The notes under the pieces: generated by a model
Database searches by the model: none
Told to the model about the DNA's origin: nothing
What the model saw: the letters and a program-made list of their open reading frames with translations, nothing else
Assembly: GCA_903813345.2 (NCBI GenBank)
Contig: CAIIXF020000008.1
Coordinates: forward strand, 5,963,341 to 6,027,340
Origin: Owenia fusiformis
Lineage: Eukaryota > Annelida > Polychaeta > Sabellida > Oweniidae
Direction of reading: 5' to 3'
DNA: 64,000 bases
Position numbers and translations under genes: made by a program
Part shown: positions 1 through 64,000 of the stretch, piece after piece
How positions within the stretch are numbered: the first letter of the stretch is position 1
How the letters are laid out: every line of letters begins with the position of its first letter

Positions 1-52
1 GCCACGTACCATCACAAAAAATGGAGACCATAACAATATGGTGGTGACATAA
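1..52 (-). repeat. Partial copy of dispersed repeat family B
   Basis: The sequence GGAGACCATAACAATATGG followed by a TGGTGACAT-like stretch resembles the GTTGGAGACTATAACAATG end of the repeat copy at 44719-44840. The copy is cut by the window edge. It may be a fragment of a non-autonomous mobile element. It lies downstream of the FCF1 exon ending at 144, in the following intron. Confidence 0.45.
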
Positions 53-143
53 AAAGTCAGTATCATTCATGGTTTCTTAATAATAAAAAATGTATAACTG
101 ATTTCAATTGTTGAACAAAAAAGCTGATTAAATTCTAACTCAC

Positions 144-3100
144 TTGTGTTGTTGTAAATACATGATTGGAACTCCAGGTATTTTTCTTATCCTCCTTCTA
201 AGATCTTTATCACATGTGCCCACTATGTAGCATTTGTGCTGTAAGAAACATTCAAACATTTAGAAATATCAAATCTGCCCACTATGTAGCATTTGTGCTA
301 TAAGAAACATTCAAACATTTAGAAATATCAAATCTGCCCACTATGTAGCATTTGTGCTATAAGAAACATTCAAACATTTAGAAATATCACATGTGCCCAC
401 TATGTAGCATTTGTGCTGTAAGAAACATTCAAAGATTTACAAATATCACATGTGCCCACTACATAGCATTTGTGCTATAAGAGACAATCAAACATTAAGA
501 AATATCACATGTGCCCACTATGTAGTATTTGTGCTATAAGAATCAATCAAACATTAAGAAATATCACATGTGCCCACTATGTAGCATTTGTGCTATAAGA
601 AACAATCAAACATTTAGAAATATCACATGTGCCCATTATAGCATTTGTGCTCTAAGAAACAATCAAACATTTAGAAATATCAAATGTGCCCACTATGCAG
701 CATTTGTGCTATAAGAAACAACCAAACATTTAGAAATTTCACATGTGCCCATTATGCTGCCTTTGAGCTACATTTAGAAAAATTAAAGTTGTTAACTTAA
801 CATTTGAACCACTTTTAAATAAATTAAAAGAAAGCACATATCATAAATGTGTTCAGACTGTTTTTTATGGTTCCTGATTTTGAATCCTATTATCTTGGAT
901 TGCTTCATCTTATGTCTATATATTATGTTTCTGTACCTCTGTGACTCTGTTGACCAGGCAGTCATCAGCATATGTGCCCTTGTGCAAGCAAGTCAGACGT
1001 TCAAACCTTGGATCTTTAGCCATTCTGAATATCAAGAAAATAAAGATGAAAAGTCACATTTTATTTATCTTATTTATTACAGGTCTCTATATATACTATA
1101 GATGTATATTTTCTAGTAAATGTATTGCAATCATAGTGAAGCATTTGTATGGGAGTCAATGGAAAAGTAGGTGGGCTATAGGTCCATATAGCCCACCGTA
1201 TAGCCCATTTCATTTATAACCATGACATGATTTATCATAATGACATCATGTTTGATTTCTTCCAAAGTTCATTCGGACACAGATGCATGACATAATCAAT
1301 ATAAAGTAGCCATGGAAATAAAAGTATGTAATACATCTGTTATATAACTATGACGCAAAATATGCTCAATCAGGGTATTAGATACAGTTTAAAGGAATTA
1401 CAAAGATGGAACAGCAAGTTTGATGATAAAAACTGATTATGTTGACATGTTACCTCAATGCAATTCTGTATTTGGGTCCTAGTTTTTCTATTTCTGCCAT
1501 GACACAGTCTGTAATATAGGGTACACCTGAAACACAACCAAACATAAGTCAATGTAGCATGATACATTACAGTACATTAAAAATATTCAGACGTTTATTT
1601 GTTATTACTTTATCGTTATTAAATGGAAGTAGAGGGGATACAAATAAGTTGAGAGTTTCCTAAGGTTTCAAACAGAGCTTTAACAAGGAAAAGTCTTACT
1701 ACCTGCAAATGGTTAAGTTACAAAAATGACAATATGATAAACAAGTCGCAAAAAAACTTAGCTACAATACATTACCAATTTTTGGAAGAAAGGTGAGATA
1801 ATAAAACTAGAATTGTTCGCGGTTAATTCAACTTACACTTAGCATACAGACAGTCCATCATTGATTGCACGATGTCTAACTTATTCTTAATAGAGAAGTT
1901 GATGAAATTGGTGTCGACCAGTACATGATATGGGGGTCCCAGTTGGGTGTTATATTTGAAGAACATGGCAGATGAGGCTTGTGGTCTGAAAACAAAAGGG
2001 AGGATTATTAATGCCAATGTACTATATATATTTCTTTTATTTTCAATAGTATCAACCAGTGAATCAATCATTTGTGTACAGTAAAACCTGTCTAAGTGGA
2101 ACACCTCACTAAAAAGTGTTCCACTTATTTCACTTACTTATAGAGGTTCATTTAACATTAAGCCTTAATTAGGACTCTGAAAAGTGTTCCACTTGCAGAG
2201 GTGTGCAATTCTAAATCGAGCAAAATATCTATCCCATCCAAGATAAAGAATAACTTGATTATACACAGATACTAGCATTCTTTGATTCACATCACGGCAA
2301 AAAAACGCAGAATTTTGGTTTTCAAAATTTTTGCAGAATTTGATTTTTTCGCACGAAATTTCGCAGAAAATGTGATTTTTCCAGTCAACCACCTCATCTC
2401 ATATTTGTCACTCACCTTGACACCTTAGACGGTCATTTGTCACCAGAAACTGGTTTTAAGAGGTTTTCGAAGGGGAAATGTGAAATCTGTTGAAAATTCT
2501 CCAACTTAGATTTTTTGCACTTAAAGATTACATCTAATAATTGTCACTTTGAATTCCCTGCAATTTTGTGATAGTTCAAATGAACCCGTTGCTTGCAGAA
2601 TTTATCGCGTAATTCTAGATTTTATGCAGAATTTGGTGCTGAATTCGACTTTTTCTGCCCAGAATTTGCATTTTTCTCATGCACAAAACTAGGATGTGTG
2701 ATTAAAAACATAATTCAGCTGTCAAAAAAAAACATATAAAACTCCAATCTTATCTTTTGATTTTTACTTACAATTCTCGTATCTTCATATTTGAGGGATC
2801 TGCTTTCTTTCTCTTCTTTTTCTCTCTCTCTTGGAACTTTCTGGAATGAAAAAGCATATGAATTATTTAGTACTAGATTCTTGTCTATAGGAAGAAGGAT
2901 GTAACATTTGGTCCTTCTGAGAGAACTATGTATTGCAAACCACATATATTTTAAGCAACATATGAATCGAATTGACTTTTCAGTAAGTCGCTTTAAGGTA
3001 AGTCTGCATGTTCGGAATTTTGATGCTCAAAAGAGTCACATTTATTTTTCAAATATCAATCACTCCTTCCAGTCATTATCTACATCTTTTAGTTTTGCAC

Positions 3101-5216
3101 AAAGAGTGCACTTACCTAGAAAAGAATGTAAAGAATATTTTTTTCATAAATTGTATGAAAAATGAGAAAATTCAATGACAGTAGGTCACTGAATTGTCTC
3201 TAATTGAACTGGGTTTTGGACAACTGGGTTTCGGAAAACTGGGTTTCGGAGAATTGGAATTCGGACAACTGGGTTGACCCCATTCCTGCACATGTTATTT
3301 TCTGGTACAAAATAAAGTATGACGGCATGTGTCAATTTCCCTGCTTTTTTCAGGAAAGTATAATTACATTGTCTTCTTTTGTAATATTTGGTAGGAGTTC
3401 AATGGGAACTCCAGGAAATTCTGATATTTCAGACTTTATATTTTTCCAAATTTTCTTTCAACGTTTCCAGACAACACAGGAGCTACCATTGACCTGTTTC
3501 CAGGTTTACTAAAAGTAGACAGTGTAATGATACTTTCCTGAAACAAGCAAGGAAATACACACATGCCTTCATATTTAATTTTGTACCAGAAAATAACATG
3601 TGCAGCTATAGCAATTTTTTACCAAAATGTTACTTTCCAGCTGAGCCTGATAACGACCCTGAAACCTTGATTTTCTAGTTTTTATACATTTTACAATATT
3701 CTTCCCACTCTTTTCTAGGTACATTAGTGCACTTTTTGTGCAAATCTAAAAGATGTAGACAATGTTAGGAAATAGTAATTGATCTTTGAAAAATAACATG
3801 TAACTCTATTTTACCTTCTTCTAAGGCCACTGTATCGTGGCCTTCCAGTACAGATATATTTCTGCATGAACAACTGGTCATGTCGTAATAATAAAATTTG
3901 AAATCATATGTCCGCCATTTTTCCACATCACAATTTGAATTGCGAGTTTTGGTCTTATTACCTCATCAAAAATTCCAAAACACACATAAAATGATCAGTG
4001 TATTAGTTCACATCTTCTGGATCGCTAACTTAGAATTTACAGCCAGTTACTAATGTCAGACGTTAACGACATTTCGTCCAGTTTTCGAACATCGCCATTT
4101 TTCTTGGAGCCATTTTGTTTTAATTTTAGACGAAATCCTGATGAAATCATGTAATATCTCATCAAGGAACCGAGCTGGGTCCGGTTTGGTTAATGATTTA
4201 TTTATCTGGCGATTTTTAAAATATTCAATAAATTTATGACACCCCGGCATGCTTTTTTCAAATAGAGTTCACAGTATTCCAGATGCAATCCCCTCTAGCC
4301 AAGTATTGGCTAGAGACTCGAGTAAACTCTATTGAGGATCACATCAAAAACATGCAGTCTGACCTAAAGTTGAAAATCTTATATGGATGTTGAACATTTT
4401 ACTTTGGACTTGATAGCAAGGTAGCCATTTCTAGCCCGAAAATTTTGTTACAAGTAATATTGTCCCGCGAGAAAATCTTGGTGGGTTGACACTAGACTAT
4501 ATCCTATTTAGTCTGAATTATATTCAGACTATAAGGCACCTATGTTAAAGTTTGGTAATATGAAATATTTGTTTACATAGGAAGTGCTATTCAAAATGGC
4601 CGATTGGTAAAATTAATTTGCACATTTTTACTTCAACTAGCTTTATTTCCACATGACAATGTGCTGTGTTACTTTTTATTGCATTTAATTGTACCTTACT
4701 ATTTAATTGAAATTTTGTAATGTTTATTTTATTGAAGAAATGGTTCCTCTAATTGATAATTTTATGCAAAAAATTTCACTGCAATTTCCACAGGAAAGTA
4801 GTACATCATAACAAACTGACTTTTTGTCAGTCTGTTGGATACATACTAGGGTTGACACCACTGCCACTAAAATGTAAGTTTTCAAAAGCTTTACTTATGC
4901 GGTATTGTATTATTTTTCTCTATACTTACTATCTGAATAAAATAGTCACAATTATACCTTTAGATGTCGCTCCAAGTTTCTGCGATATATACACAAATGT
5001 CAATATTGAAATATTGAGTGGGCGATAATATGATATTTTGAAAAATTAACTCACATTCTGCTGTCTTTCAGGTTGATCATTCGCTTCATTGCCGCAAACT
5101 TCTGCGTTTGTTTGCTCTTCGCCTATTCCGAAAAAAGAAAAAGTATACATTAGACATGAAATACACCTAAAATCACTAAATTAACACGATAAAGTGAGAA
5201 ATGTAAAAATTACCAT
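144..5216 (-). CDS. FCF1: FCF1/Utp24 rRNA-processing PIN-domain protein, seven of probably eight coding exons
   Basis: FCF1 is a nucleolar small-subunit processome protein. Its PIN-type nuclease domain is tied to early 18S pre-rRNA cleavages. Exons, in minus-strand order: 5214-5216 (ATG only), 5055-5122, 2772-2840, 1837-1985, 1454-1526, 937-1024, 144-238. All junctions keep phase and give 181 residues plus two bases. Visible blocks: a basic N-terminus (KFAAMKRM near residue 10), [10 protein letters not shown] and LVDTNFINF (Asp71), [10 protein letters not shown] (Glu108), GTYADDCLV (Asp141/142), and [14 protein letters not shown] near the end. These match the family almost residue for residue. 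The family's final YNIERMPDDYG segment is missing. The last exon here ends at a GTGAGT donor with phase 2, so that exon should lie left of base 1. An in-frame TGA directly at that donor would truncate the protein if it were not spliced. One difference from the usual family: residues 157-160 read GTCD where ATVD is usual. Confidence 0.95.
209..780 (-). repeat. 59-bp x10 tandem array made of the FCF1 intron-6 acceptor plus start of exon 7
   Basis: On the minus strand each unit has 29 bases of intron end (T-rich tract, CTTACAG or CTTATAG) followed by 30 bases that code [10 protein letters not shown], the first ten residues of FCF1 exon 7. The plus-strand marker GCCCACTATGTAGCATTTG begins at 218, 277, 336, 395, 454, 513, 572, 631, 688 and 747. 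Spacing is 59 bp throughout except one 57-bp step. Copy 1 (218) runs on into the real exon. Copies 2-9 each keep an AG acceptor, with exon-start positions 297, 356, 415, 474, 533, 592, 649 and 708. Copy 10 is diverged. The unit is not a multiple of three, and entering at copy 2 or copy 4 reads into TAG inside the next unit. Confidence 0.95.
2078..2206 (+). repeat. Dispersed repeat family A (ACAGTAAAACCTG type), copy 1
   Basis: Starts with ACAGTAAAACCTGTCTAAG and contains repeated GTGTTCCACTT motifs. Related copies lie at 12033-12206, 21278-21425, 31337-31517, 32375-32569 and 41233-41314. Several of these end in AGGTTTTACTGT, the inverse of the start, which suggests a MITE-like element. Here it lies in an FCF1 intron and the right terminus is unclear. 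Confidence 0.6.
3034..3807. repeat. Large imperfect palindrome (inverted repeat) in FCF1 intron 2
   Basis: The left arm (3034 to about 3382) reappears inverted at about 3506-3807. Paired blocks include TACATCTTTTAGTTTTGCAC with its inverted partner near 3740-3760, and GCACATGTTATTTTCTGGTA (from 3290) with its inverted partner near 3588-3606. The central ~120 bp is unpaired. The left arm carries an extra tandem repeat (3207-3275) absent from the right arm. Transcribed within the FCF1 pre-mRNA, it could fold into a long hairpin. Confidence 0.85.
3207..3275 (+). repeat. 15-bp minisatellite, about 4.6 copies
   Basis: Tandem AACTGGGTTTCGGAN units at 3207, 3222, 3237, 3252 and 3267. It lies inside only one arm of the surrounding inverted repeat, so it expanded (or was lost from the other arm) after the arms formed. 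Confidence 0.85.
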
Positions 5217-5732
5217 CGTGGTTAAGTTAGTTGCACAACTTATTTACATTTCGAAGACATTCAGATTTTATATGATTCAACATATTTATATTTCAAATTT
5301 TGAATTCATTTTACAAAGATAATTAAAAAGAATAATTACTTGATAGATCTTACGATTGTAACTTTCATTTTTCTTCATATTTTTAATTATTTATATTTTT
5401 CCGTTCCGTTTCCCAGTTGTGCATTCAGTGATTACCCAGACAAAAATTTATGAAAAACGCTTGGATAAATTTTCCTCTAAAAATGCTGTTATAATAATGG
5501 AATGGTGAGTACATCGATGAAATCGGCAATGCCTTCTTTTCAAGTCGAGGCCAAAATATTAGAATCACATCGTTATTTCATGTTGCGTTGTCCAAGAACG
5601 TAAAAATTAATGAAAATATGAACCTCAATTTTCCTGATAAAACTGGCTGCACAGACATTGAAATGTGAAACTTGTTTCCTGGAAAATGGCATCACAATTT
5701 TTCTAATATGTATGTTGTTTATGGTTTATTTG

Positions 5733-7193
5733 AGTATTTCAACACAGGAGTATGTATCAACACCTGATATCTATTGCCAAACCTGAAATAATGAGCTCTG
5801 TCTGGGTTATCCCGTTCCCGGACTATAGTCCTGCACTGATCGCATTCATTTGCCTGTACGATTACAACTTGGGAGAATTATCTACGCCCCTTACACTTAA
5901 GATACCTACCTCAATGCATTATAGAACTCAAGATGTAACTTCTAATATATTGGAACCGCCGATTGTCTGGGTATATCGGCACAGTGTTTTCAGTAGGCTT
6001 GTCCAAGATTGCGTCCATGGGACGTAATGATTTTCAAAAAATGCGTCTCCCCTCAAAAAACTGCGTCTCTTGAAAAAATGTTCCCGGGAATTCAAAGTCG
6101 CGTTTTTACACTGGTCGAAATAAATTGATGAAATTTTGTATCACCGCTTTTCATTGAATGATACAGATGCCCTCACTTGTGAGGTATAACTTATATTCAC
6201 CCATTAAAAATACATTTTATTTGCGAATTTCGAAGCAATTTGCTATTGATTTTGCTTTAGCATGTTTAGTTTAGGGGCAATCTGCGCGAGGTTCAATTTT
6301 TTGGTTCAGTTTCTTGCGCATATGCAGTCTCAAATAATGATCACGTGATCGCACTTGACCAATTGAAAATGGTTTGAATCAGGTCTTCAGCTACCGGCCA
6401 ATCGTAGGACTCGTACTGATTACTGCTCTGAAATCGAGTATTGGATAACTTCTTGTCCTATCACATGCCTCGTACTATTTCGATCAGAAATCAACTTCCG
6501 GGAAGGAAATTTCGAAAGAAAATTTTATTTCTTTTAGAAATAGAATTTCCTTCAATTACATAGTGGATTCTGACGAAATAAAGAGATTGAAGGTAAGATC
6601 TTTATCAAATCATTCATCCAAAGTTGATTGTATGAGAATGGCTTGCACTGCGTCCACAAAACGCAATCACTTTTTATTTCCGGGTCCAAGGGATATATTT
6701 TGCGTGTATGTAATGTAAGGACGGCGTTATTGAAAACACAGCGGCAGAACGGGAACATTTTCTCTTTTTCATCGAGAGAGATTCCATCACTTTTCAAAAT
6801 GGCGGTTGGATTTAAAAGGGGAATCCCCCGTTTGGCTGTCCCGGATGTAGCCCGGAAGTACCAATATGGAGGAATTTGACGGTTGAAATAAGTTAAATGT
6901 TACACGCAAATATTGCGATCAAAAACGAAAATGTCTTCGTTCTGCCGATAAACCCAGACAATTGTGGATTCAACTACACGAAAAGAATGCTAAATTACCA
7001 AGGAATCTATTGAAGTAGGTATCTGAAGTGTAAGATCAGTAAAAAATTCTCCCATGTTGTAATCGCACAGGTAAAAGATTGAGATGTTCACAGGACCATA
7101 GTCCAGGAACGGGATAATGTCTGAGTATTATTCTTCCAGGTTGGGCCACCAATCGATGTCAGGTGTTGATACAAGTTCCTGTGTATTTCACAG
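5733..7193. repeat. Inverted repeat with ~250-bp arms
   Basis: The arm at 5733-5981 recurs inverted at 6942-7193. Shared blocks include TTGTCTGGGTATATCGGC (left) against its inverted near-copy at 6942-6962, plus TATCAACACCTGA, TATCCCGTTCC and GATTACAAC stretches. The loop (5982-6941) starts with a segment duplicated directly at 7544. The arrangement suggests a fold-back type non-autonomous element. No transposase is seen. Confidence 0.75.
5982..6570 (+). repeat. Direct repeat, left copy (589 bp)
   Basis: Runs from CAGTGTTTTCAGTAGGCTTG to CATAGTGGATTC and recurs at 7544-8106. Shared blocks include GGGGCAATCTGCGCGAGGTT, TTCTTGCGCAT and AACTTCCGGGAAGGAAATTT. The termini are not TG...CA, so it does not look like an LTR. 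Confidence 0.85.
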
Positions 7194-7543
7194 GATTTTT
7201 CCAAGTCTTGATCGGTTTTTAAAAAGAAATCCTATGGAATCCTGATCTTCATTTCTCTCCTTGTTGAGTCCGACGGAGATCAATGTCCACAGTTGCATTT
7301 TTCATTGTCTTCATCGTTTTATTTTGTTAAAATCTGATCATGTGATACTTCCATGGTAACAGGCTTTCATGCATGATGTTACACGGTCCTAGGGGATTTC
7401 ATTGGACTTTAGGTTGCCGCAGGTCTCCAACTGACTCCAAAGGTCTCAGGAGGCCACATTGGGGTATCATGAAAATAGACTGTCATTACATGTACGAATT
7501 CGCGAATGTAGACCCAAAATCTGCAGTTGTCAACAATTCATAG

Positions 7544-8106
7544 CAGTGTTTTCAGTAGGTTTGTCCAAGATTGCGTCTCAGTCTTTCCCGGGAATTCAAA
7601 ATTACACTTTTACACTAACTGAAATAAAATTGATGAAATGTTGTATCGCTTTTGCTATCTATCAGTCTAAATCAGTGTTCTGGCAAGTCTAGTATGTCAT
7701 TGAATGATACAGATACCATCACTTGTGAGGTATAACTTATATCAACCATTAGAAACACATATTCTTTGCATATTTCAAAGCAATTAGCTACTGATTTTGC
7801 TTTAGTTTAGGGGCAATCTGCGCGAGGTTCAACTTTTTGGTTCAGTTTCTTGCGCATGCGCATTCTTAAATAATGATCTTGTGATCGCACTTGACCAATA
7901 GAAAATGGTTTAAATCGGGTCTTCAGCTAGCAGCCAATCGTAAGGCTCGTACTGATTACTGCTCGGATATCGAGTATTGGATAACTATTTGTCCTATCAT
8001 ATGCCTCGTACTATTTTGATCAGAAATCAACTTCCGGGAAGGAAATTTCTAAAGAAAATTTTATTTCTTTTAGAAATAGAATTTCCTTTAATTATTTAGT
8101 GGATTC
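7544..8106 (+). repeat. Direct repeat, right copy (563 bp)
   Basis: Diverged second copy of 5982-6570. It has a ~55-bp insertion (about 7647-7702) and lacks some bases present in the left copy. The two copies flank ~970 bp that includes the inverted arm at 6942-7193. Confidence 0.85.
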
Positions 8107-8731
8107 ACGAAGTGATTTACGAAATTCAAATTGCGCCCCAAAAACATTATTATTTTTTTAATTTACGTCCACCCAATCTTGATTTACATCCTCTCCATTG
8201 AAGGGCGCCGTTAATGAAATCACTGCATAGATATGGGTTATGTTTTGTTCAGCCCAATCTCAAAATGCAGCCAAATTCATTGAAATTTCTTATTTTAGAA
8301 AGAGGTCAGACATATTTTACTGTAAATAAAAAATGGCACCAATAGAAACTATTTTAGGTATATAATAATATCCTAATAAACAAACAAACCTACTGGCATC
8401 TGGGTTATTGATTGAAAAAATCTCCAAATTGCCATAATTTTACAAAAATCCATTATAATAGGAAATGATAATTAATAGACTGCACTGAACTCAAATTATG
8501 CCTTTTGCTGAACTAGCACTCAGTTAGAAATTTCTCTACATATTTTGTACTATATTGTTTATATTTGTGCTCTCATTATCAGCATAAACAGTGATAAAGA
8601 AGTTATAGCCACGGTATTTATTTATAATTTACCTGCAATCGGATTCTGTGAGTGTAAATTTATTTTTAATATTATTCACACACTTCATTACAACATATAA
8701 TTGACATAGTCTATTTTCATGCCTCAACTTT

Positions 8732-8839
8732 CACTGGGATTATAGTATAAGTCATATCCACTGGGTTTAAAGTATAAGCCATATTCACTGGAATTAAAGT
8801 TTGAGTCATATTCACTGGGTTTCAAGAATAGTGCATATT
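8732..8839 (+). repeat. 27-bp tandem repeat, four copies
   Basis: Units start at 8732, 8759, 8786 and 8813 and follow CACTGGGTTTAAAGTATAAG plus CATATT. It lies about 230 bp upstream of the TTBK start codon. Confidence 0.85.
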
Positions 8840-9072
8840 CTTTTGTTGACATTGTTGTGTTTTGGTATATATCACGGGCTCACATAATTCATTTATATGG
8901 AGTTAAAAGATTAAATATCATATACATATTCACCAGTTTTAATGTATAGACCCTATACACCTTTTATGTTTCAGTATATCATGGCCTAGATGATGTTTGA
9001 CCATAGTGAAACATGCAGTGTTGAAATGAGGGTACCTTGAGTCAGAGCAATTAAAGGTGAAGCTACGTTAAC

Positions 9073-25383
<16,311 letters not shown>

Positions 25384-25665
25384 CATACAGTGTATTTGGC
25401 CTATCCGTGTTGTGTAAGCCGTTGAAATGTGCAATGCTTGGCATGTGTTATGTACTACCTCATCCCCAAACCTCATATTCTGTAGGCCAGGGGAGGTCTC
25501 ATATCCTCATTTCCTGAAGGCCAGTTGCAAGTGAGGTACAGCTTGTTTTATTTAATGCAGACTTGCTTTTCAAATCATATCACAAGAAATAAGTTTGAAA
25601 TTGGACATTGTTATCAGATAGCATGCTTAAAATTGGTTCTTTTTTGACACGCTTCTTATGTCACC

Positions 25666-25792
25666 ACCACTAGTCGTGACATTTGTTATAGTCTCCAACT
25701 TTTTTGTGGACAGTGTTTGGAGTTTGGTGTCTGTAACAAATGGCAGGTGATGACAATTTGCATGTTAATGCCTTGTGTCAAATTGAAAGTGA
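25666..25792 (+). repeat. Dispersed repeat family B copy
   Basis: Shares TATAGTCTCCAACTTTTTTG, GTCTGTAACAAATGGCAGGT and GCATGTTAATGCCTTG with the other family B copies. It lies in the presumed TTBK 3' UTR. Confidence 0.8.
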
Positions 25793-26599
25793 CACAAAGC
25801 ATAAAACGAGTTTTTCGCACATTAGACAACACTGTTATATACTAAGCTGGAAAGTTTTAAAAGTGCATAGAGATTGGTGTTTGCAAGGTGAATTTGAAAA
25901 GCATGTCTGAAAAAAAGTTAGTTTGTTTTCCTTCTTACATGTTGTTGTATACAGTATGGTAAACAATAACCATTGAATTGAAAAAAAACTTTTTTAATAT
26001 TGTGTCATCTTTATTACGCATTTCTGTTGCTGATACATTTAGCTGATGTGTCACTCATAATCTAATGTATGTATTTTTATCCACCACATTCTGGATTTTG
26101 TTTTATTTAAAAAAAACTACTAAACCGTCTCTTTGTGTTTATCTTAATCTGCAATACATGTAACTTCCTTTGAGAATCTATCATTTTGGACATTTTTGCA
26201 TTTGCCAAAGTATGAATCATGACCTCATGACCTTTTTGTTAACATTGGACATCATTATAAATACATCAGGAATTGACTCACAATGTCCTGGACATTTAAG
26301 AACTAGTAATTCATGTTTTCTAGTATATCTCCATGCGGTGAAAAACTCAGGATTTCTATTACATATTTTGTTCACAGATTATAAGGAATTTGATTATCAA
26401 TGATGTTTTATATTATAAAACTACAATTGTAAAAAAACTACAATGTAAAATGGCAAGCTAAAAATTTAGTAACTGATAAAGTGCTCAAGGGCTGTAATCA
26501 GTAGGCTAGTTCATCACATTATTTTGCCTCCAGAACTCACCACGATAGGCAGAATAGCACCTCTTTCAGTATTGTAAACTAATTCTATTTCTGTTTTAG

Positions 26600-26654
26600 G
26601 GGTGAAGAGGGTGAAAAGTCCCGTAGATTGTCCAACAAGGAGACCGAGCTATAG
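26600..26654 (+). CDS. Candidate alternative last exon of TTBK
   Basis: A good acceptor (TTCTATTTCTGTTTTAG) precedes a frame that joins the phase-2 end of exon 7 (25007). It would read GEEGEKSRRLSNKETEL and then stop. Using it would skip 25338-25383 and remove the conserved RRRRYKV tail. The TEL end would fit a class I PDZ ligand pattern. There is no homology support, so this rests on splice signals and phase only. Confidence 0.35.
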
Positions 26655-28923
26655 TATCTGCTGAATTGAAGTGTACTGAAAATGTGTACCCGAGCGTAAC
26701 CCTGAAATACATCACATACACATACGTGTGTATAACCAATCACAATCATGATGTACCGTTGAACCGAATATGACAAATGCATTCAGATTGTAACCAACCC
26801 ATTCAATTTTGAAGTGCATCTTTAAGGAGTACAAATCAAACCCTCAAACATCCGCATGGATATTTAAATAGCTTCAGTTGGAGTTGATTTATAAAACATG
26901 GCTGCCTGAGCCTCCCATACAGTGTGATACAAGCAAAGTGTGATACAAGTGATATACCAATGTATGGATTTATACCTAATTTATTCATTCTTCAGTACAC
27001 AAGGTATTGTTGATGTTGAAGTATTATTTATGTCTTTAAGAATTGGCTCATATATCATACAGGAGTTCAAAAGAGGCATACGAAGTATCTGTGAGGCATT
27101 CAATCAAGTGAGAAATGTATTCACCTGCTTTGAAGCTTTGATTATCCTCAAATGGGTGATAAAACCTTAACGGTGTTATATTGCTTCATTGGATTATGTG
27201 TATTGAAATAGGTACAATATAGACTAGACCTCTGTTTGCCTGCATTTCGGAATTACACAGGATCCTGTTTGTTTGAAGTCATCCATGAATTTTCAAGACA
27301 AAATTAGCCTGTTAGAGAATTCAAGACTATGAGAACAACTTTAAGCCTTTGAAAGTGTTAGAATTGAATGAAGATTGCCATTATCTTCTCATGTCATGAT
27401 AGTTTGTAATGCTTTGAACGGCTTCCATTATTTAACATGTTCCTTGCCAGTAATGTCAACTTTGAATGCTTGAAAACATTCCATTAATCAAGAAAGTGAT
27501 GCTAACACAAGATACTCATTTTATTCATTTGGTCTCCAAAGACTTGATTTTGTATTAAAATTAGACAATGCCCAGCATGTTGGGTCTATCCAAATTGGTT
27601 ATTTCAAGTAGATGATAGATACATACAGAAAGTGATAGATTTGGAATTTGTTAGAAAGTTAGAAAAACTGTAGTCCAATAAGATCATCTAAAAAGAATTG
27701 TAGGCAGATGTCATTTTGTGAAAGAAAGATAAATTCTGTGAACCGTGAACTAAAACTAAAACTACTGTATAATTAATTTGAAAAGAACATACTCCATATC
27801 ATCTAATTTTAGTATGTTCAATAGAGGACTTGCTGCTTGCTATCGAGAGGAAAATAGATGGCAGTAGGAGTTTTGGTTGGGCTAGTTTACCATACTGTAT
27901 TACAGTGATAAATGGAGAAACTGACAAAATACATATGTCACCAAAAGAACAAAGTGTAAGTCCTTAATGGTGAAATAATGCAAATCTCCTAAATTCTAAT
28001 TAAAACCAGACTCCAGCAAGATCTAAGCGATATAGCAAAGCCTCTATTGTTACATTAAAGTGTCCAGTGGTTACAAGATGAGCACATGACCCATGACTCA
28101 TGTGACTATACATTCCACTGTTAAACAGTGTATTCAGTTGTAAAGTTTGAAAGATTGAAGCACCGTTGCAAAAGCAACTTAATATGATCTAAAAACACTC
28201 TGCTTGCAGAAAACACTACTGTAAGTGTGGATATCATGTGCATACAGTGCAGAGTTAATGTTCACATTTGAATTGGTTGTATTTTGTAAACTAAGCCACG
28301 TTGGCTACGCAGTTATGTTCATGTATGTAAAAGATAATACCATAGATACTGAATAATAGGTATCAAATCAAATCTGTGTATTGGTGGTTTATTTTCCGAA
28401 TCTAATAAATATTGCTGACCTGACATCCCTATAGGTCTCATCTAAGCATAGAATATACATAAATATAGTTGAATACCCCGACATGGCTTAGTTCAAAAAA
28501 TATCAAAGTCAAATTCAAAAATGGTCCCCACTGGGTGCATACTGCATATGAGAACCACACCTAGCGTTCTCTCCAAAACACTGTCTGCATAGGATGAAAA
28601 ATGGCACACTAAGAATGCTTCATATGTCAGTTTTTAATTTCATATTTATAGCAAAACCTGTAAAGATAGACACTTACAAAATGTTTTGGTAGTTTAAAAA
28701 TAGTTTTCTGAAACAATTGTTGAATTCTCATTGGCTCACATTAAAACAGTTATAGAGGTGTTCATATTTGTAGGTTAACTTATTTAAAAACATGAACAAT
28801 GCAATTTATTTTGTCTCTTAGTCCAAATTCTTTTTGGGCTACTTGTCGAATTCTGTCTCTAGCAACCAAGTATTTATCATGTTTTAACCATGTCCAAGCT
28901 GTCTGTCTTTTCTGAATGATTTA

Positions 28924-28980
28924 AAGGGGGGATATTCTTATTTAAAAGGGGGATATTCTTATTTCAAAGAGGGATATTCT
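28924..28980 (+). repeat. Short tandem repeat, three copies
   Basis: GGGGGATATTCTTATTTAAA units of about 24 bp, the third diverged. Confidence 0.75.
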
Positions 28981-29390
28981 AATAAATTAAAATTGTACAT
29001 TGGTAATAACTGTATAGAAATATTGTATTCAAGTTCTTCAAATTGAATACCTTAGATTACGTAAACAACAACAATATCTAATATAAAAATACCACATACT
29101 CAAAAAAGTAAATTTTAAACTGTATTCCTTATTATAATGCCAAAGATTTCATCTGAGTTTAGTTTGGAAGTAGGAATAAAAGAAGGTTTAGAAATGTGTT
29201 GTGATTCACCCAGTATTTGTAAGTTTGAAAATTAGAATTTTTGTTATTATGTAACTGTAGTCCATTATAAATACTCATTCATTTGACCTATTTTGTAATT
29301 TGAAAGCCTAAATTTTGGAATATTTTCTATTGGTAATTAAAATTACTACAAAAATAAACACATTTTGCTAAGAACACAAATATAGTTTAT

Positions 29391-29396
29391 TTTATT
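29391..29396 (-). promoter_or_regulatory. Candidate polyadenylation signal of the decarboxylase gene
   Basis: TTTATT on the plus strand gives AATAAA on the minus strand, about 95 bp past the stop codon. It is a position-only call in AT-rich sequence. Confidence 0.45.
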
Positions 29397-29488
29397 TATT
29401 CATTCATGAAATGTATTGAAACTACATTTAGAGGGAAAATTTGGGAAATGACTTTTATTTAAGAACTAATTATGGTAATGCTATGAAT

Positions 29489-33257
<3,769 letters not shown>

Positions 33258-33900
33258 TGTTGAAAATGATATCCATTCAATCCAAAATCCCCGTTAAAAT
33301 ATTAATTACAATATTGGAAAGGTGCACTCATAATACCCACATTTTAGCAGCATGTACAATGTGAAGATAAAACCACAAACAGTAAGCCCTCGATCCAATA
33401 GCACTGTGTCAAACTAAAGGGTCCAAAGTCAAACGAAAGTGAAAGTGAAAGTGGGTGTGTCTCCATGAGCTTATCCAATCAAATCCTCCAAAGAACGGCG
33501 TAATCCGGCTCGATTAAATTTCATGTTTTCACATTTTCAGAAAATATTGCACAAAGGTGTGAAATAGTGACAGATATAAGCATTCTTTCTTCATTATGCA
33601 ATATTTTTAAGTGAGTATAGTACCTATCGTAAATTAAGAATATAAGTTATCCCACAATTATACACGTTCTGTTGCTGAAATATTATTTTGAAGTTCAAGA
33701 TTTTGGAGATACTATATTATCGCCCACTACATTTTCTAAATTCGTTATATTTTACTCACAGTAAAACAGTAGTACGGGTTGACCTTGCATTGAAATGAAA
33801 TAATTGTAGGCTATACCTTAATGAATTTTGCGATGTAGACTCTTGTCTCGACATATAAAACCTGATAGAATCTCAGCACATCTCATTATTTCAGGTATTG
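33258..33900. promoter_or_regulatory. Bidirectional promoter region: decarboxylase / TRNT1
   Basis: A 643-bp spacer between two divergent start codons must hold both core promoters. It includes a triple GAAAGT motif at 33435-33453. An acceptor-like TTATTTCAG sits just before the TRNT1 ATG, so TRNT1 may have an upstream non-coding exon here. Confidence 0.65.
33435..33453 (+). promoter_or_regulatory. IRF/ISRE-like site
   Basis: GAAAGTGAAAGTGAAAGTG is three tandem GAAANN units, the arrangement bound by interferon regulatory factors. It lies 178 bp upstream of the decarboxylase ATG. It could be chance, since it is only a short simple repeat. Confidence 0.4.
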
Positions 33901-36900
33901 ATGTTGCGACAACTTTGCAGTACTGCCAGTAGACTATTATTCGATACTCTGAAAACATTCCCCAGGGCAACATCACAATCGTATCCCTTTGCCCACTATG
34001 TTAAAAGCAATCTAAGGACAATGAAGATTGACACACCAGAATTTAAAGCTGTCTTCACTCCTGAACTGGACCAACTGATTGCCATCTTCAAAAAGTATGA
34101 TTATGAGCTGAGAATAGCAGGGGGAGCAGTGAGGGACCTATTACGTGGAATAACACCACATGATGTGGACTTTGCCACCACTGCAACTCCTGATCAGATG
34201 AAAGAGATATTTGAAACTGAAGGGATTCGAATGATTAACACTAAGGGAGAGAAACACGGTACAATAACATGTAGGATTAATGACAAGGTAAACTTTTATA
34301 TGTTACAATATTTATGTGGACATTGTATATTGAAAATGCTTCCTCAGAGACTATGTTATTTATATATGTCTCTCAATATTAAAAGTTAAAATTTTACTGT
34401 TCTCTTTTAAAACTGATTATGAGTATGTTTATTGCCTTTCTTATAATATTATAGAATCCTAGTAAACTGATGATGCATTCTTCATTCAGTACGGAATCAT
34501 TTGTTGTCTTCTCTTATTCAGGAAAACTTTGAAGTGACAACTCTCCGTATTGATGTTGTGACAGATGGGCGTCATGCTGAGGTTGAATTTACACGAGACT
34601 GGGAGCTGGATGCCATGAGGCGTGACTTAACAATAAACTCTATGTTTCTAGGTATGGTCTTACAAATTACAATAAACTCTGTTTTCCTTCATTAGAAATT
34701 CCTTTGATCTACCAGGCCCCAAACATCATTCTTGCAAAATGATATCTTGCTAAAATAATCGAGCCTCCCCTACATTGGATCATAAGTTCTGACCTCCCTT
34801 TGATGAAAGCTGGCTTCAAGCATATATGTTTTTCAGCATTTGATGGAACTTTGTATGACTACTATAGTGGCAAGGCTGATCTGGAGGATAAGAAGGTCAG
34901 GTTTGTGGGAGATGCTGTAGCACGCATACAGGAGGACTATCTTAGAATTCTCAGATACTTCAGGTACCATTGTTGTAATGAGTGTTCTTTATGTAAAGAA
35001 AAGTCTTGAAGAGGGCTTATGTGAGACAGACAACTTTCGGAGATTCAGTTTTGGTCAGTAGATAGTACTACTGTAGCATATTTCGATTTGATAAAGGAGA
35101 AACTATATATATTTGTGTGAATGGGGATAAAGTTGAAAGTCCCAGAGATTGAATCTTCATTGAATTGTTCATCTCTATTCTAATACAATGCAAAATGTCA
35201 CCACATGCCATTTGTTACACACATTTAAACTTGCATTCTTTGCTTCAGGTTCTATGGTCGTGTAGCAGTTGATCCCAATGCTCATGAAGATTTAACCCTG
35301 CAGGCAATAAGAGACAACATGAAAGGATTGGCAGGTTGTATTACAATTATAATGTACATGTAGTAGAATGAATGAAATAAGATATATACATTTGCAATTT
35401 TCCTGATGTTTTTCAAAGTTTTTATTATTAGTATTTTCTATTGCATTTAAAGTTGGTATCCTATGATTTATATGTGACATGATTTTTATCCACAAATGGA
35501 TGTTGATATCTGCATGAGAAAGCATGGCCAAAAATACGTTTTCCACTGGTTACAAAATCCTATTTTTATTTAGCCTATATGAGATGATATCTATGATTAA
35601 CAGAGTAACTATGGAATAAATATGCTACATATTTCCTATTGTTAGGTATATCAGGTGAAAGACTCTGGGTGGAAATGAAGAAGATATTAGTTGGGAAACA
35701 TGCCCCAGAACTCATCAAGACCATGTTGGACCTTGGTATGGCACAATACATTGGTACGTTTATGAACTGCAGGGTCTTTGTATTCGTGTAGTTGATAATA
35801 TCTATTAAATTTATTGACTGCAAACAAAATCAAAATCCAGAAACAGCAAAAAGATCCTAAGCTACACCTTTACAAAATGCTCATCTTGGTATTTTGGCTC
35901 GTATACAGGATTGTGGTGTTCTTATCTACAATACTTGTATACGATTGTAGGTCTCCCAGACTTGTGATGTGCTAAAGATTTTGAGTAGATCACTTTTGTT
36001 ATTACAAATAGGTACAGTGTATGTATACCATATTACATATTACATATATTGTGTATACTTGTACTATGTATGTATTTGTAATTTAAATGTATTAACCATG
36101 CTTCGCTCTTGTTTGTAGGTCTCCCAGACTCCTGTAATGTTGAAGAATTCAAAGAGGTTTATGATCGCTCCATTGCACTCAGTCCAAGTCACATGACATT
36201 ACTATCTGCCTTACTACAGACTGAGGAACAGGTACAGACATAGGAAGTTCCTTTGCCTTTGTTTCGTTAATACACTCCAGGAAGTTCTTTGCCTTTGTAA
36301 ATGTATAAACAAAGGAGTAGAAGTTATGAAAGAAAATGCCATTCTATTTCTTCATGCCCAATTTGTATGGGTCTTGTAGTTTGATTGGTCCGTTTAGGTG
36401 TAGCTGGAAATTTTTAGAAATTTTTACATTTCAACTTGTCTATGTACCAAATAAGAGCAGCTTTGACTAAAATTACTCCTAAAGTTTTGCAGTTTATTTT
36501 ATAAAATTTCCATTGCATAAATTTGGTCTGGTTTGTTACGGTATCTATTACTGGAGCATACATTAAAAAGATGGCAGTGTTGTTTCAATCTTACTTTTCC
36601 ATGTTATGTACATTCACTTGCTGCACAATTAAATGTAAATTTGATAAATGATCATTAACCCCAGAGCCTCTATGTTTCTATGCTCCCCTTCCTATTAATA
36701 CAATAATCTCATTTCAGGTATACACACTAAATAAACGTCTCAAGATTTCCAATGATGAACTCAGAACTGCTCTGTTCACCATAAAACACAGAGACGATGA
36801 CTTTGGATCCGAACCTTTCAATCATTGTCAAGATCTGTTTATAGACACTGCAGGGAAGGAACCAAAGAATAAGGCTAGAATAACAGAACTTATAAAATAT

Positions 36901-37107
36901 CATGGAAAGGGGGAACTTTTAGAGGAGTTCACAGCATGGGAACCCAAGAAGTTCCCAGTGAATGGATTTTCTTTGATAAATGCTGGTGTTCCCAAGGGGC
37001 CCCAGTTGGCTAAGACTTTGGATAGACTGAGGGGGATCTGGAGAGACAGTAGGTTCACCTTAACAGAACAAGAACTACTAGAAAAGTTGAAGGATGATTC
37101 AAAATGA
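33901..37107 (+). CDS. TRNT1: CCA-adding tRNA nucleotidyltransferase 1, seven coding exons, 446 aa
   Basis: TRNT1 adds CCA to the 3' ends of cytosolic and mitochondrial tRNAs. Exons: 33901-34287, 34522-34651, 34837-34963, 35249-35334, 35646-35753, 36119-36231, 36718-37107. Phases all agree. Visible family blocks: [11 protein letters not shown] (71-81), metal-binding DVD in [10 protein letters not shown] (88-90), [53 protein letters not shown] across the exon 3/4 junction, [18 protein letters not shown]. The length is close to human TRNT1 (434 aa). The first 40 residues are basic and Ser/Thr-rich, fitting a mitochondrial presequence. Met41 (MKIDTPEF) aligns with the internal Met of the human protein and could give a cytosolic form. 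No key residue is missing. Confidence 0.97.
35190..35220 (-). repeat. Short family B fragment just before TRNT1 exon 4
   Basis: GCAAAATGTCACCACATGCC plus ATTTGTTAC matches the end of the family B copy at 44719-44840. It lies 29 bp upstream of TRNT1 exon 4. Confidence 0.6.
35943..35970 (+). repeat. Decoy copy of the TRNT1 exon 6 acceptor and exon start
   Basis: GTAGGTCTCCCAGACT occurs here and at the true exon 6 start (36116-36131), within the same intron. If used as an acceptor, this copy would read GLPDL and then TGA. Confidence 0.65.
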
Positions 37108-37253
37108 ATCCATAAGTGTGCCCGACTCATAACACGCTACTACATGGGGTAGTAAAATAAATGGCACTAAAGGCTTGATGCATAGCCAAGATCATGAAAT
37201 GTATATGTATGTAATAGCTGTCCAACAGTCCAAGCATTTGAAATATACAATGA

Positions 37254-37259
37254 AATAAA
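37254..37259 (+). promoter_or_regulatory. TRNT1 polyadenylation signal
   Basis: AATAAA 147 bp past the TGA stop. It is the first canonical hexamer well placed downstream. Confidence 0.65.
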
Positions 37260-37565
37260 GTCCTGTCTAAGAATATAATTCTTTGGAGCACATCTTGATA
37301 CATCTATATTATGCTGTAGGATGATTGGCAAGCCTAAAGATGAATTTGGTCAATAAAATAGATAATCATATAAACAATCAAGATATCTAGCAGACTGAAA
37401 GTAAATGGCAAAGGGTTAGTGAATGCTTAGATGATAAAATGCATCACGATTAGCAATCACTTGATACAAAACATGGTACAATGGTACCTGTCTGAAATTG
37501 GTATCTGATATCAGTGCGACTCTTTGTGAGGTTTAATAATTGAAATAGCTTGTTATTTCTATAGG

Positions 37566-37672
37566 CCTAGTCTCCAACATTTTGTGTCGATGGCGGTTGG
37601 TGTTCAGTGTCTGTAACAAATGGCAGGTGGGACATTTTGCATGTCAATGCCTTGTTTAAAATGAAGTATTTA
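37566..37672 (+). repeat. Dispersed repeat family B copy
   Basis: TAGTCTCCAACATTTTGTGT, GTGTCTGTAACAAATGGCAG and GACATTTTGCATGTCAATGC match the other family B copies. Confidence 0.8.
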
Positions 37673-39253
37673 TCGAAATATTCCAGATAGTTGTTGAGAC
37701 TATGGCACATCTGTCATTAAGAAATCTGTTAAATGTATGATAAATTGATTGAATTTGTTTTGACTCCAAAGAGAAGGGAGGGGGTGGGTGTCTGTCAGAG
37801 ATCTCAGAGCTGTAGACTGTAAGTTCATAATAATAATGCTGCTCAAATGAGATTTTATAATTTCAACCGAATCTCACGAAGGAGTCCCTTATTCCCATTT
37901 TAAATGTCAGTCTGGTGAGGTTTACTGGTAGACCTATTAATCTTATTTTCTCGAATGATTTATAGAATTATCTGTCATTTCAATGCAATTTAGAATATAC
38001 ACATGTCATATTTCTTTGCTTTTCTGCTACAATACACGTGTCTACTATAAAATAATTGCCAATCTGTTCGATAAGATGTCGTCATGATTCTGTCAGAGAT
38101 AACTGGAATAAAAAATAAATAAAAAGACACAATGATAAATGGCTTTAAAGCTTATTTTATTCAAATAAATAACATTTGTTTACATTTTAGAGCACTGTGT
38201 GTGCTTTGACTCATCAACAAAAAAATGTGTAATTTGTGTAGCTTTTTAGAAAAACAAAATTGAATAATAAAATTTGTTTTCCCATTTTGAACTTGCGGAT
38301 GGGAGAAGATTAGATACAAAATGAACATAACTTTGCTAGTCTACATGATTTTGAGAACACCACCAAAATAATTCTGTTAAATGTTAACAATACTAGATTT
38401 ATAACTACTAATGTTTATCTCAATTATTTTTCCAATTTCTTTTTACCACATTATTCTCTCTACAGTTGTGATATTCACAATGTAAATTGAATTAGATGTT
38501 AACAAAATATAAAGACTTTGTATAAACTATATGTAAACTAACAAATAATTCTCAAACTGGAATCAGAAATTAGTGAGAAAATTAAAAACTAACAAACAAA
38601 ATTTCTAATTTGTTCTTATTTGGAAACAAAATTATTAAATGTTAAAAATTAGAATGCATATGCAAAGGATCAATACAAATAATGCAGGGCAGAGTTGAGT
38701 ACCATGCAACATCAATAGAGTAAACGACTCCAAATCATTTTGTTATGCACCATTTTAAAGCCACAGACACATTAACGGCTTCACATGTTATGTACTGACA
38801 ATATTTCAAGCACCCTGCATCAAATTCAGCTTCAGCAATTAGATTTTCATGTCTCTTAAATTTTACATTATGTCACTTTCAAAACTGGCCTTTTATGAAT
38901 ACTCAGTAAGCATTACAGTATTATTGTACAGAAATGTTTCCTAAAATTAGTTTTCTATATTATTACTGCTTTTGAAGGTTCTGGAGATCTTTCACCTTAT
39001 ACCATACAATTTTCATTTTTATACCATGCAACTTTAGCATCACACCATTCATCTTTCATACATTTTTGTATATCATACATAAGTTCCAGGTGTCTCTTCA
39101 TCTTTTATGGCAATATTATTATTCCATATTGTAAAACTCAATTTTTTCAAAGCCTTGTTCACCTCCCGAAATGTTGCTGTGTTTATATTGTATTTTCCCA
39201 ATCAGCTGGCTAAATGGAGCTAGAAATATCACTGTTTATGTTCATCATCAGTG

Positions 39254-39259
39254 TTTATT
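39254..39259 (-). promoter_or_regulatory. Candidate CEP170 polyadenylation signal
   Basis: TTTATT on plus (AATAAA on minus) about 98 bp after the stop codon, at the edge of the 114-bp duplicated segment. Confidence 0.4.
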
Positions 39260-39368
39260 TTCTCCACTTATATAATAATTAATTCATCCCATTCGCTGTT
39301 AGATGATCAGTTTCAACGTTCTCCACCAATGATCTGCGAGTGAACATTCACTTCCTTTAATAGAATTC
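39255..39368 (-). repeat. 114-bp direct repeat, copy A (covers CEP170 stop codon and 3' UTR)
   Basis: From TTATTTTCTCCACTTATATA to TTTAATAGAATTC, nearly identical to 40919-41032. The CEP170 TAA stop (39357-39359) and its preceding Tyr and Phe codons lie inside. Confidence 0.9.
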
Positions 39369-42300
39369 ACTTCCCTCCAAGTCTCCACTCTCACTATCAG
39401 ATTGTTCACCCCTGGCGCTATCTATTGGTTCAAATCCATCGATTTCATTCCTGATGCGCTTGATCTCTTGTATGTACATCTTATGTTCATTTCTCTCAGC
39501 TTTTGGACTTCCTGCTGGAGCAGGGTATAGTGTACGGTCAATTACTGGAATTAATAAAAAGACAAATCAATTTTTTTACAAATCATTTACTGTATCAATA
39601 CATTGTAAATTCATGGGCCGATTTCTCTCATTAAGAAGTCAAATAGGGTTCAAAATATTCAACAACAAAAAAGTAAATATCTTCAGGAGTCTTCAATTTA
39701 TTGTTCATTGTTTTTCCCATAAACCATCTACCATAAAGTAAACATCATAGCTCATAGCTTCATATCAATTTTTCTATGTATTACCACTCAGACTGGTGCC
39801 AAGCTTATTCCCTTTGACCATTGTGGCATTAGTGTCATTAATATAATCTTGTGGTAATCTCCATACCTAAACCAGGTACCCTCCTATGTATCTTCAATAT
39901 TTGAAGAATTCAAAAATCCAGCTACCAGAAGAACAAGCAATACAGAAGTATACCAAATTCCTATAAGGTCAACTGCCCAATTTATTAAATCCCCTATTCC
40001 TAATGCAATATCACTGTGGAACAAATTACCTAAACCTCTTTTAGAATATGCCTTAAAATTTTCCCTGCCATCGTTCAAAAAAGAAAGTAATAAACACTTT
40101 CTGCCCAAGAGAATAATCAGTTCAACGTCCCTGATTAATTTAACAAGGTCTCAAGAAATCACTCTCAACAGAGCTCGTGTAGACTTATTTTTGAAAGCAA
40201 GACTTTTTGCACACCAATTTACATTTATAGACTCGGCTCATTGTTCTTGCGGCAAACCTGAAACACTAAAACATTTATTTTTCAAGTGTCCTCTATGCCA
40301 AATTAATAGGCATGCCCTGATGGAAGAGGTCAACAATAACTTCTATAATAAGATCAGCCAACTAACAAACATGGATGATAAACTTAATTTTCTCTTATAT
40401 GGTGACGAGGCATTATCCTTAGCAGAATTAAGTAAACTTCTTATCATCGTCAGCAACTTTCTCCATGACAACAAGACATAGCAAAGAGGTCTCATCTAAG
40501 CCCTGGAGAACTCATAATATATTTATTTTGTTTTTTACACATCTACTTGGCACAAACCCCTCTGGTACCTGGGATACCCTTCGATGCACAGTCGTCCTCA
40601 AACAGCTAAATACTATACTTAATTTTTTACATGTAAGTGATGGCCAACCTATAATGCCAATATGGCGATTGGTGGCCGAAAATGTATTGACTTTACCTCA
40701 ATAAAGTTTATACTATAAAAAAAAAAAAAAATCTCCATACCTTTCACATGATGTTCCACTCTGCGTAGATGCTTTACAATGCCAGCAAGTTCCTGATTGG
40801 CTGCGGGTATATCGTCCATTGAGTCGATGAGGTCATCAATAGGAGAGGGGAGATCGTTAACCTCTCGGTCTTCTCTGAAAAACAATCACAGAGTGTGAAA
40901 TGAAAGAAATGCTGAGCCTTATTTTCTCCACTTATATAAAAGTTAATAAATCCCATTCGCTGTTAGATAATCAGTTTCAAAGTTCTCCACCAATGATCTG
41001 CGAGTGAACATTCACTTCCTTTAATAGAATTCCAATGGATGAATTTGAATTAAATAGTTATATTTCTTTATATTGCCAAGCTTGCAATCATACAGCTGGT
41101 TAAAACCATTGTTGCTAATGTTATTGATTTAACAATGGGATATATTTATTCTCAGGAAATACAAATAAATTAAAATTGAAAAAAACAAAAACCACGTCAC
41201 ATGTCATAATAGACCAGGCGATATTCACAGTTGCTCCTGTATAGAGGATTATTTTTTCCATAGAGAGATGTTTTCCTTTACAAAGAAGTGTTCCATTCAG
41301 ACAGGTTTTACTGTACTATTAACATATCAGATCAATGTATTCAATATTGAATTCTAAAAATACCAACCTCAATTTCTCGATCAGCCTATCTGAAGTTGCA
41401 CGGAGTTTTAACGAAAGCTGGTAAATCGAAGACACCATCACACTGTCATATGACTGCAAAATACAAAAAATTAATTTTTATTACGATGCATGCTTAAAAA
41501 GCAATTTTAACCTTGTATGAGCAAACTATTTGTATGATTACAAAGTCACTTCTTCAAGTCAGTTCTTAAATCATTATAATATCTACAATCTTTAGTGATT
41601 TTCTTAAGACAGCATGCAATGTTTTGTGATAAGATGAGCAATGTCAAAACTCTACAGACAATACAGAACAACATTTCCATCATTATGAACATGCATATGG
41701 GACTCACAAGAATTATTAGGGAGATTAAGCTACATGCTTTTTAGGGAACTTATACTGTCCTCAAAAGGGCAAGTAAATACTTCAGGGATGAAATGATCCT
41801 TAGAGGAGAATAATTCCACAGGATCATGTACATGTTCACATACATGTACATGTTCTCTTATCAATGTGTAGCTGTAGCTTAACCTCCCTTTTAGAAACAC
41901 ACAAAATAAAACATGTACATGTACTGTACTAAATATAAAGTGCAAACTACAAAAAACGACATTAACCTTTTTGGAAATCAAGGAATATTCCACTGAATGT
42001 TTATCAATAAATATTCACATTAAATTCATTTCTCTGATGTGACATTGATAAGCTTTTATTGATTATACACAAGCAGTCAATGTTAAACAAAACAAAGAAA
42101 ACAAAAAATAATCCTAGACTTGACATATATTATGAAACATGAAGCAATTCTATTACATAGACAAAATGCAAATATTCACAACACTGGTACAACTAGATGA
42201 CCCTTTGACCAATGACCCTTAATGTAGTCTTGTATAAAGCACTGCTTAAGTGCCTCCCCATAACATAATACCCCTCTACATAATGGCTGAGATGACCAGA

Positions 42301-45300
42301 GAACTTGAAAAAGAGCTGATTCCCCGAATTTACAATAGGTTTTGGTTTTATTGTATTCAAGTTAGGCTGGAATTACTCCACCATGCAAAGCTGCCACCTT
42401 TTAGTTAAAGTTAACAGTAGGAGACAAACCTCAGCGGGACTCCTATTGCAGATGCTGCCATCTATTTCTCTTGTCACAGGCCCATTACGCACTCGAGGTG
42501 ATATCGGGGAACGCTGTGGAGAAGGGGTCTTAAACACGGACCGATTTGAAGTTAAGATGCCACCTATCTTCTGAAATGTAATTGTGATGTCACAATAAAG
42601 TCTAAGAACAGTGCTGGTACATATACAACAACCAAGTGTAGGATGTACATCTATACAAAATGTTTCAAACACTGTAAATGATATTTTGAATAAGTGCAAA
42701 AATAAGATGATACAATAAAGAATGAATTACTAGTAGTCAATGTGTCAGGTAAATTCAATACCATGCATTGCGGAACACTATTCTATGGACCACATCAAAC
42801 ACTAAAAACACTTAACTACAATGAATGTTCACCAATATCAAAAAAGAGTCAACATTTTGCATGAAATCAATCAAGAGATTCAACTTAACATTGCAGGTAT
42901 TTTATTCAAAATATTGACTCAATTTTTATATATGTTCATGACACATCATTATTTACAACATATAAGTTTTGGGAATATCAACATACCTGTGGAGGTTCGA
43001 GAGGAACATCACTGGCCAATGAACTAATGTCTCGAGACAAGTCACTACTAAATTTGGCAATTTCTTTGGAATGTGGTGACCTTGACCTTTCATGGTCATC
43101 ATAGTAACTAAAGTCCTCACTAGAGATATCATCTGCCGTATCACTTCCTCTTCTGCGTAGATCCTCTGGGGTGGTGAATGATTGCGATCGATTCATTTTC
43201 TTTGTACGTTCACTTTTCTTCTTATTTTTGTCATCAGCAACAGCTTTTCTTGCATCATATTTATTCCTTCTCTGCCAGGCTTTATATTCATCACTACGGG
43301 GTGAAGCAGCTCGGGGATTGGTGCCTGACTTGGGAGTGGATTTAGGTGTGGTTTTACTGGTAGTGCGCTGATGTAGTGGAGTTCTACCAGACTTGAGATC
43401 GTTTTCTCTTGATTCCAGACTAGTTTTAGTTCCACGCATACTGAATCTCCCGCCATCTGCTCTGTTCATGCTACGTGCATTATCACGACTTTTCTGAGCG
43501 ATCTTTGCACCAAGGCTAATGTCTGTACGTGGCGTGTGAATACTCCTGTCATCATCTACTATGCCACCGAGAGACTTGTGTCTTGCACGTGATTTAGATG
43601 CCTTGGTGGAGGCGCGTGATGACGTCACACTGGATGTTGTCACAGAGGAAACATCAGAGATTTCTGACCTGGGAGTATCAGTTGTACCTTCATCTTCTAA
43701 TCGTGCCTTTCTTAGAGCAAAGGCACGATTGGTTTTGAGCCCCATAGACGCTGGGGTCTTGACTCCCCTGCTGGTGCCCGAGTTACGTCGGGCAAATCTT
43801 GGACTACCCTCACTGAAATCTGAACTAGCATCATCAAGGCCCTCTAATGAAGATGGAAGACTTTTCCTTGGTCCAGTTTTAGCACCTTGTGTTTTAACAA
43901 TTTTTTCTTTAGATTTAACATTTGTAGATTTATGAGCAGGGGGTTTACTAGTTCTTGGTGAATGTCTGACAGGTGGAGGTTGAGCTGGCTCATCAACTCC
44001 GTTGACAACTCCTGTCGTACTTGATACATCAGTTTCATCAGAATCCCCACTATATCCAGGAGAGCCAATCATATCACTGATATCCTGGCTCCGATATTGG
44101 CTGCGTCGTTTCGCCGACGCAGATGCTGATTTCGATAATTTAGGGCTTGAGTATGATAGTCTATTTGCAAGCGCTGCCACAACATCTTCGGTGTCCTTTA
44201 AGAGGACCTGTGTATCCAGGCTCGCCACACTTCTTGATGTTTCAATCACGTCAAAATGTTTGTCTAAGTTTTGGGCACTTTTGGTGGTTTCATCATCATA
44301 TCGTGCTGTGGATAAAACGTCACTAATAACACTTGGGCTCTTTGACCTTGACTTTAAGGTTGAATCCCGGGATTCCTTTACGATGTCCCTTACAGGACTT
44401 TGGGTCTCAAATGAATACTTGCTTCTAGATGACGGAGTTGACCCGCTACTTTTAGTACTGTCACTTTTGGGGCTCAATATATCACTTTTAGGAGTTGTGA
44501 TTGGACTAGTTGAACTTGGAGATTGTGTATCGTGTCTTCTTGAAGCAACTCCTGACTTAGACTTCCTCAGAGGCCTGGAGTTGTCGGTGGAACCTGTAAA
44601 TATATACAAGAGTTTCATTAGAGATTGTTACATAATAATAAAGAAGGCATTAACACAACAAACAAATTTGCCAAATGCCAGTCACATAAAATTATGGATA
44701 TAACTTTACACAAGTCATTAACATGCAAAATGTCACCACCTATCATTTGTTACAGACACCAAACACCAACTGCCAAACACTGAACACCAATCACTGAACA
44801 TCATCCACAAAAAAGTTGGAGACTATAACAATGTCATCACTTAATAATACAATTCTTTAAAATGAGCTTCCTTTAAAAAGGGTGAAAAAGAAACAGTCAG
44901 GAAGAATTATGGAGTTTATGGAGTTTTAACCCAATCACATTGTTCAACTATTTGTACTTTTAAATCTTATTTGGGATTTTATTCTATATGAAGAAAGGAA
45001 CAATGTTTTGCCTACAGGGCTGGTCTTTCACCCTTAAGCTTAGTGGACAATTACCAATGTTATAAATGAAATATGACCCCATGGCGTGAATTTTTGACCA
45101 TGCCCTTTCTCAACATTATGGAGACATACTTATATTTATCATAACAAGAACAAGTTGATTTGGTTAAATCACAAATATAAATAATGAATTTCTGGTTGAA
45201 TTGACTGATGACGTATATTAGACAGGATTTTCGCATGTTTGTGAATATTTAAGAATAGAGGCAAAATGTCTGGAATAAGCCGAATAATTTGACAAGGTTT

Positions 45301-48300
45301 TACGAAGGAACACCATCGTCAAATTAAATGACTTTTGAAAAGCTTTTCATTTTATATGTTATTGATGCTTAAACCAATATGATATACATGTAAAATAACA
45401 ACAACAAAAAACATACTCAAACAATAGAATTACACAAAACAGAACAGCAATTTATCATGTTTAACAAAATAAGTCTCATTCCCGAGAGAATATATTACCT
45501 TGAAGCAGTCCCAGGTATCTCATGATTCAAACTAATTATCCTAAATAGTTCAATACAGTACTTGTTTTTTATTAAATAGTCTTTTCAGGAGCCCGCCAGT
45601 TATTTTTATGTCCTTCGTATACAGATTCTTGTCATAAAAAATCCAGGGTATTTTCCAATTTAATTTCTGATGTTCAGACAGCTGACTTGATAAATATGTC
45701 TTCAATGACAGTCTGTTCTGATATGTCCTGTTCTTATTTTAAACGAGACAGATATCATTCATATTTTTTAAAGCTTTTTTTGCCAATCACAAAATCTCCT
45801 GAATTCTTAATCTCAAAATGACGAGTTCTATTCAAGTTTTAAAACTGTGTTCTTCATTTATTCTGTGTTTTAGTTAAACAAATGCAATTTTTTTCCTCGT
45901 GAACTGCTTGTCAACTTTGTACCGAATAAACCGCATGTATTCCAATGTACTGAGAAATTATTTTCAATTTTTTTTATTATCTAGCCAAAGTAAATCATTC
46001 AGAATTCCAATGTTCCTAATAAAACACACAGATCAAATATAGCTGTTAGCTTCTGTGTTACTTTCCCTAAGTGTCCAGTAAAATCTATAATTCGGAAAAA
46101 TATCCGCCAGTTATTTGTTGAGCTTATGTTCATTCTTGTAATATTTGATAATAAACAAGAATATACTCCATTAGACTATTGACATAACAGGATTTAGGCA
46201 TTTATAATCCATTTGCATGGTAAGATCAGTTTTCTATAGTTTGACGTAGGCCACATGCACATGGCACACTTAAAATACTTTAACACCCCTAAATCCACAA
46301 AACATCATAGGAAATCTACGTACAACATACTTTTCGCCCCTATTATCTAACATAATAAATCTTATTTTCATAAGCAATGTTCCACCCAATGTATTTTTAT
46401 ATTTCCTTTATTGACTCATAATCACATTAGTCTCCCAGGCATAGTGGTCAAACAATGACAAAGATTTTAATTTGAATGAAAAAAGAAATCATCCATGTAG
46501 ACTTTAAGAGTACACGTGTAGACACTGTGAATAGGGAGTTTAAGCTTGCATATAAAATCGAAACGCCAACCAATACATATGACCAATCGCCCATACAAAT
46601 GCATCGCTTAAATAACTTACGTTGGTGTTTAGGTTGTGAAAAACAGTGCTAGCTTAAACTCTCTAATATCTGACTATGTCTGATCACTTTAACATATTTA
46701 AACATACAAATCATTTTTAATGTATTCATTATATATGTTTAGCTATTTGACCAGTTGTAGACAGGGTTTTTAGGATTACTCACTCTCTTAATGTGTGATT
46801 GATTTTTGTATTTTGAATCTGATAACATGGGGAAGGCAACAATAAGAAAGAATTTACTCTGTTTATATTGTAAACAATTGCTTTGATGGTTAATGTACTA
46901 TGTAAGCAGATAATGAATCTGATGAAAAGACGATGGATTAATTGGTGTCCGATTACATAAATGATCTATAAAATTGTTTTTCTAGTCCAAGCTCAGAACA
47001 ATGAAAAACAATTATGTCAAGGCATCGCGTAAAGATTTCGGGAATGGAATGCGATGATTGATTCCAGAGGTATATGACATCACAAAGGCATATTACCCAG
47101 AAAGAGATTATTAAGAGAATATTGTATATTTATCCTGGTCTTTAAAATCAGAATCAAATGAATCTACATAAAATGTTTGAAATATTATCGATCTATACAA
47201 CGATTCTACATCATAAATGAAATTAGATAAATATACAAATAAGGTATATTAAAGAGCCATAAAACATCCCATAAATAGCAACACAATATAAAGAATTTAA
47301 AGATGCTGTATGGTAAAAAATAACTCATATTGGAACAGTTACAGAAATGATGTTTTTCATGATTACAAGCACATGTTATTCTTGCAAATAAATAAGCATA
47401 ATAACATACCTCTTTCTCCAACTCTGCGGCCTCCAATGGGACTCCCAGACTGTGGTGGCTTGGGGGGTTTCTGGCCTGCTAGGGAGGCCCACTGCGTAAC
47501 CCATTTAGGGGCATCTGAAGACAACTTGGTAGGCTCATTCTGCAATAACACAACAATAATACATCAATGAAATTTTTATTATACATTACCTTATATGTAA
47601 TATGCAATGTTTATGAATATACGTATGCAGTCTTTATCCCCAAGACTCTGTCTTAAAACTTACACAACATTATCATAATATTGTCACAAGCTGATATCAA
47701 TTATTTTCAACCTAAAATAGTAGATACCTCCTCACATCCAATCTTATATTTCAATCATTATTTGAAATCAAATCAGTACATGTTAAGTTCATATATATAT
47801 TAATTATATATGTACATGTTATACGGATTTGACTTCATCCAACATACCGCAATGTCAACCTCCCTCAATATGGAACATGAAAATACCACATTTCGTAACT
47901 GTGTTATTCCATATGTCATAACCATGTACTAAATATGTACTGCTTGATAATAATAGAGGCACATACATGTAGATGATTACCTAATTAATTAACTGGCATA
48001 TGATGAAGCTTTCCTAATATAACACTGATTTGACATGTGACATGACATTGACAAATTGAAATGGTGAATACAAGAGTATGCAGCATTGAATCATGGGATT
48101 GCTATAGGACCTCGGGTGTGAATTAACATACTTTACAAGAGACATTTTTTTCCTTTCCAAAAATGAGTTCAGAAAAATTCGACATACTGATGCATATTTA
48201 TGGTTGTAATGTGTAACGCTGATGTAACAACTACATAACATGTTTTTTATTTCACTCGTTATTATCCTTAAAAATGTATATATATTTCTCATTTATTCAA

Positions 48301-51300
48301 AGTGATTTTAATTTACTTTAGAGTGGCCATTAGATCTAAGATAGCTAATATTTTTCATAAAAATTATCATATGGCTTAAAGTGTGATGAAGGGCATTTTT
48401 GACGGATAGGATAGTTTTTCAAGCATCTAGTTCTTTATAAAAAGGGAGCTATGAAATGTGTGTATCTTTGGTGTCATGATAACCACTCAAATTGTATGAA
48501 TGATATAATAAACTCAAATGCGTCCAAATTTATTTGTTTTTTCTTCTCATTGCTCGTTTCTATGGCGACATATTGCTGTTAATCATTAACATTTGATGCA
48601 ATAACAACTGGAAATTATTCATTTCTATTTTGGACCTTGAGATCTAGTCTATTCCAATATGGAGGTATATCTATTATTATACAGAAAGAAATGGTAAATT
48701 CAATTCTTCATTGTAATATCAAAATATTCCATTTTTTGTCATTTTCAATTTTTCAACAATAATAGCACGTTGTCATAATCTCTCAATGTTTACATAGCCA
48801 TTTTGAAGGTTGATTTTTTACAAATCTAAATTTCAACTTCGGGTGGTCTTTCAAATGATTTATGATACGTTCAATGCTTGTAACTGTTCATAAGCAAAAT
48901 TCAATTAAAATCAACAGTCTGACAGTAAGTGTCAGCCCTATGTTTACTCTGCTATTGTATGATGTCAATGGCAAAAGTATACATCTGTATCGATATAAAA
49001 TTCAATTTATCATGTTTTGTTTTAGCATATCCATATAAACCTGGCTACATACATCAAAATTAAAATTGATAAATCATTCTCTGTTAAATAGAGTCTAGTC
49101 TTAATTTGAAGCTCTTTTGTGTTGCTTGCCTCCCATCCGTTTCTTCGGAATGAGTAGTGTTGCGTTCATTCTACTTATCTATTGTATGAATATAAAGAAC
49201 TTGTATGAATGTTTTTTTAAGCCCTCTTACCTTGAAAAATATATTGTTTTTTGAAATACGGAGAGATGACGCCCGTGAGAAAGTTGCCATTTGTTGAATA
49301 CATCAGAGAATTCTGGGAAGATAAATTAATCATACGATTCCCTACTATTTTGTGCATTCCTATCTTGCGTTACTTTCGCCTTTCCAACTGTTGATTCAAC
49401 GTACATAGACAATGAATCCTTCTTGCAATATCATATCATTCATATTCTAATGAATTTTTGGGATTTACTGATTTTGCAAATTGCATCGATAAATCTTCCC
49501 GATCTTTTCTCATGTATCCTTGTTCCAGAAACGATCCTATTTTCATGTATTGTTTTAAGCACAATTATTAACTCCAATACGCCAATTAACCTGGACTGAA
49601 ATGCTTGTACATAGTTCGTGAATATAAAGCAGTAGTTAATATTGATTTCTACAACATATGTTGTATCAGCCCTCACATATATTGTAAAACACGTCTTATC
49701 AAAACTATGATTCATTAAATTTTTGCAATGCGTAGAAATTACATTCGAGTCAGTGAGTTTTTTCTGAGACTGATATTGATGTTAGGATACAAACCTAAAT
49801 TGGATTCCGAAGAATATGTTACACAATGTTTCATATTTATTTAGAGAATTAAGTAAGACCCACTTAACTGTATTGTAGTATGAAATTCGTGTCTTTTATC
49901 AAACGCAAGTGAAATGAAAATTATGAATGATATGACAATATGCTGCAATCAGCGTGACTTTAAATAATGATAATTCTCCTTTCTATTGTAATCACCTCTA
50001 TTAATAATGTAAATAAGCAAAGAAAATATAAAATGGATAAGTAGTACTTTAATATTTATGTTCGCTAATGGGCATGGCTTTTCTACTTTTTATTGATTTG
50101 GAATCTCAATTACACGCTCAGATGTTATTTTACGCTTTAAAAATTCCTTTACATGGAAGGATTCTTTAAAGAATATAATTTATTCAACAAAAATCTGTTT
50201 ACCTTAGAAATGGATTGATGGATTCTGACATGTGTTACATACTATGTGTATATATTTAACACAGGGAAGAAATTTTAATTCCAAAGACACTTGTGGAATT
50301 CTTTTATGAATTCTAATTAAGAATTCAATTCAAAAATTGAAGTCATTTGTTTGATTTTCTCATTAGGCTAAACTATAACATAATGTCAAATGAGGATATA
50401 CATAAAGAAACCATCAATAAATTAATTGACAGTTTAATATAATGATTTCAAAATTTCCTTCACTACTCTGTCATTCGTCAATATCATTTTGATCATAATG
50501 TTCCACCTATGTATTAATTTCAAACATTGAGTGATCAAAATGCCTCAACTTCCCATACAAACCTTGGAACAAACAACTTTGTTTTGAGTGAGGCACTATT
50601 ATTTGTGCTTTGGAGTACACATATGTAGCATGAACAATATACATAGACAATACCGAATAGAGTAATAAACTATGTTACCTCTTGTGAATATCCATTTACT
50701 GCACTGCCCACTTCAGCCTCCATACTTTCTATGACCCCTGCTGACCTCTTGGACTCTAACCTTTCAAGGTCAGCCTCTTTTTCATGTTCATGACCTTCAA
50801 CAGGAGGTCTATACATAGGAATGGTAACATCAATGTCTTCATCATCTGGATTTACATTGAAATATTTATCGATACTTGATCTAGCGTCATTCACTTCTTT
50901 TTGATCTTTCAAATCTTGATCAATTGTATATGTACCAGCCTCACTGGTTTTATCGATATCATCAGCAACAGTGTTGTCCTGATGAGCGACAGAGTGTTCA
51001 CAACGGGGAGATTTACTGCGAGATTTTTTAGCCCGAGGGAGTGTGGCTGCTTTTTGGTTGTCATAGTCCTTAGCTTCAGAGTAAAGAGAATACTCCGTTG
51101 GCTGCTCTTTACTAGTTGGGGCAGTTATTCTATTGTTTGAACTTTCAAACATCTTATTTATAAGAAAGTCAGTGCTAGATGAGGTTGTGCTTTGGATGGC
51201 CTCATTTGTTCTGGTTTTAGTTGATTTAGGTTGACCTTGGCTGACTTTGGGTTGTGGCATGTCTCTTCCTATATCTGAAAGGAAACCAATAATTTCTGAG

Positions 51301-54300
51301 ATGATTAATTATTAGACAGGACTAACAAGAAATATATTTTCGATGTAATAATGTTTCTTGTATCATAGGATAATTAAAACATCTCATTAATTTGAGATAC
51401 AATTATGTTTTTTCAGTAAAGTACTGACATTAACTATATATTTAAGTTTCTTTTTATTTCATTGATTTTCCAATGAATATCAAACAATAAACTTTCATAC
51501 ACTTGTAAATGTATGAGACACCAACTCCACAATATGGTGCAACCACAGACAATAAACGTGAACAAAAACATCTAAACAAATAAAAACAAACATGAAAACT
51601 AAAGAACAAAGAATACAGAATGGAGTCACAGATAGAAAAAGTGCAATTTTAACTAGAAATATTTAAACATAGAGATAATCTATATTTATTGGTGAAGAAA
51701 TAAAATATGGTGCATTTGTCAGAATTTAAATATACTATGAATATAGCACTTAGTTTAGCACAAAATATCTATAAACATATACGTAAAATAAAGAAGGACA
51801 GCATTGTTTTGTTAGGCAGTATGTAGATAGGAAGCATCATATATAATTCAATACACTATAGCCACAGATGAAATACAGTAATTATAAAGAAAAGTTCTGC
51901 TGGTAGCGGTCTAGTTTATTAATTTGACATGGAAAAATTGCATCTTTTGCATGTTAAGCTTACATCATGAGAAAAGAGGCTTCAACTTTCATCTGTTTCC
52001 ACTTTAGTTTTTTATATCAGGAGATACACTGTGTACATTATGTATATGTGTGGTCTCTATAATTATCAATTTTCAATCATCCCCCATCAAAATATTAATG
52101 TTTGGCATTCCTTAAACCCCTTTTCTAAACCAAAATAAATAAATAGACATATTGTAATCACATTATTAATTTGAAAGTTATAGATCAACTCAGAGATATT
52201 CCTTCGAGAAAGTTGACGCCTCTGTTTGATTTTGCAAGACTATGTTGTAATAAAGCATGTGAGCAGCTATAGTAATGCCATCTATAAATGAGCTTGATTA
52301 CTACCTTTAAGTAAGTTAGACCAAGATTGAGTCTTTAAGTATTCCTCCCAGATTTCTAGAACAAGGCAATATTCAAATTGACATATCAGAAAAATAAATC
52401 AACAACTTTGATAATATTTAGAAAGTGTGAAAGGTGTGTCTGTCCAATACTTGGACGTGTTTGAGTATAATATATTGGACTCAGGATAACCCCTATATCC
52501 TGAACATCCTGTAATTCTATAATCAATTTTTATACTAGTTTTGAACAAATTCCCAGGTATCTGTTAAAAATATAGATCGGTATTAAAATGTATATGTAGG
52601 TAAGTGTGTATTATGTTCTAATGAATAATATTTCGATAGTACCAACAAGTATGAGCTGGTTTGCGTTAAAATTCACTGGTCTTTGACCCAGATCATGGAT
52701 AAACTAATAGACCTGACGCTGACACCATACAAGCATTTTCTAGGTAAGGACCAGTTAAGATATCTGACATCATAAATACTGTATATCTTATTTCACTAAG
52801 TACTGAAGCTTGAATAATATTATACGAAACGATTTCTTTAAAATTCTTTACCACAAAGTTAAATACTCAAAGTGCCGAAATGAAATTAGTGTTCCGTTAA
52901 TATGGTTATGAATTCAACTGAATAGATTTGAATTGAATATCTCAAAATGAAAGTGTTGAATGATAAATGAAATAAGATTTGACACCTCCACTCAGTAATG
53001 AATTTCACTACATTTTATATGACTAGACAAAATATATTTCGCATATGATTAGGTGAACATGTCTAGGTAATTTAAAGTGTGGATATGTCTAGGTAATTTA
53101 AAGTGTGAACATGTCTAGGTAATTTAAAGTGTGAACATGTCTAGGTAATTTAAAGTGTGAACATGTCTAGGTAATTTAAAGTGTGAACATGTCTAGGTAA
53201 TTTAAAGTGTGAACATGTCTAGATAATTTAAAGTGTGTATATGTCTTGGTAATTTAAAGTGTGAATGAAATTTGTGATCAAATGCCTATAGCCCTAAGGC
53301 ACTTTCGTATGTATTGCTATGTAAAAAGTATTTTATTCCATTTCTTAAGTTATAATTGTAACGATCTATGAGGTCCAGTTTTAGCATAATTAATATAAAT
53401 TAATTTTTAATGAGCTTTGACTGGTTTATGTTATGCATGCAAGTTCTTTCTACATTTATATTATTTTGAAATTATGTTTGATATTAATTTTCGACTGTTG
53501 TTATCAATTGTATATTTAAGCTCTCCTTCATTAAGTAAACTCATGTGTTATGCATGGATGAGTCTGTTGTTTTTAGTTACTATGGTTACCTTCGTGGTCA
53601 GTAAAATAAACTCCTGACCAAGATTTAACGGAGATCCTACCATCCAAATCTAAGAAGAATTTACAGAATAAAGGTAATTGAAAAATTCTCGAAGAGTTTC
53701 AGTTAAGAATCAACAATGATAAATAGGAACTAATCACAGATATAGATTCTAATACAGTAACCATGCATATGCATACAAATACATTCACAACAGAAATTAG
53801 TACATAAAGTACATAAACAAGAGAATAGAACATGCCTTATAAAGTAAAAAACACCATGCATATTATAAAAACAATTATACAATGCCACCAAATATGTATT
53901 TAGAAAAATAAACAATACATTCATTATCAGAAAATAATCTACCACACTGAATCTTATCATATAACCCCCCCCCCTTCTTCCATGAGAGTTGGACTGAATA
54001 TGAGCGACTTAGTACTTACCACATTTCTTGCCTTTTGGTCGCTTCGTATCCTCATCATCATGGTCTGACCCATTTTCCATGTTCCCATCAGAAACGTGAC
54101 CACTGGATTTAGACTTCTTTTTAGCACCTTTCAAAGCACCGGAATAATTTGCAGAGTCCCATAATTCTGTTAGTTTTGCTTGTTCCACTGGAGAGATTTC
54201 CCTCGTAGCCTGTTGAAATATATAAGGTTGATAATTAACTGGGATTAACTTCATAATTTGAACTTTTTTAATATACACTGTGTGCATTTATCCTCTGTGT

Positions 54301-57300
54301 CCAATGTGTACCACACACAAATGTGATGTTATTAGTCCTTTCAAGAATATTTTTAATGTAAAGGAAATACTTTGCGTGTTTATATCTTAGAGTATAAAAT
54401 TGCCCCCAAGACAGAAAAAATCACATTCAAGATGCACTTTTTGAGTTACGTTGTATGAAGTGCCCTGTAATAGAATGAACATAGTCCACATCAGGTGGTT
54501 GTACCCAATAACTCATTCTACTTCCCCAATACCGTCTAGCTATACAAGCACCATTATGCTTTTATTATTGTAAATCAAACTAGCTATTCAAAAGAATAAT
54601 ATGTTTTGCATGTTGTTCAGCGCCTTTGGTGGAATCTTTTATTCGACAACTATAAAGTCTTCAAAAAGATTTCACCAATATCAAGTTTCTGTAAATATCT
54701 ATTGAAAGTAAACATTCGTGAAAATTCACTATTCTTTAATACAAAGACGATTTTCGGAGAGCACTGAAATGAACATGCAAGAGCTGAGGGTGTTTATTAC
54801 ATATGATAATCATGTCACGACACGACACGCTCAGAGCAGAAAATGTTATTGCACTTAGAATGCACATTCCCATGACAGACCACAAATAAGATTTTAAGTG
54901 ATTCTTTTGAAAGAACATTCGTGAAATATGCATCCCAATTTATGCACCCCAATTTACACTCAATTACATTAGAAAGGGCGTAAGAACATTACATTCTTTT
55001 TTGCAACGTTCAAATATAATAAAAAACTGAAATCGATCCCACATTCCTGATATATTTATTAGAGACCTGTTATGATAAATATCTTAATGCGGTTGACGTG
55101 TGCTTAGACAGTAGAAAATAAAAATTTAATTATCTCTTACACATTTATTGTGAGAGAAAATATAATTATAAGGCTGGAATTTCATTGAATTAAACGGTTA
55201 ACAACAAACAACAAATAAACGAAGGGGTTAATTTAAAATATAATAACATTGGCATTGAACTAGGACAAAGGTACCTTGTATAAAAAAACATTTAATTTTC
55301 CAGTCTCCTTCTATTAAGACTTTCTCAATTTGATGCATCAGATATGAAGTCAAAGAATGAAATCTTTGAAACTTTTCAAACTCAAGATTGATTCATTTTG
55401 ATATTTTCTTATACAACTTATTTTTTAATTAGATAGATAATTTTCAAGGTAAATATTAATTTCAAGGTGTGCTGTCAATCATAATTCAATATATATTGTT
55501 TGAATATAACCAGGCACAAAAATCTAACATTTCGTGTAATAATATTAGTATATTCTACAATTGCGCAGTCTCTTTCTCTTAGAATTTGTCAATTTGATTT
55601 GCCTGATATGAAGCCAGGGAATTGAATGCTTTGAACAAATTCAAACTCCCGATTGATTCATTTTGAAGTTTTCTAATCCAATTTTCTATTTAATTAGAGA
55701 GATGTTTTCTTTAATAATACAGCACATATTAATTATACTGAGGTAATTTAAGGTGAGCTGTCAATCAAATTTCAATACATGATCAGAAGAAGTCTTGCTT
55801 CAAGAGTGTGGACCCCCCCCTCCTTATCTACTTCACCAACACATCACAATATTGTGAGAGGCAGGCCCATAGCCAGCTTTTGCCAAGGGGGGTTCACTTT
55901 TTAAAAATTTCAGGCTGTTCACATTTAACATATTTGGCCAAAAAAATGCCTAAATCACTTAAAAAGTGCCCAGAATGATGAAAAACTGCATGATTTTGAA
56001 AGAACCCCCAAACCCCCCTGGTTATGGGCCTGAGAGGTGTGGAGTGGGGGATCACAAGGGCTTGTAGCTAGACTAGATCAGTACGGTCTAAGACAAAAGC
56101 ACTTACATCTTTCTCCTTCTTGGTTTTCTTTTCCCTAAGACTCCTTCTTACTTTACTGGGTAGAAAAGCACTGACTCCTTCCCCCATAGACAACCTTGGG
56201 TTCTTCGTGTCCTCCTCGCCTAAATCGACTGTAAACGCCATTGGTTGATGCTCAACATGCTCTAAAGGTGGCTCTGCTGGTTCTGATTTTGACATAGTAG
56301 AGTCCATTGTTTTAGCAGGGGTGCCAGGCATGCTTGTGTTGGGCTTAGACCCCTCACTGGCTGAGCTTGAGCCTAAGCTGTCTCTAGATATATTGTCTCT
56401 CTCTGGTGGGGTTCCTCTGTATTTTGCCCTCTCTGGCGTGTCTAAAGAGTCCTTTTGTGGAATGTCCATAGATATAGTTTGGTACTTAGAGTCTTGATCA
56501 TGCGCAGAGTTGGACTTGTTATCCAGGGTGAGACTAGATGGCCTCTCAATGTTATTGGTATCTACTGCAATATTAAAGCATAACACATGACACAACTGAT
56601 GTCCCCTACCAAGTCTCTGTTCACCAGAAAAATGAATAACTCATAGAATAAGCAAATAAAGAAATAATTTTAACACTTCAAGTTGAAAAAAAATAACAAC
56701 TGATTGATTTGAGTGTAATACAATTGGTAATATAAGACGCTGTTTATCTGTACCCTAGGGCAAATACATTTAAAAATCTTATCACTTTTTATAACTTTTT
56801 ATCATGCACTGTCATGAAAACATACATACATTTATTTAATTGCCGCTAATGTTGCAAAACTTTGGCAATCAGCTGACTTTGTACATCTATGTTATTATTT
56901 GAAATAAATCAATAACATGAAAAAAAAACAAACATGAGACACCATCTTTAAATATCAATGGGCATGAGAAAAACTTGTTGTAACTTACCATTGGCATTTA
57001 TGACATCATCTTTGGTGTCTCTTGTTGGTTCTTTATCAATGTCTCCCTCGCCCCACCAGGATGGCTGTCCGTAAAGTGGAGTACCCTTCTTCAGTGTATC
57101 AATGTCCTTATCCTCATCTGTAAACATAAACATTATGTTTAGTGATATCAATTTGATTTTGATTCCTTAAAAGAGAGCTTCATCTGATCTATCTAATGTT
57201 TTTAAAATTCATAATCATAAATAATGGAATCAAATACACCTTTGGAATGTTTTTGATGTCATAATTAGTAACCATGCCAACACGAACATACAACTATTCT

Positions 57301-59761
57301 CCACAATCTTCATACTTTTGGTTTCGTATGATAACATATGCTTAAATTGAATAAATGATTTTTTTTTTTTTTTCATTTTCAGAGTGGATAACACAATCTA
57401 CCATTTTACAAGGCTTTATCTCAAGAATAAGAGGAACATTGGTTTGTGTATGTTCCAATGGTGTTTGGCCTCCATGACCTTATACAAGCAACAGCTGTAA
57501 ACATGGAGAGAGATTCCAACATTTCAACATCTCACACAGGTCTCTGCCAATATAACCTACCGACTGATATAAACTGGTAGCTTTAGCTGTTATGTAAACT
57601 CATAATTGCTGAATCTGTCCATTCTATATACAGCTGGTGCACACTAAATAAAAGCCATCAGACAAGTTGTATATGTATGTTTTAACTATTTTCAGCAAAC
57701 TGGCGTTATGCTATATTCGAACATGACTGTATTCACGCCTTCTATAAACTGTAATCAAAGTCAATGCTTCAGCTGGGTTATATTCGAGTATAATAACCCA
57801 GTTAATACGTGTAATGTGTGACGTCATAACGGTGGGTAGTAGTAATGGCGGATCATGATGAATTATTCGAAACAATTTGGTGAATTTTCATGTTCGAATC
57901 GTAATATAGACCTCAGAGCAGGGTTACTAGTTTCGAATAACACGCCGCTGGTCTCGGCACAAAGCTTTCGAACCCCTCACTCCCTTCGGTTGTTCGGGGT
58001 ACAGAAAACATTTGTGCCGAGACCAGCTGGGTGTTATTCGAAACTAGAAACCCTGCTCTTTGGTCTATATTTCTTAATCAGTGTTAAATAGCTCTAAGTA
58101 AAAATTACAGAAAACTGGTTTTCATTATCTACAGCTTGTAATGTTCCTCTCCAGCATTAGATACTATAGAGAGGAGCTCTGATAATACAGAATATGGTAC
58201 CTTGTCCATAGTATTTGACTTGTAGTCTCAAAAAAATAAACAAGTCTACATACAAACTAAATTGCATATCGTGAGCTCTGAGCACCCTACCCCCCCCCCC
58301 CCCCCCCCATCCCTACAAGTAGTAAATGCAAAATGGAGTTCCTGAAATTACCCCTGTTAATTAGGTAATACCATGAAACAAGCTTTCAACATAGAAATGT
58401 TCTACAGGAAGAGGAATGAGAGAAATGTTGGTATTTCTGGCAATTCAACCACTGGCTATAACAGTATAATGTTCCAGAGCATGCTCTGCTATATGCAATG
58501 GTAACTACCAAAAATAAACATGACAAACGGTGAATGCAGTACAGACCCCAGATGATTTGAGATGACTATAAGGATTTTTAACTCACCAAAGCATGCATGG
58601 ATGCTAAACAAAATGAACGCATTTGAAAAAAATTACTTGGATATCTGATAAATTTGACTATTTTCTTAATTTTTTAAATATCATAATGTGCAACTAAAAC
58701 TACATGAATGTAAATGTTTCCAAGTTGTAGTAGATACAACATCCTTTATACATCTGCTTTCAGAAACTCAATTAACTCAGCTACTGCTCAATTACTGGAT
58801 AATTCCTCATTTAATGAACAATAACAATAATATATCATGTCTAGCATTAGCAATAACTCTGAAGAATTTAGTATGCAATTTTTATTTTAGAATATCTTCA
58901 AGCTGATAAATGACATGATGCCCTCTGTATGATATAATGCCCTCTTGTTCAGACATATAGATGACATAATACCCTCTATTATACCCACATGAACAAGAAT
59001 TCCCCTTTCACATTAGATATACACTGTATGCAGAAATCTTGCCACTTGACCTTACATATGGTGAGTACTAAACATCATTTTCTAAATTACTTATTTTAGA
59101 CTACTGACATGAAGATATATGTACTAGTTGCCCTCTGTTTTTGTGTGTATTAAGGGTGTCTATGTCTGTTTTAATCATAATTGGTCTCTAGTCATACTCA
59201 TCCCTTCCAGGACACCTTGAATCTCAGAGGCTAGAAATGAAACTCTCAGAAAGAGCAGACTGAGGGTAGGGAGTTGGTAATAATACAGGAACTAAGCCAG
59301 GAAATGCCAATCTTGAGTTTTTGCCTTATATGTTTATTCCTACGAATTATGTTGTGCAATTGCCGATTGATATTACATAAAATAATATGACAATTACAAT
59401 GTGAAAAGAAATGTTGATAATTCATGGTAAATTATTTTTTTCAAGACATCATGATTTTTTGTGACGATTATAGAATTGATGAATTTCAAATACATGTATG
59501 GATTTCCAAGATGACCTCTCATGATGAACACAAATGATGACTTTTTATGATGATAAACGATGATCGCAAAACATGGCCAAAACAGCTGATAAGTCTATTT
59601 GTTCTGTCTACAAATGTCTGCCAGATCTCCATCAGTGGTGCTAAATACCTAACTGCTGTTTAACATGTTAATGTACTGGTCTGTTCTCTAATGTACTACA
59701 CTTACCAACAGTTGTTTCATATATGGTCTCCATTGTAACTTTCGTGTATCCTTTTAGATTA
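39357..59761 (-). CDS. CEP170: CEP170-family centrosomal protein, C-terminal eleven exons (1237 aa), N-terminus outside window
   Basis: CEP170 proteins bind microtubules and mark subdistal appendages of the mother centriole. Exons, minus order: 59706-59761, 56989-57117, 56107-56564, 54020-54209, 50679-51274, 47410-47539, 42987-44593, 42430-42570, 41368-41453, 40741-40874, 39357-39544. All phases match. Diagnostic blocks in order: GTPLYGQPSWWG, MAFTVDLGEEDTKNPRLSM, TYTIDQDL...ARSSIDKYFNV, WVTQWASLAG, LLKDTEDVVAALANRL, the long Ser/Arg-rich exon at 42987-44593, EIAKFSSDLSRDISSLASDV, VMVSSIYQLSLKLR, and ELAGIVKHLRRVEHHVKG. These follow the order in vertebrate CEP170/CEP170B. The FHA domain that normally starts the protein is absent. 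The first exon here enters mid-codon, so more exons lie right of 64000 or were not recognised in 59762-64000. The last intron holds a LINE fragment. Confidence 0.93.
39856..39868 (+). repeat. Left target-site duplication of the LINE insertion
   Basis: AATCTCCATACCT, repeated exactly at 40730-40742. The right copy includes the last two bases of a CEP170 exon and its GTATGG donor (minus strand). Confidence 0.85.
39869..40731 (+). mobile_element. 5'-truncated non-LTR retrotransposon (LINE) in CEP170 last intron, antisense
   Basis: An open frame from about 39890 to 40481 codes a typical LINE reverse-transcriptase C-terminal end. It has an AISLWNKLP block and then a Cys/His cluster CSCGKPETLKHLFFKCPLC, a pattern seen after the RT domain of CR1/L2/jockey-type elements. 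After the stop comes ~240 bp of 3' UTR with AATAAA (40700-40705) and a 15-A tail (40717-40731). A 13-bp target-site duplication flanks it. The endonuclease and RT catalytic regions are absent, so it is dead on arrival. The family assignment is approximate. Confidence 0.88.
40919..41032 (-). repeat. 114-bp direct repeat, copy B (CEP170 intron)
   Basis: Diverged at a handful of positions from 39255-39368. It lies upstream (in gene order) of the exon at 40741-40874, so the two copies bracket the last two exons and the LINE. Confidence 0.9.
41233..41314 (+). repeat. Family A-like repeat fragment
   Basis: Contains AGTGTTCCATT and ends AGACAGGTTTTACTGTAC, matching the right end of family A. The left end is unclear. 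Confidence 0.5.
44594..47409 (-). other. CEP170 intron (2.8 kb)
   Basis: Holds an inverted family B copy at 44719-44840. Otherwise it is AT-rich with no exon recognised. The phase-1 junction between the 47410-47539 and 42987-44593 exons is intact without extra exons. Confidence 0.65.
44719..44840 (-). repeat. Dispersed repeat family B copy, inverted
   Basis: Contains CATGCAAAATGTCACCACCT, TTTGTTACAGACACCAAAC and AAAAAAGTTGGAGACTATAA, the complement of the plus-strand copies. Confidence 0.8.
47540..50678 (-). other. CEP170 intron (3.1 kb)
   Basis: AT-rich. I see no exon, RNA gene or clear repeat. The flanking exons join in phase 0. Confidence 0.6.
51275..54019 (-). other. CEP170 intron (2.7 kb) with minisatellite
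   Basis: No exon recognised. The phase-1 junction closes directly (C, then DIGRDMPQP). It holds the 26-bp minisatellite at 53053-53260 and a nine-C run near 53964. Confidence 0.6.
53053..53260 (+). repeat. 26-bp minisatellite, eight copies
   Basis: GTGAACATGTCTAGGTAATT plus TAAAGT, units starting every 26 bp from 53053. Units 3-6 are identical. Units 2, 7 and 8 are variant. There are no spacers, so it is not CRISPR-like. Confidence 0.95.
55295..55780 (+). repeat. Diverged tandem duplication (~200 bp units)
   Basis: Unit 1 (about 55295-55495) and unit 2 (about 55561-55780) share, in order, CAGTCTC, GTCAATTTGAT-like and GATATGAAG stretches, then GATTGATTCATTTTGA, TTTAATTAGA and GAGCTGTCAATCA-like blocks. 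It lies in the CEP170 intron between 54209 and 56107. Confidence 0.7.
55862..56032 (+). mobile_element. Family D MITE-like element
   Basis: Begins CAGGCCCATAGCCAGCTTTT and ends CCTGGTTATGGGCCTG, an imperfect terminal inverted repeat. The interior has AAAGTGCCCAGAATGATGAA and TGCATGATTTTGAAAGAA, shared with 63444-63612. It ends 75 bp from the CEP170 exon at 56107. Confidence 0.8.
57903..58071. mobile_element. Near-perfect hairpin (fold-back MITE-like element)
   Basis: Left arm 57903-57963 and right arm 58011-58071, about 60 bp each, are inverted copies with few mismatches. Paired blocks include GTTTCGAATAACA-like stretches, GGTCTCGGCACAAA and AGAGCAGGGTT. The 47-bp loop has a smaller AACCCC/GGGGTA pairing. 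No coding capacity. Confidence 0.85.
58290..58308 (+). repeat. 19-C homopolymer
   Basis: An unbroken C run in AT-rich intron. The length is likely variable and sequencing-sensitive. Confidence 0.9.
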
Positions 59762-62700
59762 CTAAATCAAAATATAAACAGAAGAACACACTGTGATCTA
59801 GTTGTTTATGGAACATTTTTAGCCCTGCTTGTCGGCTTATGTTTTAACATCCTTAAAATATTTACTGATCTTAATGCTTCATATGCTTGATTCCAATTAT
59901 ATATTCACGATCATTACTCTTCCAGTATTCAATTTCAGAAGTAAAATATTATTTACTTTGAATTTATAACTGATATAGAGTTACATCAGTATTATAATGA
60001 CCCTAAGATTATCTTATTTAAAGTGGCTTGCACCAGTGAATGAATTCAGCCTATCTAAAATATCCTCTTTCAATTTTTCCCGATTACTTTAGATTAATCC
60101 AGCTAGCTTGTGAATGTTTATGATGTCGAATATTCCAGTGATTTTAAATGAAATAACTCCAAAGGAAATAAGCTATCTGTATATCCTTCAAGCCTGCTGG
60201 TGTATAGAACATGGTGTTGCTGAACGTATACATAACATTCATTTTGTATGAAGGTTCTGCCTGTTATGTTCTTCATATTTCGCTGAGGAATCCAGCCTCT
60301 GTATTGGTTCTCTGCTATTTGTTGATATCCAGTTCAGGTTCATTATTTATCTGTTTATATTTGAAGATGCTGTTTAACTGGATGAGCACCCTACTGTAAC
60401 CCTTAGGCCACTCAAAGTTAAAGATATGTTTGCCTTCAGTAAAAAGTTATCTGAACTCTAAGGGTGTATCACCTTATCAAATAATCTATGTATTTTACAA
60501 TTGGATAATGTGGATAATAGAAGTAATACAATAAATAAAGATTTGTTTTTTTTTTAATTTCATTTTTTGCCTCTCGCCCTCCTAAGATTAAGTCTTTTGT
60601 CTGGATGTCAATCATATAATTAACTTTGAATGGCCTTACATGTTAAATAGTACCCTGATTCCCATTGGCTAGTCACATTACCCTCACTTCAAATGATTTC
60701 ACTGTTTTTATTCAGATAGGATCTTAACGATCTTTATGTGCTTGTTATAGGCTCTTATTGGAATTTTTAAATGTAAATGAATATCAGTTAGACTATATAT
60801 TACGAAAATAAACCATATCTTATTCAACCTCATACATTTTTCAATAAGGCGGTATCACAGTTTCATGCAAGCCCCTAAGATACAGGTCAAATTGAGTCAA
60901 TTTTTTATTATTAACTTGGAACTTTGCACTAAACTGTAGCAGAGGTTTAATTATCCAATACAAGAACTAGTAAATTCCTCACACTATTTATAGGTCGCCA
61001 AAATGTTAATTTTATGCTTTTTTAACTATATTCTTTTGGCATATTTTGATTTTACGACTGTGTTAAATTCTTGTAGACTTAAAAATAAAAGTAATTGACA
61101 CTCCCTAGACATCCATTGAACCAGCAATTGAAGGGCATTTTGACCTTCACTCTTATTGTAATATTATTGTAATCGCATGTCATACAACAATAGATGAGTT
61201 GAAAACCGGTCTTTGAAATACCGCAATCCAATTCCTACTTGTATTCAGGGTTTTGTTATCTGATATTTATACAAATCAAGGTCTCTTAATGTTCGTGAAA
61301 AACACAAAAGTTCTACTGCACTTTTTATGTCTGAATAAAAAAAGACCTAATTTTATTTGCTTCATAGGCAGACTGAAATTCTTATTGTAATAAACTAGAT
61401 GTCTGTAAAATAGCTACCTAAATCTAACTTATTCTTTTGCATTCAGCGAAACACAGAAAAATAACAATTTTGTTTTCAAATTATTTTGAAAAATATGCCA
61501 ATATGCACCAATCTTGTTTAGCATTCAACATGTTATACATACGTCATTTTTGTTTGGAATGCCAAAACTTAAGGTGATATTGAACCCTGTAATTGTGTGT
61601 TTAATGAATATATCAAAGAATCATTTTTTTCAATTATGATCCCAAGCTGCTTTTACCCATTAAATACATAATAGTATATCAAAACAAAGTTGTTTTTCTG
61701 TCAGTAAAGTAACTTTTAGAAATTTACGTCAAAGATCTTTAACAATGATTTTCTTGGTTTGTATATCCTCAAGGTCAGTGCCCAAAAAGATTGTAAAGCT
61801 AGTTTTCTACCCAAAAATTGAAGTATGTAGCACTAGTGTGAACTTGATATGGAACACCCAATCTATTGTTACATTACAAACATATTCTGAATAAGCTAAA
61901 GTGAATGAACGCTATTCCTGGTCATATTTACAAGAATTCTAAGATAAAATCAAAAGCATTGTAAAGTTTACTCCAAAGTATATTTTCTTACAAATGTCAT
62001 TATTTAAACTTCTATAAAAGTCAGCCTGACACCCAACTGACTTTAACATTAATTACTAGCTGTTTTATGATATAAAAATTGTTATCGAGAATTTTTAAGA
62101 ATTTAAACAAGGAGCTAGTTTATCGTCAAATTACGACTTCTCATATACTTGAGGAATTGATTGTTTATCATAAGAAAATATTACATAGCATAAGGCCATG
62201 TATCGATTTCTGACTTATTTGAGTAAATATTGAACTGTTTGCCTACCTGTGATTTCCTATCAATTGACACTTGATCGTTAATACAGTAAGTATATATGAT
62301 ATCCTCTGATTTATCTTTACCTGACTTCTCACAAATCGCCTTCTTTAAGGGTTCACAGGGTCGTATATTTTATATCCCTTTGAATGGGTAATTTCAACTT
62401 ATTTAATGTGTAGGTTATCCAAGTATCAAGAATAAAATTTCTTTATAATCCATAAGATTCTGTTGACAGGTATCACGTTAGACATATAGAAGTCATCCAA
62501 ACTTACTTTCCATTCTAAGCAAGAACACAAGTTTAAACTCAGTACAACTCCCAAATGTACTTCAATGTTAAAAACATAAAATTCCACGTGATATTATAAT
62601 TCCACCAACGTCTTAATCAACATTTATGTTGAAATATATCCTACAGTAATTTCAGTCACTTTCAACTCTTAAAACAAAGTCAAGAACTTCCTAAGATGTG

Positions 62701-64000
62701 TTAACTGGTGTTGTAAATCGTGTCCGATGAAGACCTAACGAGTTGCTCAATGCCGTTCATATCTCATTAATGTTTAACAAATTGCACAGGTCAAAACGTT
62801 TCAAAAATAAATCTCACATGAGCAAATAGATTTCATCATAATCGACATTTTAATAGTAACATAAATTTAATAAAAAACATTTTGTGAAATTTTATTTTAT
62901 TTTTAAGGGTTATTAAGTATGAAACATGTCATTTTTTCTGTTTTTATAGCAAAAACATTTCCTAAATCAAGCATACAACGATATAATTTCCGTCCGAGTT
63001 GAATCAAAAACGTCATATCTGATTCAGGTAGCATATAGAAAGTACATAATTTTACTTGCTTGTTAAGTATAATTAATTGTTATGTCAAAAACTGTATAAA
63101 AAGTTAAATGTGCCAATTTGACTTTTGACAGCTTAATTTTCCAAAGTATCACCTATGTGATAGGTACATTTTGTTTTTTTATTAATCGACAGTGTTATAC
63201 TAAGGATCTAAGCCTTTCATAATCTCTTAAAGGAAACGCCTTCTACTATCTTTTTTAAAACAAGGTTTACTAGTACATTATAATTTATCATAACAGTAAA
63301 CAGTATACAGCAGAGGTAAAACTGAAAAATCGACCATTAACTGTAGATAAATACTGTACATGTATATTAAATTGACATGTTTATCATACATATATTGTAA
63401 ATTAGGGAGTTAATCTAGTTGACAAATGACCAACATAATACACCAGGCCTGTAGCCAGCTTTTGCCAAGTTTACATTTGACAACTCTGGCTGAAAAACAC
63501 TTGAAAAGTGCTCAGAATGGTGAAAAAATGCATGATTTTGAAAGAAATTTTGTCTTGGGGAGGGTTCACTCGAACCTCCTGAAGCCCCCCTCCCCATTGA
63601 GCTACGGGCATGAACATCTTTATATCCTATATATACACAGTATATTTGGCTATGTGTGTGTGCTATATTCACATCTTGACCTTTACTATTAGTTTTTTTT
63701 ATTTATACATAAACTCATATACATGTATTTATATATTCATGGTCAACATGGTCATAGGTAGTATCCATGCCCTGCGTATATAATAGCAAGCTGGTCCTGA
63801 TGGTTATAATACTTAATATATACAAGCAACTGGTCTCAATCAAGGTATTTTGCTAAATTTTTATTGTTTGTTTTTTATTGTTTTATTGTTATTGTTTGTC
63901 TCTAAATCTGGTCGCCAAGTGCAACAAGAAACAAGCAACATATGCACCATGAAAATTCCCATTATATAACTTTTATACTTTGAAAAAACAATTATATTAA
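59762..64000 (-). other. Upstream CEP170 intron(s), to window edge
   Basis: The exon at 59706-59761 begins mid-codon, so the gene continues to the right. I scanned for FHA-domain exons and did not recognise any. Apart from the family D copy at 63444-63612 I see only AT-rich sequence. Confidence 0.5.
63444..63612 (+). mobile_element. Family D MITE-like element, second copy
   Basis: CAGGCCTGTAGCCAGCTTTT at the left and GAGCTACGGGCATG at the right. Shares GTGCTCAGAATGGTGAAAAA and TGCATGATTTTGAAAGAAAT with 55862-56032. The G-rich part differs between copies. Confidence 0.75.

Follow-up and report, generated by a model that had tools for sequence, protein, structure and literature searches.

The window analyzed, a 64-kb stretch of the genome of the annelid Owenia fusiformis, contains on its minus strand exons 2 to 7 of an FCF1 gene, namely, exon 2 (positions 5055 to 5122), exon 3 (2772 to 2840), exon 4 (1837 to 1985), exon 5 (1454 to 1526), exon 6 (937 to 1024; 88 nt, ending in VTE), and exon 7 (144 to 238; 95 nt); exon 8 is found beyond the edge of the window, running downward from C8:5962884. 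Exons 2 to 8, seven in total and including the one adjoining the array described below, join into one open protein ending in YSIERMPDAYGAPKV; exon 1, the ATG exon, was not located. A 77-amino-acid query translated from exons 5 to 7 aligned end to end with human FCF1 (PDB 7mq8; E value of 2e-40), and the reading of the same exons matched the Pfam family Fcf1 (3.6e-26). Among the best-scoring candidates, FCF1 was found at one locus in the 498-Mb assembly. As calculated from the exon coordinates, intron 7 measures 599 nt, and intron 6 measures 698 nt if it ends at the acceptor at 238 and 169 nt if it ends at the first decoy, at 767.

The boundary between intron 6 and exon 7 is covered by a ten-copy minisatellite (209 to 781, minus strand). 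TRF reported it at 208 to 770 with a period of 59, 9.6 copies, 91% matches, and a score of 902, which is far above chance. Read on the minus strand, the unit joins 29 nt from the end of intron 6 to the first 30 nt of exon 7. The units follow each other at a spacing of 59 throughout, save for one 57-nt step, with copies 8 and 10 showing small gaps in the alignment. Among the best-scoring candidates, a single place in the assembly matched the sequence of the array.

The ten units provide acceptors at 238, 297, 356, 415, 474, 533, 592, 649, 708, and 767. Their scores are approximate, since they derive from a simple position matrix with approximate frequencies. Copy 1 (209 to 267) carries the presumed genuine acceptor, TTACAG, with the exon starting at 238 and a score of 6.9; in its exon part, it does not differ from the unit consensus. 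Protein homology points to the use of 238. Copies 2 (268 to 326; acceptor 297, TATAG) and 3 (327 to 385; acceptor 356) are identical, both score 4.8, and on entry would meet stops at 225 and 284, respectively. The next four units are copy 4 (386 to 444; acceptor 415, TACAG; stop 343; score 8.2), copy 5 (445 to 503; acceptor 474; stop 402; score 6.8), copy 6 (504 to 562; acceptor 533; stop 497; score 4.8), and copy 7 (563 to 621; acceptor 592; stop 556; score 6.7). Copy 8 (622 to 678), of 57 bp, has an acceptor at 649 that reads GAG (stop 625; score 2.8), and copy 9 (679 to 737) has one at 708 (stop 654; score 7.4). Copy 10 (738 to 781; acceptor 767; stop 695; score 3.3) is a degenerate edge unit that lacks 15 nt before its TAG in a hand-placed alignment, and upstream of it, the sequence of the intron is unique.

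Much of this structure had been proposed in an earlier note on this DNA. The description of a ten-copy, 59-bp unit made of 29 nt of intron end and 30 nt of exon start is borne out by both TRF and the unit alignment, and the AG that the note saw in copies 2 to 9 is intact in all ten copies. The acceptor at 238 is, as claimed there, the only one that leads directly into the exon (238 to 144, 95 nt, donor GT at 143), exon 7 being the sole exon that runs on from the array. The number given to this exon also fits the series of exons 2 to 8 with their single open reading.

Splice signals and reading frames

With scores of between 2.8 and 8.2, the decoys bracket the presumed genuine acceptor, and two of them, at 415 and 708, score higher. 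The six other acceptors of FCF1 reached scores of 7.0 to 12.0. The strength of the acceptors alone can thus not single out 238. What sets this site apart is its context, that is, a full exon and a strong donor close by: the exon 7 donor at 143 scored 9.2, the top value of the six FCF1 donors scored (5.2 to 9.2). The motifs CTAAA or CTTAA, which we take to be branch point-like, are found approximately 22 nt upstream of the AG in 8 of the 10 units. The exceptions are copy 4, which reads GTAAA, and copy 10, in which the motif is too close to the AG.

Entry at each of the nine upstream acceptors leads to a premature stop that is located 79 to 549 nt before the exon 7 donor, and the resulting exon would measure 154 to 624 nt, as compared to 95 nt via 238. 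The earlier note had reported such stops for entry at copies 2 and 4, which is correct for these two copies, but the property is not limited to them and extends to all nine upstream entries; its proposal that the upstream acceptors, if used, would yield truncated mRNA agrees with these readings. Stops of this kind need not be a matter of design, since random frames are mostly closed and exon 7 itself holds an out-of-frame TAG. In the sampled DNA, random codon runs were open in 30% of the cases over 20 codons, 11% over 40 codons, and 5% over 60 codons.

Divergence and possible growth of the array

When the decoys were compared with the unit consensus, 29 of 514 letters differed, gaps being left out. 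Of these differences, 16 fell within the exon part (268 letters) and 13 within the intron part (246 letters; Fisher P = 0.85). All 18 AG letters of the decoys are intact, and this complete retention is unremarkable because it has a probability of 0.35 at the divergence observed. The comparison of exon and intron divergence and the retention of the AGs thus made no constraint on the decoys visible, either as acceptors or as coding sequence.

The identity of copies 2 and 3 points to a probable copying of neighboring units. The similarity between units decreased with distance only when copy 10 was included, in which case 339 of 10,000 permutations reached the observed value. With copy 10 left out, this number was 4190 of 10,000, and the gradient is thus not robust.

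Boundary arrays elsewhere in the genome

The genome was sampled in two sets of 10-kb stretches, 20 in the first and 5 in the second, chosen beforehand at round coordinates and adding up to 250 kb. TRF detected 36 arrays with a period of at least 25 and at least 1.9 copies in this sample, 17 of which had at least five copies, and the genome is thus rich in minisatellites. The GC content of the first 200 kb sampled was 35%. Three of the 36 arrays are located on recognizable exon boundaries (in the stretches L016, L032, and L014).

The largest of the three in copy number covers the acceptor of a TRPM-like SLOG exon (L016, 6255 to 7281; C5:9006255 to 9007281) and has a 94-bp unit in 11 copies, laid out as in FCF1. 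The exon matched Pfam LSDAT_euk at 8.9e-5 with 22.5 bits, below the cut-off of 25.7, and in the PDB, TRPM3 and TRPM1 chains appeared only with E values of 0.57 to 0.95, behind designed repeat proteins. The array exon itself is absent among the 24 SLOG matches listed. Just upstream, there are three SLOG matches above the cut-off, in order and on the same strand, one of which spans two stops and probably runs into an intron. With weak support from the PDB, the TRPM label is based on the Pfam match and the gene context. All ten upstream entries reach stops; one of these entries is in an edge copy that is degenerate and scores very poorly. The presumed genuine acceptor scores just 2.5, similar to seven of its decoys.

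The second array covers the donor of a ZU5 exon (L032, 6699 to 7065; C7:30006699 to 30007065; Pfam ZU5, 7.1e-17) and offers six donors in a 60-bp unit. All five decoy donors lead to a stop. The copies are nearly identical, and a single silent change in the exon part sets the gene-adjacent one apart. The third array has two copies of a 62-bp unit over the acceptor of a probable UGGT exon (L014, 2510 to 2631), and its upstream copy is dead, with a CAC at the acceptor. As a query, this exon produced only a chance-like MSP match in Pfam (0.018) and nothing in the PDB. Its label as a probable UGGT exon comes from UGGT domains that follow 9 to 24 kb downstream on the same strand.

Four further short stretches, picked for a paralogous TRPM exon and additional to the 250-kb sample, provided boundary arrays in two cases. 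One is at the donor of a TRPM SLOG exon (L028, 1 to 169; C10:19674800 onward; SLOG, 1.7e-25), with a 29-bp unit and at least five junctions, since the stretch ends inside the array; one junction has AT in place of GT. The other is an 84-bp repeat of 2.1 copies (L029, 396 to 586; SLOG, 2.8e-17) that lies at the acceptor of another TRPM SLOG exon or slightly upstream of it, the exact acceptor being uncertain. The remaining two stretches gave no candidate: L030 contains two 26-bp arrays off the exon, and L031 contains none.

These cases were selected in scans for open exons beside arrays. The scan of the first 20 stretches and the window gave 14 rows, three of which were kept (FCF1 in the window, L016 at 6255, and L014 at 2510), and that of the 5 additional and the 4 TRPM stretches gave 9 rows, with three kept (L032 at 6699, L029 at 400, and the donor side of L028). 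The rows L014 4505, L010, and L019 1538 had no Pfam match. The arrays at L014 4505, L019 1538, and L010 5083 lie in apparent coding frames and were not counted as boundary arrays; that at L014 4505 is inside an open frame of 597 amino acids. The remaining rows were dropped by eye, and the count therefore comprises recognized cases only. An array in the window at 53053 to 53265, with a 26-bp unit, 8.2 copies, and splice-like letters (CTAGGTAATT), was also dropped, as no adjoining exon was recognized by eye. The periods of the coding-frame arrays (L014 4505 to 4806, L019 1538 to 2820, and L010 5083 to 10000) are 54, 60, and 96, each of them divisible by three. Those of the six boundary arrays are 29, 59, 60, 62, 84, and 94, four of which are not multiples of three. 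The erythrocruorin-linker domain, of a family typical of annelids, had three matches above the cut-off in the assembly.

Extrapolated from a small count that is based on recognizable genes, three boundary arrays per 250 kb correspond to about 6,000 per genome (95% interval, 1,233 to 17,474), and the two with at least five copies correspond to about 4,000 (483 to 14,399). With 26,966 genes, the number given in PMC9977687, and an assumed 5 to 11 exons per gene, random placement is expected to put 1.3 to 3.1 of the 36 arrays on a boundary. Since three were observed, no excess needs to be explained, and boundary arrays seem to be neither strongly favored nor strongly purged.

Relation to known systems

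The earlier note knew of no described satellite of this composition; however, the kind has been published. The "mirages" of lancelet genes are minisatellites that extend over intron-exon boundaries (PMC3087553), with examples in Adh3, the globins BflGb6 and BflGb9, and troponin C (PMC3087553, PMC3902484). According to PMC3087553, many but not all of their units contain AG/GT, the length of the clusters varies between haplotypes, somatic instability occurs, and RT-PCR suggested that regular splicing was undisturbed. In BflGb6, the same report describes a duplication of the 3' end of an intron and the 5' part of an exon, with six and three units in two haplotypes. The authors of a study on PGBD5 liken their own splice site repeats to mirages (PMC3902484).

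By its structure, the FCF1 array is a mirage: its tandem units combine sequence from both sides of a single intron-exon boundary, the functional exon is continuous with the gene-adjacent unit only, and the AG is kept in 10 of 10 units. Like the mirages, which are reported on the acceptor or the donor side, it is a tandem duplication over an intron-exon boundary, but it occurs in the FCF1 gene of an annelid and has a 59-bp unit in ten copies. We found no report of arrays named mirages outside the lancelets in our searches of open-licence papers. What is new is the context, namely, boundary arrays that recur in an annelid genome, whereas the kind itself was already known.

Minisatellites at exon-intron boundaries have likewise been described among human internal tandem repeats that alter exon-intron structure, and they may cause novel introns (PMC2812944). 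Unlike FCF1 with its one locus, those repeats are reported from recent primate paralogues in segmental duplications, most of them with alternative transcripts. The competing alternative 3' splice sites studied in PMC9225289 resemble the FCF1 acceptors in that complete sites more than 20 nt apart are in competition; in contrast, a single natural intron of FCF1 holds ten sites that are nearly identical.

Interpretation

We consider it likely that the array is a neutral minisatellite that was born over a splice site and is tolerated with the exon-adjacent acceptor mostly in use. It may have arisen when a segment that by chance included the acceptor of FCF1 exon 7 was duplicated in tandem, and would then have grown to ten units, partly through the copying of neighboring units. 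Most of the ten units appear to be complete 3' splice sites. Only the site at 238 is continuous with the other 65 nt of exon 7, and it is the closest, over an exon of 95 nt, to the donor with the highest score in the gene. Exon definition may favor 238, and the other copies would leave with the intron. Minor use of the decoys, giving mRNA with a premature stop, is probable. We expect the use of mostly 238, with minor leakage, because both flanking introns are long if this site is used (698 and 599 nt), and long flanking introns are the setting said in PMC9225289 to favor cross-exon pairing. The two proximity rules conflict at this gene, since proximity across the intron favors 767 (169 nt versus 698 nt) and proximity across the exon favors 238. 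The cross-intron rule counts against our preferred explanation, as does the overall preference for the upstream 3' site in the data set of PMC9225289, where an exon definition architecture is reported to lower this preference significantly. The neutral alternative raised in the earlier note is consistent with the equal divergence of exon and intron parts, the expected retention of the AGs, and the similar arrays on other genes.

The same note had also suggested a splicing-linked dosage control, in which decoys divert FCF1 transcripts to premature stops and decay, tuned by copy number or splicing factors. A stop more than about 50 nt upstream of an exon junction triggers nonsense-mediated decay by the usual rule, and the stops of all nine decoys would do so; in addition, the presumed genuine acceptor is matched in strength by several decoys. 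Against this stand the lack of any sign of selection on the decoys, the expectation of stops in random frames, the equal layout on unrelated genes, including the two-copy case with a dead upstream acceptor, and the statement in PMC3902484 that the lancelet Adh and troponin C mirages yield no aberrant mRNA. Dosage control is thus unsupported, and we regard it as unlikely. A related but broader reading, which we judge to be improbable, is that boundary minisatellites by the thousands act through changing copy number as a rheostat on productive mRNAs of essential genes such as FCF1 and give rise to heritable variation in expression; if true, this variation would arise through splice site competition.

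Tandem repeats are error-prone, and the assembly of a lancelet globin mirage seemed aberrant in the draft genome (PMC3087553), yet the inflation of a few copies by mis-assembly is unlikely here, with a very slim chance in our estimate: the copies are distinguished by variants at many sites, the array is shorter than 600 bp within a 39-Mb contig, the Owenia PacBio reads are reported with an N50 of 25.75 to 30.75 kb (PMC9977687), and several separate arrays of a like type are present in the assembly. We see just as slight a probability that the exon fragments in the units are actual or nascent small exons between new introns. Such a model of intron gain was published for lancelet mirages (PMC3087553), and the units do carry donor-like GTs, of which the one in GTGGGC would, by our own count, delimit a piece of 15 nt from the AG that keeps the frame; the piece from the AG to GTGATA would be 25 nt long and break it. 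However, the main GTs of the unit score 3.3 to 3.9, values that are reached by 12 to 16% of random GTs, below the range of the six FCF1 donors (5.2 to 9.2). Finally, the array might be an element acting at the DNA level, for example, an enhancer made of a cluster of CACATGTG, which we take to be an E-box. This motif is present in 7 of the 10 units, but it falls in the exon codons for G-T-C-D, and this reading, otherwise unsupported, is extremely improbable.

Viewed as tolerated neutral minisatellites, the FCF1 array and its counterparts resemble a repeated accident with which splicing copes, and not a special switch. Having been found repeatedly in an annelid genome, such arrays may be numerous in any genome that is rich in minisatellites. 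They represent natural experiments with up to eleven near-identical splice sites per intron, in which order and distance are the main variables, and they would allow a direct test of whether proximity across the intron or across the exon prevails. Shifts of exon ends or the gain of introns could plausibly draw on such arrays, which are a trap for gene prediction as well. The two-copy array at the probable UGGT exon, in which the upstream AG is lost, is a possible early stage.
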